A stretch of 64,000 bases of DNA from Hamadaea sp. (GTDB lineage Bacteria; Actinomycetota; Actinomycetes; Mycobacteriales; Micromonosporaceae), in NCBI RefSeq assembly GCF_013362815.1, contig NZ_JABFVK010000069.1:1-64000 (forward strand). The letters are read 5' to 3'. The notes under the pieces are model-generated. The model was not told where the DNA came from, searched no databases, and saw only the letters and a list, made by a program, of their open reading frames with translations. The position numbers and the translations under genes are program-made. Positions 1-64,000 of this stretch are shown in pieces (position 1 is the first letter of the stretch; every line of letters begins with the position of its first letter).

Positions 1-1229
1 GCGTCGGGCGTCTGCTTGCCCTGCTCCACACGGGTCAGGCCGTTCTGGATGGCGGTGTTGATGTCACCGGCCTTCGGCCCGAGGTACTGCGCCTTCATCG
101 TCGTGATCGACTCGGAGAAGATCTTGCCGACGGGCGCGTTGTTGAAGAACGGGTTCTTGAAGTCGGTGATGACCGGGTCCTGGTACAGGGTGACCGTCGA
201 CGGGAAGTTGCCCGCCTTGCGGAACACCTTGGCCTGCTGCTCCGGGCTGGTCAGCCACTTCGCGAGCTCGTACGCCTCCTTCTGGTGCTTGCCCTGCTTC
301 GGCAGGGTCAGGAAGGAGCCGCCCCAGTTGCCGCCGCCGCCGGGGATCTTCGCGATGTCCCACTTGCCGGCCGCATCCTTGGCCTGCTCCTGGATGTACG
401 CCATCATCCAGGACGGGCAGGCGATGGTCGCGAACCGTCCCTTCTGGAATCCGGCGTTCCAGTCGGCCGACCAGGCGGCGATCTTCGCCGACAGACCCGC
501 GTTGATCGCCTCGACCGTCTTGTCGAACGCAGCGCGCACCGACGGGTTGGACTCGACGATCACGTTGTCCTGGTTGTCATAGAGGCCCTGGTCGAACTGG
601 CCGAGCACCGAGCGGTACATGACGGTCGGGCCGTCCATGAAGGCGGAGTTGGGCACCTTCGCCGCGGCGTACTTCTTGCCGGCGGAGATGTAGCCGTCCC
701 AGTCCTTCCACAGCGCCGAGACCTGGTCCCGGTCGGTCGGCAGGCCCGCCTTGGCGAACAGGTCGGTCCGGTAGCACATGGCCAGACCGCCGACGTCGGT
801 GCCGAGGCCGATCTGTGCGCCGTTCTTGCCGACCGAGGTCTGCCACTTCCAGTCCGGCCACTGCGACTTGATCTCGCTCGCGCCCAGGTCGTTGAGGTTC
901 ACGAACTTGTCGGGGGTGGCCTTGAACTGGCCGATCCAGCCCTCTTCGATCGCCTCGATGTCGGCCGCGCCCTGTCCGGTGGCCAGGTGGGCCGCGAGGT
1001 TCTTGTGGTGGTCTTCGGCCTTGGTGACCCGCTCGGTGATCTCGATGTCCGGGTGCGCCTTCATGTACTCGGCGTAGAGGTCCTTGTACCCGAACTCGCC
1101 GAACGTCGCGACGACGAGCTTGACCTTGCCGCCGCCGCCCGAGTTACCGCCGTCGTCGCCACATGCGGCGACTCCGGCGAGCAGTGCCACCGACATCGCC
1201 GCGGCACCGATTTTGTGCAGGTTGCGCAT
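1..1229 (-). CDS. Extracellular sugar-binding lipoprotein of an ABC transporter (family 1), C-terminus cut by window edge
   Basis: Captures an oligosaccharide outside the membrane for an ABC importer whose permeases would lie beyond the left edge. The start ATG (1227-1229) follows a GGGGTGGAG Shine-Dalgarno. Residues 1-23 are a lipoprotein signal (MRNLHKIGAAAMSVALLAGV then AAC, lipidated Cys23), followed by a Gly/Asp linker and a mature domain with the usual family-1 sequence (FGEFGYKDLYAEY, DIEAIEEGWIGQF, PSWMMAYIQEQA). About 409 codons are visible and no stop is reached. It diverges from the GH30 gene at 1557 and has a LacI-type dyad in its 5' region, so control by a beta-glucoside or cellobiose-type repressor is likely. 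The ligand cannot be read from sequence. Confidence 0.85.
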   Translation of the reverse strand, partial: MRNLHKIGAAAMSVALLAGVAACGDDGGNSGGGGKVKLVVATFGEFGYKDLYAEYMKAHPDIEITERVTKAEDHHKNLAAHLATGQGAADIEAIEEGWIGQFKATPDKFVNLNDLGASEIKSQWPDWKWQTSVGKNGAQIGLGTDVGGLAMCYRTDLFAKAGLPTDRDQVSALWKDWDGYISAGKKYAAAKVPNSAFMDGPTVMYRSVLGQFDQGLYDNQDNVIVESNPSVRAAFDKTVEAINAGLSAKIAAWSADWNAGFQKGRFATIACPSWMMAYIQEQAKDAAGKWDIAKIPGGGGNWGGSFLTLPKQGKHQKEAYELAKWLTSPEQQAKVFRKAGNFPSTVTLYQDPVITDFKNPFFNNAPVGKIFSESITTMKAQYLGPKAGDINTAIQNGLTRVEQGKQTPD

Positions 1230-1301
1230 CAACTCCACCCCTTCACGGGCGCGTTCAAGAGGAACTCTGCAAGGGAGACCCGGAGAGCTGGAGGAGCGAG
1301 T

Positions 1302-1313
1302 GAGAGCGCTCTC
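1302..1313. promoter_or_regulatory. LacI-family operator-like palindrome upstream of the binding-protein gene
   Basis: Perfect 12-bp palindrome GAGAGCGCTCTC lying about 20 bp downstream of the -10 of the minus-strand promoter (1334-1362), a position suited to repression. It resembles the actinobacterial CebR/LacI consensus (TGGGAGCGCTCCCA). No LacI gene is in the window, so the regulator is inferred. Confidence 0.6.
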
Positions 1314-1333
1314 CGGGCTTATTTCGTGATGCG

Positions 1334-1362
1334 ATTTAAGGCCCGATCGCTCGCGGTGTCAA
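1334..1362 (-). promoter_or_regulatory. Sigma70-type promoter for the binding-protein gene
   Basis: Read on the minus strand: -35 TTGACA (1362-1357), a 17-bp spacer and -10 TTAAAT (1339-1334, 4 of 6). The perfect -35, the optimal spacing and the operator just downstream support it. Confidence 0.6.
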
Positions 1363-1365
1363 GCG

Positions 1366-1395
1366 TTGACTTCTTCGAAACACCGTGTTTACAGT
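1366..1395 (+). promoter_or_regulatory. Probable divergent promoter for the GH30 gene
   Basis: -35 TTGACT (1366-1371), an 18-bp spacer and -10 TACAGT (1390-1395). The -35 boxes of the two divergent promoters lie back to back as the dyad GTCAA-GCG-TTGAC (1358-1370). A second small palindrome, CCATCGATGG (1413-1422), follows and may be an operator. Confidence 0.45.
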
Positions 1396-1556
1396 TCCGC
1401 TCACAGAAGGCTCCATCGATGGATGTCGGGCAGGGCATCGTGATGGAAGCCGGGTGACGGGCCCGTGAGCTGCGGGTTCCCTGCGAGGTGCGTCGTGCCT
1501 GCTGCGCGGGACGGCGAAGGCCGTCACCGCCGATTCCCCCGCAGAAAGGCACATCC

Positions 1557-3410
1557 ATGTCTCGACGTACTCCCCGGTTGGCTGCGCTCGCGGCGCTGGC
1601 CCTCGTCGCCGGGTTACTCGGACCGGTCCCGGCTCAAGCCGCCGGCGAGACCGTGAACGTCTGGCTCACCACGACCTCCGACTCCGGCGGCCGCACGGTG
1701 ACCCGGGGACTCCAGCAGCAGACGCCGGTGGCGTTCGCGGCGAGCAGCCCATCCGGCAACCAGACCGTCACCGTCAACGAGAACGTGACCTACCAGCAGT
1801 TCGAGGGCGCGGGCGCGTCGTTCACCGACACCGCGGCGTACCTGCTCGACGGGGGCGTCCTCAGCACCGCGACGCGCGACGAAGTGATGCGCAAGCTGTT
1901 CTCCCCCACCGACGGCATCGGGGTCAGCTTCCTGCGCAATCCGATGGGCGCCTCCGACCTCGCCCGCTACAACTACTCGTACGACGACACGTGCTGCGAC
2001 CTCAACGACTTCTCGATCAACCACGATCTGGCCGACGTCGTGCCGCTGACCAAGCAGGCGCGGCAGCTCAACCCCAACGGCGTCAAGCTGATGATGGTCC
2101 CGTGGAGCGCACCGGCCTGGATGAAGGACAACAACAACTTCATCGACCAGGGCTGGCTGATGTCGCAGTACTACTCGATGTACGCGCAGTACTTCGTCAA
2201 GACGCTGCAGGCGTACGAGTCGCAGGGCATCCATGTCGACTACATCTCGGTGCAGAACGAGCCGACCTGTTGCGGCGCGGGCACCACGTACGCCTCGATG
2301 AACTGGAACGGCAGCGGCCTGCAGTACTTCATGAAGACGAACCTGTGGCCGGCCCTGCGGGCCGCCGGGCTGACGACGAAGACGCTGGTGCTGGACTACA
2401 ACTGGGGCAACTACAACGACCTGGGCTCGGTGCCGCTCGCCGACTCCGCCGTACGCGGTGACTCGCTGTTCGGCGGCATCGCCTGGCACGGTTACGGCGG
2501 CGACGTCAACCTCCAGACGACGGTCCACAACCAGTATCCGGGCGTCAACGCGTACATGACCGAGCACTCGGGCGGCACCTGGATCGCCAATCAGCAGACC
2601 GAGGACATGCTCAACCTCATCGACTACACCCGGAACTGGGACCGGTCCTGGGTGAAGTGGAGCCTGGCGGTCGACCAGAACCACGGGCCGCACTCGGGCG
2701 GTTGCGGTACCTGCACCGGCCTGATCACCGTCCACAACGGAGACTCCCGCAGCGGGCAGGTCGACTACACGATCGAGTACTACACGATGGGCCACCTGAC
2801 GAAATTCGTACGCCCGGGAGCCGTCCGGATCGACTCGACCGCGAATTCCTCGGTGCCCAACGTCGCCTGGAAGAACCCGGACGGCAGCAAGGCTCTCATC
2901 GCGTACAACAACACCGGGAGCACGCAGTCGCTCAAGGTCAATTGGGGCGGCCAGTCGTTCACCTACAGTCTGCCCACCAAGACGTCGGCCACCTTCACCT
3001 GGTCCGGTACGCAGTCCGGCGGCGGTTCCCGCGTCGGTCAGATCACCGGATACGGCGGCAAGTGCGTGGACGTGGCGGCGGCCAACTCGGCGAACGGCAC
3101 CCAGGTGCAGCTGTACGCCTGCAACGGCACGAGCGCTCAGCAATGGACTGTGGGGACCGACGGCACCATCCGGGCGTTGGGCAAGTGTCTGGACGTCTCC
3201 GGCGGCGGGACCGCGAACGGCACCAAGGTCCAGATCTGGGACTGCAACGGCTCCGGCGCTCAGCAATGGACCTACACCGCAGCGAACGACCTGGTGAACC
3301 CGCAGGCCAACAAGTGCCTCGACGCCACCGGGCCGAGTTCGGCCGACGGCACCCCGCTGCAGATCTGGACGTGTGGCGGCACCGCCAACCAGAAGTGGAC
3401 GCTCCCCTGA
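1557..3410 (+). CDS. Secreted glycoside hydrolase family 30 enzyme with C-terminal ricin-type lectin (CBM13) module
   Basis: An extracellular beta-glycosidase, probably acting on a beta-1,6-glucan or similar polymer. Start ATG 1557 is chosen over an upstream in-frame ATG because a standard Sec signal begins there (residues 1-29, ending AQA) and AAAGG precedes it. 617 residues: the GH30 barrel and beta-domain span about 40-480. Putative acid/base Glu235 sits in SVQNEP and nucleophile Glu336 in MTEHSGG, both conserved GH30 positions. Residues 490-617 form a three-lobed ricin domain with QxW motifs (QQW, QQW, QKW). This lectin is nearly the same as that of the GH16 gene at 5163. The imperfect GATCA dyad at 3460-3509 probably ends the transcript. 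Confidence 0.9.
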   Translation: MSRRTPRLAALAALALVAGLLGPVPAQAAGETVNVWLTTTSDSGGRTVTRGLQQQTPVAFAASSPSGNQTVTVNENVTYQQFEGAGASFTDTAAYLLDGGVLSTATRDEVMRKLFSPTDGIGVSFLRNPMGASDLARYNYSYDDTCCDLNDFSINHDLADVVPLTKQARQLNPNGVKLMMVPWSAPAWMKDNNNFIDQGWLMSQYYSMYAQYFVKTLQAYESQGIHVDYISVQNEPTCCGAGTTYASMNWNGSGLQYFMKTNLWPALRAAGLTTKTLVLDYNWGNYNDLGSVPLADSAVRGDSLFGGIAWHGYGGDVNLQTTVHNQYPGVNAYMTEHSGGTWIANQQTEDMLNLIDYTRNWDRSWVKWSLAVDQNHGPHSGGCGTCTGLITVHNGDSRSGQVDYTIEYYTMGHLTKFVRPGAVRIDSTANSSVPNVAWKNPDGSKALIAYNNTGSTQSLKVNWGGQSFTYSLPTKTSATFTWSGTQSGGGSRVGQITGYGGKCVDVAAANSANGTQVQLYACNGTSAQQWTVGTDGTIRALGKCLDVSGGGTANGTKVQIWDCNGSGAQQWTYTAANDLVNPQANKCLDATGPSSADGTPLQIWTCGGTANQKWTLP

Positions 3411-3459
3411 CCCTCGGGTTGGCGGATCGCGCCCAGATGATCTGACGTCCTTGGCGGAG

Positions 3460-3535
3460 ATCAACGGAGAAAATGTGGGGTCATGGCACCGCGAATCTTC
3501 CGCTGATCATGGCCCACGGTCATGTGATCATGACC
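3460..3535. terminator. Dyads downstream of the GH30 gene
   Basis: Imperfect arms GATCAACGGA (about 3460) and TCCGCTGATC (about 3500) bracket a loop. The 15-mer CTTCCGCTGATCATG is shared with the dyad at 62244-62299. A second hairpin, GGTCATG-TGAT-CATGACC (3518-3535), follows at once. Probable terminator; no U-tract is seen. Confidence 0.45.
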
Positions 3536-3538
3536 AAA

Positions 3539-3584
3539 GGGGCGGCGACACGCCGCAAACGGGGACCATAGGTTCATGATCAAC
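3539..3584 (+). repeat. 46-bp inverted repeat, left copy, flanking the ROK gene
   Basis: Begins GGGGCGGCGACACGCCG and ends TTCATGATCAAC. The reverse complement of 5029-5074 matches it with two mismatches. A third, 17-bp copy of the GC-rich end lies at 5119-5135. Confidence 0.8.
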
Positions 3585-3693
3585 ACGAAAGGGCGCCCGC
3601 TTCAACGGTCCGAAGGCAGCGGCCGATGAAGCGGGCGCCACACGTGCGAGGTCTCAGGGCGAGGTGACACCGAGACATCTACACGCCTCTACT

Positions 3694-3719
3694 TTGAGAC
3701 TTATTTCATATCATAAAAT
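3694..3719 (+). promoter_or_regulatory. AT-rich promoter/operator zone of the ROK regulator
   Basis: A local AT island contains TTGAGA (3694-3699) and the near-dyad TTATTT-CATATC-ATAAAAT (3701-3719). The latter resembles the AT-rich dyads bound by NagC/Mlc-type ROK repressors, which fits autoregulation. The -10 cannot be fixed. Confidence 0.35.
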
Positions 3720-3773
3720 CGAGGCCTGAGGCATGCTGAGACGTTGCTCGAACGCAGAGGTAGGTTGCGACAG

Positions 3774-5033
3774 ATGGTGGCGAGACGGGCGACGGTGCGA
3801 GACATGCGCCGGTCGAACAGGGCAGTCCTGCTCTCGAAGATCTACCTGGACGGTCCGCTGAGCCGGCACGAGCTGACCCAGCTCACCTCGCTGTCACCGG
3901 CGAGCGTGAGCACGCTGGTCGCCGAGTTCATCGAGGAAGGCCTGGTCGAAGAGGCCGGCTCGGTCGAGTCCGACGGCGGCCGCCCGCGGGTGCTGCTTCG
4001 GGTCGCGCCCAGCTTCGGCCACGTCATCGGGGTGGACGTCGGCGAGACCCGGGTGACCGTGGAGCTCTTCGACATGTCGATGGCGGCACTGGCCAAGGCC
4101 GACTACCCGATCGAGCCCAACCAACTCGAACCCAAGGTCACGGTCGCGCACATCCTCGAGGGGATCACCGCCGTCTGTGCACAGGCCGGGGTCGATCAGT
4201 CCACAGTGCTCGGAGTCGGCGTCGCCTTTCCCGGGGTCGTCGACTCCGGCGAGGAGGGCCTCGTCCACGCTCAGCATCTCGGGTGGGCGGACGGCGTACC
4301 AATTGGAACTATGCTGCGCGCGGGCACGCAGATTCCCGTCCACATCGACAACGGCGCGAAGACCTTGGGCCAGGCGGAGATGTGGTTCGGCGCGGGGCGC
4401 GGCACCCAACACGCGGTGATCGCGCTGGTCGGGTCGGGTGTCGGTGCGGCAGTCGTGGCCGACGGCGCGAGCTACCGCGGTTCGCGCAGCAGCGCGGGCG
4501 AGTGGGGCCACACGACGCTGGTCTACGGCGGGCGTCGGTGCCGGTGCGGCGCGCTCGGCTGCCTGGAGGCGTATGTCGGGGCCGAGGGCATTCTGGACCG
4601 CTATCGCGACGCGAACGGGCGGAGCGCGCCCGGAATCGACGAGGAGTCCGCGATCGGCGCGCTGATCGCCGCCGCCGATTCGTCACCGACCGCAAGCGAG
4701 GTGCTCAACCAGACCGTCGGTTACCTGGGCGCAGGCATCGCGACGTTGATCAATCTGTTCAACCCCGAGCGGATCGTGCTCGGCGGCTGGGCCGGCACCG
4801 CGCTCGGCGGCCGCTGGCTGCCCGAGATCCGCGCGGCGGCCGCGAAACACGCCCTCAAGCTGCCCTTCGCCCAGACCACCATCACCCTGTGCGAGCTCGG
4901 CCCGGACGCCGTCGCGCTCGGGGCCGCGACGCTTCCGGTCGCCCGTCTGCTCGCCGACGGCGGCTTGCGGCCCGCTGCGGCTGCTCAAGCAGCACTGGTA
5001 CGCGGTCCCCGCGTTCGCATCCCACCGCGTTGA
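3774..5033 (+). CDS. ROK-family transcriptional regulator
   Basis: A sugar-responsive repressor of the NagC/Mlc/XylR type. 419 residues from ATG 3774; an in-frame TTG at 3744 is possible but AGAGG lies between the two. An N-terminal winged helix (about residues 10-70, RHELTQLTSLSPASVSTLVA as recognition region) is followed by a sugar-kinase-like domain with a GVDVGETR nucleotide-binding loop and the ROK zinc motif CRCGALGCLEAY. It sits between the GH30 and GH16 genes and may control one or both. Its last codons and stop lie inside the right copy of the inverted repeat (5029-5074), so the Ala/Arg-rich tail may be an added extension. Confidence 0.85.
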   Translation: MVARRATVRDMRRSNRAVLLSKIYLDGPLSRHELTQLTSLSPASVSTLVAEFIEEGLVEEAGSVESDGGRPRVLLRVAPSFGHVIGVDVGETRVTVELFDMSMAALAKADYPIEPNQLEPKVTVAHILEGITAVCAQAGVDQSTVLGVGVAFPGVVDSGEEGLVHAQHLGWADGVPIGTMLRAGTQIPVHIDNGAKTLGQAEMWFGAGRGTQHAVIALVGSGVGAAVVADGASYRGSRSSAGEWGHTTLVYGGRRCRCGALGCLEAYVGAEGILDRYRDANGRSAPGIDEESAIGALIAAADSSPTASEVLNQTVGYLGAGIATLINLFNPERIVLGGWAGTALGGRWLPEIRAAAAKHALKLPFAQTTITLCELGPDAVALGAATLPVARLLADGGLRPAAAAQAALVRGPRVRIPPR

Positions 5034-5074
5034 TCATGAACCCAAGGTCCCCGTTTGCGGCGTGTCGCCGCCCC
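5029..5074 (-). repeat. 46-bp inverted repeat, right copy
   Basis: Reverse complement of 3539-3584 with two mismatches. It contains the stop codon of the ROK gene and forms one arm of the hairpin described at 5058-5135. Confidence 0.8.
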
Positions 5075-5135
5075 CAACGCCGTGATCAACACCGTCTCCC
5101 GGGTTGATCACGATGGATGGGGCGGCGACACGCCG
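5058..5135. terminator. GC-rich dyad between the convergent ROK and GH16 genes
   Basis: CGGCGTGTCGCCGCCCC (5058-5074) is perfectly complementary to GGGGCGGCGACACGCCG (5119-5135). GTTGATC/GATCAAC motifs lie further out. Its place between convergent genes suggests a bidirectional terminator. Confidence 0.55.
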
Positions 5136-5162
5136 ACCGGAGCGATCAACGCTGAGCGGGGG

Positions 5163-6404
5163 TCACGGGAGGGTCCACTTCTGGTTGGCGCCGCCGCCAC
5201 AGGTCCAGATCTGCAGCGGAGTGCCGTCCGCCGAGCTGACCCCGGTGGCGTCGAGGCACTTGTTGGACTGTGGATTCACCAGGTCGTGCCCGGACGTGTA
5301 GGTCCATTTCTGCGCCCCGGTTCCATTGCAGTCCCAAAGCTGGACCTTGGTCCCGTCGGCGGTTCCGCCGCCGGAGACGTCCAGGCATTTGCCCAACGCC
5401 CGGATGGTCCCGTCGGTGCCGACGGTCCACTGCTGAGCGTTCGTGCCGTTGCACGTCCACAGCTGGATCTTCGTACCATTGGCCGTTCCCGCCGAGGCGA
5501 CATCGACGCACTTGCCGCCGTACCCGGTGATCGGGCCGACGTGGGTGCCGCCCGAGGTCCACGAGTACGCCCGGACATAGTCGATCGTCATGGTCTGCGG
5601 GAAGACCGTCGAGGCGTTCGGCGAACCGGGCCAGTTGCCGCCGACTGCGACGTTCATGATCAGGAAGAACGGGTGGTCGAAGACCCACGGATTGCCGTTG
5701 GTCTCGGCCGACGTGTGCCGGGAGTACTGAATGCCGTCGACGTACCAGGTCACGGCCCCGGGTTCCCAATCGACGGCGAAGGTGTGGAAGCCGTCGGCGA
5801 AGGACTGCCCGCCGGGCAACGTGTACGCACCACCGAGACCGCAGCAGCCGGAGTACCCCGGGCCGTGGATCGTTCCGTGCACTGTGGACGGTTCGAAGCC
5901 GACGTTCTCCATGATGTCGATCTCGCCGCTGTTGGGCCAGCCGACGCTGCCGATGTTGTCGCCGAGCATCCAGAACGCGGGCCACAGTCCCTGCCCACGC
6001 GGGATCTTCATGCGCGCCTCGAAGCGCCCGTACGCCTGGGTGAACTTGCCCTGCGTCTTCAGGCGGGCCGAGGTGTACTGACAACTGCCGTACCAGCAGC
6101 TGTAGCCGGACGGGTTGCCCGCCCGGGCGGTGATCACGAGGTTGCCGTTGCCGTCGAGCGCGGCGTTGCTCGTGCTGGTCGTGTAGTACTCCAGCTCGTT
6201 GTTGCCCCAGCCGGAGCCGCCGACGTCGTACGCCCATCGGGCGGAGCTGGGCGCAGTGCCGGCCGCGCCGGTGAATTCGTCGGACCAGGTGAGCCCGCCG
6301 ATCGCGGCCGCGGCCGGCGGCGCTGCCGGTGCGGCCGCCAGTCCGGCGGCGAGGGTGAGTGCGGCGCTCAGGGCCAGAGCACCGCGAAGGAGGATTCGGG
6401 ACAT
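5163..6404 (-). CDS. Secreted GH16 beta-1,3-glucanase with C-terminal ricin-type lectin module
   Basis: An extracellular laminarinase-type endoglucanase. 413 residues: an Ala-rich Sec signal (about 1-34), a GH16 sandwich (about 37-282) and a ricin domain (about 287-413). The catalytic motif is EIDIME: nucleophile Glu161, Asp163, acid/base Glu166. GRFEARMKIP and WPAFWML are typical of GH16 subfamily 8. The last 26 residues of the lectin differ from those of the GH30 protein at only two positions. Together the two enzymes would attack fungal or algal beta-glucans. Confidence 0.93.
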   Translation of the reverse strand: MSRILLRGALALSAALTLAAGLAAAPAAPPAAAAIGGLTWSDEFTGAAGTAPSSARWAYDVGGSGWGNNELEYYTTSTSNAALDGNGNLVITARAGNPSGYSCWYGSCQYTSARLKTQGKFTQAYGRFEARMKIPRGQGLWPAFWMLGDNIGSVGWPNSGEIDIMENVGFEPSTVHGTIHGPGYSGCCGLGGAYTLPGGQSFADGFHTFAVDWEPGAVTWYVDGIQYSRHTSAETNGNPWVFDHPFFLIMNVAVGGNWPGSPNASTVFPQTMTIDYVRAYSWTSGGTHVGPITGYGGKCVDVASAGTANGTKIQLWTCNGTNAQQWTVGTDGTIRALGKCLDVSGGGTADGTKVQLWDCNGTGAQKWTYTSGHDLVNPQSNKCLDATGVSSADGTPLQIWTCGGGANQKWTLP

Positions 6405-6415
6405 AGAAAGAACGC

Positions 6416-6441
6416 TATTCTTTACTAAATATTGTTGTCAA
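6416..6441 (-). promoter_or_regulatory. AT-rich promoter region of the GH16 gene
   Basis: On the minus strand a perfect TTGACA (6441-6436) starts a stretch containing AATATTTAGTAAAG; no convincing -10 at standard spacing. The small dyad TATTG-TTGT-CAATA (about 6430-6443) overlaps the -35 and could be an operator. Confidence 0.4.
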
Positions 6442-6505
6442 TAAAAGTACCGAACAAAGCAGCGACCCCACTCTGGCTCCGATGATCAACCGGTACGCTG
6501 ACCGA

Positions 6506-7513
6506 ATGCTGATCTACGTGGGCGCGTACACCTCGACCGGGGGCGGCATCCGCTGCTATGAGCAGGACCCATCGACCGGCGTGCTCACGGAGGCACACCC
6601 TCCCACGACCGCCGTCGATCCTTCCTTCCTCGCCTGGGACGCCGCGAGGGCGAACCTGTACGCGGTCAGCGAGTCGACCGGTGGCGTCGAGGCGTTCGCC
6701 CGCTCGGATCACGGCCTGCTCACCTCGCTCGGCCAGCAGTGGACCGGTGGCACCGACCCCTGTCATCTGGTGGTCGACCCGACCGGGCGGTTCCTCGTCA
6801 CGGCGAACTACGGCACCGGCTCGGTCAGCGTCCACCCGATCGAAGCCGACGGCTCCCTCGGTGAGCGGCGCGACCTCGTCGAGCACGGCGGCTCGGGGCC
6901 CGATGCCGAACGGCAGGAGGGCCCGCACGCGCACATGATCGCGTACCGGCCGTCGGGGGGTTCGTTCTACGTCACCGATCTCGGCACCGATCAGATCCAC
7001 GAGTACGCACTCAGCCCGGACGGCGCGATCCTCCCCGTCCGCACGATCCCGGCCGAGGCTGGAAGCGGCCCCCGCCACGTCGCCATCCATCCCACGACAG
7101 GCATCGTCTACGTCTCGGCCGAGCTGGACTCCAGCGTGCTGATCTATCGGCCGCAAGGCGATGGGCTCACCCTGACCGGCAAGATCGCCGCCACTGCCGA
7201 GCTGCCCGCCGAACGCAACTACCCGAGTCACATCGAATGCTCGGCGGACGGCCGGTTCGTCTACGTCGGCAATCGAGGCGCGGACTGCGTCACCGTCTTC
7301 GAGGTCACCCCGGACGGGCTCACCCCCGTCATCGACGTGCCTGCCGGCGGCCGTTGGCCTCGGCACTTCGCCGTCATCGGCGACTTCTTCTACGTCGCCA
7401 ACCAGTACTCCGGCACCGTCACGGCGGGGCGCATCGACCCGGCTACCGGCGTACCGGACGACCTGGTCGTCGTGGCCGAGGTGGCGGAGGCTTCCTGCGT
7501 CCTCGCCGGCTAG
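6506..7513 (+). CDS. Lactonase family beta-propeller protein (6-phosphogluconolactonase-like)
   Basis: A cytoplasmic seven-bladed propeller of the Lactonase/YbhE type, which hydrolyses 6-phosphogluconolactone or a related sugar lactone. 335 residues from ATG 6506, which starts MLIYVGAYTSTGGG as usual for the family; ATG 6482 would add eight residues. Repeated motifs include DPCHLVVDPTGRFLVTANYGTGSV and GPRHVAIHPTTGIVYVSAEL. The single gene diverges from GH16 and ends at the strong dyad 7523-7583. Confidence 0.88.
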   Translation: MLIYVGAYTSTGGGIRCYEQDPSTGVLTEAHPPTTAVDPSFLAWDAARANLYAVSESTGGVEAFARSDHGLLTSLGQQWTGGTDPCHLVVDPTGRFLVTANYGTGSVSVHPIEADGSLGERRDLVEHGGSGPDAERQEGPHAHMIAYRPSGGSFYVTDLGTDQIHEYALSPDGAILPVRTIPAEAGSGPRHVAIHPTTGIVYVSAELDSSVLIYRPQGDGLTLTGKIAATAELPAERNYPSHIECSADGRFVYVGNRGADCVTVFEVTPDGLTPVIDVPAGGRWPRHFAVIGDFFYVANQYSGTVTAGRIDPATGVPDDLVVVAEVAEASCVLAG

Positions 7514-7522
7514 TTTTCTGGG

Positions 7523-7583
7523 ACCAGATCACGGATATCCATGCTACGAAGCTCCATGATCACATGGATATCCGTGATCTGGT
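7523..7583. terminator. Perfect 21-bp dyad between convergent genes
   Basis: The left arm (7523-7543) contains CAGATCACGGATATCCATG and the right arm (7563-7583) is its exact complement, around a 19-nt loop. It lies between the lactonase stop (7513) and the ThrRS stop (7589). Member of the GATCA-SGG dyad family. Confidence 0.8.
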
Positions 7584-7588
7584 GGTAA

Positions 7589-8800
7589 TTACAGGAGTGC
7601 AACCGAGCGAGCGGCGACGACGGACCGAATGAGGTCCAGCGCCTCCCCCACCGGCTGAGGATCGAGCGACCGCCCGTCCCGCAGACGCAGCGCGACCGCA
7701 CCCGCTGCCGCCTCCCGTGCCCCGATGACGGCGGCATACGGGATCTTCCGTTGGGCGGCTTCGCGTACGCGCAACGACAATGAGCCTTCCTCCAGCACCT
7801 CCACTCGGAGTCCGGCGATCGAAGCCTGCGAGTGCAGAGCCCAGGCGGCGTCGCGCTGGTCCGCTCCGATCGGTACGACGGCCAGCTGCACCGGGGCGTA
7901 CCAGGCGGGAAAAGCGCCCTGATGCACCTCGATGAGGTGGGCGAACAGCCGCTCCAGGCTGCCGATGATGCTGCGGTGCACCATGACCGGCCGCTGCTTC
8001 ACGCCTTCGCTGTCCACATAGGCCAGATCGAATCGCTCGGGCTGCGCGAAGTCCACCTGAATGGTCGCCAGCGACAACTCCCGGCCCTGCACGTCGCGGA
8101 TCTGCAGGTCGATCTTCGGGCCGTAGAACGCCGCTTCCCCCGGTGCCTCGAAGAACGAGACGCCCTCCGCGATCAGCGCGTCGCGCAGCATCCCCTCCGC
8201 CTCGTCCCACACCGAGGGCTCGCCGAGGAACTTCTCACCCCGCAGGGACAGCCGATAGGAGTCCACGGCGAAGCCCAGTGCGGCGTGCGCCCGCTTGATC
8301 AAGGCGAGCATCGCGGCGACCTCCGCGCCCACCTGATCCACGCGGCAGAACACGTGCGCGTCGTTGAGCGAGATCGCGCGTACCCGGGACAGACCCGACA
8401 GGACGCCGGACCGTTCGGCTCGGTACTGCCCGCCCAACTCCGCGATGCGCAGCGGCAGCTCCCGATAGGACCGGCCGCGCGCGCCGAACACCATCGCATG
8501 GTGCGGGCACATGCTCGGCCTCAAGACGAGCGCCTCCTCCTCGGGCGAAGAGGCCATCGGCGGGAACATGTCGTCGGCGAACTTCGCGACATGCCCCGAG
8601 CGCACGTACATCTCGTGCTTGGCCATCGGCGGCGAGTAGACGTGCTGGTATCCGGCGAGGCGTTCCTCCTCGCGGATGTACTCCTCGACCGCGTGACGCG
8701 CGGCCGCGCCGGCCGGCAGCCAGATCGGCAGGCCCGCGCCCACCAGCGGGTCCGAGTGAAACAGCTCCAGCTCACGGCCCAGCTTGCGGTGATCGTTCAT
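7589..8800 (-). CDS. Short threonyl-tRNA synthetase lacking TGS and editing domains
   Basis: Class II synthetase charging tRNA-Thr. At 403 residues it has only the catalytic core and the anticodon-binding domain; usual bacterial ThrRS is about 640-690 with N-terminal TGS and editing domains. The three zinc ligands that select Thr are present: Cys98 in MCPHH, His in DAHVFC, His in VMVHRSIIGS. Motif 2 (YRAERSGVLSGLSRVR) and motif 3 (GSLERLFAHLIE) are intact, so it should be active but unable to clear Ser-tRNA-Thr in cis. The Shine-Dalgarno GGGAGGAAG is well placed. A Thr-rich leader peptide and terminator precede it. It may be a second ThrRS used under Thr starvation or inhibitor stress. Confidence 0.9.
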   Translation of the reverse strand: MNDHRKLGRELELFHSDPLVGAGLPIWLPAGAAARHAVEEYIREEERLAGYQHVYSPPMAKHEMYVRSGHVAKFADDMFPPMASSPEEEALVLRPSMCPHHAMVFGARGRSYRELPLRIAELGGQYRAERSGVLSGLSRVRAISLNDAHVFCRVDQVGAEVAAMLALIKRAHAALGFAVDSYRLSLRGEKFLGEPSVWDEAEGMLRDALIAEGVSFFEAPGEAAFYGPKIDLQIRDVQGRELSLATIQVDFAQPERFDLAYVDSEGVKQRPVMVHRSIIGSLERLFAHLIEVHQGAFPAWYAPVQLAVVPIGADQRDAAWALHSQASIAGLRVEVLEEGSLSLRVREAAQRKIPYAAVIGAREAAAGAVALRLRDGRSLDPQPVGEALDLIRSVVAARSVALL

Positions 8801-8848
8801 CGCTCTTCCTCCCTAGGGGTATGCCCAAGGCCGGTCCGAAGAGCGCGA

Positions 8849-8877
8849 AACGGCTCCGGGACTAGCCCGGAGCCGTT
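8849..8877 (-). terminator. Attenuator terminator hairpin ahead of the ThrRS gene
   Basis: 12-bp perfect stem AACGGCTCCGGG / CCCGGAGCCGTT with a 5-nt loop, followed on the minus strand by a short T run (GTTTCG). It lies between the leader peptide stop and the ThrRS ribosome site. Confidence 0.75.
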
Positions 8878-8879
8878 CG

Positions 8880-8929
8880 GTTGACTGAAATGTCAGCAGG
8901 TCAACAGAAGGTCGCCGGGAAACCCGGCG
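8880..8929 (-). promoter_or_regulatory. Alternative hairpins of the threonine attenuator
   Basis: Hairpin 1 (8913-8929) is CGCCGGG-AAA-CCCGGCG and overlaps the leader right after its Thr codons. Hairpin 2 has arms GTTGAC (8880-8885) and GTCAAC (8900-8905). A ribosome stalled on the Thr codons would block hairpin 1, freeing its CCCGG strand to pair with the CCGGG of the terminator's first arm. This mechanism is inferred from the sequence. Confidence 0.6.
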
Positions 8930-8957
8930 TCGTCGTGCTCTGCTGCTGCTGATGCAT
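8901..8957 (-). CDS. Threonine-codon leader peptide (18 aa)
   Basis: Reads MHQQQQSTTTPGFPATFC and stops with TGA at 8903-8901. Three consecutive Thr ACG codons (8936-8928) and one further Thr ACC are the expected sensor of charged tRNA-Thr. It starts 14 nt after the stop of the TAXI lipoprotein gene, so it can regulate read-through from that operon or a promoter within its 3' end. No strong Shine-Dalgarno is seen (GAGG about 14 nt upstream). Confidence 0.75.
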   Translation of the reverse strand: MHQQQQSTTTPGFPATFC

Positions 8958-8971
8958 GGATCAACCGTACC

Positions 8972-9952
8972 TCACACGCCGTAGTAACCGCGAGCACCCG
9001 GATGCAACAGCACCGGATCGGTTTTCGCGGCGACCCCGCGATCGATGTTCTTCCCCTCGGGATGCACCGCGGCGAGCTCGTCCTGGTGCTCGAAGAGCAG
9101 CCTAGTCAGCTCGTACGCCACCTCGACCGGCATCGACGGGGATACCACCAACAGCGCAGGGACCGCCACGGTCGGCACGTCCGCCGCCAACCCGTACGCA
9201 CTCTGCGGGATGCTCGCCGCGGTGTAGACCCCCGGGTACGCCTTCTCCAGCGCGGGGAGCACGGCGTCGGCCCGCAGGAAGGCGACCTGGCCGGGCAGCT
9301 TGGCGAACAGGGCGGTGATGCCGACCACCGGCAGACCGGCGGTGTAGAAGAACGCGTCGAGCTGCCGGGCGGCGAAGGCGCTGGTCATCTGACTGAGCGA
9401 GGCGGTGACCCGCCGCACGTCCTTGTCGGGGTCGAGACCCGCCGCCGTCAGCACCCGCAAAGCCATGATCTCGGTGCCCGAACCAGCCGGGCCGGTCGCC
9501 ACCCGCTTGCCCTCGAGATCGGCGAGCGACCGGATCCCGGCGTCCGAACGCACCACGACATGCGTGTACGCCGTGAACAGCCGGGCCAGCGCGCGTACCT
9601 CCACCGGCGAACCGGCGAAGGAGCCCTTGCCCGCCACGGCGTCCCCGGCGACGTCGGCGAACGTGAAGCCCACGTCGATGTCGCCGCGGACCAGCCGTTG
9701 CAGGTTCTCCGAGGCGCCGTTGGTCGGCATGGCGACCGCCTCGAACCCGGTCAGGTGCCGGTTCACGACGTCGGCGTACCCGCTACCGAGCTGGTTGAAG
9801 ACGCCGTTGGTCGGGCCGGTGCCCACGGTGAGCCGGCCGTGCTTCCAGAGCTGGAGCCGGGCGTCCAGTTGCGGCTGCGCACAGCCGGTCGCCGCGACCA
9901 GCGTCCCGACCAGGAGCGAGAGGAAGGCGGCGGCCGCCCGGCGTGCCCTCAC
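8972..9952 (-). CDS. TAXI-family solute-binding lipoprotein (TRAP-type receptor)
   Basis: Binds a small anion outside the membrane; TAXI proteins normally feed TRAP transporters. 326 residues from a GTG that overlaps the stop of the roadblock gene (GTGA), implying translational coupling. The signal has a weak lipobox ending ATGC (Cys24). GTGPTNGVFNQLGSGYADVVN, FTFADVAGDAV and GPAGSGTEIMALRVL are typical TAXI motifs. No TRAP permease is nearby; instead it is the third gene of a sensor operon, so a role as ligand sensor is more likely than transport. Confidence 0.8.
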   Translation of the reverse strand: MRARRAAAAFLSLLVGTLVAATGCAQPQLDARLQLWKHGRLTVGTGPTNGVFNQLGSGYADVVNRHLTGFEAVAMPTNGASENLQRLVRGDIDVGFTFADVAGDAVAGKGSFAGSPVEVRALARLFTAYTHVVVRSDAGIRSLADLEGKRVATGPAGSGTEIMALRVLTAAGLDPDKDVRRVTASLSQMTSAFAARQLDAFFYTAGLPVVGITALFAKLPGQVAFLRADAVLPALEKAYPGVYTAASIPQSAYGLAADVPTVAVPALLVVSPSMPVEVAYELTRLLFEHQDELAAVHPEGKNIDRGVAAKTDPVLLHPGARGYYGV

Positions 9953-10368
9953 AACTGGCCCGGCACCCGGGCGCCCGGCTCGAGCGCCACCGCGACTCGC
10001 TGCGCCAGCAGGGCGGTCTCGTAACCGGTCTGGCCGAGGTCGCAGCCGGGTGCGGCGAGCACGGCGAGGTGCGCCCGGTCCCCGACCGCCATGATCAGCA
10101 GTACGCCGCCGTCCATGTCCACGACCGTCTGGCGTACGCGGCCGGTGGTGAGCACGGTGGACGCGCCCATCGTGAGGCTGACCAGGCCGCTGGTGATGGC
10201 GGCGAGGCGGTCGGCCTCGTCGAGCGGCAGGCCCTCGGTGGCGGCGAGGGCGAGGCCGTCGACCGAGACCGCGAGGGCGTAAACGATGTCGGGCACGCGC
10301 CGCGCGAAGGCGGTCAGCAGCCAGTCGAGGCTGGCCGGGTCGGTGCCGGTGGTCATATCGAGGGACAT
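9949..10368 (-). CDS. Roadblock/LC7 domain protein
   Basis: Small regulatory protein of the conservon B (CvnB) type, a partner of histidine kinases and small GTPases. 139 residues with the LC7 signature YALAVSVDGLALAATEGLP and DRLAAITSGLVSLTMGAS. It follows the kinase gene by 64 nt and overlaps the TAXI gene by 4 nt. The usual DUF742 and GTPase members of a conservon are absent. Confidence 0.88.
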   Translation of the reverse strand: MSLDMTTGTDPASLDWLLTAFARRVPDIVYALAVSVDGLALAATEGLPLDEADRLAAITSGLVSLTMGASTVLTTGRVRQTVVDMDGGVLLIMAVGDRAHLAVLAAPGCDLGQTGYETALLAQRVAVALEPGARVPGQL

Positions 10369-10404
10369 GCTGTTCTCTTTCTTGACGGGTGTGCTCCAAC
10401 CGGC

Positions 10405-10443
10405 GGCTCACACCACCGGCTCACACCGGCGCTCACACCGGTG
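10405..10443. repeat. Short tandem repeats at the end of the kinase gene
   Basis: Three close copies of GCTCACACC(G/A)(G/C)C span the kinase stop and the gap to the roadblock gene. Slippage product or minor hairpin; no clear function. Confidence 0.4.
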
Positions 10444-12673
10444 GTGGGGCGTGCCGCTGGGCGGCGGCGAGGCCGGAGGCCAGGCTGGACAGGCGAGCCC
10501 GGGCCAGGTCGGGGTCGATCACGCCGGTCGCCGCCGCCGCGACGACCGTGGCGCGTCCCCGGACGATTCCGGCGGAACCATTGAGGCTCGGAGCCGGCGA
10601 ACTAGGCGTGTCAGACGTATTGGGTGGGCCGGAATCGGGCCGTATGCGCGGCATCACGGCGTGGGCGGGCAACAGCATCCGGTTGGGCAGCTGGACGAGG
10701 GCCACCGTGCCGGCGGACGGAGCGCTGCGCAGCTCGACCTGTACGCGCAGCCGCTGCGCGAGGCGGGCGACGACGAGCAGCCCCATCCGGCTGACGAGCT
10801 CACCGGTCAGCACGACCGGGCGGCGCAGCTGCTCGTTCAGCTCGGCGAGCTGTTCCGGGCCGATGCCGATGCCGTGGTCGTAGACGGTGATGGTCAGCTC
10901 GTCGACAGTCCTATGTGTAGAGACCTGCACCTTGCTACCGGGCGGCGAGAAGACCACGGCGTTCTCGAGCAGCTCGGCCAGGAGGTGCACGAGGTCGCCG
11001 ACCGCGGTCGCGTCGATCCAGATTTCGGCGATCGAGCTCGTGTCGATCCGGGAGTACTGCTCGATCTCCGCAGCAGCGGCCATCACGACGTCGGCCAGCG
11101 ACTCGGGTTCCACGAACGCCCGGCCGGGTTCGGCTCCGGCCAGCACCAGCAGATTCTCTTCGTTGCGGCGCATCCGGGCGGCGAGATGGTCGAGCTGGAA
11201 GAGGCGGCCGAGCGTATCGGGATCGGTCTCCGCCTTCTCGAATTCGTCGAGCAACTGCAACTGCCGCTGAACGAGGGTCTGACCGCGCCGGGATAGCGCC
11301 ACGAAGATCCGGGCCACGTCCATCCGCAACAGCGCCTGGTCGGCGGCGAGTCGCAGCGCCTGCCGGTGCAACCCCGACAACGCCGTGCTCAGCTCGCCGA
11401 TCTCGTCCGAACCGGGAGCCAGCCACGCGGTGACGCGTTCCTGCGAGGCGTGTTCGACGTCGCGGACGGTTTGCGGGCTCGGCGCGAGGCTGACCTCGGC
11501 GATCGCCTCCGGCAGTTCGGTGCTGGTGACCTGGTGGGCGCCCGCACGCAGTTTCCGCAACCGGCGGCTGGTCTGGACGGCCAGGGCGACCGCGGCTCCC
11601 AGGCTCATCGCGACCAGACCGGCCGTGACACCGGTGATCGTGGTCGCCTCGTTGCGCGAGTCGGCCTCCAGCACGGCCGCGTCCTGCTCCAGCATCGAGA
11701 TGACGTCGAGCTGGAAGAGGTAGACCTTCCGCATCGCGTTGGTCTGCGCGATGTACCAGGTGTCCGGGTCGACCTTCAGCGCTTCCGGCTGGCTCTCGTA
11801 CCGCAGCGCGCCCTCGACCAGGCGGGCGGCCTGTTCCACATCCGGGCCCTGCACGGTGGTGGCGTACCGCTCGCGGGTGGTGGTCGAGGCGACGCTGCTC
11901 AGCTGGGCGATCCGGTCGGACTCCGAGCCGCGCAACTCCGCGAGTTCGGCCAGCTCGCCCGGCTGGAACCGGCCCCGGCCGAACACCTCACGCAGAAGAC
12001 TGCGCTCCTCGGCGGCCCGATGCTCGGCCGCGCTCAGGGTGGCCACGATCCGGGCGTTCTCGGCCAGCGCCGGGGCCATCGGCTCGGCTGAAATTGTTTC
12101 CGCCACGGTGACCAGGGCGTGCGTGAGGTCGTCGTAGGCCGCCTCCGGCGTACCGTCGTCGGGGGAGCCGGAGTGGCTGGAGTCGAACAACGCCTGGTCA
12201 TCGTCTTCGTTCTCGGGATGCATCGCGGCGTCCCGGACCAGCGGCAGCTTCGCGAGTTCACCGCGAGCCGCGGCGACGGCGGCGGCCATGTCCGGCGCGA
12301 GCTTCGCCACCGCCGCAGCCGCCTGGTCGTAGTTCTCGACCGCCGCGTCGGTACGCGCCTGCTGCGCCGTCAGCAGTTGCTGCCCGGTCTTTCCGCCGCG
12401 CAGCAACAGATCCGCGGTCTCGGCGATCTCCTGCTCGACCTGGTGGTTGAGCTTCACCGTCGCGGTCAGCCCCCAGGCCAGCGTCCGGGCCCGTTCGCCC
12501 TCCTGCGCCGTGGTCAGCGCCGATCCACTCTGGAGGACGCCCAGCACCGTCATGCCGATCGTGGCCACGCCGATGGGCAGCAGGAGGCGAATGCGGATCG
12601 ACCGCAACGGGCTGCGGCGGCCGTGCTGGGCCGGCTCCCGCTCGAGCCGGGTGACGCCGCTGGTTGTACGCAT
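10433..12673 (-). CDS. Nitrate/nitrite-sensing-type histidine kinase (conservon CvnA-like)
   Basis: Membrane sensor kinase of 746 residues. One membrane segment (about 27-48) precedes a long helical extracytoplasmic NIT-like domain (about 50-350). A second segment (about 355-378, GVTAGLVAMSLGAAVALAVQ) leads to a HAMP-like region, a DHp helix with probable phosphoacceptor His496 (LDHLAARMRRNEENLL) and an ATPase domain (ELLENAVVFSPPG, YDHGIGIG). It ends with a low-complexity tail typical of actinobacterial conservon kinases. A GGGGGAGG site lies 14 nt upstream of the start. It leads the operon kinase - roadblock - TAXI receptor; the TAXI protein may present ligand to its extracellular domain (inference). 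Confidence 0.87.
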   Translation of the reverse strand: MRTTSGVTRLEREPAQHGRRSPLRSIRIRLLLPIGVATIGMTVLGVLQSGSALTTAQEGERARTLAWGLTATVKLNHQVEQEIAETADLLLRGGKTGQQLLTAQQARTDAAVENYDQAAAAVAKLAPDMAAAVAAARGELAKLPLVRDAAMHPENEDDDQALFDSSHSGSPDDGTPEAAYDDLTHALVTVAETISAEPMAPALAENARIVATLSAAEHRAAEERSLLREVFGRGRFQPGELAELAELRGSESDRIAQLSSVASTTTRERYATTVQGPDVEQAARLVEGALRYESQPEALKVDPDTWYIAQTNAMRKVYLFQLDVISMLEQDAAVLEADSRNEATTITGVTAGLVAMSLGAAVALAVQTSRRLRKLRAGAHQVTSTELPEAIAEVSLAPSPQTVRDVEHASQERVTAWLAPGSDEIGELSTALSGLHRQALRLAADQALLRMDVARIFVALSRRGQTLVQRQLQLLDEFEKAETDPDTLGRLFQLDHLAARMRRNEENLLVLAGAEPGRAFVEPESLADVVMAAAAEIEQYSRIDTSSIAEIWIDATAVGDLVHLLAELLENAVVFSPPGSKVQVSTHRTVDELTITVYDHGIGIGPEQLAELNEQLRRPVVLTGELVSRMGLLVVARLAQRLRVQVELRSAPSAGTVALVQLPNRMLLPAHAVMPRIRPDSGPPNTSDTPSSPAPSLNGSAGIVRGRATVVAAAATGVIDPDLARARLSSLASGLAAAQRHAPPPV

Positions 12674-12854
12674 TTCAGATGACGACCTCCCCCGGAGTGA
12701 CCTCTTGAGACTCCGCTCACGCCGGGGGCTGCCGCATCCTCCGAAGGGTTTGCCGTTATGTCACATGGCATTCAAAAACTTGACACATCACGCCATTGAG
12801 ACCCGTCAAACCGGAAATATCACGCGTCCAACCGAAGCGTCGCGCCCGGCCGGA

Positions 12855-13865
12855 TCACGGCGAGTCCGAACTGAACGCCGCGTCGAAGGCCGCCGACGGC
12901 GCGTCGAACGCGAGCCGCCGGACGAAGCCGACCGCCTCGGCCGCCCCGACGAGCCGGTCCATTCCGGCGTCCTCCCACTCGACCGAGATGGGGCCGGCGT
13001 ACCCGATCGTGTTGAGCGCCCGGAAGCAGTCCTCCCACGGCACGTCGCCGTGGCCGGTCGACACGAAGTCCCAGCCGCGCCGCAGATCCGCCCAGCCCAG
13101 ATGGGACGACAACCGCCCGCGCCGGCCGTCGCCGACGCGTACCTTGGTGTCCTTGCAGTCCACGTGGTAGATGCGGTCGGCGAAGTCGAGGATGAAGTTC
13201 ACCGGGTCGATGTCCTGCCACACCATGTGGGACGGATCCCAGTTCAGCCCGAAGGCCGGCCGGTGGCCGATCGCTTCCAGGGTCCGCTTCGTGGTCCAGT
13301 AGTCGTAGGCGATCTCGCTCGGATGCACCTCGTGCGCGAACCGTACGCCCACCTCGTCGAAGACGTCGAGGATCGGGTTCCACCGCTCGGCGAAGTCGGC
13401 GTACCCGTTGTCGATCATCGACGGCGGGACGGGAGGGAACATCGCGACCGTATGCCAGATGGCCGAGCCGGTGAATCCCACCACTGTGGACACGCCGAGC
13501 TTGGCCGCGGCCCGAGCGGTGTCCTTCATCTCCTCGGCCGCCCGGCGGCGTACGCCCTCCGCTTCGCCGTCGCCCCAGATGCGGGCGGGCAGGATCGCCT
13601 TGTGCCGTTCGTCGATCGGGTGGTCGCAGACCGCCTGGCCGACGAGGTGATTCGAGATCGTCCAGACGTTGAGGTTGTACTTGGCCAGCGTCTCGCGTTT
13701 GCGGGCGACGTACGAGTCGTCGGCCAGCGCCTTGTCGACCTCGAAATGGTCGCCCCAGCAGGCGATCTCCAACCCGTCGTAGCCCCATTCCGAGGCCAGC
13801 CGGCAGACCTCCTCGAACGGAAGGTCGGCCCACTGACCGGTGAAAAGTGTGATCGGCCTGGTCAT
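12855..13865 (-). CDS. Sugar phosphate isomerase/epimerase-family TIM barrel
   Basis: Xylose-isomerase-like metal-dependent barrel of 336 residues. Candidate metal ligands lie in [25 protein letters not shown] and SVEWED. Family members isomerise, epimerise or hydrate oxidised sugars, and several act in 3-keto-glycoside and inositol routes. Start ATG 13865 has GAGGGAATCGAG upstream. It lies 108 bp downstream of the ThuA/DUF1080 gene on the same strand and near a Gfo/Idh/MocA gene, suggesting it handles a keto-sugar inside the cell. Reaction unknown. Confidence 0.85.
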
Positions 13866-13973
13866 CTCGATTCCCTCTCGTTGTCTCGGTGGTGCCGGGG
13901 TGCCCGTCGGCGTCGGCCACCCCGGCTCATCAACTCGCCGTCCGCACCGCCACGGCGGACGCCGAGCCGTCTC

Positions 13974-16046
13974 TCACGGCAGGTTCCACCGCTGGGCGGC
14001 CCCACCGCTACAGGTCCAGATCTGGGCCTGCGTGCCGTCGGCGGTCGCGCCACCCGCCGCGTCCAGGCATTTGCCCGACTGCGGGTTGCGCAGGCTGCCG
14101 TCGGTCTGGGGACTCCAGTTCTGCGCGCCGGTCCCGTTGCACGTCCACAGCTGCGCCTTGGTCCCGTCGGCGGTGCCGCCGCCCGAGACGTCCAGGCACT
14201 TGCCCAGCGCCCGCCAGGTCTGCCCCACCGGCGACCACAGCTGCGCGCCGGAACCGTTGCAGGTCCAGAGCTGGATCTTCGTGCCGTCCGCGGTGCCCGC
14301 GCCGTTCACGTCCAGGCATTTGCCACCCGGCCCGATGATCGCACCGCTGCCGAGTGCGCGAGCCAGCGTGAAGTCGTCCACATCGAACAGCCCGCTGCCG
14401 CTGCCGGTGAAGGTCAGATACAAGATCTGCACTCCATTGGGTACGCCGGAAAGCTGCGTGCTGACCTCGGCGAAGGTCGTCCACCCACCCGTGTTCGGGA
14501 CGGCCACCGAGCCGAGCACCGTTCCGGTGGCCGAACCGGCGCGGATCTGAATCGTGCCGCCGGGACCCCCGGAGACCACCCGCGCCTTGAACCTGGTCAC
14601 CCCGGTGAGGTCGAGTCCGGCGTACGCCGCCCAGTCGCCCGGGTCGACGTAGCCGAGCGTCTGCCCGTTGTGCGCTCCGCTCTTCGTGTACGCCGAGACT
14701 CCCGACGCGCTGCTGAACGCCTCGGCCTGAACCGTGCGGTCCACCCCGGCCGGTTTGATCCGGACGTTGCGGAAGGAGACGTCGTCGCCGGTGCCGTGGT
14801 TCTGCAACCCGATGTACCCGGCCAGCGACCGAGCCGGGTCGGTGTTGGTGAAGTCGTTGACCTTCACCCCGTTGAGGAACACCTGCAGCCGCTCACCGGC
14901 GACCGTGATCTCGAAGGTGTTCCAGCTCCCCGGCGGGTTCAGTGCGGCGTCCCGGGCGGCCACGTCGGCCGACTGGAATCCGTAGACCGCCCCGGTCGTG
15001 CGATCGGCGCTGTCGGTCGCGTCGATCTGGATCTCGTAGCCGTTGTTCACCGCCGACCAGGGGTCCGCCGACGCCGGGAAGCCGATGAACACCCCGGAGT
15101 TGCCGTCGCCGGCGAGCCGCCAGTCGAGCTTGAGCGAGTAGTCGGTGAACTGCTGCGCGGAGTACCAGAACAGGCCCATGCCGTCGTAGGAGCTCAGCGT
15201 CGCGTCGGAGTTCGTGAAGCCGCCCGGCCCGGCCTGCGACCAGCCGGTCGTGGAGCCGTTGTAGAGCGTGGTGTATCCGGTCTCCGGACGGCAGTCGGCG
15301 TTGACCCGGCGGGCGGCGTACCGGATGCCACCGAGCAGGAGCGCCCGGAACCCGGCCTCGGAGTACGCGGCCTGCGTATGCCCGCTGCCGGTGTAGAACG
15401 ATCGTCCACTCCCGACGGTCTTGCACCAGGTGTGGGGATGGTCGCCGCCCATGCTCCCGCCGGTGTAGCTGGACTCGTCCAGGCTGGCCAGGACGTGCGC
15501 GGTCGAACGCGGGTTGGTCTGGTAGTTGTACCACTCGTCGGTGCGGACCCAGGTAGGGCTGAGCCCGGCGGTGGCCGCGTGGGCGCGATCCTCGACCTTG
15601 ATCGTGGCCTGCTGGATCGCGGGGTGCGAGGCGAACCACGCGCCCACCAACTCGCCGTAGAACGGCCAGCCGTACTCGGTGTCTGCTGCGGCGTGCACGC
15701 CGACATACCCGCCCCCGCCCCGGATGTACGCCTCGAACGCCGTCTGCTGCGCGTCGTCGAGCACGTCGCCGGTCGTGTTGAGGAAGACCACTGCCTCGTA
15801 CTGGGCCAGATTGCTCGCGGTGAATGCGGCGGCGTCCTCCGTCGCGGTCACGGTGAAGTTGTTCGCCGCACCCAGGTCGCGGATGGTCTGGATGCCGACC
15901 GCGATGGAGTCGTGCCGGAAGCCCGCCGTCTTGCTGAACACCAGCACGTCGTACGCCGTGTCAGCGGCACAGGCAGCGGTTTCGGCTCCGGCGACCATGG
16001 TCGACGCGAGCGCGACCGACCAGAGAACGTTCCTCAGGATTCTCAT
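13974..16046 (-). CDS. Secreted ThuA + DUF1080 (3-keto-disaccharide hydrolase domain) + CBM6 + ricin lectin protein
   Basis: 690-residue exported protein. Start ATG 16046 overlaps the stop of the upstream dehydrogenase gene (ATGA). Order: Sec signal (about 1-27); ThuA-like domain (about 32-255, VLVFSKTAGFRHDSI); PF06439/DUF1080 domain (about 258-430, TLYNGSTTGWSQAG, GNSGVFIGFPA); CBM6 (about 433-565); three-lobed ricin domain (about 568-690). ThuA is known from 3-ketotrehalose use in rhizobia and DUF1080 proteins cleave 3-keto-glycosides. This protein may therefore cleave sugars oxidised by its partner. The lectin modules would hold it on polysaccharide. Confidence 0.88.
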   Translation of the reverse strand: MRILRNVLWSVALASTMVAGAETAACAADTAYDVLVFSKTAGFRHDSIAVGIQTIRDLGAANNFTVTATEDAAAFTASNLAQYEAVVFLNTTGDVLDDAQQTAFEAYIRGGGGYVGVHAAADTEYGWPFYGELVGAWFASHPAIQQATIKVEDRAHAATAGLSPTWVRTDEWYNYQTNPRSTAHVLASLDESSYTGGSMGGDHPHTWCKTVGSGRSFYTGSGHTQAAYSEAGFRALLLGGIRYAARRVNADCRPETGYTTLYNGSTTGWSQAGPGGFTNSDATLSSYDGMGLFWYSAQQFTDYSLKLDWRLAGDGNSGVFIGFPASADPWSAVNNGYEIQIDATDSADRTTGAVYGFQSADVAARDAALNPPGSWNTFEITVAGERLQVFLNGVKVNDFTNTDPARSLAGYIGLQNHGTGDDVSFRNVRIKPAGVDRTVQAEAFSSASGVSAYTKSGAHNGQTLGYVDPGDWAAYAGLDLTGVTRFKARVVSGGPGGTIQIRAGSATGTVLGSVAVPNTGGWTTFAEVSTQLSGVPNGVQILYLTFTGSGSGLFDVDDFTLARALGSGAIIGPGGKCLDVNGAGTADGTKIQLWTCNGSGAQLWSPVGQTWRALGKCLDVSGGGTADGTKAQLWTCNGTGAQNWSPQTDGSLRNPQSGKCLDAAGGATADGTQAQIWTCSGGAAQRWNLP

Positions 16047-19000
16047 GGCAGCGTCCACTTCTGGTTGGCGCCGGCCCCGCAGTCGTAGATGGTCAACTGC
16101 GTGGCGTCGGCGGTCGAGCTTCCGGGGACGTCGAGGCACCGCCCCGACTGCGGGTTGCGCAGCGTTCCGTCGGCCTGAGCGACCCAGTTCTGTGCGCCGG
16201 TGCCGTTACAGGTCCACAGCTGCACCGCCGTGCCGTTGGCGGTGTTGCCACCGGACACGTCCAGGCACTTACCCAGCGATCGCCAGGTCTGACCGACCGG
16301 GGACCACCGTTGAGCGTTGGTCCCGTTGCAGGTGTAGAGCTGGACGTGGGTGCCGTCGGCGGTGTTCGCCCCGGCGACATCCATACACTTGCCCGCCAGC
16401 CCGACGACCGCGCCGGCTGCGCCACTGCCGAGCCGGTTGAGCGTGAAGTTGTCGACGTCGAAGAGCGCACCGCTACCCCCGGTGAAGACCAGGTACAACG
16501 GGCCGGTGGCCGACGCGGTGAGGGTCGTCGACACCGTCTGGAAGGTCTCCCAGCCGCCGGTGACGGGTACTGCAACCGAGCCCAGCTGCGTACCGGTCGG
16601 GGAGCCGGAGCGGATCTGGATCGTGCCGCCGGCCCCGTTCGACGAGATCCGAGCCGAGAAGCCCACTGCGCCGGCCGTGCTGATCCCGGCGTACGCCGCC
16701 CAGTCCCCGTTCTCGATGTAGCCGAGCGTCTTACCCCCGGTCGCCGGCGTATGCGTGGCGATCCCGACGCCCGACTGCGACGTGTAACTCTCACCTTCGG
16801 CCGCCGCCGCGTTGTTCGTCACGAACGTGAACGAGTCGAGGTCGAACAGCGCTCCGGTGCCACCGGCGAAGACCAGGTAGAGCCGTTGCGTACCGGACGG
16901 TGGGGTGGTGATCGCACCGCTGACCGTGGTGAACGAGTCCCAGGCCCCGGTCACCGGTACGCTCGCCTGCCCGATCAGTTGTCCCGTCGGGGAGCCGACC
17001 CGCAGTTGCAGGGTGCCGCCGACCCCCGCCGACGAGGTACGCGCGACGAACGACGAGGCGTTGCCAACGGCGTACGGGTCGAACGCGATCCAGTCTCCGT
17101 TGTTGATGTCACCGACGGTCTTGCCCCCTTCGGCGGCCGTCTTGCTGAACTGGTTGATCCCCGAGGCGGTCGTGTAGTGCTCGGCCTGCCGATGCCTCGG
17201 CTGCGCGATGTTCTGTGCGTGCGTGGTCAGGGCGGGCTGGCCGTTCGCGCCGTTGTCGGTGTACTCCGCGTCGAAGACCCCGAAGATGTTCGCGGCGTCG
17301 TCGTGCTCCCCGTCCACCGGTACGCTGATCGACCCGGAACAGCCGAGCTGCGACGTGATGGCGTGGCCGTGGTTGTCGTGGCCGAGCACGTAGGTCAGTT
17401 TCACCCGGCCGCAGTCGATCGCGCCGTCCTCCGGATCGCTGACCGTGACCTGATAGGGCACCGTGTCACCGAAGGAGAAGAGCGCGCCGTCGGCCGGCAG
17501 CAGCACGCGTACGCTCGGCGCAGTGTTGCCGACCGTGACGATGACACTGGAGGTCCCCGTGTTACCGGCCGGGTCGCGTACCGTCAATGTCGCACTGAAT
17601 TGGCCGTTGCTCGAGTAGGTCTTGCTGGGGTTGGCCGCGGTCGACGTGGTTCCGTCGCCGAAGGCCCAGCTGTAGGTGAGCGCTCCGCCTTCCGGATCGG
17701 CCGACCCGGCGGCGGAGAACGCGACCGTGAGGGGCGCGAGCCCGGAGGTCTTGTCGGCCGAGGCCTTGGCGATCGGAGCCCGGTCGGCTCCGGCGATGTA
17801 CTCGATCCGGTAGAGCGCCGAGTTGGCGTCGCCGTTGAAGTAACCGGTCCCGTAGTCCAGGACGTAGAGCGCGCCGTTCGGGCCGAAGGCCAGGTCCATC
17901 ACCTGTTTGCCGGTCCATGGGAAGTCGGCGATCGCGCCGGGCGAGCCGTCGGTGTTGACGTCGATCGCCTTGATCCAGCCGCGGCCGAACTCGCCGGCGA
18001 AGAAGTGGCCGTCCAGCTCGGCGGGGAACTTGACCGCCGACGTCGAGGCCGCGTTGTACCGGTAGACCGGCCCGCCCATCGGCGACTCCGAACCGGTGCC
18101 GAACTCCGGTGGCGAACCGGCGTCGCCGCCGTAGCGGATCCAGGCCGGGCGGGCGGCGGGCAGCGTCGTGAGCCCGGTGTTGCGGAAGGAGTTGTTCGTC
18201 GGCCCGGTGGAGCACGCGTACTTCGGTCCCGTGGTGTCGGTGGCGAAATTCCACTCGTTGTAGGTCTCGGTCGTCGTGTTCGTGCCGGTGCAGTACGGCC
18301 AGCCGTAGTTGCCGGGCGACGTGATCCGGTTGAACTCCACTTGCCCGGCCGGGCCCCGGTTGGGATCGGTGCTCCCCGCGTCGGGGCCGTACTCGCCGAG
18401 GTAGACGGTGCCGGTCGCCTTGTCGACGCTCATCCGGAACGGGTTGCGGAAGCCCATCGCGTAGATCTCCGGGCGGGTCTTCGCCGTACCGGGGGCGAAC
18501 AGGTTGCCGGTGGGGACCGTGTAAGTGCCGTCGTCGGCCACCTTGATCCGCAACAACTTGCCGCGAAGGTCATTGGTGTTCGCCGCCGTACGCTGCGCGT
18601 CGTACGCCGGATTCCGGTCGGTGCGCTCGTCGATCGGGGCGTACCCGGCGGAGGAGAACGGGTTGCTGTCGTCGCCGGTGGTCAGATAGAGGTTCCCGGT
18701 CGCGTCGAAGTCGATGTCGCCGCCGACGTGGCAGCAGATGCCCCGCTCGGCGGGGATCGACAGGACGACCTTCTCGCTGGCCAGGTTGAGCGTCCAGTCC
18801 GCGTTCAGGGTGAACCGGGACAGCCGGTTGACGCCCTGCCAGGCGGAGAAGTCGGTGCCGGTCGCCGGAGCGTCGCCCGCCGGAGTGGACAGCGGTGGTG
18901 CGTAATAGAGGAAGATCGCCCGGTTCGCCGCGAAGTTCGGGTCGACGCCGACGCCTTGCAGCCCTTCCTCGTCGTGGGAGTAGACGGGCAGCGTGCCGAT

Positions 19001-19249
19001 CACGGTGGTCGTTCCGGCCGCGTCGGTCCGGCGCAGCTTGCCGTCGCGCGCCGTATGCAGAACCGACGTGTCGGGCAGCACCGCGAGCGACATCGGCTCG
19101 CCCATCTCGGCTACGCCGCGGGCCATCTCGACCTGCTGATAGTCGGCGGCATTGATAACGGTATGCGCCGCGGCGGGACTGGCGGCCAACGGCACGAGGA
19201 GGAGTCCAGCGGCGAGCACTAACGTCGCGGGGAGAGTGGAGCGGTTCAT
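16043..19249 (-). CDS. Secreted glucose/sorbosone dehydrogenase-type protein with PKD, two CBM6 and ricin lectin modules
   Basis: 1,068 residues from ATG 19249 (GGAAGG upstream). Sec signal (about 1-28); GSDH-like PQQ-type six-bladed propeller (about 35-486, with RGICCHVGGDIDFDATGNLYLTTGDDSNPF and MGFRNPFRMSVD); PKD domain (about 490-575); an Ig-like stretch (575-685); CBM6 repeats (about 685-812 and 813-936); ricin domain (about 940-1068). Family members oxidise aldoses or glycosides, often with PQQ. It is translationally coupled to the ThuA/DUF1080 gene. PQQ use is inferred; no PQQ synthesis genes are in the window. Confidence 0.87.
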   Translation of the reverse strand: MNRSTLPATLVLAAGLLLVPLAASPAAAHTVINAADYQQVEMARGVAEMGEPMSLAVLPDTSVLHTARDGKLRRTDAAGTTTVIGTLPVYSHDEEGLQGVGVDPNFAANRAIFLYYAPPLSTPAGDAPATGTDFSAWQGVNRLSRFTLNADWTLNLASEKVVLSIPAERGICCHVGGDIDFDATGNLYLTTGDDSNPFSSAGYAPIDERTDRNPAYDAQRTAANTNDLRGKLLRIKVADDGTYTVPTGNLFAPGTAKTRPEIYAMGFRNPFRMSVDKATGTVYLGEYGPDAGSTDPNRGPAGQVEFNRITSPGNYGWPYCTGTNTTTETYNEWNFATDTTGPKYACSTGPTNNSFRNTGLTTLPAARPAWIRYGGDAGSPPEFGTGSESPMGGPVYRYNAASTSAVKFPAELDGHFFAGEFGRGWIKAIDVNTDGSPGAIADFPWTGKQVMDLAFGPNGALYVLDYGTGYFNGDANSALYRIEYIAGADRAPIAKASADKTSGLAPLTVAFSAAGSADPEGGALTYSWAFGDGTTSTAANPSKTYSSNGQFSATLTVRDPAGNTGTSSVIVTVGNTAPSVRVLLPADGALFSFGDTVPYQVTVSDPEDGAIDCGRVKLTYVLGHDNHGHAITSQLGCSGSISVPVDGEHDDAANIFGVFDAEYTDNGANGQPALTTHAQNIAQPRHRQAEHYTTASGINQFSKTAAEGGKTVGDINNGDWIAFDPYAVGNASSFVARTSSAGVGGTLQLRVGSPTGQLIGQASVPVTGAWDSFTTVSGAITTPPSGTQRLYLVFAGGTGALFDLDSFTFVTNNAAAAEGESYTSQSGVGIATHTPATGGKTLGYIENGDWAAYAGISTAGAVGFSARISSNGAGGTIQIRSGSPTGTQLGSVAVPVTGGWETFQTVSTTLTASATGPLYLVFTGGSGALFDVDNFTLNRLGSGAAGAVVGLAGKCMDVAGANTADGTHVQLYTCNGTNAQRWSPVGQTWRSLGKCLDVSGGNTANGTAVQLWTCNGTGAQNWVAQADGTLRNPQSGRCLDVPGSSTADATQLTIYDCGAGANQKWTLP

Positions 19250-19355
19250 GTGGGTGCCTTCCTGACTCGGGGGAAGCCAGGCGCGCGCCGCCGCGCCGTT
19301 TACGGGGGTAGGGCCTGCGAGCGGCTGGACGCTCGCCGCTCGCAGGCGGGTCGGC

Positions 19356-19422
19356 AGCGCTGGATCAGCGATCCGGGTCGAATCTTGGGGCAAGATTCGA
19401 CCGAGAACCCTGATCCAGCGCT
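19356..19422. terminator. GATCA-family dyad downstream of the sugar-uptake operon
   Basis: Arms 19356-19387 and 19391-19422 pair over about 30 bp with a few mismatches. Outer parts read AGCGCTGGATCA and TGATCCAGCGCT, inner parts TCGAATCTTG and CAAGATTCGA, around a 3-nt loop. It separates the oxidoreductase stop (19453) from the dehydrogenase start (19249). Confidence 0.75.
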
Positions 19423-19452
19423 CGTGCCGGGCCGCCGAAGCGACCCGGCGAG

Positions 19453-20664
19453 TTACAGCGGAGCCGCCGAAGCGGCCAGGGCGGAGTCGACCTTGGTCCA
19501 GGCGGAGTCGTTGGCGGCCGAGCGCAGGACCGCGTCGAGCACCTGTTGCACCTGCAGGGCGTCCTCGAAGGACGGTGCCGGGTCGGTGCCGTCGGCGATG
19601 GCCTGCACGAAGTCGCGCATCTGATGGGTGAAGGAGTGCTCGTAGCCGATGATGTGCCCAGGCGGCCACCAGGCGGCCAGGTAGGGATGCTCGGGCTCGG
19701 TCACGAGGATCCGGCTGAATCCCTGTTCCGGCCCGGGCCGAGTGGCGTCGTAGAACTCCAGCTCGTTGAGCCGTTCCAGGTCGAACGCGAGCGAGCCGAG
19801 GGCGCCGTTGACCTCGACCCGCAGCGCGTTCTTCCGGCCGGTGGCGAAGCGGGTGGCCTCATACGTGGCGACTGCTCCCCCGTCGAGCCGGGCGGTGAAC
19901 AACGCCGCGTCGTCCACCGTCACCCGGCCCAGCTCCGGCCCGTTGCCGGAGGCCGCGAGTCCACTAGAGACGGACGGCATCGGCCGCTCCCGGACGAACG
20001 TCTCGGTTAGCGCGCTGACCCCGGTGACGAGCTGTCCGGTGACGTACTGGGTCAGATCGACGATGTGCGCGCCGATGTCGCCCAGCGCGCCGGAGCCGGC
20101 CCGGTCCCGTTGCAACCGCCAGACCAGCGGGAACTGCGGATCGACGATCCAGTCCTGCAGGTACGCCGCCCGCACGTGCCGGATCGCGCCGAGCCGGCCT
20201 TGCGCGATCAGCTGCCGCATGAGGGCGACGGCGGGCACCCGGCGGTAATTGAACCCGCACAGGGTGCGTACGCCGGACCCGCGCGCGAAGGCCGCGGCGG
20301 TGGCCATGGCGGTGGCCTCCTCGACCGTGTTGGCCAGCGGCTTCTCGCACAGGACGTGCTTACCGGCGGCCAGCGCGGCGAGGGTGATCTCGGCGTGGCT
20401 GTCCCCCGGCGTACAGACGTCGATCACGTCGATGTCGTCCCGGGCGACCAGCTCCCGCCAGTCCGTCATCGCGGACTGCCAGCCGAGGCGGTCGGCGGCG
20501 GCGGCGACGTTGGCCGCGTCCCGGCCGCAGATCGCCGACATCCGCACTCGCAGGGGCAGCTCGAAGGCCCGATTCACGGTACGCCACGCCTGTGAGTGCG
20601 CTGCGCCCATGAACGCGTACCCGACCATGCCGACCCGCAGTTCCCCGCTGTCTGTCGTGGACAC
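19453..20664 (-). CDS. Gfo/Idh/MocA-family NAD(P)-dependent oxidoreductase
   Basis: Oxidises or reduces a sugar, cyclitol or glycoside with NAD(P). 403 residues. The N-terminal Rossmann fold starts VGMVGYAFMGAAHSQAWR, the conserved EKP is at 107-109 and the active-site region is GALGDIGAHIVDL. It is last in the operon ROK - ATPase - permease - binding protein - oxidoreductase, following the binding-protein gene by 31 nt. In trehalose-using rhizobia an enzyme of this family (ThuB) makes 3-keto-trehalose, so a 3-keto-sugar step is plausible. Ends at the dyad 19356-19422. Confidence 0.9.
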   Translation of the reverse strand: MSTTDSGELRVGMVGYAFMGAAHSQAWRTVNRAFELPLRVRMSAICGRDAANVAAAADRLGWQSAMTDWRELVARDDIDVIDVCTPGDSHAEITLAALAAGKHVLCEKPLANTVEEATAMATAAAFARGSGVRTLCGFNYRRVPAVALMRQLIAQGRLGAIRHVRAAYLQDWIVDPQFPLVWRLQRDRAGSGALGDIGAHIVDLTQYVTGQLVTGVSALTETFVRERPMPSVSSGLAASGNGPELGRVTVDDAALFTARLDGGAVATYEATRFATGRKNALRVEVNGALGSLAFDLERLNELEFYDATRPGPEQGFSRILVTEPEHPYLAAWWPPGHIIGYEHSFTHQMRDFVQAIADGTDPAPSFEDALQVQQVLDAVLRSAANDSAWTKVDSALAASAAPL

Positions 20665-20695
20665 TGAGCAAACCTCCCGCCGAAAGCGATGAACG

Positions 20696-21748
20696 TCAGA
20701 ACCCGAGCTTCAGGTACGTGCTCGCGTTCTCCTTCGTGATCGTCTCGGAGGAGAGGATGATCTCCTTCGGAACCTGCAGTTCGACGAGATCCGCCATCCC
20801 CCGTCCCTGGGCGATCAGCCGGGCCAGCGAGATCGCCGACGACGCCATCGAGGGGCTGTAGGTGACCGTCGCCTTGAGCACGGACTTGTCGGCCGCGATG
20901 TCCTCGATCGCCTTCTTCGACCCGGCGCCGCCGACCATGAGGAACTCGCTCCGACTAGCCGCGGTGATCGCGGCGAGGACGCCGATGCCCTGGTCGTCGT
21001 CGTGGTTCCACAGCGCGTCCAGCTTCGGCAGCGCCTGCAGGAGGTTCTGGGCCTCCTTCTGGCCGCTGTCGGCGGTGAACCGGGCGGCTCGCCGGTTGGC
21101 CACCTTGAAGCCGTAGGTCTTCAACGCGTCGGCGAAACCCTTGCTGCGTTCCTGGGTCAGCTCCAGCTCGTCCATGCCGGCGATCTCGCCGATCACCGGG
21201 CTCGCGATGTTCTTCGCCTTCATCGCCTTGCCGATGTAGTGCCCGGCGGCCACGCCCATGCCGTAGTTGTCGCCCTTGATCTGCAGCCGGTACGCCAGCG
21301 CGTCGGGGAACGCCCGGTCCAGGTTGACCACCGGGATGCCGGCCTCCATCGCCTTGAGCCCGAACGCGTTCAGCTCCTTGCCGTCGTGCGGCAGCAGGAC
21401 GATGACGTCGGGCTTCTCCGCGATCAGGGTGTCGAGCGCGGCCCGCTGGGCGGCCGCGTCCTTGCCCGCCTCGACCTGCTTGAAGGTCACGTCCGAGTAC
21501 GCCGAAGCCTGCGCCTTGGCGTTGCTCGTGATGGCGGCGATCCAGCCGTGGTCGGCGGCCGGAGCGGAGAACCCGATGGTGACCGCCTTACCGGCGGCGG
21601 TGTTGGCGTTGCTCGCGTCGGCGCCCTTGGTCTGCGCCGTGGTGGGGTTGTTCGACTCGTTGCTCGTGCACGCGGCGAGGACCGCGCCCGCGCCGAGGGC
21701 CGCGCCGCCGAACAGCAGGCTGCGGCGGGACGGGTGGTTCATGCGCAT
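20696..21748 (-). CDS. Sugar ABC transporter substrate-binding lipoprotein (RbsB/XylF-like)
   Basis: Periplasmic-binding-protein family 4 receptor of 350 residues. The signal combines a twin-arginine-like start (SRRSLLFGGAALGAG) with a lipobox LAAC (Cys27), then a Ser/Thr/Asn linker. Core motifs: IGFSAPAADHGWIAAITSNAK, PDVIVLLPHDGKEL, AFPDALAYRLQIKGDNYGMG. The start may be this ATG or the second Met two codons on. Its partner permease and ATPase are just upstream. Ligand not determinable; ribose, xylose or inositol-like sugars are usual. Confidence 0.9.
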   Translation of the reverse strand: MRMNHPSRRSLLFGGAALGAGAVLAACTSNESNNPTTAQTKGADASNANTAAGKAVTIGFSAPAADHGWIAAITSNAKAQASAYSDVTFKQVEAGKDAAAQRAALDTLIAEKPDVIVLLPHDGKELNAFGLKAMEAGIPVVNLDRAFPDALAYRLQIKGDNYGMGVAAGHYIGKAMKAKNIASPVIGEIAGMDELELTQERSKGFADALKTYGFKVANRRAARFTADSGQKEAQNLLQALPKLDALWNHDDDQGIGVLAAITAASRSEFLMVGGAGSKKAIEDIAADKSVLKATVTYSPSMASSAISLARLIAQGRGMADLVELQVPKEIILSSETITKENASTYLKLGF

Positions 21749-21829
21749 GACAACCTCCGGATTGGACGGAAAAAGGGTGCGAGGAACCCAGCCGTCGCCA
21801 CGGAATGACGACAGCCGATCGGAGAAGGA

Positions 21830-22846
21830 TCAGGGTTTGCGGAAGAGAGCGGTCAGCGAGCGGAACCGGATCTGCTGAATCAGCACGGCCAGCACGATGA
21901 TGCCGCCCTTGACCATGTTCTGGACCTCGGTGGGCAGGTTGGCGATGGCGAAGAGGTTGGTGATCGCCGAGAAGACGATCACGCCGAACATCGAGCCGAC
22001 GATCGTCCCGCGCCCGCCGGAGAGCAACGTGCCTCCGATGATCGCGGCGGCGATGGCGTCGAGTTCGTAGAGTTCGGCCGCGGCTGCCTGGGCGGAGGTG
22101 GCCAGCGAGGTGAGCATGATCGCACCGATGCCGCAGCACAGCCCGGAGAGGGCGTACAGGAGCAGGGTGTGCCGCCGGACGTTGATCCCGGCCAAACGGG
22201 CGGCCTCGGCGTTGCTGCCGATCGCGACCGTACGCCGCCCGAACGTGGTGCGGTTGAGCAGCACCCAGCCGAGCGCCGCGGCGACGGCCAGGATGATGAC
22301 GAGCATCGGGATGCCGGCGACCCGGGTGGTCGCGATCCCGTTGATGAACTGGTTGCCCGACACCTGGGTCTGCTTGCCCGAGATCTGGGCGGCCAGTCCC
22401 CGGGCGGCGACCAGCATCGCGAGGGTCGCAATGAACGGCACGAGTCGCCCGTACGCGATGAGCAGGCCGTTGAGGGCGCCGGCGATGGTGCCGACCGCGA
22501 TGGCGGCGAAGATCATGCCGCCCGCGCCGTAGGACTGCGTCGCCAAGGTCGTCGACCAGACTCCGGCGAGCGCGATCAGCGCGCCGACCGACAGGTCGAT
22601 GCCGCCGCCGATGATCACGAAGGTGACCCCGACGGTGACCACACCGATGGCGGCCGCCTGCTGCAGGATCACCAGCATGTTGTTGACGACCCAGTCGGAG
22701 TCGCCGTACAGGTCGGGCCGGATGATCGCGCCGATCACGAACAGCACGACCAGCACCCCGACCAGGCCGAGGTTGCGCCACAGCGACTCGGTGGGGATCG
22801 TCCGCCACCAGCCGCCACGCTCCACAACGGACGTTTGAGCCGTCAC
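21830..22846 (-). CDS. Sugar ABC transporter permease (RbsC/XylH-like)
   Basis: BPD_transp_2-type inner-membrane channel subunit of 338 residues with about 8-10 helices, forming the channel for the uptake system. GTG start 22846 has AAGGAG overlapping the ATPase stop codon. Family motifs: ITVGVTFVIIGGGIDLSVGALIALAGV (read as VGVTFVIIGGGIDLSVGA), GLLIAYGRLVPFIATLAM and IIGGTLLSGGRGTIVGSMFG. Confidence 0.92.
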   Translation of the reverse strand: MTAQTSVVERGGWWRTIPTESLWRNLGLVGVLVVLFVIGAIIRPDLYGDSDWVVNNMLVILQQAAAIGVVTVGVTFVIIGGGIDLSVGALIALAGVWSTTLATQSYGAGGMIFAAIAVGTIAGALNGLLIAYGRLVPFIATLAMLVAARGLAAQISGKQTQVSGNQFINGIATTRVAGIPMLVIILAVAAALGWVLLNRTTFGRRTVAIGSNAEAARLAGINVRRHTLLLYALSGLCCGIGAIMLTSLATSAQAAAAELYELDAIAAAIIGGTLLSGGRGTIVGSMFGVIVFSAITNLFAIANLPTEVQNMVKGGIIVLAVLIQQIRFRSLTALFRKP

Positions 22847-22858
22847 CGCACAAGCTCC

Positions 22859-24370
22859 TTAGGACGAAGTGGGGCTCAGTGAGCCCGCCATCACCAGGTC
22901 GAGGACGTCGTCCTCGGTCAGTTCGCCGGCGGGCGCCTGCTTGATCAGGCGGCCCTCGCGCATCACGAGCACCCGGTCGGCCAGACCGAGCACCTCCGGC
23001 ACCTCGCTGGAGACCAGCAGCACGCCGACGCCGCGGCGCGCGAGATCACGGATCACCTGATACAGCTCCGCCCGCGCGCCGACGTCGACGCCGCGAGTCG
23101 GCTCGTCCAGCAGCAACAGGCGGGTGTCGCCGAGCAGCCAGCGCCCGACGACGACCTTCTGCTGGTTGCCGCCGGACAGCGTGCCGGCCGGTCGGCGTAC
23201 GTCGCGGGGGCGCAGCTCCAACGCGTCCGCGATCCGGCTCGCCTCCGCCTGCTCCCGGCCCGCGTCGGTGAAGCCGCCGTGGGCGTACCGGCCGAACGTG
23301 GTCAAGGTGATGTTGCGGTAGACCGGCTCGGCCAGCAGCAACGCCTGGCTCTTGCGCTCCTCGGGGGCCAACCCCAATCCCGCCCGGACAGCGGCGGCGA
23401 CGCTTCCCGCGGGCAGGTTCCGGCCCGCGAAGCTCACCGTTCCAGACTCAGGGGTACGCGCACCGTAAACCGTCTCGAGCAGCTCACTTCGTCCGCTGCC
23501 CACTAGACCGGCGATACCGACGATCTCCCCTGTGCGTACCGTAAAAGAGACGTCATGGAACTCCTGAGCGCGAGACAACCCACTGACCTGAAGCAGCACT
23601 TCGCCGGGGGTGCCCTCGCGGGGCGGGAAGACGTACTCGATGGACCGGCCGGTCATCTTGCTGACGAGGTCCCGAGTCGGCGTCGTACGCGCGGGCAGGT
23701 CCACCGCGGACGTCCGGCCGTCCTTGAGGACGGTGACCCGGTCGCCGATCTCGCGGATCTCCTCGAGCCGGTGGGAGATGTAGACGACCGCGATGCCCTC
23801 GGCCGTGAGCTCGCGGATGATGCGGAAGAGGTTCGCGACTTCGTCGTGGGCGAGGACCGCACTGGGCTCGTCCATGATGATCAGCTTCGCCTCGTGCGAG
23901 AGCGCCCGCGCCATGCTGACGATCTGCTTGCCCGCTGAGGGCAACGCCTCCACCAGCCGATGGACGGGGATCTCCGGATGGCCGAGTCGTTGTAGGACAG
24001 TGCGCGTGCGGCTGGCTGCGGTCCGCCGGTGGACGAAGCCGAACCGGCTGGGTTCCTGTCCGAGGAAGACGTTCTCGGCGACAGAAAGATGGTCGACGAG
24101 ATCGAGTTCCTGGTAGATCGTCGCGATCCCGGCCTTCATGGCGGCCTGCGGATTGGCGAAGCTGACCGGGCTGCCCTGCCAGGTGACCGTGCCGGCGTCG
24201 GGCTTGTGCACCCCGGCGAGCACCTTGATGAGGGTGGACTTGCCCGCACCGTTCTGACCGAGGAGGCAGTGCACCTCACCCGCCCGAACCTGAAGATGGA
24301 CACCGTCGAGCGCCCGTACGCCGGGGAACTCCTTCACCACCCCGTCCAGCTCCAGCACCGTCTCGCTCAT
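22859..24370 (-). CDS. Sugar ABC transporter ATP-binding protein with two ATPase domains (RbsA-like)
   Basis: Energises the sugar importer. 503 residues. The first domain has Walker A GQNGAGKST, a degenerate signature (LPSAGKQ) and LIIMDEPSA. The second has GLVGSGRSELL, signature LSGGNQQK and LLLLDEPTRGVDVG. This asymmetry is normal for RbsA proteins. ATG 24370 overlaps the ROK gene stop (ATGA). Followed by the permease (13-nt gap). Confidence 0.93.
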   Translation of the reverse strand: MSETVLELDGVVKEFPGVRALDGVHLQVRAGEVHCLLGQNGAGKSTLIKVLAGVHKPDAGTVTWQGSPVSFANPQAAMKAGIATIYQELDLVDHLSVAENVFLGQEPSRFGFVHRRTAASRTRTVLQRLGHPEIPVHRLVEALPSAGKQIVSMARALSHEAKLIIMDEPSAVLAHDEVANLFRIIRELTAEGIAVVYISHRLEEIREIGDRVTVLKDGRTSAVDLPARTTPTRDLVSKMTGRSIEYVFPPREGTPGEVLLQVSGLSRAQEFHDVSFTVRTGEIVGIAGLVGSGRSELLETVYGARTPESGTVSFAGRNLPAGSVAAAVRAGLGLAPEERKSQALLLAEPVYRNITLTTFGRYAHGGFTDAGREQAEASRIADALELRPRDVRRPAGTLSGGNQQKVVVGRWLLGDTRLLLLDEPTRGVDVGARAELYQVIRDLARRGVGVLLVSSEVPEVLGLADRVLVMREGRLIKQAPAGELTEDDVLDLVMAGSLSPTSS

Positions 24371-25527
24371 GACGCCTGCTCGAAGGCGATCTCGCTGGCC
24401 AGCAGCGCGGCCCCGGCGACGCCGGCCCGGCTGCCCAGCTCGGACAGCACGAGTGGCAGATTGCCGGTGGCGAGCGGGAGCGAGCGTTTGTAGACGACAC
24501 TGCGGATCTCGGCCAGCATCACGTGCCCGAGCTGGGCGAGCCCACCGCCGATGACGATCAGCGACGGGTTGACGAAGCTCACCAGGCTCGCCAGCACCGC
24601 GCCGACGCGGCGGCCGCCGTCCCGGATCAGCTGCATGCATACGACGTCGCCCTCGGCTGCTCCGGCCGCGACGTCCACCGCCGTCACACTCCCGTTCGCG
24701 GCGAGCCGCTCGGCGAGCGCGGGCGAAGCCCCGGAGCGAGCCGCGGCGGTCGCCTCCCGAGCCAGGGCACTGCCGCTGAACACCGCTTCCAGGCAACCGT
24801 GGTTTCCGCAGGTGCACACCGGCCCGGCCGAGTCCACCTGGATGTGGCCGATGTCCCCGGCACAGCCGTCAGAACCCCGGTAGACCTCGCCGTTCAGATA
24901 GATCCCGCACCCGATGCCGGTGCCGATCTTGACGAACAGGAAGTTGTCGACCGAGTGCGCGACGCCGCCGTGGCGTTCGCCGACGGCCATGATGTTGACG
25001 TCGTTGTCCACCACCGCCGGGCAACCATGCTCACGGGTGAGCAGCTCGCGCACAGGATAGCGGTCCCAGCCGGGCATTATCGGCGGCGACACCGGGATGC
25101 CGTCACGGAAGCTGACCGGCCCCGGTACGCCGATGCCGATGCCGTCGAGGTGGGTGTAACTTCCGTCGGCTCTCGCCTTGGCCAGCAACTCGTTGACGCG
25201 GTGGAGGATCGCCTTCGGCCCGGAGCGGATGTCCGCCGGTTCGCTGTACGCCGCCACCGGTTCCAGCCGTCCGTCGGTGATCTCGACGTCGATCGAGGTC
25301 GCGCCGAGGTCGACTCCGGCGTACCGGATCGAGGGGTTCAGCTCGACGAGAGTGGACCGCCGTCCGCCCCGGGACTGCGCCGGTCCGGCCTCGGTGACCT
25401 GACCGGCCCCGACCAGCCGATCCAGCTCGGCGAGCAGGCGCGGCCGGGGAACGTCCAGCCGGGCGGCCAACTCGGCCCGGGACAACGGGCCTTCGTCGCG
25501 CAGGAGCCGCAGGAGCCTGACATGCAT
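24367..25527 (-). CDS. ROK-family regulator/kinase heading the sugar-uptake operon
   Basis: 386 residues. A shorter N-terminal winged helix (MHVRLLRLLRDEGPLSRAEL onward, about 1-60) precedes a ROK domain with GVDLGATSIDVEI and the zinc motif CTCGNHGCLEAVFSG. It is the first gene of the five-gene uptake operon and overlaps the ATPase gene. Likely a sugar-sensing autoregulator; possible operators are at 25563-25582 and 25632-25657. Sugar kinase activity cannot be excluded. Confidence 0.88.
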   Translation of the reverse strand: MHVRLLRLLRDEGPLSRAELAARLDVPRPRLLAELDRLVGAGQVTEAGPAQSRGGRRSTLVELNPSIRYAGVDLGATSIDVEITDGRLEPVAAYSEPADIRSGPKAILHRVNELLAKARADGSYTHLDGIGIGVPGPVSFRDGIPVSPPIMPGWDRYPVRELLTREHGCPAVVDNDVNIMAVGERHGGVAHSVDNFLFVKIGTGIGCGIYLNGEVYRGSDGCAGDIGHIQVDSAGPVCTCGNHGCLEAVFSGSALAREATAAARSGASPALAERLAANGSVTAVDVAAGAAEGDVVCMQLIRDGGRRVGAVLASLVSFVNPSLIVIGGGLAQLGHVMLAEIRSVVYKRSLPLATGNLPLVLSELGSRAGVAGAALLASEIAFEQAS

Positions 25528-25562
25528 GCCGTCTCTCCTCTATGGACGCATCGACGCTCGCA

Positions 25563-25582
25563 TGTGCGTTGTGTGGCGCACA
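25563..25582. promoter_or_regulatory. Dyad upstream of the sugar-uptake operon
   Basis: Inverted arms TGTGCG (25563-25568) and CGCACA (25577-25582) with an 8-bp spacer, 36-55 bp upstream of the ROK start. Possible operator. Confidence 0.35.
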
Positions 25583-25631
25583 CGTTACGAGCTTTCCCCA
25601 GTCGTGTCCATAGTTTTGGCGTGCCCATCAA

Positions 25632-25657
25632 AACTTTTGCTCAACTGATCAAAAGTT
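25632..25657. promoter_or_regulatory. AT-rich operator-like dyad upstream of the sugar-uptake operon
   Basis: AACTTTTG (25632-25639) and CAAAAGTT (25650-25657) form an 8-bp dyad with a 10-bp spacer; ATCAAAA also occurs twice directly. AT-rich dyads of this layout are usual ROK binding sites. Confidence 0.45.
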
Positions 25658-25666
25658 CTCGTCGGA

Positions 25667-25727
25667 TGCAGATCAGGGTTATGCAGGCTTCCCGCTCGCG
25701 CGGAAGGCTGCATAACCCTGATCTGCA
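25667..25727. terminator. GATCA-family dyad downstream of the MauE-like gene
   Basis: 26-bp arms (25667-25692 and 25702-25727) with one mismatch and a 9-nt loop. The outer sequence is TGCAGATCAGGGTTATGCAG. Closely related to 36254-36317. Serves the 3' end of the Cys-rich cassette. Confidence 0.8.
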
Positions 25728-25735
25728 GGTAACGG

Positions 25736-26587
25736 CTAGACGGCGTACTCGGGTTGCGCGTGCGACTCGACGGCGGCCAACGTCCCACCGTTCTCGTCGA
25801 CGATGGCGGCCCGGACCGCCTGCGGGTCGTAGCGCAGACGCGGGACGGCGAACACCGCCGACGCGGTCGCTCCGGCGTACCGGGCGGAGTAGACCAGCAC
25901 TCGCCAGTCCGCCTCGTCCCAGTGCTCGCGGACGTCCGAGGTGACGCTGCGGGCCAGGTCTCGCCACGCGCTGCTCTTGTGGAGTTGGTCCACGGTCGAC
26001 TCCAGCGGGACGTCGAACGCGCCTGGCGAGGCGAGCGGATGGGACAGGCGGGCGTACAGGCGGCGCAGCGGCATCAGCCAGTGCTCGTCGAACTCCGGCG
26101 AGAAGACGACGATCGCGGCGAACTCGGCCAGCAGCAGGGCGACCCCGGCGACCGGATGCGCCGCGAACGCACCGGGCCAGGCTGCTCCGGAAACCAGCGC
26201 CAGCACCGATCCGGCCAGCATCAACCCGGCCCGGCCGAAGCTGCGGCCGTTGATCGGGATGGGCTGCGCGCTCAGGCAACCGCAGGACGCCTTGGGGTCC
26301 TTGATCTTCGCGTACGCGAGATAGCCGAGGAAACCAGTGCTCAGGGCGGTGGCGGCGACCGCCTCCAGGCGTACGAGTCCGGGCAGGACGAGAGCCGCGC
26401 CCAGCACCGCTTCGACTCCGGCGAGCGTGCGATAGGCGAGCACCGCCCGATCCTCGCCGAGCAGCGGGGCGAGCGCCGTACGCCGGGCGTGCGCGGCCGC
26501 GTACCGACTGAAGAGCTTGGCTTGCGCGGACCACAGCAGGACCGCGCCGAGCAGGAGAGGTTGCACCGATCCGATCCAGGCAAGCAT
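25736..26587 (-). CDS. MauE/DoxX-family redox membrane protein
   Basis: Membrane protein of 283 residues. The N-terminal MauE-like region (about 1-150) has four hydrophobic helices and a Cys pair in KASCGCLSAQPIPINGRSFGR, the usual site of a MauE dithiol. The C-terminal half (about 165-283) is soluble and unlike known domains. ATG 26587 is preferred over GTG 26590 for spacing to GGGGAG. MauE is needed for disulfide-rich methylamine dehydrogenase light chain maturation. Here it is the last gene of a cassette with a 14-Cys protein and a Tat-signal protein, so a disulfide-forming role for that Cys protein is inferred. Confidence 0.75.
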   Translation of the reverse strand: MLAWIGSVQPLLLGAVLLWSAQAKLFSRYAAAHARRTALAPLLGEDRAVLAYRTLAGVEAVLGAALVLPGLVRLEAVAATALSTGFLGYLAYAKIKDPKASCGCLSAQPIPINGRSFGRAGLMLAGSVLALVSGAAWPGAFAAHPVAGVALLLAEFAAIVVFSPEFDEHWLMPLRRLYARLSHPLASPGAFDVPLESTVDQLHKSSAWRDLARSVTSDVREHWDEADWRVLVYSARYAGATASAVFAVPRLRYDPQAVRAAIVDENGGTLAAVESHAQPEYAV

Positions 26588-26656
26588 CACTTTCTCCCCA
26601 CGGGAACCGGGCAGCCGGGCGGCCGCACCCGCGCCGGACTGCCTTGTGCATACCAG

Positions 26657-27271
26657 TTAGTGGTTGTGCTCGATGGTGGAGGTGTAGAGGGTGGCGATCT
26701 CGATCTCGTTTGTGTCGGGGAGCCACGCCCCGATCACCTGAGCGTGCCGTCCTACCTGGACCATCGTCATGTCGGCGATGGCCGGGGTGCTGTTGTAGGA
26801 GGCGGCCGTGACGCCGGGCACGACGTGCCCGATGATGCGCTTGCCCCGATGGTCGAAGTGGATCTTCTTCGGAGCCAGCGCCGCGATGTGGACCTGGAGG
26901 TTCACGATGTTGACCCAGATCGCGTCGGCGGCGAGCGTGCCGTCGCCGAGACGTACGCCCCGGGCGTAGAGACCGTCACCCACCGCGACCTTGTCGAGGC
27001 TGGTCGGGTGCAGTTTCCAGATGCTGGACGCGTTCGTGACCCGGATGCGCCACAGGGTGCCGTCCGAGCCGGCCACCAGCAGCATTCCCTCATTGATGCC
27101 GGTGACCCGGCCTTCGGCGAAGTTCGGGTCGGGCGCGCCCGGTTCGACGTCGTCGCTCTTGGCGAACGCCGCCTCGGGGGCGAGCGAACCGAGCGCGGTA
27201 GCGCCGACGAGCGTGGCACTGCCGAGCACGGCCGAGGTGAGCAGGGACCGGCGGTCCATGTTGAGAGCCAT
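26657..27271 (-). CDS. Tat-signal exported protein of unknown function
   Basis: 204 residues. A twin-arginine signal (MDRRSLLTSAVLGSATLVGA, cleavage near AFA-KSD at about 38) is followed by an all-beta-looking domain (EGRVTGINEGMLLVAGSDGTLWRIRVT, LGDGTLAADAIWVNIVNLQVH) resembling OB-like DUF5666-type folds. No family assigned. It starts 13 nt after the Cys-rich gene and precedes the MauE-like gene, so the three are one operon. A Tat substrate next to a signal-less partner suggests the pair could be exported together (inference). Confidence 0.75.
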   Translation of the reverse strand: MALNMDRRSLLTSAVLGSATLVGATALGSLAPEAAFAKSDDVEPGAPDPNFAEGRVTGINEGMLLVAGSDGTLWRIRVTNASSIWKLHPTSLDKVAVGDGLYARGVRLGDGTLAADAIWVNIVNLQVHIAALAPKKIHFDHRGKRIIGHVVPGVTAASYNSTPAIADMTMVQVGRHAQVIGAWLPDTNEIEIATLYTSTIEHNH

Positions 27272-27283
27272 CTCAGTCCTCCC

Positions 27284-27694
27284 CTACACGATGTCGATGT
27301 ACGCGGGCCGCAACCCGTAGGAAAGGCTGGAGATGGCACTGAACGCCGCGGGCGTCAGGTCGATCAGCCGGTTGGAGCCGCAGACCGATCCACAGCAGGT
27401 GCGCTCGCCGCAGAACAGGTCGGTCTGCGGGCCGCAGTCGGCGATGGTGGTGCCGACCTTTTGACCCGTGCAGCGGTTGGTGGTGTAGTGCTTGAACCCG
27501 CAGGTACGGCGGCTGAGGCTCTCGCCGCAGGCTTCCGGGTTCGTGATCGAGTGACAGGCGTCGGACGTGTTCGGCCAGGCGTGCTGGCGGCTGCCTGAGT
27601 TACAGGTGCCGCAGGCGCCGTGCCCCGCCGAGCCGCAGGGTCCCCAGGAACTGCCGCAGCAGAACCACGAGACCTCGCCGTAAATCCCGGCCAT
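27284..27694 (-). CDS. Cysteine-rich small protein (14 Cys, no signal peptide)
   Basis: 136 residues, not recognised. Fourteen cysteines (12, 13, 20, 28, 31, 47, 56, 65, 75, 87, 95, 100, 101, 105), an even number consistent with seven disulfides or a metal site; Gly-, Ser- and Thr-rich with three Trp. The Cys-free tail (about 108-136) looks helical. No N-terminal signal. AAAGGAG sits 7 nt from the ATG and a good promoter lies upstream. Size, Cys density and linkage to MauE recall MauA (methylamine dehydrogenase light chain), but I see no clear alignment to it and no large-subunit gene. The product could be a secreted structural or redox protein. Confidence 0.75.
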   Translation of the reverse strand: MAGIYGEVSWFCCGSSWGPCGSAGHGACGTCNSGSRQHAWPNTSDACHSITNPEACGESLSRRTCGFKHYTTNRCTGQKVGTTIADCGPQTDLFCGERTCCGSVCGSNRLIDLTPAAFSAISSLSYGLRPAYIDIV

Positions 27695-27759
27695 GGGCTA
27701 CTCCTTTCAGGACTGGGGGTATTCCTGGGAGCGTGCGATGGCCATCGACACTTGTCGTA

Positions 27760-27788
27760 ATCATGACGATAAGATCGCTGTTAGTCAA
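27760..27788 (-). promoter_or_regulatory. Promoter of the Cys-rich cassette
   Basis: Minus strand: -35 TTGACT (27788-27783), a 17-bp spacer and -10 CATGAT (27765-27760). It lies 66-94 bp upstream of the Cys-rich start. Confidence 0.55.
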
Positions 27789-27799
27789 TCCTTAACGAT

Positions 27800-28552
27800 T
27801 CACAACTCGTGGACGATAATGTCGAACCCCTTCGGCGTCGGCTCGGCGGTGTACTTCAAGTCCCGCAACGTTCCCAGCAACTCGTCCGGCGTCGTCGGCT
27901 GCGCCCCGGACAGCAGCAGGTCGCGTACCAACCGGCCCTTGGTCGCCTTGTTGAAGTGGCTTACCACCGTGCGCTTGCCGTCCCGCTCCTGCAGCACGCG
28001 TACCGGCACGACGCCGTGGGCGGTCCAGGTCGCCGCGTAAGCGCCGGACCGCAGGTCCAGCACCAGCTCGTGGCCGATCTCGCGGTTCAGCGCCGGATTC
28101 AAGGCTTTCTTCCAGTACGCCGTGAGCCCACCCAACGGCGGCAGACTCACCCCGATCGAGCAGCGGTAGGGCGGGATCTCGTCGTCGAGCCGGACGACGC
28201 CCCACAGCCCGGACGACACCAGGATCTTCGCCGTGTCGACCTCCGGCGGCAGGCTCGCCAGATCGAGGTTGTCGTAGAGCACGCCGGTGTAGACCTCCCG
28301 CGCCGGCAACGTCGCTGCGGTGAGGAGACCGGCGTCGCGTACCACCTCGTCGCGCTGACCCTCGCTGAGCCCGAGCGTCGCCAGCGCCTTGGCCTGGCCG
28401 GCCTTGCTCTTCGCCGAACACAGTTTGACCAGCGCCTTCAGTACGCGTTCCCGAGGCCGGCGCAATTGCGGCAGGAACAGCGAATCGAGGTCGACGGGCG
28501 CGCCGGAGCCGGCGTCGGCCTTTCCCTCCGAGGGCGGCAGCAGGATGAACAC
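27800..28552 (-). CDS. yaaA: YaaA-family peroxide stress protein
   Basis: 250 residues, the usual length of UPF0246/YaaA proteins, which limit peroxide damage by lowering free iron. Motifs: MFILLPPSEGKA, YTGVLYDNLDL, ILVSSGLWGVVRLDDEIPPY, VVSHFNKATKGRLVRDLL. GTG start. Last gene of a probable operon after the Nudix gene (21-nt gap). Confidence 0.9.
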   Translation of the reverse strand: MFILLPPSEGKADAGSGAPVDLDSLFLPQLRRPRERVLKALVKLCSAKSKAGQAKALATLGLSEGQRDEVVRDAGLLTAATLPAREVYTGVLYDNLDLASLPPEVDTAKILVSSGLWGVVRLDDEIPPYRCSIGVSLPPLGGLTAYWKKALNPALNREIGHELVLDLRSGAYAATWTAHGVVPVRVLQERDGKRTVVSHFNKATKGRLVRDLLLSGAQPTTPDELLGTLRDLKYTAEPTPKGFDIIVHEL

Positions 28553-28573
28553 GCAGGTGAGCGTACCTTCGTC

Positions 28574-29032
28574 CTACTTCGGCAGGGTGACAGCCGCCTG
28601 CAACAGAGTCCGCCGGGTCCAGAGCGGGCAGGCGGGATGCGCAACCGCTTCCTCGGTCGTCAGCCAGAGGATCTCGGCGACCTCGTCCGGCGACGCGGCG
28701 TACGGCTCGACTCCCGGTGGCACTTCGGCGGTGAACACGACGTTGACGACGGTGTCGCCGTCGTCGCTGACGAACAGCGAGTTGCCCACGTACGCCATCG
28801 GTACGCCGTCGAGGTCGAGTCCGATCTCCTCGAGCACCTCGCGGCGACCGGTCGCCTCCAGAATGCCCGGTACGAAGCCGTCGTCCTCGACCTTGCCGCC
28901 CGGCCCGGCGAGGGTGCCCGCGGCATGTCCCTCGTTCCCCCGGCGGATGAGCAGCCAGCGGCCGTCCCGATGGGGCACTACCTCGACGTTGACCACGTAC
29001 GCCGGCCGCCCGGCTTTCGTCGTGTGGATCAC
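28574..29032 (-). CDS. Nudix hydrolase
   Basis: 152 residues. The Nudix box is recognisable as GGKVEDDG then REVLEEIGL, but the spacer is longer than the GX5EX7REUXEEXGU consensus and the middle Glu is not in register, so activity may be altered. Hydrolyses a nucleoside diphosphate derivative; substrate unknown. GTG start 9 nt after the upstream gene's stop. Confidence 0.82.
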   Translation of the reverse strand: MIHTTKAGRPAYVVNVEVVPHRDGRWLLIRRGNEGHAAGTLAGPGGKVEDDGFVPGILEATGRREVLEEIGLDLDGVPMAYVGNSLFVSDDGDTVVNVVFTAEVPPGVEPYAASPDEVAEILWLTTEEAVAHPACPLWTRRTLLQAAVTLPK

Positions 29033-29041
29033 CGCTGGAGG

Positions 29042-30001
29042 CTACAGGGCGGCGAGGATCGCCGTGAGCACCTTCCGCGCCGTCGTCTCGTGCTTCGCGT
29101 ACGCGTAGGGGTAAGCCGAACCCTGAACCGCCTGGGCGGCGAGCGTGAGCTCCATGTTCTGCCAGCCGGACACCCTGAGCAGCGATTGGAAGAACTTCGT
29201 CGAGGAGTACGTCGGGTTCATGATCTGCTTGACCGTGCCCCAGCCCATGCTCGTACGCTGCTGGAACAGGCCACAGGAGTCGTAGTCCACCGAGCTGCCC
29301 TCATGTGCGTAGTCGAACGACTCCGGCACCGCCGAGCTGGCCTGGTTGTAGAGGTCGCTCTCCTGCATCGCGGTCATGATGCCGACGAGCAGACCCCGCT
29401 GCGAGACACCCAGTTTCTGGCCGGTCTTGACGATCGTGAGAGCGTTGTTCATCTGCTTCTGGTCGAGTCCGGCGACCGGCTTGACCGAGGTCACGACCTT
29501 CTTCACGGTCGGCGACGGAGAGGGCGTCGCGCTGACGCTCGGCGTCGGGCTCACCGACGCTGTCACCCGGGGCGCGGACCGGTCGGCCGCCTCGGCGATC
29601 GTGTTGCGGTCGGCGACCTGCTGCGACGCGTTGTCCAGCTGCGTCGGGTTGCCCCGCTCGCTGGCGGCGACGGAGACGCCGAGTAGTGCGATCAGTCCCA
29701 GGGCGACGACGCGCCCCGCCTTCGCCGAGCTGTGCAATGCGCGTACCGGGCCGACGCCGGGGGTCAGCGGACCGGCCGGGGTCAGAAACCGTTCCGCCGT
29801 CTCGGTTGCCCGCTTGGCATCCGGCGTCTTCCCGGCCGGCTTCGCCGATTTCGCCAACCGGTGGCGGCCGGTCTCGCCCTCCGGACGATCTTCGCGAATA
29901 CGCTCGAGAAAGAACGTCTGCGTGTCGGTCCACAGATCGGGCTTGGGGGTCTGCGTACGAGGGCTGGGTCGACCGTCATGGTCGTCATGCTGGGGGCGCA
30001 T
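29042..30001 (-). CDS. Membrane-anchored lytic-transglycosylase-like cell-wall protein
   Basis: 319 residues. A charged cytoplasmic N-terminus (1-95), one membrane helix (about 98-117), a Ser/Thr/Pro linker (140-170) and a C-terminal globular domain (about 175-319) with GIMTAMQESDLYN, CGLFQQR and GWQNMELTLAAQAVQ. Glu214 is the likely catalytic acid, and GLFQQR resembles the GLMQ-like motif of lysozyme-fold enzymes. Probably cleaves or binds peptidoglycan outside the cell. A Crp-like site lies 45 bp upstream. Confidence 0.7.
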   Translation of the reverse strand: MRPQHDDHDGRPSPRTQTPKPDLWTDTQTFFLERIREDRPEGETGRHRLAKSAKPAGKTPDAKRATETAERFLTPAGPLTPGVGPVRALHSSAKAGRVVALGLIALLGVSVAASERGNPTQLDNASQQVADRNTIAEAADRSAPRVTASVSPTPSVSATPSPSPTVKKVVTSVKPVAGLDQKQMNNALTIVKTGQKLGVSQRGLLVGIMTAMQESDLYNQASSAVPESFDYAHEGSSVDYDSCGLFQQRTSMGWGTVKQIMNPTYSSTKFFQSLLRVSGWQNMELTLAAQAVQGSAYPYAYAKHETTARKVLTAILAAL

Positions 30002-30332
30002 TGGTCGACCTTAAGCAGGGAAAACTCGACCGCAAACCCCCTAGGGGTGACCTGCGTCACACTGTGGCAGGTCTATCTTCGCGCCTGGTGACGCGTCGGG
30101 CGACGCTGATTTTTCGGTCATGTCCGGCATTTCCGCTGGGCCGGTCGATCCGGCCGACCTTATCGACATCACCTGATTGAGCTATGGCTTTGAACTGGGA
30201 GTTTCCTGCTGACGCGATCGGCCGATCGGGCTCGCCCGTTCGAGCCCGAATCGTCCCCATACCACGATCGTTTACGCTCCCGGCCACACTCCACTGTGGG
30301 TGATCGCCTTACCACCCACAGTCATCAAGCGA
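30002..30332. other. 331-bp intergenic region with Crp-like site and overlapping hairpins
   Basis: No convincing gene. Contains the TGTGA-N6-TCAC-type site (30046-30061) serving the cell-wall gene and, next to the DUF1877 stop, the interlocked dyads at 30293-30336. Nothing else recognised between them. Confidence 0.5.
30046..30061. promoter_or_regulatory. Crp/GlxR-type binding site
   Basis: GGTGA-CCTGCG-TCACA (minus strand TGTGA-CGCAGG-TCACC) matches the TGTGA-N6-TCACA consensus at 9 of 10 positions, 45-60 bp upstream of the lytic-transglycosylase-like start. Actinobacterial Crp homologues control resuscitation and cell-wall hydrolases through such sites. Confidence 0.45.
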
Positions 30333-30336
30333 TCAC
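30293..30336. terminator. Interlocked hairpins (pseudoknot-like) after the DUF1877 gene
   Basis: Stem A: ACTGTGGGT (30293-30301) with ACCCACAGT (30314-30322). Stem B: GTGATCGC (30300-30307) with GCGATCAC (30329-30336). The order A-B-A'-B' permits an H-type pseudoknot or two exclusive hairpins. Position at the 3' end suggests a terminator. Confidence 0.4.
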
Positions 30337-30854
30337 GAGATCCAGCAGACGATCGCGTCGCCGGAACTCGCCGCCGCCGCGAAGTACGCCTTGACGTCGG
30401 GGAAGAAGCTGACCGCCCATTCAAGCTCGCCCGGGCTCCCCCAGACACTGGGGTAGATCTCCGCCGCCGCGAGCTCGGCCTGATCCACCCCGCGGATAAG
30501 GTCCTCAGCGGTCAGCTCCTCCAACGCCTCCGACGCCCGCCGCACTTCGTCGGGCAACAGGAAGCCCGGCGGCGAATAGCCCCAGTACTGCGACTCGTCG
30601 TCGGTGTCCTCCGTGAAGAACCATTCGCCGGTGACGATGTCGATCGGAAAGTCCCGCCGGCCGAGCAAGAACATCAACGCGTGCCACGTCTTGTCACTGC
30701 CGAACGACCGTCGCTGCGCCACCGGCAGCTCCTCACCCTGGTCGCTCTCGACCTTCGACCGGTCCGAGGCGTATCGGTGGGCCCAATCCAGGTCCTCTTG
30801 CGCGCGCTCCAGTTCGGCCGGAGTCAGCCGGATCCATTCGCCATACATTCCCAC
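30333..30854 (-). CDS. DUF1877 (YfbM-like) family protein
   Basis: 173 residues. The GTG start gives MGMYGEWIRLT, matching the MGM(I/Y) start usual in this family. KTWHALMFLLGRRDFP corresponds to the DUF1877 DKxWH block. Function unknown; family members are small cytoplasmic proteins sometimes found near contact-dependent or stress loci. Confidence 0.8.
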   Translation of the reverse strand: MGMYGEWIRLTPAELERAQEDLDWAHRYASDRSKVESDQGEELPVAQRRSFGSDKTWHALMFLLGRRDFPIDIVTGEWFFTEDTDDESQYWGYSPPGFLLPDEVRRASEALEELTAEDLIRGVDQAELAAAEIYPSVWGSPGELEWAVSFFPDVKAYFAAAASSGDAIVCWIS

Positions 30855-30884
30855 ATGAGCACCGTAGGCCAGGCGTACGACAGT

Positions 30885-30890
30885 TATAAT
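30885..30890 (+). promoter_or_regulatory. Perfect -10 hexamer upstream of the membrane protein gene
   Basis: TATAAT, rare in this GC-rich DNA, 32 bp upstream of the GTG start at 30922. No good -35 at the expected distance. Confidence 0.4.
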
Positions 30891-30921
30891 GGTCGATCAG
30901 TGACTCACCCGGGGAGCGCCG

Positions 30922-31695
30922 GTGACCGGACCCTCGACAGCACGTGACGAGACCTTCGGCACGCAGCGCATCGTCGCGCGGTCGGTCCTGTTCGTCACCG
31001 TGCCCATCGGCTTCATCGTGTTGCTCGCGGCGAACTTGCTGTGGGACATAGTGCGGCAGAACGTCTCACCCGCCGCCCTGACCTCGTGGCCCCTACGGCT
31101 GGCGGTACTCGACACCCCCACTTCGGCCGCACTGCTCGGGGCTGCTGCCGGGTTGTACTTCGCCCGCCTTCAGTGGGCGTCGGCCAACCGGCCCGCCATC
31201 GGACTCGCGATCGACGATGAGGGCGGCCAGTTCGATCCGGACAGCCCGAGATGGCGCTTCTGGACCTACAACGCCGGACCGGGATATGCCGTCGTCAAAC
31301 GCTTCGCGTACGCGATCCGGCCCTACGGCGTCGATCCGGCGGCCATGTCGACGGAGTGGTTGAGGCCGGCCGAACTCAACCATGTCTTCGAGCGCAGTGG
31401 CCTCGTCGACGGCGAGGACTACTTCGTCCGGTGGTACGCGGAGGGCGCGCCGTTCTCACCGGTTCCGCACTACTCGCAAGGCTCGATGGTCGCCTGGTTC
31501 CGGCCGGAAGCACTCGCTCGCTTCGCGCAGATCGACGTCCAGATGATCTTCCTAGACGCCAACGGCGACACTCACGAGCGCATATTTCCCTTCATGGATC
31601 GTCTGCCGAGCGTCACCGCCAAGAAGGTCGCTTCCATCCGTCGGAGCGGCTCGGTGCCGTCCAGCCCGGTCAGCGCCGGGCCGGTGGACGATTAG
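30922..31695 (+). CDS. Uncharacterised protein with two N-terminal membrane helices
   Basis: 257 residues from GTG 30922 (GGGGAG upstream). Helices at about 18-42 and 60-82, then a soluble domain (PAIGLAIDDEGGQFDPDSPRWRFWTYNAGPGYAVVKRFAYAI...) of unknown family. Its 3' end overlaps the convergent AAC(3) gene by 26 bp. Confidence 0.72.
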   Translation: MTGPSTARDETFGTQRIVARSVLFVTVPIGFIVLLAANLLWDIVRQNVSPAALTSWPLRLAVLDTPTSAALLGAAAGLYFARLQWASANRPAIGLAIDDEGGQFDPDSPRWRFWTYNAGPGYAVVKRFAYAIRPYGVDPAAMSTEWLRPAELNHVFERSGLVDGEDYFVRWYAEGAPFSPVPHYSQGSMVAWFRPEALARFAQIDVQMIFLDANGDTHERIFPFMDRLPSVTAKKVASIRRSGSVPSSPVSAGPVDD

Positions 31696-32476
31696 CTTCC
31701 AGCCATTTGGCGGCGAACCCGATCGCAGCCTCCATTGTGAACATACGGGTCGTCGCTGCGCCCACGCTGCCGAGCGCCACCGAATCGGTATGCCGTTCGA
31801 AATCGGCCCCCAATTCGGCGAAGTCTCCCGCGTTCAGCCGCACAGCTTCGTAGGTGACTCGGCGACGGCCCTCCGGAGTCGCCATCGGGGCGCTGAAGGT
31901 CTGCGTCGGAAGGTCGGGGAGCCGGGATTCGGGCAGGTGAAACGTGGTACACCGATCGAAGCCGACGCCCAACAGAACCACCAGGCCGCCGATCGACTCC
32001 ATCCTCGCCAGCGGTGAGCCATCGCCGAGCGGCGACGTCAGGTCGTGATGATCCAGCAACTTGTGTGCATCAGGCCCCACTGCCGCGAAGGAGGTGTTCG
32101 GATGATTCGACCGAACCGCGCCGGGCCAGGTCCGAACGCGTTCTGCGATCGCTCCCATGCCCAGGCTCGGCGTCAGTGCCGGATCGAAGCCCGGCAACTC
32201 GTCACGAATCACGTCCCAAAATTCCTGGCTGACCTTCCGATGTGGCCACCGAGAAGGGTCGATGTAGTCGAGATTCTGGGCCGGTACGACGAGGGTCCCC
32301 GCTTCGTCGAGAACATCGAGAAAGGCTTGGACGACCGCGGTCGCTCCGCCACAGACGTAGCCCATCGCCCGAAGTGACGAATGCAGGAGAACCGTCTGCC
32401 CAGACCGCACACCCAGCTGCCCGAGATGCTGTCTGAGCTGGGCTCCAGTCCACGGTACGGCGTCGTCCGCGCTCAC
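31670..32476 (-). CDS. AAC(3)-family aminoglycoside N-acetyltransferase-like protein
   Basis: 268 residues. AAC(3) motifs: VLLHSSLRAMGYVCGGATAVVQAFLDVL, LVVPAQN, RSNHPNTSFAAVGPDA, SPLGDGSPLARM and VGFDRCTTFHLPE. Transfers acetyl from acetyl-CoA to the 3-amino group of aminoglycosides or a related amine. Could be intrinsic resistance or have a metabolic role; no aminoglycoside synthesis genes nearby. Confidence 0.87.
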   Translation of the reverse strand: MSADDAVPWTGAQLRQHLGQLGVRSGQTVLLHSSLRAMGYVCGGATAVVQAFLDVLDEAGTLVVPAQNLDYIDPSRWPHRKVSQEFWDVIRDELPGFDPALTPSLGMGAIAERVRTWPGAVRSNHPNTSFAAVGPDAHKLLDHHDLTSPLGDGSPLARMESIGGLVVLLGVGFDRCTTFHLPESRLPDLPTQTFSAPMATPEGRRRVTYEAVRLNAGDFAELGADFERHTDSVALGSVGAATTRMFTMEAAIGFAAKWLEANRPPARR

Positions 32477-32537
32477 GTCGTCAGCGTATCAGCGGACCCG
32501 CCGACGGCTCGCCGATCAACTCGGCGGCGTACGCCGA

Positions 32538-32918
32538 TCAGGTCGTCGTCAGCGTCTTCTCCCGGTGCAGGCGACGACGGCGCAGGACGAAGCCGAACCA
32601 GGAGATCGCCACGATCACGCCGACGGTGACCTGGATGAGGGTGGTGTACCGGGCGGGATAGACCACCCCGGTCAGGTAGGTGTCGATGAAGCCTCGGCTC
32701 AGGCCGGCTTCGCCGGCTCCTTGCCGCGCCCAGTCCTCCAGCGCGGTGAGCGGACAGTGCCAGCCGAACACCGTGCTGGTAAGCCCCCAGGTCGCCATGG
32801 CCAGGTGCGGCCAGATGACCCATGGCCAGCGCCAGGCGAGAAAGCCGCCCACCACCAGGAAGACGAGCAGTCCGAAGTGCACGACCATGGTCGCCTCGGC
32901 GACCAGCCGATACCCCAT
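32538..32918 (-). CDS. DUF2784 family membrane protein
   Basis: 126 residues, four hydrophobic helices, with the family pattern HFGLLVFLVVGGFLAWRW, GWHCPLTALEDWARQGAG and FIDTYLTGVVYPA. Function unknown. Confidence 0.83.
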   Translation of the reverse strand: MGYRLVAEATMVVHFGLLVFLVVGGFLAWRWPWVIWPHLAMATWGLTSTVFGWHCPLTALEDWARQGAGEAGLSRGFIDTYLTGVVYPARYTTLIQVTVGVIVAISWFGFVLRRRRLHREKTLTTT

Positions 32919-33048
32919 GAATCGAGATTAACCCGGCCGATCCATCCCCGCGCCCGAGATTCACTTCGCCGTCGAGCACTATCGCCCGGCAGTTGATCAG
33001 GGAGTCGCGGAGTCGATCAGGGAGCTGGGCGCACGACACGCCGGTCGA

Positions 33049-34518
33049 TCACGCCCGATAGTTCATGATCGGCGAGAACGGGGGGAGGCCGAGGCGGTTG
33101 ACGGTGACGCCGCGCTGCTCCAGGCGTACCAGATGGGCGTCGAGACGCCATTGGAAGTCGGCCGGATCGCGATCCGCGGACCAGGCCACCTCGGCGACGG
33201 CCGCGAGCCGCGGGAAGGCCCGAAACTGCACGAGCGCGGGCGTGGGGGTGTATTCGCTCCACAGCATGCCTTGCGTGCCCAGGACGCGGCCCGCGGCGCC
33301 GGTGGGCACGGGCTCGAAGCCGTAGACGCGCTCGAGCGGGGTGTGACCGCCGATGCCCTGCGGTTCGTCGGGCGACTGCGTCTCGTAGTGATCGAGGTAG
33401 ACGAATTCCTGCGGCACCGCGACGACCTCGTGCCCGGCGTCCAGGGCAGCGGTGACGCGCTCAGCTCCGCGCCAGGCGAAGATCAGCGCGTCCTTCGGCG
33501 GCGCGGCCTCGACCAGCTCGTCCCAGGCCGCGATCTTGCGGCCGTGGGCGGCCAGGTGGTCACCCATCTGCTTGATCCACCAGCCCAGCAGCTCCGCCGT
33601 GCCCCCGAGGCCCTCGTTCGCGACCCGCTTCTGCGCGGCCTCGCTCGCCGCCCACTCGTCGAGCGGCACCTCGTCCCCGCCGAGATGCACGTACTCGAAC
33701 GGAAAGACCGCCACGACCTCGTCCAGCACGTCGCGGGCGAAGGCCAGCGTCGCGTCGTCGGTGTTGAGGACATGCTTCGAGATACCCCAGGCGGTACGCA
33801 CCGGGAGCTGTCGTGCGGGGTCATTGCCCAGCCAGGGGTACGCCGAAATGGCGGCCTGCATGTGACCGGGCAGGTCGATCTCCGGCATGACGCGTACGCC
33901 CCGGCGCTCCGCGTACGCGACGAGGTCCCGCAGCTCCGCCTGCGTGTAGTAGCCGCCGTGCGGAGTCCCGTCGAACTTCCCGTCGCGGGCATGCCCCGCG
34001 TTGGACTCCGTCCGGTGCGCGCCGACCTCGGTCAGGCGGGGGTACTTGCGTACCTCGAAGCGCCAGCCCTGGTCATCGGTCAGGTGCAGGTGCAGCGTGT
34101 TCAACTTGTGCAAGGCCAGCAGGTCGACGAATTCGCGCACGAACTCGATCGGATGGCACCAGCGGGCGACGTCCAGCAGAGCACCCCGCCAGGGCAGCCT
34201 CGGGACGTCGGTGATCTCGGCGTACGGGAGTCCGCCGGGACCGGCCAGCTGACGCAGCGTGGACACGGCCCAGCGCAGGCCGGTCTCGGTCGGGGCGAGC
34301 GCCTCGACCCCGTCGCCGTCGATCCGCAGCCGGTAGCCCTCCGGGCCCAGCTCAGCCGCCTCGATCAGACCGAACGTGCCGGAGACACCGGGCAACACCT
34401 CGCGGACGAGCTCGGCGATCGCCGGTGGCGCGGTGACCTGGGCCGATTCGGTCAACGGCAGTATGCCGGGCGGAAAGACGGCATGGGCGGGCCGGGGGAT
34501 GATCGCGGGCTCGGGCAT
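33049..34518 (-). CDS. GH20 beta-N-acetylhexosaminidase
   Basis: 489 residues from ATG 34518 (GGGAG 6 nt upstream), no signal peptide, so cytoplasmic: it would trim chitobiose or other GlcNAc oligomers after uptake. N-terminal GH20b domain (about 1-110), catalytic barrel (about 115-460). Catalytic pair Asp282-Glu283 in HLGGDEVP; substrate-loop motifs HLHLTDDQGWRFEV and AWRGAERV. A LacI-type dyad (34537-34550) lies just upstream of the ribosome site. Confidence 0.92.
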   Translation of the reverse strand: MPEPAIIPRPAHAVFPPGILPLTESAQVTAPPAIAELVREVLPGVSGTFGLIEAAELGPEGYRLRIDGDGVEALAPTETGLRWAVSTLRQLAGPGGLPYAEITDVPRLPWRGALLDVARWCHPIEFVREFVDLLALHKLNTLHLHLTDDQGWRFEVRKYPRLTEVGAHRTESNAGHARDGKFDGTPHGGYYTQAELRDLVAYAERRGVRVMPEIDLPGHMQAAISAYPWLGNDPARQLPVRTAWGISKHVLNTDDATLAFARDVLDEVVAVFPFEYVHLGGDEVPLDEWAASEAAQKRVANEGLGGTAELLGWWIKQMGDHLAAHGRKIAAWDELVEAAPPKDALIFAWRGAERVTAALDAGHEVVAVPQEFVYLDHYETQSPDEPQGIGGHTPLERVYGFEPVPTGAAGRVLGTQGMLWSEYTPTPALVQFRAFPRLAAVAEVAWSADRDPADFQWRLDAHLVRLEQRGVTVNRLGLPPFSPIMNYRA

Positions 34519-34536
34519 GGGAACTCCCTGCTGAGA

Positions 34537-34550
34537 GGACAGCGCTTTCC
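34537..34550. promoter_or_regulatory. LacI-type operator-like dyad upstream of GH20
   Basis: GGACAGCGCTTTCC: AGCGCT core with GGA/TCC flanks and one mismatched pair. It shares the core of the 1302-1313 site and lies 19 bp upstream of the GH20 start. Confidence 0.45.
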
Positions 34551-34646
34551 GCGTCCATGATCGCAGAGTTCCCCACACACCGGGACCCGGCCTTCGGTAC
34601 GGCCGACGGGGCAGCTGATGTCGGTGGTCCGCGCCATAATCGGGCC

Positions 34647-34853
34647 ATGTGCCGAAGCATCAAGACGCTGCGCCCGCCGTACCAGGAACTGGTCACCGAG
34701 GAGGACATCCGGGCCGCCGCCCTGCAATACGTCCGCAAGATCTCCGGGTTCCGAGCGCCCGCCGCGCACAACGCCGAGGCGTTCGACCGGGCGGTCGAAG
34801 CCGTGACTCAGGCGACCGCCGAACTGCTGGGCTCTCTGCAGGTCCGGCGGTAA
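34647..34853 (+). CDS. DUF2277 family protein
   Basis: 68 residues from ATG 34647, which yields the family's conserved start MCRSIKTLRPPYQELVTEED. Also conserved: LQYVRKISGFRAP and HNAEAFDRAV. Function unknown; common in actinobacteria. Any upstream in-frame start would add residues foreign to the family. Confidence 0.87.
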   Translation: MCRSIKTLRPPYQELVTEEDIRAAALQYVRKISGFRAPAAHNAEAFDRAVEAVTQATAELLGSLQVRR

Positions 34854-34857
34854 CCGC

Positions 34858-35133
34858 TCAGCCCAGGTAGCCCTCGACCTGCGCCGCCGAGCGGGCCTCG
34901 GCGTCGTCCGGGTTCTGGTGGGCCGCCGACTTCGCGCGCCGTTGCCGGAGCAGGTCCCAGAACTGGTCCAGCTCCACCTCGATCGCGGCCAGCCGGACCT
35001 GTTCGGACTCCGGGTTCAGCTGACCCGAGCCGACCTTCGCGCGCAGTTCGCGCTCCTCGGTCTCGAGGTCGTTGATGTGCTTGAGGATCTGGTCATCGGT
35101 CAGATGCCGGCGCTTGTCGGCCTGGTCGGACAT
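34858..35133 (-). CDS. DUF2630 family protein
   Basis: 91 residues, largely helical: ILKHINDLETEERELRAKV and VELDQFWDLLRQRRA are the family core. AGGAGGAG 5-8 nt before the ATG. Convergent with DUF2277 (4-bp gap). Function unknown. Confidence 0.85.
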   Translation of the reverse strand: MSDQADKRRHLTDDQILKHINDLETEERELRAKVGSGQLNPESEQVRLAAIEVELDQFWDLLRQRRAKSAAHQNPDDAEARSAAQVEGYLG

Positions 35134-35253
35134 CGGTGCTCCTCCTGTCAGGCATCCCCCGCGCGGTCGGGACACGTGCTCAGTCTGCCAGCGGATGTGT
35201 CCTCCGTCATCCGATCTTGCGGACCGGGCCGGGCCGGGAGCACGCTTTTCGGT

Positions 35254-36243
35254 GTGAGCGAGGCTGCGATCGCGGCGGCCCGTCCTTCGCGCAAATGGCT
35301 GCGGTGGACGGCGTACTCCGTCACAGCCGCAATCGTCTTCTACCTGCTGCGCGAGCGGCTTCCGCACCCCGCCGACGTCCTCGTGGCCGCCCGATCGGTA
35401 GACCTCCGCTGGTTCGCCCTCGCGACGTTCGCCCAGATCTGGTCGCTGGCCAACTTCGCCCGCCAGCAACGGCGGCTGCTCGGGGCGTTCGGCGTACGCA
35501 TGACGCTCCCCCAGTCGATGGCCCTGACGCTGAGCCGCTCGGCCATCGCCATCAGCCTGCCCGCCGGGTCGGCCGTCTCCGCTGCCTTCGCCTTCCAGCA
35601 GTTCCGGGCGAAGGGAGCGAGCAAGCCGGTCGCGACCGCCGTCATGATCTTGTCCGGCGTGATGTCCTTCGTCGGGCTGGGCGTGCTCTACCTGATCGGC
35701 GGCACGATCGCGGGTCTGATCAGCGTGTGCGTCGGCGCAGCCACCTTGATCGGGCTGACCGCCCTGGTCGTGGTGCTCTGGCGGCGCTGGAACCCGGTCT
35801 CCGACAGCCGCATCGCCCGCCTCGTACGCTCAGCGCACGACGTCGCGCCCCGGAACTGGCTGCTCGCGCTGTTCTTCGCAGTGGTGAACTGGTTCGCCGA
35901 CCTCGTCTGCCTCTTCGCCGTCGCGCGGTCGTTCGATGTGAGCCTGTCGATCAGCGCCATCGCGGCGACCTACCTGGGCGTGCAGATCGTCCGGCAGATC
36001 CCGTTGACCCCGGGCGGCATCGGCGTGATCGAGACGGGCCTGCTCGCCGGACTCGTCGGGGCGGGGGCCGCCAGTGCTCCGGCGGCGGCGACCGTGCTCG
36101 GCTACCGGGTGCTCTCCTGCTGGCTGATCATCCCGGTCGGCTTCCTCGCCTGGACCGCCCTTCGGCGGGCCGGTCGGGCGGCGGCCGACGCCTTCAGCTC
36201 CTCGCCCACGGCTGACGCCGAGCCCGAGCCCGCCACCGTCTGA
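35254..36243 (+). CDS. Lysylphosphatidylglycerol synthase-like / YbhN-family membrane protein
   Basis: 329 residues from GTG 35254 (GGGAG upstream). 6-8 membrane helices. Family motifs: GSAVSAAFAFQQFRAKG and VQIVRQIPLTPGGIGVIETGL, the latter diagnostic of UPF0104. Members are lipid flippases or LPG synthase membrane domains; the catalytic LPG synthase domain is absent, so lipid translocation is the better guess. Confidence 0.82.
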   Translation: MSEAAIAAARPSRKWLRWTAYSVTAAIVFYLLRERLPHPADVLVAARSVDLRWFALATFAQIWSLANFARQQRRLLGAFGVRMTLPQSMALTLSRSAIAISLPAGSAVSAAFAFQQFRAKGASKPVATAVMILSGVMSFVGLGVLYLIGGTIAGLISVCVGAATLIGLTALVVVLWRRWNPVSDSRIARLVRSAHDVAPRNWLLALFFAVVNWFADLVCLFAVARSFDVSLSISAIAATYLGVQIVRQIPLTPGGIGVIETGLLAGLVGAGAASAPAAATVLGYRVLSCWLIIPVGFLAWTALRRAGRAAADAFSSSPTADAEPEPATV

Positions 36244-36253
36244 CCCCATTTGG

Positions 36254-36317
36254 CCTGCAGATCACGGTTACGCATGCTTCCCGGTCGGATTTGGCATGCG
36301 TAACCGTGATCTGCAGG
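36254..36317. terminator. Perfect 24-bp dyad between convergent genes
   Basis: Arms 36254-36277 and 36294-36317 with a 16-nt loop. The outer part is CCTGCAGATCACGGTTA. Closest relative is 25667-25727. Between the YbhN-like stop (36243) and the DUF2795 stop (36324). Confidence 0.82.
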
Positions 36318-36323
36318 TAAAGG

Positions 36324-36734
36324 TCAGAAGCGTTCGTCGATGCGAAGCCCCAGAGCGCCCCACAACTCGCGGGCGTTGGCGTACCGGCCGTCGGCGGGCA
36401 GCTTCTGCAAAGCGGTGAGCACGTCGTCCGGCGCGTTCTCCGCCTGAGCGGCGGCCACGACGTCGTCCCGGTTCGCCGGGAAATCGCTCTTGTGCAGGTA
36501 GGACCCGATCCTGGCGCGCCAATCCCGGCGATCGGCGTCGGTTTCGTCGCCTTCTGCGAGGTCTATGCCACCTTCGGGGGCCCAGCCGGGTTCGGGCTCG
36601 CCATCGGCCGGCGGTTCGGCTTCACGCCACTCCTCGCTGCGCGCGCCCGCGCCGCCGCCTTGCGTCAGGCCCTGTGTCTCGCGGGCCATCTGCTCGTCCA
36701 ACTGGGGGCCGTGTTTGCTGCTCCCGCGTTCCAT
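36324..36734 (-). CDS. DUF2795 family protein
   Basis: 136 residues from ATG 36734, giving the usual family start MERGSSKHGPQLDEQMARET; a GTG at 36770 would add 12. Pattern SEEWREAEPP then a C-terminal DUF2795 helical domain (SYLHKSDFPANRDDVVAAA, LPADGRYANARELWGALG). Function unknown. Weak ribosome site. Confidence 0.78.
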   Translation of the reverse strand: MERGSSKHGPQLDEQMARETQGLTQGGGAGARSEEWREAEPPADGEPEPGWAPEGGIDLAEGDETDADRRDWRARIGSYLHKSDFPANRDDVVAAAQAENAPDDVLTALQKLPADGRYANARELWGALGLRIDERF

Positions 36735-36779
36735 GAGCCCGGTGTACCCAGGTGTGAGCCGCTCGAACACCGATCAGGG

Positions 36780-39700
36780 TCAGAGATATCGCACCGCGAT
36801 CGAGGCGAACACCTCGCGATCGGTTCCCGGCCGGTCGAACAGCCGGCGCAGGCCCCCGACGGTGGGATCTTCGGGATCGAGTCCGGCGGACGAGGCCGCC
36901 TGCTTCCACCGGTCCTCGTCGCCGGCCGAGTCGAGGAGTTCGGCCAGCGTCGTCCGGGCCGAAGTGCTTTCCTCGCCCCGGAGGGCACCGAGCGTGTCGA
37001 GCAGCCAGGGCCAGCGCACCATCAGCTCGACGAACCGGGCCATCTCGATGCTGTGCCGCTCGACCGCCGAGATGCTGCTGCTCAGATGGCCGGTGAGGTA
37101 GTCGAGCACCATGTAGAAGCGCCACAGGTTGAGGAAGGCCTTGGTCTGCCGGGGATTGCGCTGCGGCAGGTTCAGCACCGCCGTACGCAGAGCGAGCCGA
37201 ACCGGTGGCAGGCGCTCCAGATCCTCGGCGAGCTGGGCGCCGCTGGCCGTGTCGGCGGGTGCCGACGGGTCGAGGGAGGCGAATGGCGCGGCGAGCCCGA
37301 GGGGGTCGGCGGCAACCCCGGCCGCGCGCGCTTCGACAACTGCGCCGGAGACCCGCTGCTGAGGAACTGAAGCCGCAGCCGGAGCGGAAGACGTGTCGAG
37401 CAGCGCGTCGAGATACGAGGCCATCGCCTGATCGCGTACGCGAGGAAGCCGGATCGGCAGGTCGAGGATCTTCTCCATGAACCGCCACCCGGTGTGCTGC
37501 AGGTGCCCGAACGTGGCGGGGTCGTCATGCGCCCGCCGCCGCAGTGATTCGTAGACCGTCTCCAGCTGCGCCGCGACGGTCGCCGGATCGAGCGCGATGA
37601 CGAACAGGCAGTCGCCGAACGCCTTGTTCAGGAACAGGTTGACCGCCTCGATGGTGTCCGACACGATCGCCGGACTGCACCGGTCCAAGTCGTCGACCAT
37701 GATGATCACCGGCGAGTGCGCGGTCGCGAGCGCGACGACTTCGCGTACGTCGTGCTGCAGCATGTAGAGGTAGCCGCGTTGGCTGTTCTCCAGCGGATCG
37801 CGGGCGGCTTTCCAGTCGCGATCGCCGCTGTCGGTCGTCGCGACGCCTTCAGCCGCCGGACGAGTCAGCACGCCGGGCGAGATCCAGCCGCGTACCTGTT
37901 TGAAGCTGGAGAACGCCAGGTTGCCGATGATCCAGGCGGCGGTGATGCCGATGACCGCACCCGAGCCGAGCAGCGCGTTGAAATCGGTGTTGTTCCAGGC
38001 CGCGACGCCGACCGCGACGACACCCATGATCACGATCACCGCAACGGCGAGCCCGATCAACATGCCGACCAGCGTCCGCGGGATGTAGCTCGCGAGGATG
38101 CGCTTGCGCATCGCGGCCGGATCGGTCCGCCGCAGATTCAGGTCGAACCACAACCGCTCACGCTGCGCCGGGGGCAACCGGTCCGTGATCGACGTCAGGA
38201 TCTCCCGGGTCAAACCGGCCCAGACCTGGTCCGGCTTCTCGTACATCCACGGGTTGAACCACACGGTGATCGCGGCCCGATCGTCGGCGCCGGCCCGCGG
38301 CCGCATCTCGTACTCCAGTCGCGGGTCGCTTTCCGTGGGCCGGGCTATCTGCCGCCAGGCCCAGGCTCTAGTCAATCTGGTACGCACAACGCCGCCTTGC
38401 CAGCGCGTACGCCGGGCGGCGAACAGCCCCTTCAGCGGCTCCGCCGTCGGCCGGGCGACCAGCTCATGGGTGCTTTCGACCGCGGTCTTCGCGTCGGCGG
38501 CGGCCGCCCCAGCGGGGTCCACTTTGGAGCGCAGCTGCCGGAGCACGCTCGACTTGCCCTGACCCCACGGCGCGTGGATGCCCACGACGACGGGCGGTTT
38601 GGTGCTCGGCGACATCAGCACCGAGTGGATCGTGTCGATCAGCCCGTCACGGGACAGTTTGTCGAGGTCGGTCGGCTGATCCTGGAGCAGGATGGAGGCC
38701 GGGCGTACGGCGGATCCGATCGAGCCGCCCGAGCGCAGGAGACTGCCGGTGGCGATCGGCCAGAGGCGTACGCGGCCGTTGTCGTCCGCGGCGAACAGCG
38801 CCGGACGCGTGACGCTGGAGCCGCGGCCTTCCGGCGGCGCGATCTCGACGACGCCGAGCGCCCGCACGGTCGACGTGCCGAACCGGACCGGCTTGCCGAC
38901 CGGGGTGCCGTCGGTCTGCCAGACCATCACCCGGCCGTCGTCGAACCCGCCGAAGATCAGCATCTCCTGGCCGATCCGGGCGGCCGCCAACGCCGAGACC
39001 TGCGCGCTGCTGAGGGTGTACCGGAATCCGGTGGCCACGGTACGCGCGACGGGGTCGATGTACTCGATCACGCAGGTGTCGCCGTCGGGCCGGGCGATGA
39101 CGACCTGATGCCGGGAGCCGTCGTCGAGCGGGCAGGCGGCGGAGACCTGGTGAGTAGAGACAACCGCGACGGTCTCCGGGCTCTGCACTGCGACGACCCG
39201 TACGCCCCGGGTGGATGCGATCGTGAGAAGTGCATCGTCGGCGTTCGGGACGGCGACGAGCGCGTTCACCGCCCCACAGTCGCTGACCAGCACTTCCGCG
39301 GTGTCCCCTTCGGACAGTCCGCAGACCCGGACGGAACCGTCGGCGCTGCCGCTGGCGACGTACTGCGCTCCGCGCAGACGGAACGGGGCCAGCGCCCAGA
39401 TCTCGCCCTGGTGTCCCATCGGGAGTTCGGACCGTAGCGCGCCGGAGACCGGGTCCCAGTCGAACACCCGCCGATCGGCCCCACCGCTGATCAGGTGCGG
39501 ATTCAGCGCCGTGCCGGCCGAGGTCAGCGAGCGGACGGTGCTGACGTGGGCCTTCAACGCCAACGGCTGCCGGGCGGTGGACATGGGGTCGAAGCCGCCC
39601 GACGGCAGCTCGGTGTCGGGATCGAGGACGTGGACCGTCTGATCCACGCCCGCGCACGCGACGTACTGGCCGTTCGCCGTGACCCCGCTGACCGCGACCC

Positions 39701-40706
39701 AGGTCGTGCCGGGCGCGGCGAACAAGTCCCGCCCGGTGACGTCGCTGATCAGCTCGGTCTGCAACGGAGTCATCTCGACCCGGCCGTGCATGTCGCCGGA
39801 GGCGATCACGACGCCGCCGTCGGGCGTGGTGGCGCAGGCCAGCGCCCAGACCTCGCCGAGGTGCCGGGTGATCTCCCGGAGCGGCCGGTCGGTCGACCCG
39901 TCGAACCGCCACAACGACACCGCGCCGCTCGCGGAAGCCGAGACGAGCAACGGAGTCTCCGCGTCCCGGACGAACCGCAGGCGGCGTACCGTCGACGCCT
40001 CCAGCAGCGTCCGGCCCGCGCGCAGACCGGCTTCCCGGTCGGCGATCCAGAGCTTGACCGTGCCGTCGGCACTGCCGCTGGCCACGACGTAGCCCGAAGC
40101 CGGCTCGTCGACGGCGATCAGCGACCAGATCTGACCACCGTGGACGCGAGACTGCCGCGAAACCCGGCCGCGGTCGAGGTCGTGCAGATCCCAGGTGGCC
40201 ATCGAGTTGTCGTTGTACGCACAAGCCAGCCACTGCGAGCCGAGTGCCCGATAGGCGCAGATCTTGAACGGGCGCACCTCGCCCCCACCAGCCGAATCCG
40301 GCAGCGGGGTCACCTCGGCCGAGCCCGGCATCCACAGGACCACTCCGTCGTCGTGGATCGCCCCGACCACCTGGGTGCCGTCCGCCAGCACGCCGACCGC
40401 GACGTCCTGCACCGCCCCTTCGCCGACCCGTTGCTCGGCGGCCTGCCGGCCGGTGGCCAGGTCGAAGAGCCGCACGACGCCGTCGGCTCCGCCGACCACG
40501 AGCCGATCCGGTACGCCGTCGCGCCCCGGCAGCCGGGCCACCGAGTGCGCCGCGATCCCCGTCGCGAACGTCCGGATGACCTCGTTGTCGGGCGCGGTAC
40601 GCAGTTCGACGCCTTGGCTGCGGCTGGCTGCGACGATCAGCTGCCCGTCGAGCCGAAGGAACGTCATGTTCTCGACGGCGCCACCGAGCCTGGTCAGTTC
40701 CGCCAC
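36780..40706 (-). CDS. WD40-repeat / KAP P-loop NTPase fusion protein
   Basis: 1,308 residues from GTG 40706 (GGGGGA upstream); a TTG at 40754 is the alternative. About residues 1-660 are a WD40-like propeller region with many repeats (ASGSADGTVKLWI, SASASGAVSLWRF, ASGSADGSVRV). Then a KAP NTPase: Walker A GIHAPWGQGKSS (Lys718), Walker B IIMVDDLDRCSP (Asp1005-Asp1006), with two membrane helices (about 876-900 and 908-930) between them, as is typical for KAP. KAP proteins include PifA, which excludes phage T7. Single gene, divergent from the ArsB-like gene. Role in phage exclusion or membrane signalling is inferred. Confidence 0.85.
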   Translation of the reverse strand: MAELTRLGGAVENMTFLRLDGQLIVAASRSQGVELRTAPDNEVIRTFATGIAAHSVARLPGRDGVPDRLVVGGADGVVRLFDLATGRQAAEQRVGEGAVQDVAVGVLADGTQVVGAIHDDGVVLWMPGSAEVTPLPDSAGGGEVRPFKICAYRALGSQWLACAYNDNSMATWDLHDLDRGRVSRQSRVHGGQIWSLIAVDEPASGYVVASGSADGTVKLWIADREAGLRAGRTLLEASTVRRLRFVRDAETPLLVSASASGAVSLWRFDGSTDRPLREITRHLGEVWALACATTPDGGVVIASGDMHGRVEMTPLQTELISDVTGRDLFAAPGTTWVAVSGVTANGQYVACAGVDQTVHVLDPDTELPSGGFDPMSTARQPLALKAHVSTVRSLTSAGTALNPHLISGGADRRVFDWDPVSGALRSELPMGHQGEIWALAPFRLRGAQYVASGSADGSVRVCGLSEGDTAEVLVSDCGAVNALVAVPNADDALLTIASTRGVRVVAVQSPETVAVVSTHQVSAACPLDDGSRHQVVIARPDGDTCVIEYIDPVARTVATGFRYTLSSAQVSALAAARIGQEMLIFGGFDDGRVMVWQTDGTPVGKPVRFGTSTVRALGVVEIAPPEGRGSSVTRPALFAADDNGRVRLWPIATGSLLRSGGSIGSAVRPASILLQDQPTDLDKLSRDGLIDTIHSVLMSPSTKPPVVVGIHAPWGQGKSSVLRQLRSKVDPAGAAAADAKTAVESTHELVARPTAEPLKGLFAARRTRWQGGVVRTRLTRAWAWRQIARPTESDPRLEYEMRPRAGADDRAAITVWFNPWMYEKPDQVWAGLTREILTSITDRLPPAQRERLWFDLNLRRTDPAAMRKRILASYIPRTLVGMLIGLAVAVIVIMGVVAVGVAAWNNTDFNALLGSGAVIGITAAWIIGNLAFSSFKQVRGWISPGVLTRPAAEGVATTDSGDRDWKAARDPLENSQRGYLYMLQHDVREVVALATAHSPVIIMVDDLDRCSPAIVSDTIEAVNLFLNKAFGDCLFVIALDPATVAAQLETVYESLRRRAHDDPATFGHLQHTGWRFMEKILDLPIRLPRVRDQAMASYLDALLDTSSAPAAASVPQQRVSGAVVEARAAGVAADPLGLAAPFASLDPSAPADTASGAQLAEDLERLPPVRLALRTAVLNLPQRNPRQTKAFLNLWRFYMVLDYLTGHLSSSISAVERHSIEMARFVELMVRWPWLLDTLGALRGEESTSARTTLAELLDSAGDEDRWKQAASSAGLDPEDPTVGGLRRLFDRPGTDREVFASIAVRYL

Positions 40707-40911
40707 GCGGTCGTCCCCCGTTCGCCGTTGCGGTCTTGTTGTACTTTCTGGCAAGGCACTTCCATCGCACTTGTCGAAGGCACTACGTGGATATCATGCG
40801 GCGTTCCTGTTCGGGTGTCCGGTTCATGACCCATCCCGGTGTCACTTCCGGCTCGATCGAAGTGGGCGAAGGGTGAAGACGAGCACGCGACGGCGCCGTG
40901 AGGTGGCACTA

Positions 40912-42135
40912 GTGGACGAAGACCTCTCTGCCTCCACGACGGCGGCACCCCTGAGTGGCCGCCGGCTGCTGGGCCGGCTCAGCGTCATGGACTGGATCGC
41001 GATTGCCCTGCTGATCGCGGGCGTACTGGCCGCCGCGACCGGGTTGCTGCCGGCAGCCGCCGCCGGCGAGACGCTCAAGCGCATCCTGCCGATCCTGATC
41101 TTCCTGTTCTCCGTGGTGATCCTGGCGGAGCTGACGGCCGAGGCGGAGGTCTTCGACGTCATCGCCACCCGGGTCACGATCGCCGCCCGGGGCAGCAACG
41201 TCGCGTTGTTCTGGCTGTGCCTGGTGTTCGCCGCGCTGACCACGATGTTCCTCAACCTGGACACCACGGCCGTCCTGCTCACGCCGGTCATGCTGGCGAC
41301 GGCGGTACGCGCCGGGGTCGCGCCGCTGCCGCTCGCGATGACGACGGTGTGGCTGGCCAACACCGCGAGCCTGCTGCTGCCGGTCTCCAACCTCACCAAT
41401 CTCCTCGCCGCCGGTCGGGTGAAGCTCAGCCCGGTCGCGTTCGCCGAGCGGATGGCGCTGCCGCAACTCGCCGCGCTCGTCGTGGTCGCGGGCGCTCTCT
41501 GGATCTTCTATTGGCGGCGCAACCCCCCGCGTTACACGCCGCCCGCAGCGCACCGGGCCGCCAACCGGCCGCTGTTCTGGGTCGCGTCCGTATGCTGCGC
41601 GGTCTTCATCGTCGGGCTGCTGATGGACGTGCCACTGGAGTACATGACGCCGGTCTGCGCCGGTGTCCTGGTCGCCGCGTTCGCCAAGTGGGGCCGGCAC
41701 CACCTGCGCTGGAGCCTCATCCCGTGGCGGCTGGTCGTCTTCGTCGCCGGCCTGTTCCTCGTGGTCGGCACGGTCGACGCGCACGGCCTGCACTCGGTCA
41801 TGACCTCGCTCATCGGCTCCGACCCCGGCGCGAGCGGCACCTGGCGAGCGGCGATCAGCGGCGGAGCCTTCTCCAACATCCTGAACAACCTGCCGAGCTA
41901 CGCCGCCGGTGAACTCGCCGTCCCCGAGGCCAACCACACGCAGCTTCTCGGCCTGCTCATCGGCACCAACGTCGGCCCGCTGATCACCCCGTGGGCGTCG
42001 CTGGCCACGCTGATCTGGGCCGAGCACTGCCGCAACCGGGGTGTCGCCATCGACTGGCGCAAGTTCGTCCTGACGGGAGCGGCCACGGCCGCCGCCGTAC
42101 TGGCGGCGAGCGTGGCCGTCCTGATCGTCACCTGA
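40912..42135 (+). CDS. ArsB/NhaD-type (ion transporter superfamily) membrane transporter
   Basis: 407 residues, 10-12 helices. GTG 40912 has GAGG 8 nt upstream; GTG 40873 is possible. Motifs LNLDTTAVLLTPV, VSNLTNLLA and GGAFSNILNNLPSY are the paired loops of the ArsB/SLC13-like fold. Likely an anion or arsenite efflux carrier; no arsenic regulator or reductase nearby, so substrate unsure. Confidence 0.82.
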   Translation: MDEDLSASTTAAPLSGRRLLGRLSVMDWIAIALLIAGVLAAATGLLPAAAAGETLKRILPILIFLFSVVILAELTAEAEVFDVIATRVTIAARGSNVALFWLCLVFAALTTMFLNLDTTAVLLTPVMLATAVRAGVAPLPLAMTTVWLANTASLLLPVSNLTNLLAAGRVKLSPVAFAERMALPQLAALVVVAGALWIFYWRRNPPRYTPPAAHRAANRPLFWVASVCCAVFIVGLLMDVPLEYMTPVCAGVLVAAFAKWGRHHLRWSLIPWRLVVFVAGLFLVVGTVDAHGLHSVMTSLIGSDPGASGTWRAAISGGAFSNILNNLPSYAAGELAVPEANHTQLLGLLIGTNVGPLITPWASLATLIWAEHCRNRGVAIDWRKFVLTGAATAAAVLAASVAVLIVT

Positions 42136-42142
42136 CTCGGCA

Positions 42143-42207
42143 GCGCTGGATCAGGGATCCGTGTCGAATCTTGCCTCAAGATTCGACCGCGAACCCTGAT
42201 CCAGCGC
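42143..42207. terminator. GATCA-family dyad between convergent genes
   Basis: 31-bp arms (42143-42173 and 42177-42207) with a 3-nt loop and a few central mismatches. Outer GCGCTGGATCAGGG, inner GTCGAATCTTG. Near copy of 19356-19422. Confidence 0.8.
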
Positions 42208-42220
42208 CAAAAAGAGAGCG

Positions 42221-43237
42221 TCAGCCGCCGTTGGACGGCCGATAGGTCCGCGCCGTCAGCCGCGCGGCCTCGGCCGTCCCGCTCAACCGGGCCAGGATGC
42301 TCAGGAACGCCCGGCCCATCAAGGCCCGCGCCTGCACCGCGGGGTGGGTCGCCCCGAAGTCCTCCGGGTGCGCCTGACCACGCGCGAAGAAGGCGTACGT
42401 GAGCAGGGGCGCGCCCGCGGTGTCGAAGATGATCCCGGCCTCGTTGCGGCCGTCCTCGTACCAGCCGGCCTTGGTCGCGATGCGGGCCCGCTCGTCCGAG
42501 GACATCTCCCGGCGTACGCCGTCGGTGAAGGCGATCGGCGACCGCAGCAGCCCCAGCAGGTACGCCGTGGAAGCCGGGCTGAGCAGGTCGCCCCGGACCA
42601 GCGCCCGAAGCAGGTTGTGCATCTCGGTCGGCGTGGTGGTGCCGAGGAAGAACCGGTTCGGGTTGGCGACCGGCTGCACCTGCGTACGCGGGAAGCCCTT
42701 GGCGACCAGGATCTGATTGATCTCCAGGGCCGGTGCGACCAAGCCACAAAGGCGTACCGCCGTGTCGTCGGAGACCGTGAGCAACGCGGTGAGCGCGTGA
42801 CCCAGGGTGACCGAGCTGGGGTAGGCCCCGTCGAGGCTGAAGATGCCGTCGCCGCCGGGGATGACGATGGCGGACGTGACCTCGATGCGCTGGTCGAGCG
42901 CGAGCAGCCCGCGGTCCACCTTGTCCAGCACCGCGATGGCGACGGGGATCTTGTTGACGCTGTACGCCTCGACAGTGTCGTCGACGCCCTCGTCGACGGC
43001 GCTGATCGGCCCGGTGGCGCCCTCGACGCTGACCTTGGAGTTCCAGGTGCCGCCCGCGGTCTTCGTGGCGGCCTTGTAGACCAGGCCGATCGCGGCGGCG
43101 GCCTGTTCCGGGGTGGCCTGGGCGGACACGGACGGGGCCTCCTGAGCTGCGGCGGGATCGGCGATGCCGAGCACGGTGGTCGCAGCTGCGACGCTACCGA
43201 ATCCCAGCGCGGTCCGACGGCTCATCGAAGCAGTCAT
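42221..43237 (-). CDS. Class A beta-lactamase-like serine hydrolase with Tat signal
   Basis: 338 residues. Twin-arginine signal (SRRTALGFGSVAAATTVLG, cleavage about 31). The SxxK motif is YSVNK (Ser93, Lys96); the SDN motif is SDD; the KTG motif is KAG (ATKAGWYEDGRNEAG). Fold is that of class A enzymes, but two of three motifs deviate, so it may be a weak lactamase or another serine hydrolase. Exported folded by Tat. Two 13-bp direct repeats lie upstream. Confidence 0.83.
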   Translation of the reverse strand: MTASMSRRTALGFGSVAAATTVLGIADPAAAQEAPSVSAQATPEQAAAAIGLVYKAATKTAGGTWNSKVSVEGATGPISAVDEGVDDTVEAYSVNKIPVAIAVLDKVDRGLLALDQRIEVTSAIVIPGGDGIFSLDGAYPSSVTLGHALTALLTVSDDTAVRLCGLVAPALEINQILVAKGFPRTQVQPVANPNRFFLGTTTPTEMHNLLRALVRGDLLSPASTAYLLGLLRSPIAFTDGVRREMSSDERARIATKAGWYEDGRNEAGIIFDTAGAPLLTYAFFARGQAHPEDFGATHPAVQARALMGRAFLSILARLSGTAEAARLTARTYRPSNGG

Positions 43238-43245
43238 GCGATCAC

Positions 43246-43306
43246 CGACCTGCGGCCGGCGCTCGCATGACTAGGACTGTGCTGTCTGATGATCGACCTG
43301 CGGCCG
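43246..43306. repeat. Two direct repeats upstream of the beta-lactamase-like gene
   Basis: CGACCTGCGGCCG at 43246-43258 and 43294-43306, 48 bp apart. Could be paired regulator sites. Confidence 0.4.
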
Positions 43307-43415
43307 CTCATGTGAGTCCCTCCTCATGACGGATCTTGTGATCGTCCGTGAGGAAGACGCATGGAACGCGCAATTGCGTTGCGGGTCGGCGGGTATTTCC
43401 GGTTTGCTGGCGATC

Positions 43416-44459
43416 ATGAAGGGCATCGACCTCTCCCGCTCGTTCGCCGCCGACGTCGTCGAGCCGCTGCTCAGGCAGCATTTCCCCGACCTGCCGTACG
43501 CCACCGCCCGGCTGGGTTCGGGGTCGGACGTGCTGGGCCTCGACGACGAGACCAGCCGCGATCACGACTGGGGCTGCCGGCTGACCCTCCTGCTGCCCGC
43601 TGCCGAACAAGATCGGGTCGAGGCCGTGCGCGCGTTTCTCGAACAGGAACTGCCGGAGGCGTACGCGGGGCATCCGGTGCGCTTCCCGGTGACCTGGAAC
43701 CAGTCCGAGTCCCACCAGGTCGAGGTCGCTACCGTCGCCGACTTCGCCCGCAGCCGGCTCGGTGCGCGTACGCCGCTGACCACGAAGGGCTGGCTGACCG
43801 TCACGGGGCAGGGCGTCCTCGAAGTCACCGCCGGTCCCGTCTTCACCGACACGACCGGGGAACTGGCTCCGCTGCGCGAGTCGCTGCGGTGGTATCCCGA
43901 CCAGGTGGACCGGTTCGTGCTGGCCACCTCCTGGATCCGGATCGGGATGCGGATGTCGTTCATCGGGCGTACCGCCCAACGAGGTCAGCCGCTCCAGTCC
44001 CGGATCATCTCGTCGGCCCTCGCCGGTGACCTGATGGAGCTTTCCTATCTGGTCCACCGCAAATGGGCCCCGTACGCCAAATGGCGTGAAGCCAGACTGC
44101 CCGCCCGTGACGAGCTCGCGCCGGCGTTGAACACGCTGCTGACCGCCGATGACTGGCGCGACCGGGAACGAGCCGTCCTCGACGCCGCCGAGCTGCTGCT
44201 GAAGGTCCAACGGGACTACGGACGCCCGGGTCCGGAGACGGCCGCCGCTCGTTTCTACGATCGCCCTCAGTGGACGATCGACGAGCAGGTCCCGTTCTCG
44301 CTGCTCGCCGAGGTCACCGACGAAGGGCTGCGAAAACTGCCGTACGGCATGGGCAGCGTCGGCCAATGGGCGGACTGCGACTCGCTGCTCAGCAACCCGG
44401 ACAACCGCGCCGAGCTGTCGGTGATCTATGACAACCTCACGGGTGGGCTAACCAGTTAA
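43416..44459 (+). CDS. DUF4037 nucleotidyltransferase-like protein
   Basis: 347 residues from ATG 43416 (MKGIDLSRSFAADVVEPLL); an in-frame ATG at 43326 would add 30 residues unlike the family. N-terminal nucleotidyltransferase-like GSGSDVLGLDDETSRDHDWGCRL with Asp pairs, then the helical DUF4037 region. Function unknown; often near antibiotic or stress genes. The stop lies inside the hairpin 44436-44489. Confidence 0.78.
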   Translation: MKGIDLSRSFAADVVEPLLRQHFPDLPYATARLGSGSDVLGLDDETSRDHDWGCRLTLLLPAAEQDRVEAVRAFLEQELPEAYAGHPVRFPVTWNQSESHQVEVATVADFARSRLGARTPLTTKGWLTVTGQGVLEVTAGPVFTDTTGELAPLRESLRWYPDQVDRFVLATSWIRIGMRMSFIGRTAQRGQPLQSRIISSALAGDLMELSYLVHRKWAPYAKWREARLPARDELAPALNTLLTADDWRDRERAVLDAAELLLKVQRDYGRPGPETAAARFYDRPQWTIDEQVPFSLLAEVTDEGLRKLPYGMGSVGQWADCDSLLSNPDNRAELSVIYDNLTGGLTS

Positions 44460-44489
44460 GAGAGGGTAACTGGTTAGCCCGATCGTGAG
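44436..44489 (+). promoter_or_regulatory. Long hairpin overlapping the DUF4037 stop and next gene's ribosome site
   Basis: GGGCTAACCAGTTA (44445-44458) pairs perfectly with TAACTGGTTAGCCC (44467-44480) around an 8-nt loop. Outside a 3-nt mismatch, CTCACG (44436-44441) pairs with CGTGAG (44484-44489). The last arm touches GAGGAG, the ribosome site of the gene at 44501. Terminator, or a structure limiting translation. Confidence 0.6.
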
Positions 44490-44500
44490 GAGACACCCCC

Positions 44501-45034
44501 GTGCGTCTTATCCGAGCACTCGCCACCACCGCCCTGCTCACCGCCGTCGGCGTGGCGGCCGCCGTCAGCCCGGCCACCGCCGCCGGGCAGCCCGAGAGCC
44601 CCTACGGCGATTCGGGCTGGTTCCCGACGCCCAGTGAGCCCGCCGAGATCCCCGGCGGCGCGCTGTGCGCCTTCCCGATCCGGATCGCCGAACCGATCGA
44701 CGGCGTACGCGGCCGGGTCGTCGCCACCGAACCCGAACTGCAGGAGGAGTACGTCGGGCCGCTGACGGTCGAGGTGACCAACCTGGACACCGGCGCGTCC
44801 ACCACGGTCAACGCCAGTGGGCACGGGCACATCGTGACCTACCACGCCGACGGCAGCCAGACGTGGGACTGGTCCGGACCGGTCGCGGTCGGCTTCCGGC
44901 CGGATCGGGCCAACAACCACGCTCCTGGTCTTTACCTGCTGACCGGGCGCTACACCGCGGAACTCGCGCCCTGGGGCCGGACCATCACCTCCGCGCAGGG
45001 CACCGAGAAGGACCTCTGCGCCATGATCGCCTGA
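44501..45034 (+). CDS. Secreted protein of unknown function
   Basis: 177 residues from GTG 44501 (GAGGAG upstream). Sec signal (about 1-28, ATA-AGQ). Beta-rich mature domain with two Cys (LCAFPIRI, KDLCAMIA) that may form one disulfide. No family recognised. Confidence 0.78.
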   Translation: MRLIRALATTALLTAVGVAAAVSPATAAGQPESPYGDSGWFPTPSEPAEIPGGALCAFPIRIAEPIDGVRGRVVATEPELQEEYVGPLTVEVTNLDTGASTTVNASGHGHIVTYHADGSQTWDWSGPVAVGFRPDRANNHAPGLYLLTGRYTAELAPWGRTITSAQGTEKDLCAMIA

Positions 45035-45100
45035 ACGACGGCGAACCGGGGTGATCCGGCGCGATGATCACCTGCCGAAACCACAGTCGTTGAGCTCGGC

Positions 45101-45886
45101 GTGAAACTATTCGCGCTGGTCGCGGCGGCTGTCATCGTCGGCGTGGTGACTCCGGCCACCGCCGGACCCGGCGACGGCGCTGTCGACGTCCTCGTCGTCA
45201 AGGACGTGGACTTCGACGGCGTCTACACCCCCGGCGTCGACAAGCCGCAAGGCGACATCCCGATCACCCTGACCGACGCGGCCGGGCGAAGCCTGTCCAC
45301 CGAGACGGACTCCTTGGGCCACACCGGTTTCGCCCCCGCCTTCGCCGACTTGGCCGGCGGCCGCTATCGGCTGGAGGCGCGACGGCCCGACCCGCCGCTG
45401 GTGTACATCCGCCCGGCCGCCGTCAATGGAGCGGAATGGGTGGCCTTCGTGGACGTCCGCGGCGGGCACGACGCGCACGTCGTCCTCGGCGTCGTCGACC
45501 CGGACGACCTGCCACCGGGCACCCCGAATCCGGTGCTGATCGGCGGCCGAGTCTGGCTGGACGAGCGCCCCGACGGCGTGCAACAGCCCGATGAGGACCC
45601 GGCGGTCGGCGTACGCTGTGAGCTGCGCTCGGGTTATCGGGAGGCGGTCGCCGTCACGACGACGGACGACCAGGGCCAGTACGCCTTCGCCGTGCCGGCC
45701 GACACCGCGTACCACGTGGTCTGCAATCCCCCGGCGGGACTGACGCCGACGGTCAAGCGCGCCGGGACGTCGAGGACGATCGACTCCGACGCGGACCAGG
45801 ACGGGTCGATCGCCGTACGCGGCCACCGCAAAGCCGATAACGACGCCACTTATGATCTCGGACTTGTACCGGCCGTCGCCGGCTAG
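45101..45886 (+). CDS. Secreted protein with two SdrD B-like (prealbumin-type) repeats
   Basis: 261 residues from GTG 45101, weak ribosome site. Short Sec signal (about 1-21). Two repeats of the SdrD-B kind: KDVDFDGVYTPGVDKPQGDIPITLTDAAG and GRVWLDERPDGVQQPDEDPAVGVRCELR (each read in parts), the first half of each a calcium-binding-like D-rich loop. Likely a cell-surface or matrix protein. Its stop shares CTAG with the convergent gene. Confidence 0.76.
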   Translation: MKLFALVAAAVIVGVVTPATAGPGDGAVDVLVVKDVDFDGVYTPGVDKPQGDIPITLTDAAGRSLSTETDSLGHTGFAPAFADLAGGRYRLEARRPDPPLVYIRPAAVNGAEWVAFVDVRGGHDAHVVLGVVDPDDLPPGTPNPVLIGGRVWLDERPDGVQQPDEDPAVGVRCELRSGYREAVAVTTTDDQGQYAFAVPADTAYHVVCNPPAGLTPTVKRAGTSRTIDSDADQDGSIAVRGHRKADNDATYDLGLVPAVAG

Positions 45887-46626
45887 TTCTGCCCGGGATA
45901 GATCGCGACGATCATGACGTTACCGACGTCATCGGTACGCACGCCGTACCCGTCGACGTCGCCGCGCGCCACGTACAGCCAACTCTGCCCCCGAACGGCC
46001 TTCTCATACCGTTCCCGGCTCAGCTGGCGATGCAAGTCACCGTACGCGCGCGCCGCGATGTTCGTGCCGAGTTCGCTCGCTCCCCAGAGGAGGGCGAAAC
46101 GCTGACCCGTCTCGGTCCGGCCGATCGCGATGAACCCGAAGTCGCGCCGGACCACACCTTCGACGACATTGGTCTCCCACCGAGTGCCGTCGTAGTCGAC
46201 CCGGCGGTTCTCCGGCGAGATGCGCAAATGCGGGAAATTCGTCGCCAGCCATCGCTTCGCGAAGACGGACATCGCCGGGTCGCCTACCATGACGAACGAC
46301 CCCCGGTTGGGGTGGTGGTCGTTCGGATGCACCAGATACATGTCGGTGTCGGGCTTGGCATCCCGGCAGAGCTGACCGATGCGGGCGATCGCCGCACCTT
46401 CGGCGAGGGACATCCGGATCGCGTTGACCGGCGTCCCCTCCGGCCCCGGCAATGTGCTCGCCGGGAAGACGACGGTGATCCGCTTGCCGCTGCCGACGAG
46501 GGCTCGCACATGGCCGAGTGCGCGTCGGCGGCGGAAGGTGGCGTACGCCCGCCCGCCGACGAAGCCGGAGACTGTGAAGATGACGGATGCCAGCAGGTTG
46601 AGGGCGAGCCCGCCGACGATTTCCAC
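45883..46626 (-). CDS. Uncharacterised protein with N-terminal membrane helix
   Basis: 247 residues from GTG 46626 (GGAAGG 6 nt upstream). Helix at about 4-26 (GGLALNLLASVIFTVSGFVG), then a cytoplasmic alpha/beta domain (ITVVFPASTLPGPEGTPVNA, MYLVHPNDHHPNRGSFVMVGDPAMSVF, FGFIAIGRTETGQRFALLWG). The SVFAKRWLATNFP and GDPAMS stretches suggest a nucleotide- or ligand-binding fold, but I do not recognise the family. Confidence 0.7.
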   Translation of the reverse strand: MEIVGGLALNLLASVIFTVSGFVGGRAYATFRRRRALGHVRALVGSGKRITVVFPASTLPGPEGTPVNAIRMSLAEGAAIARIGQLCRDAKPDTDMYLVHPNDHHPNRGSFVMVGDPAMSVFAKRWLATNFPHLRISPENRRVDYDGTRWETNVVEGVVRRDFGFIAIGRTETGQRFALLWGASELGTNIAARAYGDLHRQLSRERYEKAVRGQSWLYVARGDVDGYGVRTDDVGNVMIVAIYPGQN

Positions 46627-46801
46627 GAGTGTCCTTCCCAGCGCTGACTTCGAATCGGTGCTCGCAGAAGGACGGGCCGACAAGTCGCATATGGACAATC
46701 AGCGTGGAGAGCCGCCCCGTGCCAACCGCATCATAAGGCTTGCAGATGTCTCACGGAAGCGCTCTGTCGGAGCCTGCGTACCGATCGTAATCAGCGTCGG
46801 A

Positions 46802-47194
46802 TCACAGCGCGGGCGCGTCGAAATACGTGCTGCGCGTGACAATTTGGCCGTTCTCCACCTCGAAGAAGTCGGCGAACGCCTGGGTGACCCGCCGACCGCC
46901 TTTGACGCGGCCTTCAAAGGTGCCCGTGACGGCCACTGTGGAGCCGTCGGTCACCACGGTGTGCAATTCGTGCCGACCCGACTCGATCACGCGGATTTGC
47001 TCATAGAATGCCAAGACCTGAGAAAGACCTCGCATCGGGGCATAGCCGGGGCGATGGTAGATCACCTCGTCGGCGAACAGTCTCGACATCGCCGCGAAGT
47101 CCTTCGCGTCGACCAGCTCGTAGTACCGGCGGACGATCCCGCTGACATCAGGAGTCGTCTCGCAGGAGCTCGCCGACAGCGTTTTGGAACCCAA
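46802..47194 (-). CDS. SnoaL/NTF2-like protein, TTG start overlapping the ligase gene
   Basis: 130 residues. The NTF2-like domain starts VSGIVRRYYELVDAKDFAAM and contains FADEVIYHRPGYAPMRGL and ADFFEVENGQIVTRST. There is no in-frame ATG or GTG near the domain; a TTG at 47194 has a strong AAAGGAGG 6 nt upstream, inside the preceding ligase gene, which it overlaps by 47 bp. Family members are small isomerases, cyclases or hydrolases. May act on the ligase product. Confidence 0.72.
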   Translation of the reverse strand: MGSKTLSASSCETTPDVSGIVRRYYELVDAKDFAAMSRLFADEVIYHRPGYAPMRGLSQVLAFYEQIRVIESGRHELHTVVTDGSTVAVTGTFEGRVKGGRRVTQAFADFFEVENGQIVTRSTYFDAPAL

Positions 47195-48614
47195 TCCTCG
47201 CCTCCTTTGGCGATTCCGCGATGGAACAGAGCCCGAGCTTCCCGGACTGGGCAAGGCTACCCATCTGATGCAGGGTGACGCCGGATCGCCGGGCGCGGTC
47301 GTACAGCAGCCCTGCGGCGCTCAAGACCTTGAGGACGGCGGCCGGTGGCCGGCCCACGAGCCGATCCCCCTGAACATTGTCGGAGGCGACGTAGTAGAAA
47401 TCGGCACCCTGCGCGTCGACCAGGACCCCACGGCGCTGGTCGTACGCCGCACCGGTCAGTAGACGCGCCAGACCGAAGGGATGCGTGGTTCCGCCGAGCC
47501 GGAGGTTGATCTCTCCGAAGTAGATCTGTCGCTCGGTGTGCGAGACAAGGAAGTCGATCCCGAAGTGGCCGACGACACCCCGCTCGGCGAGGACGGCCGC
47601 GATCCGGCGTGCGTGCTCGACGATCGCGTCCCGGTACGCCGGCCGGGCCGGGAACTCGCAGCCGACGTAGACCTGACTTTCGAGGCCGCCCAGAATCTGG
47701 TCGTGTGTCGACACCACCTCCGGCTCCCGGCCGGGCTTGATCAGTAGTTGCACTGAAGGCGAGTCGATCGGGCCCGGCACCATCCGTTCGACCACACCGC
47801 CGCGCTCACGCAGCCGACGCGCGTAGTCCTCCCAGGACCTCACACCGTCGGGGAGCGCCGCCCAGAGCCCGGAGGCGATTTTCACGTCGTCGCCGCCCGG
47901 CCTTGCGCGCACGATCGCGTTCCCCATGCCGCTGAAGGAATCGTTGAGTTTGAGCACCGCCCGATCCGGCGTCTGCGCGCCGAGCGCCGCGAACGCCTTC
48001 TGGACGTCGTCGGCGGTATGCACGTTCTCCACCCCTTCGACGACGGGAACGCCCGCCGCCCGAGCTGCTATCCGGCCGCCGCTCTTGCCACCGAGGTACG
48101 CCGTCGCGGAGGCGGTGCCGTAGATGGGGACGCCAAGTCGTGCGCCGAGCTCTTCCTCTTGCGGGGTCACGTTGAACGGAAGCAGATACACCCGGGGGTC
48201 GTGGGCTACAAGCTCCCGGATCCCGTCGATCACCTCCGGATGCTGGAGGGTCTTGGTGGTCAGCGGAATCTGCCGGGCGTCGTGCAGCGGCGAAAGCACG
48301 AGTCGCCGCCGCGCGTCGGCCGGATCAGGCAGGAAGCGCAGATAGTAATCGAGGATCTCGGGATCGATGTCCGTACTGGACAGGAAGACGAGCCGTACGC
48401 CGGGCTCCCGGAGCGTCAGTAACAGGAAGAGCAGCCGCTCTTCGTAGTACTGGATACCGAGGACGTCCTTCAGCTCGTCCGTGGGAAGTGTCAGTGACGG
48501 GACGACCACCATCGTTCCGTCGGCCAGGTCGAAGGGACCCCGTCCACCGGCAGCGGCGAGGAAGGCGGCCTGCCGTCGCATCCACTCTTCATTGAGCAAA
48601 TCTTGGTGCGCCAC
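47148..48614 (-). CDS. ATP-grasp peptide ligase, PGM1-like
   Basis: 488 residues from GTG 48614 (GGAG 6 nt upstream). N-terminal pre-ATP-grasp region (about 1-150, YYEERLLFLLLTLREPGVRLVFLSS) then ATP-grasp (about 170-440) with VLKLNDSFSGMGNAIV, GHFGIDFLVSH and IYFGEINLRLGGTTHPF (Mg-binding E and N). Resembles the peptide ligase of pheganomycin synthesis. Substrates unknown; no precursor peptide gene seen. Coupled to an NTF2-like gene. Confidence 0.78.
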   Translation of the reverse strand: MAHQDLLNEEWMRRQAAFLAAAGGRGPFDLADGTMVVVPSLTLPTDELKDVLGIQYYEERLLFLLLTLREPGVRLVFLSSTDIDPEILDYYLRFLPDPADARRRLVLSPLHDARQIPLTTKTLQHPEVIDGIRELVAHDPRVYLLPFNVTPQEEELGARLGVPIYGTASATAYLGGKSGGRIAARAAGVPVVEGVENVHTADDVQKAFAALGAQTPDRAVLKLNDSFSGMGNAIVRARPGGDDVKIASGLWAALPDGVRSWEDYARRLRERGGVVERMVPGPIDSPSVQLLIKPGREPEVVSTHDQILGGLESQVYVGCEFPARPAYRDAIVEHARRIAAVLAERGVVGHFGIDFLVSHTERQIYFGEINLRLGGTTHPFGLARLLTGAAYDQRRGVLVDAQGADFYYVASDNVQGDRLVGRPPAAVLKVLSAAGLLYDRARRSGVTLHQMGSLAQSGKLGLCSIAESPKEARIGFQNAVGELLRDDS

Positions 48615-48801
48615 CTGGAACTCCGAAGACGAAGGAGCCTCACCCGACAGTCACTCAGCGTATTATGCGCCTGCTCGCGTGCCTCGGCGGGGAGCACCGG
48701 GCGGCCTCGAGGGCGGTCGCTCGGACGGCGGCACCACGACCAACGACTCAATGCTGATCAGGATGCGCCGCGAACTCGACACCATTGCTTAGGCTGGGCC
48801 C

Positions 48802-49398
48802 ATGGAATGGGTTATCGGCATCATCTGCGTGCTTCTGCTGGTCCTGGTCGTCGGCGGGTGGGGAGTCTCCGTCTACAACGGGCTCGTCCGCGCGCGCAAC
48901 GCGTACAAGAACGCCTTCGCCCAGATCGACGTGCAACTGACCCGGCGGCATGACCTGATCCCCAACCTGGTGGAGACGGCCAAGGGGTACATCAAGCACG
49001 AGCGGGAGACCCTCGAAGCCGTCACGGCGGCACGGACCCGGGCTGTCGCGGCGCAGTCCGCCGCCACCGGCAAGCCGGGCGACCCGGCCGCGATGCAGGA
49101 GCTGGGCGGGGCCGAGGGCATGCTGACCCAGGCGCTGGGCCGGCTGTTCGCGGTCGCCGAGGCCTATCCGGACCTGAAGGCCAACCAGAACATGATGCAG
49201 CTCTCCGAGGAGCTGACGAGCACGGAGAACCGGGTCGCGTTCGCCCGGCAGGCCTACAACGACTCCGTCATGGCCTACAACAACAAGCGTGAGGTCTTCC
49301 CGGCCAACCTGGTCGCCGGCATCGGCGGCTTCACCCCGGCCGCCCTGCTGGAGATCGAGGACCCGCAGCAGCGGCAGGCGCCCAAGGTCCAGTTCTGA
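48802..49398 (+). CDS. LemA family protein
   Basis: 198 residues. One N-terminal membrane helix (about 3-23) and a helical bundle with the family motifs YNGLVRARNAYKNAFAQIDVQLTRRHDLIPNLVETAKGY (read in parts), ENRVAFARQAYNDSV and FPANLVAG. Usually linked to an M48 protease, as here, 20 bp downstream. Confidence 0.93.
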   Translation: MEWVIGIICVLLLVLVVGGWGVSVYNGLVRARNAYKNAFAQIDVQLTRRHDLIPNLVETAKGYIKHERETLEAVTAARTRAVAAQSAATGKPGDPAAMQELGGAEGMLTQALGRLFAVAEAYPDLKANQNMMQLSEELTSTENRVAFARQAYNDSVMAYNNKREVFPANLVAGIGGFTPAALLEIEDPQQRQAPKVQF

Positions 49399-49418
49399 CC
49401 TCGCCGCGGACCCCTCGG

Positions 49419-51338
49419 ATGGACTTCTTCGGCCGCCAGCAACAGGTACGCCGCATGTCGGCGCGCCTGGTCGTGCTGTTCGTCGTCGCCGTGATCGGCA
49501 TCATCGTCACCGTCTCGCTGGCGGTGATCACGGCGTTCGGCGCTTGGGATGAAGACCCCACGACGATCGTCGGCCTGGCCGTCCTCGCCGCGGCCGTCAC
49601 CGGCCTGTCGATCGGGCTGGCCAGCCTGTTCCGGACGGTGAGCCTGCGCGGCGGCGGCGGGAAGGTCGCCATCGAACTGGGCGGCGTCCTCGTCCCGCAG
49701 GACACGACCGATCCCCAGCTCCGGAGGCTGCGCAACGTCGTCGAGGAGATCGCCATCGCGTCCGGCGTACCGGTGCCGCAGGTGTATGTGCTGCCCCAGG
49801 AGCAGGGCATCAACGCCTTCGCCGCCGGTTGGTCGCCGACGGACGCGGCCGTCGCGGTCACGCAGGGGTCGCTGGATCGGCTCAACCGCGACGAGCTGCA
49901 AGGCGTCATCGCGCACGAGTTCAGCCACGTCCTCAACGGCGACATGCGGCTCAACATCCGGCTGATCGGCCTGCTGTTCGGGATCCTCTTCCTCACCGTC
50001 ATCGGCCGGGAGCTGTTGCGCTGGGGCTTCTTCGCAGGCAGCGGGAACAACCGATCCAAGGACGGCGAGAAGTCCGGGGGCAATCCGTTGCCGCTGATCG
50101 GGCTGGCCATGGTGTTCGCCGGCCTCATCGGCGTCTTCGCCGGACGCCTCATCCAGGCCTCGGTGTCCCGGCAACGGGAGTACCTCGCCGACGCCTCGGC
50201 GGTGCAGTTCACCCGGCAGACCTCGGGTATCGCGGGCGCGCTGAAGAAGATCGCCGGGCTGCCCACCGGGTCGCAGATCCGTAACCCGCGTGAGGAAGAA
50301 GTCGGGCACATGCTGTTCGGCTCCGGCCGCCGGCTCACCTCGCTGTTCGCGACCCACCCGCCGCTGGCGGATCGGATCAAGGTGCTGGAGCCGGAGTTCG
50401 ACCCGGCCGAGCTGGACCGCCTGGCCCAGCAGTGGGCGCAGCAGCCGCCGGACGGGCAGCAGGAGGACATCGCGCTCGGGTTCGCCCCACCGGCTCCGGT
50501 CGCGCCGAAGACCCCTCCGAAGGCGGCCGTCCAGCCGTCCGTAGTGGTCACCCAGGTCGCCGCGCCGACCAGTGAGTCCTACGAACGGGCCGGAGCGCTG
50601 CTCGGCGAGATCCCGGCGGACGTGCTGAGCCGGGCGCGCGATCCGCGTACGGTCGCGCCGTTGACGCTGGGACTCCTGATGGCGGAGGACGCGTCGGCTC
50701 GGGACGCCCAGTACCGGACGTTGCAGGAGAAGGTCGGACTCCGGATCGCCGACGCCGCCCTGGCCGAGGCGAACGAGCTGAGTACGCTCGCCCCGGCGCA
50801 CCGGCTGCCGTTGGCCGAGATCGCCTTCCCGGCGTTGCGTTCGCTGGCGACGGCGGATCAGCAGGCCATCCTCGGCGCGGTGTTCGCCCTCATCCACGCC
50901 GACGGCCGGATCACGGTCTTCGAGTACTGCCTGTCCCGGCTGCTGCTCGACCAGCTCCAGGAGTCGATGTCGCCGAAGTCCGGCTGGCGGGAGCCGTCGC
51001 GTACGCTCGCGAACACGACCGACGCCGCGCTGATCCTGCTCGCCGTCCTCGCTCAGGCCGGTGCGGTCAGCTCGACGCGGGCGCAGAGCGCGTTCGACGC
51101 CGGAGTCGCCGTCCTGCTGCCCGGCAAGCAGGCCGAGTACGTCGCTCCCCCGCGCGGCATCGTCGAACTCGAATCGGTCTGGGCTTCGCTCGACGGCCTC
51201 GTCCCGGACGACAAGTCCCGGCTGGTTCAGGCCATCGTCGCGGTGATCGCGTCGGACGGCACGGTCACCGTGGCCGAAGGCGAGTTGCTACGGACAGTGT
51301 GCTCACTGCTCCACTGCCCGCTGCCGCCGCTCGGCTGA
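49419..51338 (+). CDS. M48 family zinc metallopeptidase (HtpX-like) with extended C-terminus
   Basis: 639 residues, about twice an HtpX. Two N-terminal helices (about 15-40 and 50-70), the M48 domain with HEFSH (His166, Glu167, His170) and REYLADASAV supplying the third ligand, two more helices between, then a Pro-rich linker (about 350-385) and a helical tail (about 390-639) with AVFALIHADGRITVFEYCL and IVAVIASDGTVTVAEGELL, resembling TerB-like repeats. Membrane-bound quality-control protease paired with LemA. Confidence 0.9.
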   Translation: MDFFGRQQQVRRMSARLVVLFVVAVIGIIVTVSLAVITAFGAWDEDPTTIVGLAVLAAAVTGLSIGLASLFRTVSLRGGGGKVAIELGGVLVPQDTTDPQLRRLRNVVEEIAIASGVPVPQVYVLPQEQGINAFAAGWSPTDAAVAVTQGSLDRLNRDELQGVIAHEFSHVLNGDMRLNIRLIGLLFGILFLTVIGRELLRWGFFAGSGNNRSKDGEKSGGNPLPLIGLAMVFAGLIGVFAGRLIQASVSRQREYLADASAVQFTRQTSGIAGALKKIAGLPTGSQIRNPREEEVGHMLFGSGRRLTSLFATHPPLADRIKVLEPEFDPAELDRLAQQWAQQPPDGQQEDIALGFAPPAPVAPKTPPKAAVQPSVVVTQVAAPTSESYERAGALLGEIPADVLSRARDPRTVAPLTLGLLMAEDASARDAQYRTLQEKVGLRIADAALAEANELSTLAPAHRLPLAEIAFPALRSLATADQQAILGAVFALIHADGRITVFEYCLSRLLLDQLQESMSPKSGWREPSRTLANTTDAALILLAVLAQAGAVSSTRAQSAFDAGVAVLLPGKQAEYVAPPRGIVELESVWASLDGLVPDDKSRLVQAIVAVIASDGTVTVAEGELLRTVCSLLHCPLPPLG

Positions 51339-51353
51339 GTCGGGCTCTGTTGG

Positions 51354-51456
51354 GGCTGGATCAGGGATCTGGGCCGAATCTCGCCGGGGAGCCTCTTGGG
51401 CGAGCCGCCAGGAGTGCAGTCAGCTTCAAGATTCGACCGAGATCCGTGATCCAGCC
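51354..51456. terminator. GATCA-family dyad with an enlarged loop
   Basis: Left arm 51354-51381 (GGCTGGATCAGGGATC...), right arm 51427-51456; the loop is 45 nt, against 3 nt in its relatives at 19.4 and 42.2 kb. The right arm lies inside the end of the convergent membrane-protein gene. Confidence 0.7.
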
Positions 51457-52466
51457 TCGGCGTTCCGGTATTTGTCGAGCTGTTCGGCGCGCTCGTCGTA
51501 CGCCAATCGGGTCAACTGCGAGCTGAGTGTCCACATCGTACGTTCCTCGGACAGCCCCTCCGGCAGCCGCAGGCCCAGCGCTTCCGCCAACGGGACGCGG
51601 CCGACGTTCACCATCGCGCGTACCGCTGCGGCCCAGTCGTCGGTGGTGACGACGGCGGCCCGATACCAGCCGACCGACAGCAGGAGCAGGGCCGCGACGG
51701 AGATCCACAACTGGACGGAGCCGGTCACCGTCCCGCTCAACACCGCACCGACGGCGACGGCCGCCACGATGAGGTGCCCGAAGAGCAGGCTCACGAAGAA
51801 GTCCACAGTGGTCCGCGCCTGATCCACCTGCTTGGCCGTACGCTCCGGGACCACCGCGGTCAGCTCGTACCAGAAGACCTGAGAGTCGAGGCGGTAGCGG
51901 TCGTAGCCGTACTCCTCCAGCCGCCGGATCGCGTTGCCGAGCCGGGTCGCCACGACTTGGCCGTCGTCGACGGGGAAGCGGCGCAACCGTTCGTGCATCA
52001 GTCCACGCTGGACGGACCCACGCCGGGCGTCGGCCGCGACGTGCCGGCCCACCAGCGGGTGGGCTCGCATGGCGGCGAGCGCGGCCGCCCCCGCCTCGTC
52101 GAGGGTGCCGTCGGCTTCCGCGTCGGCCAGCCGGGCCGCGTCGAGCCGGTCGGCGAGCAGATGCTTGCGGCGCAACATGCGACGGCGTCCGGCTGCGACG
52201 AGCGGGCGTGGCCAGCCGAGGTAGCCCTCGAGTATCCGGAACAACGGCGTCTGGACCGCAGCGAGCAGCAGTCCGCCGAGAATCGCGACGGCCAGCGCCA
52301 CCAGCCCGGTACGCGTGGCGTCGTCGGCGATGTCACCGAGGCGCGGCAGACCGGCGACCCCCGGCAGCAACCAGACCGCAAGGAGCACGTTGACGGCGGC
52401 GGGCAGAATCCAGCCGACCACGAGCCCCCAGCCGCCGCTCAGGACTCCCTTGACGATGTCGCTCAC
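51426..52466 (-). CDS. Uncharacterised four-helix membrane protein
   Basis: 346 residues from GTG 52466 (GAGG 6 nt upstream), overlapping the stop of the Pro-rich gene (GTGA). Helices at about 12-37, 52-77, 215-240 and 250-272, with a charged cytoplasmic section between the pairs. No family recognised. Its last nine residues and stop (AGSRISVES) are encoded by the right arm of the dyad 51354-51456. Confidence 0.75.
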   Translation of the reverse strand: MSDIVKGVLSGGWGLVVGWILPAAVNVLLAVWLLPGVAGLPRLGDIADDATRTGLVALAVAILGGLLLAAVQTPLFRILEGYLGWPRPLVAAGRRRMLRRKHLLADRLDAARLADAEADGTLDEAGAAALAAMRAHPLVGRHVAADARRGSVQRGLMHERLRRFPVDDGQVVATRLGNAIRRLEEYGYDRYRLDSQVFWYELTAVVPERTAKQVDQARTTVDFFVSLLFGHLIVAAVAVGAVLSGTVTGSVQLWISVAALLLLSVGWYRAAVVTTDDWAAAVRAMVNVGRVPLAEALGLRLPEGLSEERTMWTLSSQLTRLAYDERAEQLDKYRNAEAGSRISVES

Positions 52467-52837
52467 GAGCGACCTCGGAGGCGGCGGAACAACCGCGTGA
52501 AGAACGGCTCGTGGTATTCGGTCCGGGGACCGGGAACTGCGATCCGACCACCGTCCGTCATGAACGGTCCGGGTGGCGGCCCACCGGGCGGGCTCATCGA
52601 CCACGGCTCATCCGTGACGAACGGGCCGGGCGGCGGCCCACCCGGCGGGCTCATCGACCAAGGTTCATCAGTGATGAACGGGCCGGGCGGCGGTCCACCG
52701 GGCGCCCTCGGACCCCAGTCGTCGTCGCTGAGGTACGGCCCGGGCGGTGCCGAACCAGGCGGCTGCACCGGTCGCGACCAGTCGCCTTCCGGCGGCCGGA
52801 GCTGCGGCGGAACAGGCGATTCATCGGGTGTGGACAT
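52463..52837 (-). CDS. Proline-rich repeat protein
   Basis: 124 residues, GGGGAGG 6 nt upstream of the ATG. Nearly all low complexity: three 19-residue repeats of PGGPPPGPF(I/V/M)TDEPWSMSP, then a basic tail (FFTRLFRRLRGRS). No signal or membrane helix. Coupled to the membrane protein gene, so perhaps its cytoplasmic partner. Function unknown. Confidence 0.72.
   Translation of the reverse strand: MSTPDESPVPPQLRPPEGDWSRPVQPPGSAPPGPYLSDDDWGPRAPGGPPPGPFITDEPWSMSPPGGPPPGPFVTDEPWSMSPPGGPPPGPFMTDGGRIAVPGPRTEYHEPFFTRLFRRLRGRS
52559..52727. repeat. 57-bp tandem repeat inside the Pro-rich gene
   Basis: Copies begin at 52566, 52623 and 52680, an exact 57-bp period; they encode the PGGPPPGPF repeats. 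The DNA is highly similar, indicating recent duplication or slippage. Confidence 0.8.
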
Positions 52838-52911
52838 ACGCGACCTCCCCAGGCCGGGAACGGAAAGCGCCCACATCGTACTGCCGGGAAACGCGGGCCG
52901 AAGCCCGCTCG

Positions 52912-53484
52912 TCAGCGGCCCAGAATTTCCGCGACTTGCTGGGCGAGCGCCGCCCGGTCGCCTCGATTGTCGACCCGTTCGTGCGGCACACCCGGCGCCT
53001 GGTCGGGCCGGATCCGGGCCACATACGCCGCGTAGTCCGCGAGCTTGGCTCCGTCCCGCGCGAGTCCCCGGGATTCGATCCGGCCCCGCAGTGTCACCGG
53101 ATCGGTGTGCACCCAGACGAGGCGTACGCGGGGACCGCCGAGCGCGCCGACCCAGGCGCTCCATCGGCCCGGGTCGTGGATCTGGCCACTGAACGGCCCC
53201 GACAGCAGCACCGGGCAGCCGTGCGAGCGCACTTCCCGCGCCGTGGCGGTGAGCCCGGCGTACTCGTGGCTCTTGATGTGCTCGTCGTACCAGGGCCCCT
53301 CGCGTTCGCCCTCGGGCCGCCCGTACGCCGCCAGCGTCGCGGCGACGAAATCGCCGTACAGGGTGTCCTTGTCGAGCAGCGCCGGCACCGGATCGAGCCG
53401 CTCCAGCAGGAGATCCGCGACCGTCGACTTACCGGCCCCGGGCGGCCCGGCGACCACCCACACGTCCGCCACCTGCGCTTTCAC
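52912..53484 (-). CDS. P-loop kinase-like AAA protein
   Basis: 190 residues, GTG start. Walker [10 protein letters not shown] near the N-terminus (about 13-21), DKDTLYGDF, and an Arg-rich lid ([15 protein letters not shown]). Resembles small-molecule kinases or zeta-toxin-like proteins of the P-loop kinase fold. Substrate unknown. No antitoxin partner beside it. Confidence 0.78.
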
Positions 53485-53507
53485 GCCCCGATGATAGCCT
53501 CGTGATC

Positions 53508-53813
53508 ATGTCCGTTCTGGTCGCGTTCAGTGTTTCCCCGGTCGGCACCGGCGAGGACGTCGGAGAGATCGTCGCCGAGGCCGTACGCGTCGTCCGCGCG
53601 TCCGGTCTGCCGAACCGCACCGATGCCATGTTCACCACGATCGAAGGCGAGACCTGGGACGAGGTGATGGCCGTCGTGAAGGCTGCCACCGAGGCGGTGC
53701 ACGCCCGCTCTCCGCGTACCGGTCTCGTCCTCAAGCTCGACTGGCGCGACGGCGTGAACGGAGCACTCGACGCGAAGATCGCCACGGTCGATCGCTATTT
53801 GGGCGAGGACTGA
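53508..53813 (+). CDS. MTH1187-family thiamine-binding protein
   Basis: 101 residues from ATG 53508. Family start [33 protein letters not shown] (read in parts), then [21 protein letters not shown] and GLVLKLDWR. These small proteins bind thiamine. Overlaps the convergent gene by 19 bp. Confidence 0.87.
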
Positions 53814-54913
53814 CGCTGAGCCGGGACGGTTCGCGTCAGGCGTACCGCCGTGTCCGCCGAAAGCGGAGGAAGCGCGAGCCGGATCGTGCCGTCGGTCGTG
53901 ACCACCGTGTTCTGCCGCAGCGCGGACCCGTCGGCCGCCGCGCACCAGGTGGCGGTGTACGCGCCCGGCGTGAAACCACCGAGCGCCACGGAACCCTCCG
54001 AAGTGGAGGGAAGCCAGAGCAGCGCGCGGTTCGGCGAGGTGAGCGCGAGGGCGGGGCCGGCCGCGACCGGCGTGAACGACCCGAGGCACTCCCCCGCGAG
54101 AAACCTGCTCAGACCGTTGAACCGCAGGTCACCGAGGTGACCGGCGAACCCGGAGAAGATCGTCGCCCACGGCGAGCGGTCGCCTTCGTACACCACCGGC
54201 AGGTCACCGAGGCCCGGGCCGATCTCGAAGTCGGCGCCGACGATCGGGTGACCGTAGGGGTCGACCGCGCGAAGCGCCTCTGTCCACTCCAGACTCATCG
54301 ATGACCAGGCGAACAGTGCCGGGTGCGCGGCCCAGCGCGCGCCCGCGTGCAGCGTCCAGTCGGTCGCGGGCAAGGTCATGATCACCGCAATGCCGCGCTC
54401 GACAGCCAGATCGAGCACCTCGTCCAGCAGCCGGGCCGGCTTGCCCGGCGGTTCGGCGGCCAGGCGGGTCACGGTCGCACCCGCCGCGGCCAGCTCCGCG
54501 AGACGGCGCGGCGCGTCGGCGAGCGGCCCCAGGTCCGCGCCGAGCGGCAGGAACGGCTCACCAGACTCGTAGCGAAATGCCCTGTCTTGTGGGTGAATCG
54601 CCCCGCGGGCCGCCGGATCCGGGTCGACGTCCAGACCGAGCGGCGGACTCAACTCCACTCCGTGACTGGCCACCACCTGCCAGTGACCAGGCAGCGGCGG
54701 CGCGAAGCGCACACGCCAGCCGGCCCCGTCGGGAAACGCCGGCACCGCCGTGGTCAGTCCGGCCGGGCCGGTCACGGTCAGGATCGGCTCTTCCTCGCCC
54801 ATCTGGGGATATGCGTGACGCACTTCCCCGTCAGAGTGACGCACCCCGTCCAGGGTGAACTCGGTCGGCCGGTGCACCGCGGTCTGACCGGGCCCGGTGA
54901 GGATCAAGGTCAC
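53795..54913 (-). CDS. DUF5060-type glycosidase-like protein
   Basis: 372 residues, no signal peptide. An N-terminal Ig-like DUF5060 region (about 5-95, [22 protein letters not shown] less certain), then a reduced (beta/alpha) barrel ([53 protein letters not shown]) and a C-terminal beta domain ([30 protein letters not shown], read in parts). Related proteins cleave glycosides. Trp-Glu in SLEWTE is a candidate acid. Cytoplasmic substrate unknown. Confidence 0.65.
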
Positions 54914-54986
54914 GGCGCAAACGATTTCATCGATCCACAGCGGCGGGCAACCGCCGTTCGGAGGGTCCGCCTGTAGTGTCTGTGGC

Positions 54987-57098
54987 GTGGAGCTGCGTGA
55001 TCAGGCTGAATCGGTCCTGCGTGAGCTGGTCGGCCCCGGCGGCAGCAGCGCGCCGACGTTGCGGGAAGATCAGTGGACGGCGATCGAGGCTCTCGTCGTA
55101 CGCCGCCGGCGGGTGCTCTGCGTACAGCGCACCGGGTGGGGCAAGTCGGCCGTCTACTTCATCGCCACCGCACTGCTTCGGCGGGCAGGCAGCGGGCCGA
55201 CCGTCATCGTGTCGCCGCTACTGGCGCTGATGCGTAACCAGGTCGCCGCAGCCGAACGCGCGGGCATCCGGGCGCGTACCATCAACTCCGCCAACCTGGA
55301 GGAATGGGACCAGATCACCGACGAGATCCGGGCGGGTGCGGTCGACGTCCTGCTGATCAGCCCGGAACGGCTGAACAACCCCGACTTCCGCGACACCGTC
55401 CTGCCGAAGCTCGCCGCCACGGCCGGTCTGCTCGTCATCGACGAGGCACACTGCGTCTCCGACTGGGGCCACGACTTCCGGCCCGACTACCGGCGACTGC
55501 GTACGCTGCTCGGCGAGTTGCCCGGCGGGGTTCCCGTGCTGGCGACGACCGCCACGGCGAACGGCCGGGTGTCCGCGGACGTGGCCGAGCAGCTCGGCAC
55601 GGATGTCCTCGTCCTACGCGGACCGCTCGGCCGGGACTCCCTGCGGCTCTCCGTGCTGTCGTTGCCGTCGGCGGCGCATCGGCTGGGCTGGCTCGCCGAC
55701 CATCTCGACGGCCTGCCGGGATCGGGCATCATCTACACGCTGACCGTCGCCGGAGCCGGCGAGACCGCCGAGTTCCTCCGCTCTCGCGGGTACGCCGCCG
55801 CCGTCTACACCGGACAGGCGGAAGACGGCGAACGCCGTCAGGCCGAGCAGGATCTCCTCGACAACAAGGTGAAGGCGCTCGTCGCGACGTCGGCGCTGGG
55901 CATGGGTTTCGACAAGCCCGATCTCGGATTCGTCGTGCACCTGGGCGCGCCCGCCTCGCCGATCGCGTACTACCAGCAGGTCGGCCGGGCGGGACGGGCG
56001 GTGGAATCCGCCGACGTCGTGCTCCTGCCCGGCCGGGAGGACACTGCGATCTGGCGATACTTCGCCTCGCTCGCCTTCCCACCCGAGGACCAGGTACGCC
56101 GAGTGCTCGACGTCCTCGATCAGGCCGGCCGGCCGCTGTCGACCCAGGCGATCGAACCGCTCGTCGACCTTCGGCGTACGCGGCTGGAGATGATGCTCAA
56201 GGTGCTCGACGTCGACGGCGCGGTCCGCCGCGTACGCGGTGGGTGGTGTGCGACCGGCGAACGCTGGACCTACGACACCACCCGGCTCGGGCGCGTCGCC
56301 GACGCCCGGGAGTCCGAACAACGCGCCATGCTCGCGTACGCCTCCACTTCGGACTGCCGGATGCATTTCCTGCGGCAGCAGCTGGACGATCCCGAGTCGA
56401 CGCCGTGTGGCCGCTGCGACACGTGTGCCGGGGACTTCCTGCCGTCGGCGGTCAGCGACGAGGCGCTGGCGGCGGCGACGGCGTACCTGCATCGTCCGGG
56501 TGTGACGATCGAACCGCGCCGTCAGTGGCCGACCGGGCTGTCCGCCGTCGGGCTCGACCTGTCCGGCCGGGTGCCGCCCGACGAGCAGGCGTCGGCGGGG
56601 CGGGCCATCGGGCGGCTGTCCGACCTGGGTTGGGGGCCTCGACTGCGGTCGCTCCTGGAAGCCGGGGACGGACCGGTGCCGGACGACGTCCTGAAAGCGC
56701 TCGTGGAGGTGCTCAAAGACTGGGCCAAGGGCGACGATCCCTGGCCGGTACGCCCAGCCGGCGTGGTCGGCATCGGCTCGCGCCGACGCCCCCAGCTCGT
56801 GACGTCGGCGGCCACCCGGATCGCCGAGATCGGCCGGCTGCCGCTGCTCGGACTGACCACCCCGCTCGGGCCGTTGTCGCCGAAGGCGGGCGGCAACAGC
56901 GCGCAGCGGCTGCGTCTCGTCCACGGCACGATCGAGATCGGCGCGGACCTCGCTTCCGCGCTGTCCACAGTCGATGGTCCGATTCTGCTGGTCGACGACG
57001 TCGTCGACAGCGGCTGGACCGCGACGCTCGTGGCCCGGGAACTGCGTCAGGCCGGAGCGGCGGCGGTGTATCCGCTCGCCCTCGCCCTCAACTCCTGA
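54987..57098 (+). CDS. recQ: RecQ-family DNA helicase with phosphoribosyltransferase-like C-terminus
   Basis: 703 residues from GTG 54987. Helicase motifs: Walker A RTGWGKSAV (Lys53), DEAH at 152-155, TATAN, QVGRAGRA. RecQ zinc region CRMHFLRQQLDDPESTPCGRC (four Cys). The tail (about 560-703) ends with GPILLVDDVVDSGWTATLV, a PRPP-binding loop (Asp670) as in type I phosphoribosyltransferases and ComF. 3'-5' DNA unwinding; what the tail binds is unknown. Confidence 0.88.
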   Translation: MELRDQAESVLRELVGPGGSSAPTLREDQWTAIEALVVRRRRVLCVQRTGWGKSAVYFIATALLRRAGSGPTVIVSPLLALMRNQVAAAERAGIRARTINSANLEEWDQITDEIRAGAVDVLLISPERLNNPDFRDTVLPKLAATAGLLVIDEAHCVSDWGHDFRPDYRRLRTLLGELPGGVPVLATTATANGRVSADVAEQLGTDVLVLRGPLGRDSLRLSVLSLPSAAHRLGWLADHLDGLPGSGIIYTLTVAGAGETAEFLRSRGYAAAVYTGQAEDGERRQAEQDLLDNKVKALVATSALGMGFDKPDLGFVVHLGAPASPIAYYQQVGRAGRAVESADVVLLPGREDTAIWRYFASLAFPPEDQVRRVLDVLDQAGRPLSTQAIEPLVDLRRTRLEMMLKVLDVDGAVRRVRGGWCATGERWTYDTTRLGRVADARESEQRAMLAYASTSDCRMHFLRQQLDDPESTPCGRCDTCAGDFLPSAVSDEALAAATAYLHRPGVTIEPRRQWPTGLSAVGLDLSGRVPPDEQASAGRAIGRLSDLGWGPRLRSLLEAGDGPVPDDVLKALVEVLKDWAKGDDPWPVRPAGVVGIGSRRRPQLVTSAATRIAEIGRLPLLGLTTPLGPLSPKAGGNSAQRLRLVHGTIEIGADLASALSTVDGPILLVDDVVDSGWTATLVARELRQAGAAAVYPLALALNS

Positions 57099-57107
57099 CC
57101 CGGCGAG

Positions 57108-57165
57108 CCGGATCACGGATCTGGGTCGAATCTTGAGCGGAATATGACCGAGATCCGTGATCCAG
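57108..57165. terminator. GATCA-family dyad between convergent genes
   Basis: Left arm 57108-57135 (CCGGATCACGGATC...), right arm 57141-57165, with several central mismatches. Between the RecQ stop (57098) and the AhpD-like stop (57184). Confidence 0.72.
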
Positions 57166-57183
57166 CACCGAGAAGAGCGGGAG

Positions 57184-57642
57184 TCACCAGGTCTGGGAGC
57201 CCGCGGGCTGCCGAGTCGTCACGTTGACCCGGTTGTAGAAATTGGTGGTGGCGACCCACAGCACCAGCGCGGCGAGCTGCTGCTCGTCGTAGTGCTTCGC
57301 AGCCGCCTCCCACACGTCGTCCGGCACGGCGTCGGCCCGGTCGGCGAGGCGCGTCATCGACTCGCTCAGCGCCAGGGCGGCCCGTTCGGCGTCGGTGAAG
57401 TAGGGCATCTCGCGCCAGGCGGCGACCGCGTGGAGGCGCTCATCGGTCTCGCCGGCCTTCTTGGCGGTCTTCACGCCGTAATCGACGCAGAATCCGCAGC
57501 CGTTGATCTGGCTGGCCCGCAGGTGCACCAGCTCCAGCACGGCACCGGGTACGCCGGTGGCCTGAACCGACTGGCTCAACGCGTACACGGCCTTCAGTGC
57601 GCCGGGGACGACGGAGACGGGGTTGGTCATCCGAGCCTGCAT
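57184..57642 (-). CDS. AhpD-like carboxymuconolactone decarboxylase family protein
   Basis: 152 residues, AAGGAG upstream. Redox pair CGFC in LRASQINGCGFCVDYGVKTAKKAGE, typical of alkylhydroperoxidase D-like proteins. Likely a peroxidase or thiol-disulfide adaptor. Short single gene. Confidence 0.9.
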   Translation of the reverse strand: MQARMTNPVSVVPGALKAVYALSQSVQATGVPGAVLELVHLRASQINGCGFCVDYGVKTAKKAGETDERLHAVAAWREMPYFTDAERAALALSESMTRLADRADAVPDDVWEAAAKHYDEQQLAALVLWVATTNFYNRVNVTTRQPAGSQTW

Positions 57643-57743
57643 TGTTCTTCTCCTTCACATTGGTTCGTCGTTGGTCTGACGGGTGCGAAGGAGCGGATGT
57701 GACAGCTGTGTGCGCCGTCACAGATTCAGGCGGTGCAACGAGA

Positions 57744-57773
57744 ACGGCGCCCGGGGGCAAGCCCGGGCGCCGT
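57744..57773 (-). terminator. GC-rich hairpin after the M6 protease gene
   Basis: 12-bp stem ACGGCGCCCGGG / CCCGGGCGCCGT with a 6-nt loop, 19 bp beyond the protease stop. Not of the GATCA family. No U-tract. Confidence 0.7.
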
Positions 57774-57791
57774 CTGGTGACGACGGAAGCG

Positions 57792-60203
57792 TCAGGAGGT
57801 GACGCGGATCTTGATCGACGTGCCGCTCTCGTCGAGCACGCGGATCTTGACCCCCGCCGCCGGCAGGATGACGCCGTGGTTCGGCAGTTCGGCGTACCAG
57901 TAGGTCTTGGTGTCGTCGAACAGCGGCTGCGCCGCCTGGCCCCGGATGTAGTTCGGCACGCCATTGATGTGCAGCGTGAACGAGTCGGCCCGGGTCTTGC
58001 TGAACGGCGCGTCGTAGACCTGCACCCGCGACCGCCACGGAACCCCGTTGAGGTTGTACAGGGGAACCGGGTGGGCGTCGATGTACAGGTTCCGGCCGGA
58101 GCCGGGGTGGGCGAACGTGTCGTTGTCGGCGTACGACGTGTCCCAGTAGGAGATGAGCAGACCCTGCTGGTACGCGTAGTGGTCGACCTTGTCCGGCAAC
58201 GTGTTCAGATAGCCGAAGTAGTACGGCCCGGTCTTGAGGTACTTGTCGTAGGAGACGTAAGACCGATGCCCGGCGATGTAGTAGTTGTCGTAGAACGCCG
58301 AGATGGACGTCCCGACGGCGGAGAAGCCCGCCACGGTCCAGCCGTTGTCGCCGTTCTCCGCACCGTCGCTCACGATCGCCGAACCGTTCGCCGTGATGGC
58401 GAGCTCGTCCACGAAGATGCCGTTCGGCACCGCCGGGTCGTTGCCGGCCGCCGCGCCGTCCGTGGCGTAGCGGATTCGCAGCGAGACCGTCTTGCCGGCG
58501 TACGCCGACAGGTCGAACGTCGCGTTGGTCCACGTCGCCTGGGTGCCGTCGATGCCGTTGCCCTCGGCCGCGTCGGCGATGCTGCCGGGGATGGCCGTCC
58601 AGCCGGAGCCGTCGTCGACTTCGACGTACGCGTAGTCACACGCGTCCGGCCCGCAGTCTTCGATGTCGTACCGGGCCTGGAAGGACAGCGAGGCCGTGCC
58701 GCTCGGCAGAGTCACCTGCCGGGCCAGGGAGGCCGCGTAGTCGTCGCCGGAACCACTCCACCACTGCTTGGAACCAGCGGCCGGAGCGCCCAGTGCGGTG
58801 ACTACTTCCTTCTTCGGAAGCACGACCACGACCGCTTGCGGATTGTTCGTGTTGTACTCCTGCGGGCCGAGCGTCAGCGTGCGGTTCCCGCCGACTCCCG
58901 CTCCCGCCACCAGCGTCTCGTAGTCCAGCCAGCCGAGCTGCAGCTTGTTCCAGGCTCCGAGGTCGCCGGCGCGGTCGCCGATGAACTGCTCGCCCTTGGC
59001 GCCGAGTCGGCTCTGCGCCATGAGCGTCCAGTGCTCGTTGTTGTTGTCGCCGCCGTACGTGATGTTGTAGTCGTCCGGCAGACCGAGGTCGTGACCGAAC
59101 TCGTGGAAGAACACGCTCCGGCCACCGTTCTCCGGCTGGATCGTGTAGTCGCCGATCCACAGGCCGGAGGTGCCGACCTGGGTGCCACCGAGGAGGTTCC
59201 CGGCCGGGCCCTGCGACCCGACGAGATTGTTGTACGCGTACCAGCGGTGGCTCCAGATGGCGTCCTCGCCCTGCTGCGGGTCGCCGTCGGCCTGGTCGCC
59301 GCCGGCGTGGACGATCTGGAAGTGGTCCATGTACCCGTCGGGCTCGTTGAAGTTGCCGTCGCCGTCGAAGTCATAGCGGTCCCACTTGTCGAACGTCGCC
59401 AGTTCGGCCGTGATCTCGGCATCGGTACGGCCGAGGGCCTTCTGGTCGGCGTACCACTGGTTGGCCGCGTCCTTGATCAGCGCCCACGTGTTCGAGCAGA
59501 CGTTGCCGGCGCACGGGTAGCCGTTGGACCGGCCGTAGCGCGCCTCGTTGTACGGGACCTTGACCCAGTCGGTGACGGTGCCGTCCACGCTGTACCGCCC
59601 GGAGGACTGGGTCTCGTAGTAGGTCTTGAGCGACTCGACACCCTTGCCGGTGCCGAAGTACATCTCCTGGTAGTGATCCCGGTTGTAGTCGGGCTGCCAC
59701 ACGGTCGAGTTGTCGGCCGCGCGGTTCGGTGCCGGGATCGAGTTGACCAGCGGACCCTCGAACGTTGCCGGACCCTGCGTGTTGGCGTCGGTGTCCTGGT
59801 CGGGGTAGTTCGGATGCCGCGTGTTGCCGAACTCGGCCAGGATCACGAAGACCCGGTCGGTCGTCTCCCGCGACAGCTCCACGTACTGGTCTTTCTTACC
59901 CCGCCCCGAGAAGGCGCTGCGGGAGTCGCCGGCCGTCTGTCCGACCTTGACGACCGTGCTCGCACCACGCTGCTCAGCCTTCCGTTCGCCGTTCAGAACG
60001 GCGGTGATGCCTTGCTCGCGCAGCTCCCTTCGCTTGTCCTCCAAGGGGTTGGGTAGCTCGTCGACGCCCGGTGCCGCATCACCGGTCGCCTCCGTGCTGA
60101 CGGGGGTCGTCGGCTTGGGCGCCGCCAGTGCCGCCGAACTCAGCGTGGTGCCGAGTCCGGATGCCAGCGACAAGCCGAGCAACCCCACGACGATTCTGCG
60201 CAT
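57792..60203 (-). CDS. Secreted M6 family metalloprotease (immune inhibitor A-like)
   Basis: 803 residues from ATG 60203 (GGAGG upstream). Sec signal (about 1-28, ALA-APK), a propeptide (about 30-115), the M6 catalytic domain with HEFGHDLGLPDDY (His367, Glu368, His371), then two beta-rich MAM/lectin-like regions that carry Cys pairs. Extracellular zinc protease. An extended GGATATCC palindrome (60304-60313) lies upstream. Confidence 0.92.
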   Translation of the reverse strand: MRRIVVGLLGLSLASGLGTTLSSAALAAPKPTTPVSTEATGDAAPGVDELPNPLEDKRRELREQGITAVLNGERKAEQRGASTVVKVGQTAGDSRSAFSGRGKKDQYVELSRETTDRVFVILAEFGNTRHPNYPDQDTDANTQGPATFEGPLVNSIPAPNRAADNSTVWQPDYNRDHYQEMYFGTGKGVESLKTYYETQSSGRYSVDGTVTDWVKVPYNEARYGRSNGYPCAGNVCSNTWALIKDAANQWYADQKALGRTDAEITAELATFDKWDRYDFDGDGNFNEPDGYMDHFQIVHAGGDQADGDPQQGEDAIWSHRWYAYNNLVGSQGPAGNLLGGTQVGTSGLWIGDYTIQPENGGRSVFFHEFGHDLGLPDDYNITYGGDNNNEHWTLMAQSRLGAKGEQFIGDRAGDLGAWNKLQLGWLDYETLVAGAGVGGNRTLTLGPQEYNTNNPQAVVVVLPKKEVVTALGAPAAGSKQWWSGSGDDYAASLARQVTLPSGTASLSFQARYDIEDCGPDACDYAYVEVDDGSGWTAIPGSIADAAEGNGIDGTQATWTNATFDLSAYAGKTVSLRIRYATDGAAAGNDPAVPNGIFVDELAITANGSAIVSDGAENGDNGWTVAGFSAVGTSISAFYDNYYIAGHRSYVSYDKYLKTGPYYFGYLNTLPDKVDHYAYQQGLLISYWDTSYADNDTFAHPGSGRNLYIDAHPVPLYNLNGVPWRSRVQVYDAPFSKTRADSFTLHINGVPNYIRGQAAQPLFDDTKTYWYAELPNHGVILPAAGVKIRVLDESGTSIKIRVTS

Positions 60204-60302
60204 GTCCACCTCCGGTAGGGGAGTCGCCCGCCACCGTTCGGATGAGCCGGTGTCGAGCGCGGGGGTACGCCTCTCGATCGGAGAGCCGACATGCAAACTA
60301 AT

Positions 60303-60314
60303 CCGGATATCCGA
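60303..60314. promoter_or_regulatory. Palindrome in the M6 protease upstream region
   Basis: CCGGATATCCG, nearly perfect dyad in an AT-rich stretch about 100 bp upstream of the protease start. Possible operator; no regulator known. Confidence 0.3.
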
Positions 60315-60365
60315 AAATAGGAATAGCACTTCATCGAAAAGTATTAGCCGACAGTAGGGTTCCGG

Positions 60366-60995
60366 TTACCGTACGAGGGCGTACGCCTCCCGCAGATCTC
60401 CCCCGGCATAGATGTGCGTTGCGAGTGTCCGCACATGGTGGTCGCCGTTTACGGCTACTCGGACCGGCACCGCTGCGAACAATGCACTGTCCGATTTGGA
60501 ATCCCCATACGCCACGCAGTCTTCCCTGGTCAGGCCGTAGCGGGCGGCCAGTTCGTCGGCGATCGTCACCTTCGACTGCGGGCTCAGCACACCGCATACG
60601 TCGAGCGTGGTTCCGATTGGGAACGGCACGTCGGGGAAGACCGCCGCGCGTACCTCGTGGACACCCCAGGCGCTCAACCGGCGGACGAAGAAGCTCGGCG
60701 ACAAAGATATGACAGCACAGTGCTCGCCACGCTCGGTGATCTCGGTCCAGACCTCACGGATGCCCGCGAGCCAAGGCGCCCGCGCGAAGGCGTCGGCCAC
60801 CACGTCCTCCGTCAAGGCCGACCACATCGTGTACGCCTGCCGCGCGTACTCGGCGGAGTCCACCACGCCGGTCGCGAACTTGCCGTCGAGCGATCGAAAC
60901 TCGTCCACCTTGCCGATGACCTTGGCCAGCTCGATGTTGGCCGAGGAGTCGCGGATCAGCGTGCCGTCCATGTCGAACAGATGGAGTCGGCTCAT
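60366..60995 (-). CDS. HAD-superfamily phosphatase
   Basis: 209 residues, GGGAGG upstream. Motif I FDMDGTL (Asp8, Asp10), motif II SLSPSF, motif III Lys in PQSKVT, motif IV YGDSKSD. Similar to phosphoserine phosphatase and related small-molecule phosphatases. Substrate unknown. Confidence 0.88.
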   Translation of the reverse strand: MSRLHLFDMDGTLIRDSSANIELAKVIGKVDEFRSLDGKFATGVVDSAEYARQAYTMWSALTEDVVADAFARAPWLAGIREVWTEITERGEHCAVISLSPSFFVRRLSAWGVHEVRAAVFPDVPFPIGTTLDVCGVLSPQSKVTIADELAARYGLTREDCVAYGDSKSDSALFAAVPVRVAVNGDHHVRTLATHIYAGGDLREAYALVR

Positions 60996-61118
60996 CCCGC
61001 CCTCCCTTCGAATCTCGCCTGCTCAGGGGGCCTTTCTGCGAGCAGGGGAGATGAAGGATAGCGCTGAGGGCGGTCCTCCGCCAGGAAAACCGCCCTCGAA
61101 CGCCTAAATGCGGGTGAA

Positions 61119-62057
61119 CTATTCGCCCTGGTCTCGCCGCGAATGCTCGGCCAGGAACTTCTCCAGCTCCGCGCCGAGCTCGTCGGCGGTCGGCAAGGGC
61201 ACCGGCTCGGTCAGCAGACTGGCGTCCCGGCCCCGGGTGAACGCGTCGTACTGCTCCTCCAACGCCTTCACGACCGCCGCCGCCTGAGTGTTGCTTTCCA
61301 GCTGACGTTCGATCTCGGCGCGTACGCGGTCGCCGGCTTCCCGAAGTTCGTCGGCGGGCAGCAGCAACCCGGTCGCCCGGGAGACCGAACTCAGCAGCAG
61401 CTCAGCCGCCGGCGGATACTCCCCCTCGGCGAGGTAGTGCGGCACATGCGCGGCGAACCCGATGGCGTCCATCCCGTTCTGGCCCAGCCGGAACTCCAGC
61501 AGATTCGTCACACTCGCCGGTACGCGTACCCGATCGATCCAAGGCTCGTAACCCGCGATCAGCTCGGCGCGCGTGCCGTGGGCCGTGGCCCCCGCCGGTC
61601 GCGTATGCGGAACCGACATGGGAATGGCGTGGATGCCGACCGTGACGCGGACGTTGAGCCGCTGGATGAGCAACGTCAGCGCGGCGATGAACCGCTCCCA
61701 CTGCATGTCCGGCTCCGGGCCGGTGAGCAGCAGAAACGGGGTGCCGTCATGATCGCGCAGAGCGTGCAGCTCCAGCCGCGGATCGTCGTAGGACTCCCAG
61801 TGGTCGGCCGCGAAGTCCATCAGCGGGCGACGAGCCCGGTAGTCGAGCAACTGGTCGACGTCGAAGGAGGCGATCACCGGCCGATCCGGCAACGCCGGCT
61901 GCAAGACCTCCAGCAGGTGCTCGCGAGCCAGCCGACCGGCACCACCCGCGTCGATGAACCCGCTCAGGGCGTGCAGCAACACCGGCCGCCCGAGATCGGC
62001 CGCCGCCGGGCCGGTCAGCTCTGGCGCCAGCTCGAACAGTTCCTGCGGGTCTCGCAC
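61119..62057 (-). CDS. PAC2 family protein
   Basis: 312 residues from a GTG start. PAC2-type core: LLHALSGFIDAGGAGRLAREHL, PLLLLTGPEPDMQWERF (LLLTGPEPD), TVGIHAIPMSVPHTRP. Actinobacterial members are suspected proteasome-related chaperones; function unproven. Followed by a charged helical tail. Confidence 0.85.
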   Translation of the reverse strand: MRDPQELFELAPELTGPAAADLGRPVLLHALSGFIDAGGAGRLAREHLLEVLQPALPDRPVIASFDVDQLLDYRARRPLMDFAADHWESYDDPRLELHALRDHDGTPFLLLTGPEPDMQWERFIAALTLLIQRLNVRVTVGIHAIPMSVPHTRPAGATAHGTRAELIAGYEPWIDRVRVPASVTNLLEFRLGQNGMDAIGFAAHVPHYLAEGEYPPAAELLLSSVSRATGLLLPADELREAGDRVRAEIERQLESNTQAAAVVKALEEQYDAFTRGRDASLLTEPVPLPTADELGAELEKFLAEHSRRDQGE

Positions 62058-62243
62058 AGTCGTCAGCCTTTCACGGTCCGCACACGTACAAAGCGCACAA
62101 CGCGTACGCTACGTGATCCATTCCCGCTCGGGAGCGCTCGTGCCTACGTCCCACAGTGCGGTCGGTACGCTCCCGCGACCTTACCGGTGAACCGTTCACC
62201 CCCGCCGCGCACCGTTCATGATCAGGGCGCGCCCGCCGACCGC

Positions 62244-62299
62244 CATGATCAGCGGAAGTTTCGCGGGGCTATAACCCCACAAAACTTCCGCTGATCATG
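62244..62299. terminator. Dyad after the amino-acid dehydrogenase gene
   Basis: CATGATCAGCGGAAGTTT (62244-62261) pairs perfectly with AAACTTCCGCTGATCATG (62282-62299). Inside it GGGG-CTATAA-CCCC (62265-62278) forms a second stem. Shares CTTCCGCTGATCATG with 3.5 kb. Confidence 0.78.
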
Positions 62300-62324
62300 A
62301 GCGCACCCAGCGCGCCGCGCGGCG

Positions 62325-63464
62325 CTACTCAACGCCGTCCACAGCGGCGCGCGCGAGCGCGGTAGCGGCGACACGGAGCGTCGTCGCGTCAGCCGAAGCG
62401 CGAGCGAGCGTAGCGAGCGTGAGCGAACCGAGCACGGAGGAGATCTTGGCGTACGCCGCCTCAGCGGTCGGCGAGATGTCGCCGAAAAGCGTCCACCACC
62501 ACCAGGCGTTGGTTGCGACGTTCGCCACAAAGTCGGGAACCACCACGACTCCGCGCGCGTGCAACAAGGCCTCGGCGTCAGGAGTGGTAGCGACGTTGGC
62601 CGCCTCCACCACCAACCGGGCTCGCACGTCCGCAGCGTTCTCGGCGGTGAGGGCGTACGAGACGGCGGCGGGCACGAGGATGTCGCAGGGGAGGTCGAGC
62701 CACGAGGAAGACGAGACGACGTCGCCGGGGGCAAGACGGGACCGGTCGATCCGGCCGAAGCCGTCCCGGTGGCGCAGCAGGTTCTCGACGTCGAGACCCG
62801 AGGGGTTCACGACGAGCCCGTCGGCGTCGGCGATCCCGACGACGCGTACGCCGGCCCGGGCGAGGTAGCGAGCGGTCGCCCCGCCCATCGAGCCGAAGCC
62901 TTGAATCACCGCACGCGAACCGGCTGCGGAAACGCCGAGAGCGGTGAGCGCACAGGTCGCCACGCCGTACCCGCCGACGAGGTCGGCCAGGCTGATCCCG
63001 TCGACGTCGACGGCGAACCCGGCTTTGACCTGGGCGAGTCCGGCTTCCGGGTCAGGCAGCCGCCGCAGGGCGGCCTCGATGGTGGAGCGCAGCCCGATCT
63101 CGCCCGCCAGTTCGTCCAGCACGTCTTGGCGTACGCCGAGGTCTTCGCCGGTGGACCAGATCGTCTCCAGCAGCGGGCGCATCGCCTGGAGGTAGCGGCG
63201 CAACACGCCCCGCGCGTCGGGGTGGTGCGGCGAGCAGTCGATGCCGCCTTTGCCGCCGCCGAACGGCTGGTAGCGGTCGCCAGGCACGCGGACGACGGCT
63301 TCCTTCAGGGTCATCCCCCGGGCCAGGTCGCGCACCTCGTCGAGGGTGCAGCCCGCGCGCATGCGCAGGCCACCGCTCGACGCGCCTTGCCGCAGCGCAT
63401 CCACCACCAGGTAACCGCGGCAGCCGGTGACCTCGTCGGTCCAGGTGACTTCCAGATAGGACAC
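62325..63464 (-). CDS. Glu/Leu/Phe/Val dehydrogenase
   Basis: 379 residues. GTG start directly after the TPP enzyme's TAA. Catalytic Lys in GGGKGGIDC (Lys72), substrate region MTLKEAVVRVPGDRYQPF, Rossmann fold AVIQGFGSMGGATARYLARAGVRVVGIADADG (read in parts). Oxidative deamination of an amino acid or the reverse. Its upstream partner suggests work on a branched-chain or guanidino keto acid. Confidence 0.9.
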   Translation of the reverse strand: MSYLEVTWTDEVTGCRGYLVVDALRQGASSGGLRMRAGCTLDEVRDLARGMTLKEAVVRVPGDRYQPFGGGKGGIDCSPHHPDARGVLRRYLQAMRPLLETIWSTGEDLGVRQDVLDELAGEIGLRSTIEAALRRLPDPEAGLAQVKAGFAVDVDGISLADLVGGYGVATCALTALGVSAAGSRAVIQGFGSMGGATARYLARAGVRVVGIADADGLVVNPSGLDVENLLRHRDGFGRIDRSRLAPGDVVSSSSWLDLPCDILVPAAVSYALTAENAADVRARLVVEAANVATTPDAEALLHARGVVVVPDFVANVATNAWWWWTLFGDISPTAEAAYAKISSVLGSLTLATLARASADATTLRVAATALARAAVDGVE

Positions 63465-64000
63465 TTACGGAACCTCTTCCTCCACCACGAGCAGGGTCGG
63501 CCCGGGGTGCTCCAGGCTCGCCTTGACCAGGCTGCGCAGCTCATCCGGGGTGCGTACGGCGAATCCCGCGCCGCCGAGCGCGGTCGCCAGCGCGATCAGG
63601 TCCGGCACCGGCAGGTCGACGCCGACCGGGTCGATCGACGCCGCGCGCATCTCGGCCCGGATCTCGCCGTATCCGCCGTTGACGAAGACGACGATCGGCA
63701 GGGCGATTCCCTCGGCGGCGGCCGTCGCGAGCTCCTGGCAGCTGAACATCAGGCCGCCGTCGCCGCACAACGCCACGACCGGCCGTCGCGGGCGCGCCAC
63801 CTTCGCGCCGATCGCCGCCGGCAGCGCGTACCCGAGCGTTCCGAAGCCGGTGGGAAAGCCGAACGCGCCGGGCTCGTGCACCGGCAGGTTGCCCAGCGCG
63901 CCGTAATACCCGGCCATCGCGTTGTCCGCGAGCACCAGCGCGCGCTTGGGCAAAGCCGCGGCCAACGCGTCCATCCAGGCCGTCCATCGCGCACCCTCCG
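63465..64000 (-). CDS. TPP-dependent enzyme (acetolactate synthase-like), N-terminus beyond window
   Basis: C-terminal about 178 residues of a thiamine-diphosphate enzyme. TPP/Mg motif GDGGLMFSCQELATAAAEGI then NGGYGEI; the second Asn of the usual GDG-N26-NN is Gly. Forms an operon with the dehydrogenase (TAA-GTG). Could be a 2-keto acid decarboxylase or acetohydroxy acid synthase-like enzyme. Confidence 0.8.
   Translation of the reverse strand, partial: EGARWTAWMDALAAALPKRALVLADNAMAGYYGALGNLPVHEPGAFGFPTGFGTLGYALPAAIGAKVARPRRPVVALCGDGGLMFSCQELATAAAEGIALPIVVFVNGGYGEIRAEMRAASIDPVGVDLPVPDLIALATALGGAGFAVRTPDELRSLVKASLEHPGPTLLVVEEEVP

Follow-up and report, generated by a model that had tools for sequence, protein, structure and literature searches.

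The window examined here, a 64,000-nucleotide stretch of Hamadaea sp. DNA, carries a gene for a short threonyl-tRNA synthetase (ThrRS) preceded by a small reading frame with a run of threonine codons and by several hairpins, which raises the question of what this leader senses and how it would act on the gene. We consider it likely that the region acts as a ribosome-mediated attenuator, with charged tRNA-Thr as its signal and a threonyl-tRNA synthetase gene as its target. The anatomy of the region, its conservation, its association with thrS and the pairings available to its RNA, assessed with shuffle and swap controls, were obtained in the analysis.

The short ThrRS matches the NCBIfam thrS profile from position 171 of 565 onward, and its Pfam domains are tRNA-synt_2b and HGTP_anticodon only, that is, the class II catalytic core and the anticodon-binding domain; by both measures the TGS and editing domains are absent. 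The zinc-ligand positions C98, H149 and H275 are retained (the third was read by eye), and the idea of a zinc-independent paralogue was rejected on this ground. These features agree with the first-pass annotation, which had described a 403-residue ThrRS without TGS or editing domains but with its zinc ligands, and had suggested a check for a second, full-length thrS. Such a gene is present in the same genome, and its product is 41% identical to the short ThrRS over the common part. Among 264 relatives, the nearest named one is a Hamadaea MAG, at 95% over the ThrRS. The short enzyme may serve as a backup that the leader turns on, as had been suggested.

On the minus strand, from 8969 to 7589, the region contains in order a −10-like element, the leader ORF, hairpin P1, a 13-bp hairpin, an element that we call D, the Shine-Dalgarno (SD) region and the ThrRS gene (Table 1). 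The leader codons are ATG CAT CAG CAG CAG CAG AGC ACG ACG ACG CCG GGT TTC CCG GCG ACC TTC TGT TGA, and P1 overlaps the third Thr codon, which confirms the earlier claim of a Thr-codon leader ahead of an editing-less ThrRS. The fold of 8975-8798 is more stable than 200 of 200 dinucleotide shuffles (z −5.25), and the helix of the long hairpin shows covariation in relatives. The annotation had identified the leader correctly and missed D, between the long hairpin and the SD. Its second hairpin is seen as a pairing of GTTGAC (8905-8900) with GTCAAC (8885-8880), but this forms the interior of the predicted antiterminator. The view that no T-box is involved was upheld at the scores used: the window has no Rfam match at the gathering score, a scan of 8700-9100 returned one weak, unrelated match only, and six loci gave no match to Rfam, T-box models included, at E up to 1.

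Table 1. Coordinates of the leader, its RNA elements and the short ThrRS gene in the window
Feature	Position	Strand	Remark
−10-like element TACGGT	8964..8969	−	6 nt ahead of leader ATG
Leader ORF MHQQQQSTTTPGFPATFC, 18 aa	8901..8957	−	ORF reading
Thr codon run ACG ACG ACG	8928..8936	−	kept in 108 of 110 loci
Hairpin P1, CGCCGGG-TTT-CCCGGCG (segments 1 and 2)	8913..8929	−	starts within third Thr codon
CCCGG (segment 2)	8915..8919	−	candidate antiterminator with CCGGG 8866-8870 of long hairpin; simulated stall folds
Long hairpin, 13 bp (segments 3 and 4), loop 8861-8865	8848..8878	−	putative terminator or lock; folding
L, tip of long hairpin, GGGCUAGUCC	8859..8868	−	10-bp pairing with D in window fold; family covariation
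D element	8828..8845	−	between long hairpin and SD
D part CGCUCUUC	8838-8845	−	predicted partner of S
D part GGACCGGCCU	8828-8837	−	possible partner of L
SD GGGAGGA	8807-8813	−	folding/sequence
S, SD flank, GAAGAGCG	8801-8808	−	folding/sequence
Short ThrRS, 403 aa	7589..8800	−	no TGS or editing domain

Two neighbouring features of the window leader are worth recording. An open frame on the same strand (8972-10411), whose second half we take to resemble a TAXI-type TRAP transporter receptor, ends about 15 nt ahead of the leader ATG, and the −10-like element falls between the two. Four Gln codons (CAG, 8942-8953) precede the Thr run; this Gln run is probably not a sensor, because QQ occurs at that position in 10 of 107 leaders and four Gln are found in the window leader alone.

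Conservation was assessed in 110 short-ThrRS loci, comprising the window, the best 80 of the 264 relatives and 29 further loci; the source genome sets overlap, so that these are not all distinct organisms. The first-pass annotation had proposed conservation of the Thr run and the hairpin order as a check, and both are kept in 108 of the 110 loci, above chance, so that nearly every locus has a short leader ORF whose codon run matches the amino acid of the enzyme encoded downstream. The two loci without the run, L021 (one Thr left in the leader) and L080 (leader lost), are left out of counts on 108; counts on 107 leave out L029, which has no −10-like element, counts on 106 leave out loci whose D region is too short, and L112, with a divergent hairpin, is retained. 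In the 108 loci the run lies in frame 5-10 codons past the start, and a TANNNT motif ends 5-8 nt ahead of the assigned start in 107, this 5-8 nt rule having itself served to assign the start; the leader transcript is probably leaderless. The Streptomyces-type leader reads M(K/Q)RA..TTTPE.VPAR, and the leaders of the window's family (f1) are more varied. Besides L021, the Thr codons are eroded in L204 (TST), L218 (TRT) and Streptomyces lividans (two Thr).

The association of the leader with the short ThrRS extends to wider genome samples. A leader covariance model (R1), run on 296 genomes of the class with a 45-bit cut, gave 50 matches of at least 45 bits. A leader lies 34-379 nt upstream of 50 of the 51 short-ThrRS genes in these genomes, on the same contig and strand, a count that includes two weaker co-located R1 matches; the sole exception, G133, is at a contig end. 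Two R1 matches of at least 45 bits lack a short ThrRS, one in G213 at a contig end and one in G220 ahead of a full-length thrS. In f1 the leader is found in 135 of 135 short-ThrRS genomes (133 by model, G468 and G484 by eye), and in a second family, f16, in 77 of 77 (76 by model, G559 by eye), co-occurrence being counted in both families per genome rather than through coordinates. Beyond the class, three members of the phylum (G701, G998 and G811), out of 8 genomes with a leader match among 396, have both leader and short ThrRS. Outlier checks of leader matches found a frameshifted short ThrRS in G296, a divergent one in G316, a leader with only a ThrRS remnant at L181 (G436), and an intact leader at L174 (G213) followed by 27 codons before the contig end that are not ThrRS-like. 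In f16, the outliers G538, G653, G526 and G577 have short-ThrRS sequence downstream and G596 is at a contig end. G420 and G432, candidates for leaders on other genes, look like chance matches.

Since P1, the antiterminator and the long hairpin together constrain much of the sequence, the conserved ORF could in principle be a by-product of RNA structure rather than of translation, a reading that we regard as extremely improbable. P1 does not include Thr codons 1 and 2, and in leaders that keep the run these two change only to synonymous codons: codon 1 is ACC in 9 of 108 leaders, and codon 2 in the set of full-length loci described below is ACG in 18, ACC in 5, ACA in 1 and ACT in 1 (n = 25), though this evidence is partly circular because loci were chosen by their Thr run. 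The distance from start codon to run also changes by whole codons. As a separate observation, among 108 leaders codon 1 is ACG in 99 and codon 2 in 106, and in six genes of the window ACC is about twice as frequent as ACG (124 vs 66). This preference may reflect stalling via one isoacceptor tRNA, shared descent being the simpler reading.

From this anatomy we infer a cycle of ribosome stalling and RNA switching, with induction by Thr-tRNA shortage and an apportionment between termination and translation that is considered below. The transcript would be leaderless, beginning at the leader ATG. With ample Thr-tRNA, the ribosome would reach the stop codon, P1 would re-form or its 3′ arm would be covered, and the long hairpin would form; transcription would then end there, or L would be locked in the hairpin so that D pairs with S and translation is off. 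If the ribosome instead stalled on the Thr codons, it would cover the 5′ arm of P1 and so allow CCCGG to pair with the long hairpin at its 5′ arm. With the long hairpin blocked, L would be free to capture D while S is still unmade, which would leave the thrS SD open. In 93 of 131 loci the end of segment 2 lies no more than 12 nt from the stop codon, close enough to be covered by a ribosome that completes the leader.

Folding with shuffle control predicts mutually exclusive antiterminator and terminator hairpins. With a stall simulated at Thr codon 1, 2 or 3, the antiterminator appears in the MFE structure of 130, 130 and 131 of 132 loci, and it measures 10.3 bp compared with 7.8 bp when the linker is shuffled (p = 2e-20), in keeping with the earlier proposal that an exposed CCCGG can pair with the terminator arm. 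In the free leader, with no stall, the antiterminator is present in 80 of 132 folds and P1 in just 72. The antiterminator is nearly invariant, so covariation is uninformative; for that reason, and because it forms in those 80 free leaders as well, the predicted pairing is plausible rather than proven.

The terminator proposed in the first-pass annotation stands in part. The 13-bp long hairpin is present, but it is followed in the window by TTTCGCGC, with no U-tract, and a terminator consensus scan flags P1 as terminator-like and not the long hairpin. Among relatives, at least 5 T within 8 nt follow the long hairpin in only 14 of 133 loci, and the terminator reading fails in this respect at most of them. 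The long hairpin thus lacks the U-tract of an intrinsic terminator in the window and at most loci, and we do not claim membership of the transcription-terminating subtype of attenuators. Because U-tracts are mostly absent, translation may be the level at which some or all of the control is exerted.

A plain transcription attenuator, in which the long hairpin is a terminator and D and S form an ordinary SD-region hairpin with no role in switching, would have the classical anatomy of the actinobacterial trp, trpS and leuS attenuators, whose description in the accessible part of Seliverstov 2005 (PMC1262725) comprises a leader peptide, regulatory codons and competing hairpins, likewise ahead of synthetase genes among others. 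The antiterminator is foldable and the 14 loci with T-rich tails would fit. In the trp, trpS and leuS cases, however, poly-U tracts follow the terminators (PMC1262725, as far as accessible), unlike most thrS leaders here, and the authors of the S. lividans study discussed below make the same remark on a missing uridine-rich stretch (PMC8079986, accessible part). Moreover, D lies beyond the hairpin and co-varies with its tip, which a terminator alone would not need. We judge such a mechanism somewhat unlikely.

The D element can pair either with L, the hairpin tip, or with S, the SD flank. Compared with shuffled D sequences, which preserve base content but not dinucleotide content, the native D is among the best 5% for L:D in 64 of 106 loci and for D:S in 53 of 106. 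In the 76 distinct Streptomyces-type rows of alignment A1 (out of 79), 94.2% of L:D cells are paired, with 25 double-change cells against 7.5 in shuffles; the paired cells, the double-change cells and the covariation score are equalled by 0 of 500 shuffles, while the number of double-change pairs is reached by 43 of 500 and the number of pair types by 48 of 500 and are thus not exceptional. With one locus taken per L type, the own D ranks within the best 10% of foreign Ds for L:D in 47% of 48 types (p = 2e-10), and in the same swap test for D:S in 38% (p = 4e-7). The set of full-length loci played no part in the discovery of D, and there L:D ranks above 95% of shuffles in 15 of 25 cases. The window's own L:D comprises 10 bp and its D:S amounts to about −21 kcal/mol, though 10% of shuffles match that L:D. 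Tree-based independent pairs at four L:D loop positions number about 8.1 one way against 1.9 the other, which leans the supporting way but is too few, no position being significant. D:S covariation in A1 gave no excess over shuffles (10 vs 7.7 cells), D:S in the full-length set, with the first start codon used, was barely better than with shuffled D (3 of 25 loci), and the longest common words of L and S barely differ within and across loci (4.17 vs 3.85).

When folding is simulated with the 5′ arm of the hairpin kept apart and the RNA ending before S, 102 of 106 loci show L:D, compared with 58.3 for shuffled D; with the hairpin intact, L:D forms in 23 of 106 and D:S in 98 of 106. The two pairings are therefore predicted largely to exclude each other, and a second switch built on D is plausible and, as far as we have searched, new. 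Quite possibly, then, though we put it forward tentatively, the leader is a two-layer attenuator in which L acts as a decoy at the hairpin tip and opening the hairpin also frees the SD via L:D, ahead of an editing-less or a full-length ThrRS. If so, one RNA couples termination control with translation control, or replaces the one with the other.

The same pairings bear on a translation-only attenuator, with no termination at the hairpin, which would merely lock L so that D sequesters the SD. Weak U-tracts and the predicted exclusion of L:D and D:S would suit it, as would the greater sequestration of the SD than with a shuffled D region (0.283 vs 0.346, p = 3.5e-6; lower in 73 of 106 loci) and the state of L080, in which hairpin, D and SD are retained, as judged by eye, without the leader. 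We nevertheless regard it as rather unlikely. The effect at equilibrium is small, since SD accessibility goes up only from 0.28 to 0.32 when L is freed, with a rise of more than 0.1 in 22 of 108 loci and a fall in 9 of 108; D:S is weak in the full-length set and shows no excess covariation; and some terminators function without a U-tract.

The first-pass annotation had tied the leader to the editing-less ThrRS, and this restriction does not hold. In f16, which is probably the Streptosporangiaceae of GTDB because it contains a genome whose leader and hairpin region equals that of Nocardiopsis ganjiahuensis, 36 genomes have leader matches of 35-52 bits and 0 of the 36 has a short-ThrRS match. 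Among the 31 of these that were inspected, the leader precedes a full-length ThrRS in 27; the other four are two apparent chance matches (L200 and L201 look like such), a shortened, decayed leader ahead of a decaying short ThrRS (L203, G593), and G522, in which an intact-looking leader (L205) is followed by no ThrRS in the remaining 1.2 kb of contig. The three-Thr run is present in 25 of the 27 loci, and counts on 25 leave out the two without it. In view of the 27 loci, the leader seems to follow Thr-tRNA supply rather than the editing-less enzyme. Separately, 9 of the 25 loci (L175, L190, L192, L194, L196, L199, L212, L214 and L217) have an additional ATG, preceded by an SD of its own, that lies 69-87 nt upstream of the later GTG start of full-length thrS in the same frame, so that in these nine the switch might select one of two forms of ThrRS.

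A leader that senses uncharged tRNA would also react to inhibitors of the main enzyme, and the short ThrRS could accordingly be an inhibitor-resistant backup of the borrelidin type. As precedent, Vecchione and Sello reportedly described in 2010 an auxiliary, antibiotic-resistant tryptophanyl-tRNA synthetase of Streptomyces under ribosome-mediated transcriptional attenuation; it too is an extra synthetase gene whose leader matches the enzyme's amino acid, but it differs in amino acid, in leader and in encoding an antibiotic-resistant enzyme. The position equivalent to human L567 and E. coli L489 is Q in both enzymes of the window genome (DFAQP and DFNQP) and therefore does not distinguish the short ThrRS; on this ground a borrelidin-resistant backup was rejected. 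A simple regular expression read this position in the 110 short enzymes as Q in 70, K in 8 and L in 3, with no reading in 29. The same leader is used, moreover, by genomes that have the full-length gene only, and we consider inhibitor resistance improbable as the role of the short enzyme.

Whether such a leader had already been described, which the first-pass annotation could not tell, is answered in part by thrL of S. lividans TK24 (2021; SLIV_19412, before thrS SLIV_19410), although in one species only. Section 14 of that report (PMC8079986) gives the leader peptide as MKRVRPFLETTPGFVPAR, with a leaderless start by RNA-seq, and one hairpin without a uridine-rich stretch. It thus resembles the leaders described here in being a leaderless Thr leader before a thrS with a hairpin lacking a U-tract; it differs in covering one species with two Thr and, in that section, in giving no antiterminator, D, relatives or enzyme type (PMC8079986). 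The comparison uses the published peptide alone, by eye, and SLIV_19410 would be a short ThrRS, because the leader ends in VPAR. In the same report Table 4 lists a S. lividans 'methionine' leader, metL (MSTTSDRTPATEATTTPGARCMCRRMCAF), in which TTTPG occurs, a core shared by many of the Thr leaders here, and the metL assignment may merit re-examination.

Other known systems share single features. In Anabaena, an accurate constitutive ThrRS (T1) stands beside a second, editing-impaired ThrRS (T2) made on demand, as do the two enzymes here, but T2 is controlled by zinc through Zur rather than by a leader peptide (PMC4787780). The LEU element before leuA and the translational T-box before ileS in Actinobacteria are, like the proposed switch, leaders of amino-acid genes whose RNA acts on the SD; in the LEU element, however, Leu codons pair with the SD, and T-boxes bind tRNA, whereas the thrS leader has no Rfam match (PMC1262725, accessible part). 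The authors of that work report, in its accessible text, no conserved structure ahead of threonine operons (PMC1262725). None of the six terms looked for turned up in the S. coelicolor landscape paper (PMC4895711), and 'thrS', 'threon' and 'leader peptide' are absent from the main text of the S. clavuligerus Term-seq paper (PMC8269248). In the open-licence literature searched, no conserved family, use on full-length thrS or D element was found, although Lopatovskaya 2010 might predict part of this. The kind of attenuator, and thrL in the single species S. lividans, are thus already known, while the spread across families and beyond the class, the use on full-length thrS and element D look new as far as searched.

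With these results, what had been an entry for a single species becomes a regulatory family conserved in many soil actinobacteria, with an anatomy open to testing; they also offer a possible explanation for a leader hairpin without a U-tract, in a leader for which no Rfam model was found. The leader probably turns thrS on when charged threonine tRNA runs short, as judged from its sequence and predicted folds. The occurrence of the same leader type on full-length ThrRS in relatives without the short enzyme makes a direct comparison possible. In organisms with the short enzyme, a ThrRS without an editing domain would be placed under the control of Thr-tRNA supply, and starvation could therefore alter decoding accuracy at Thr codons.
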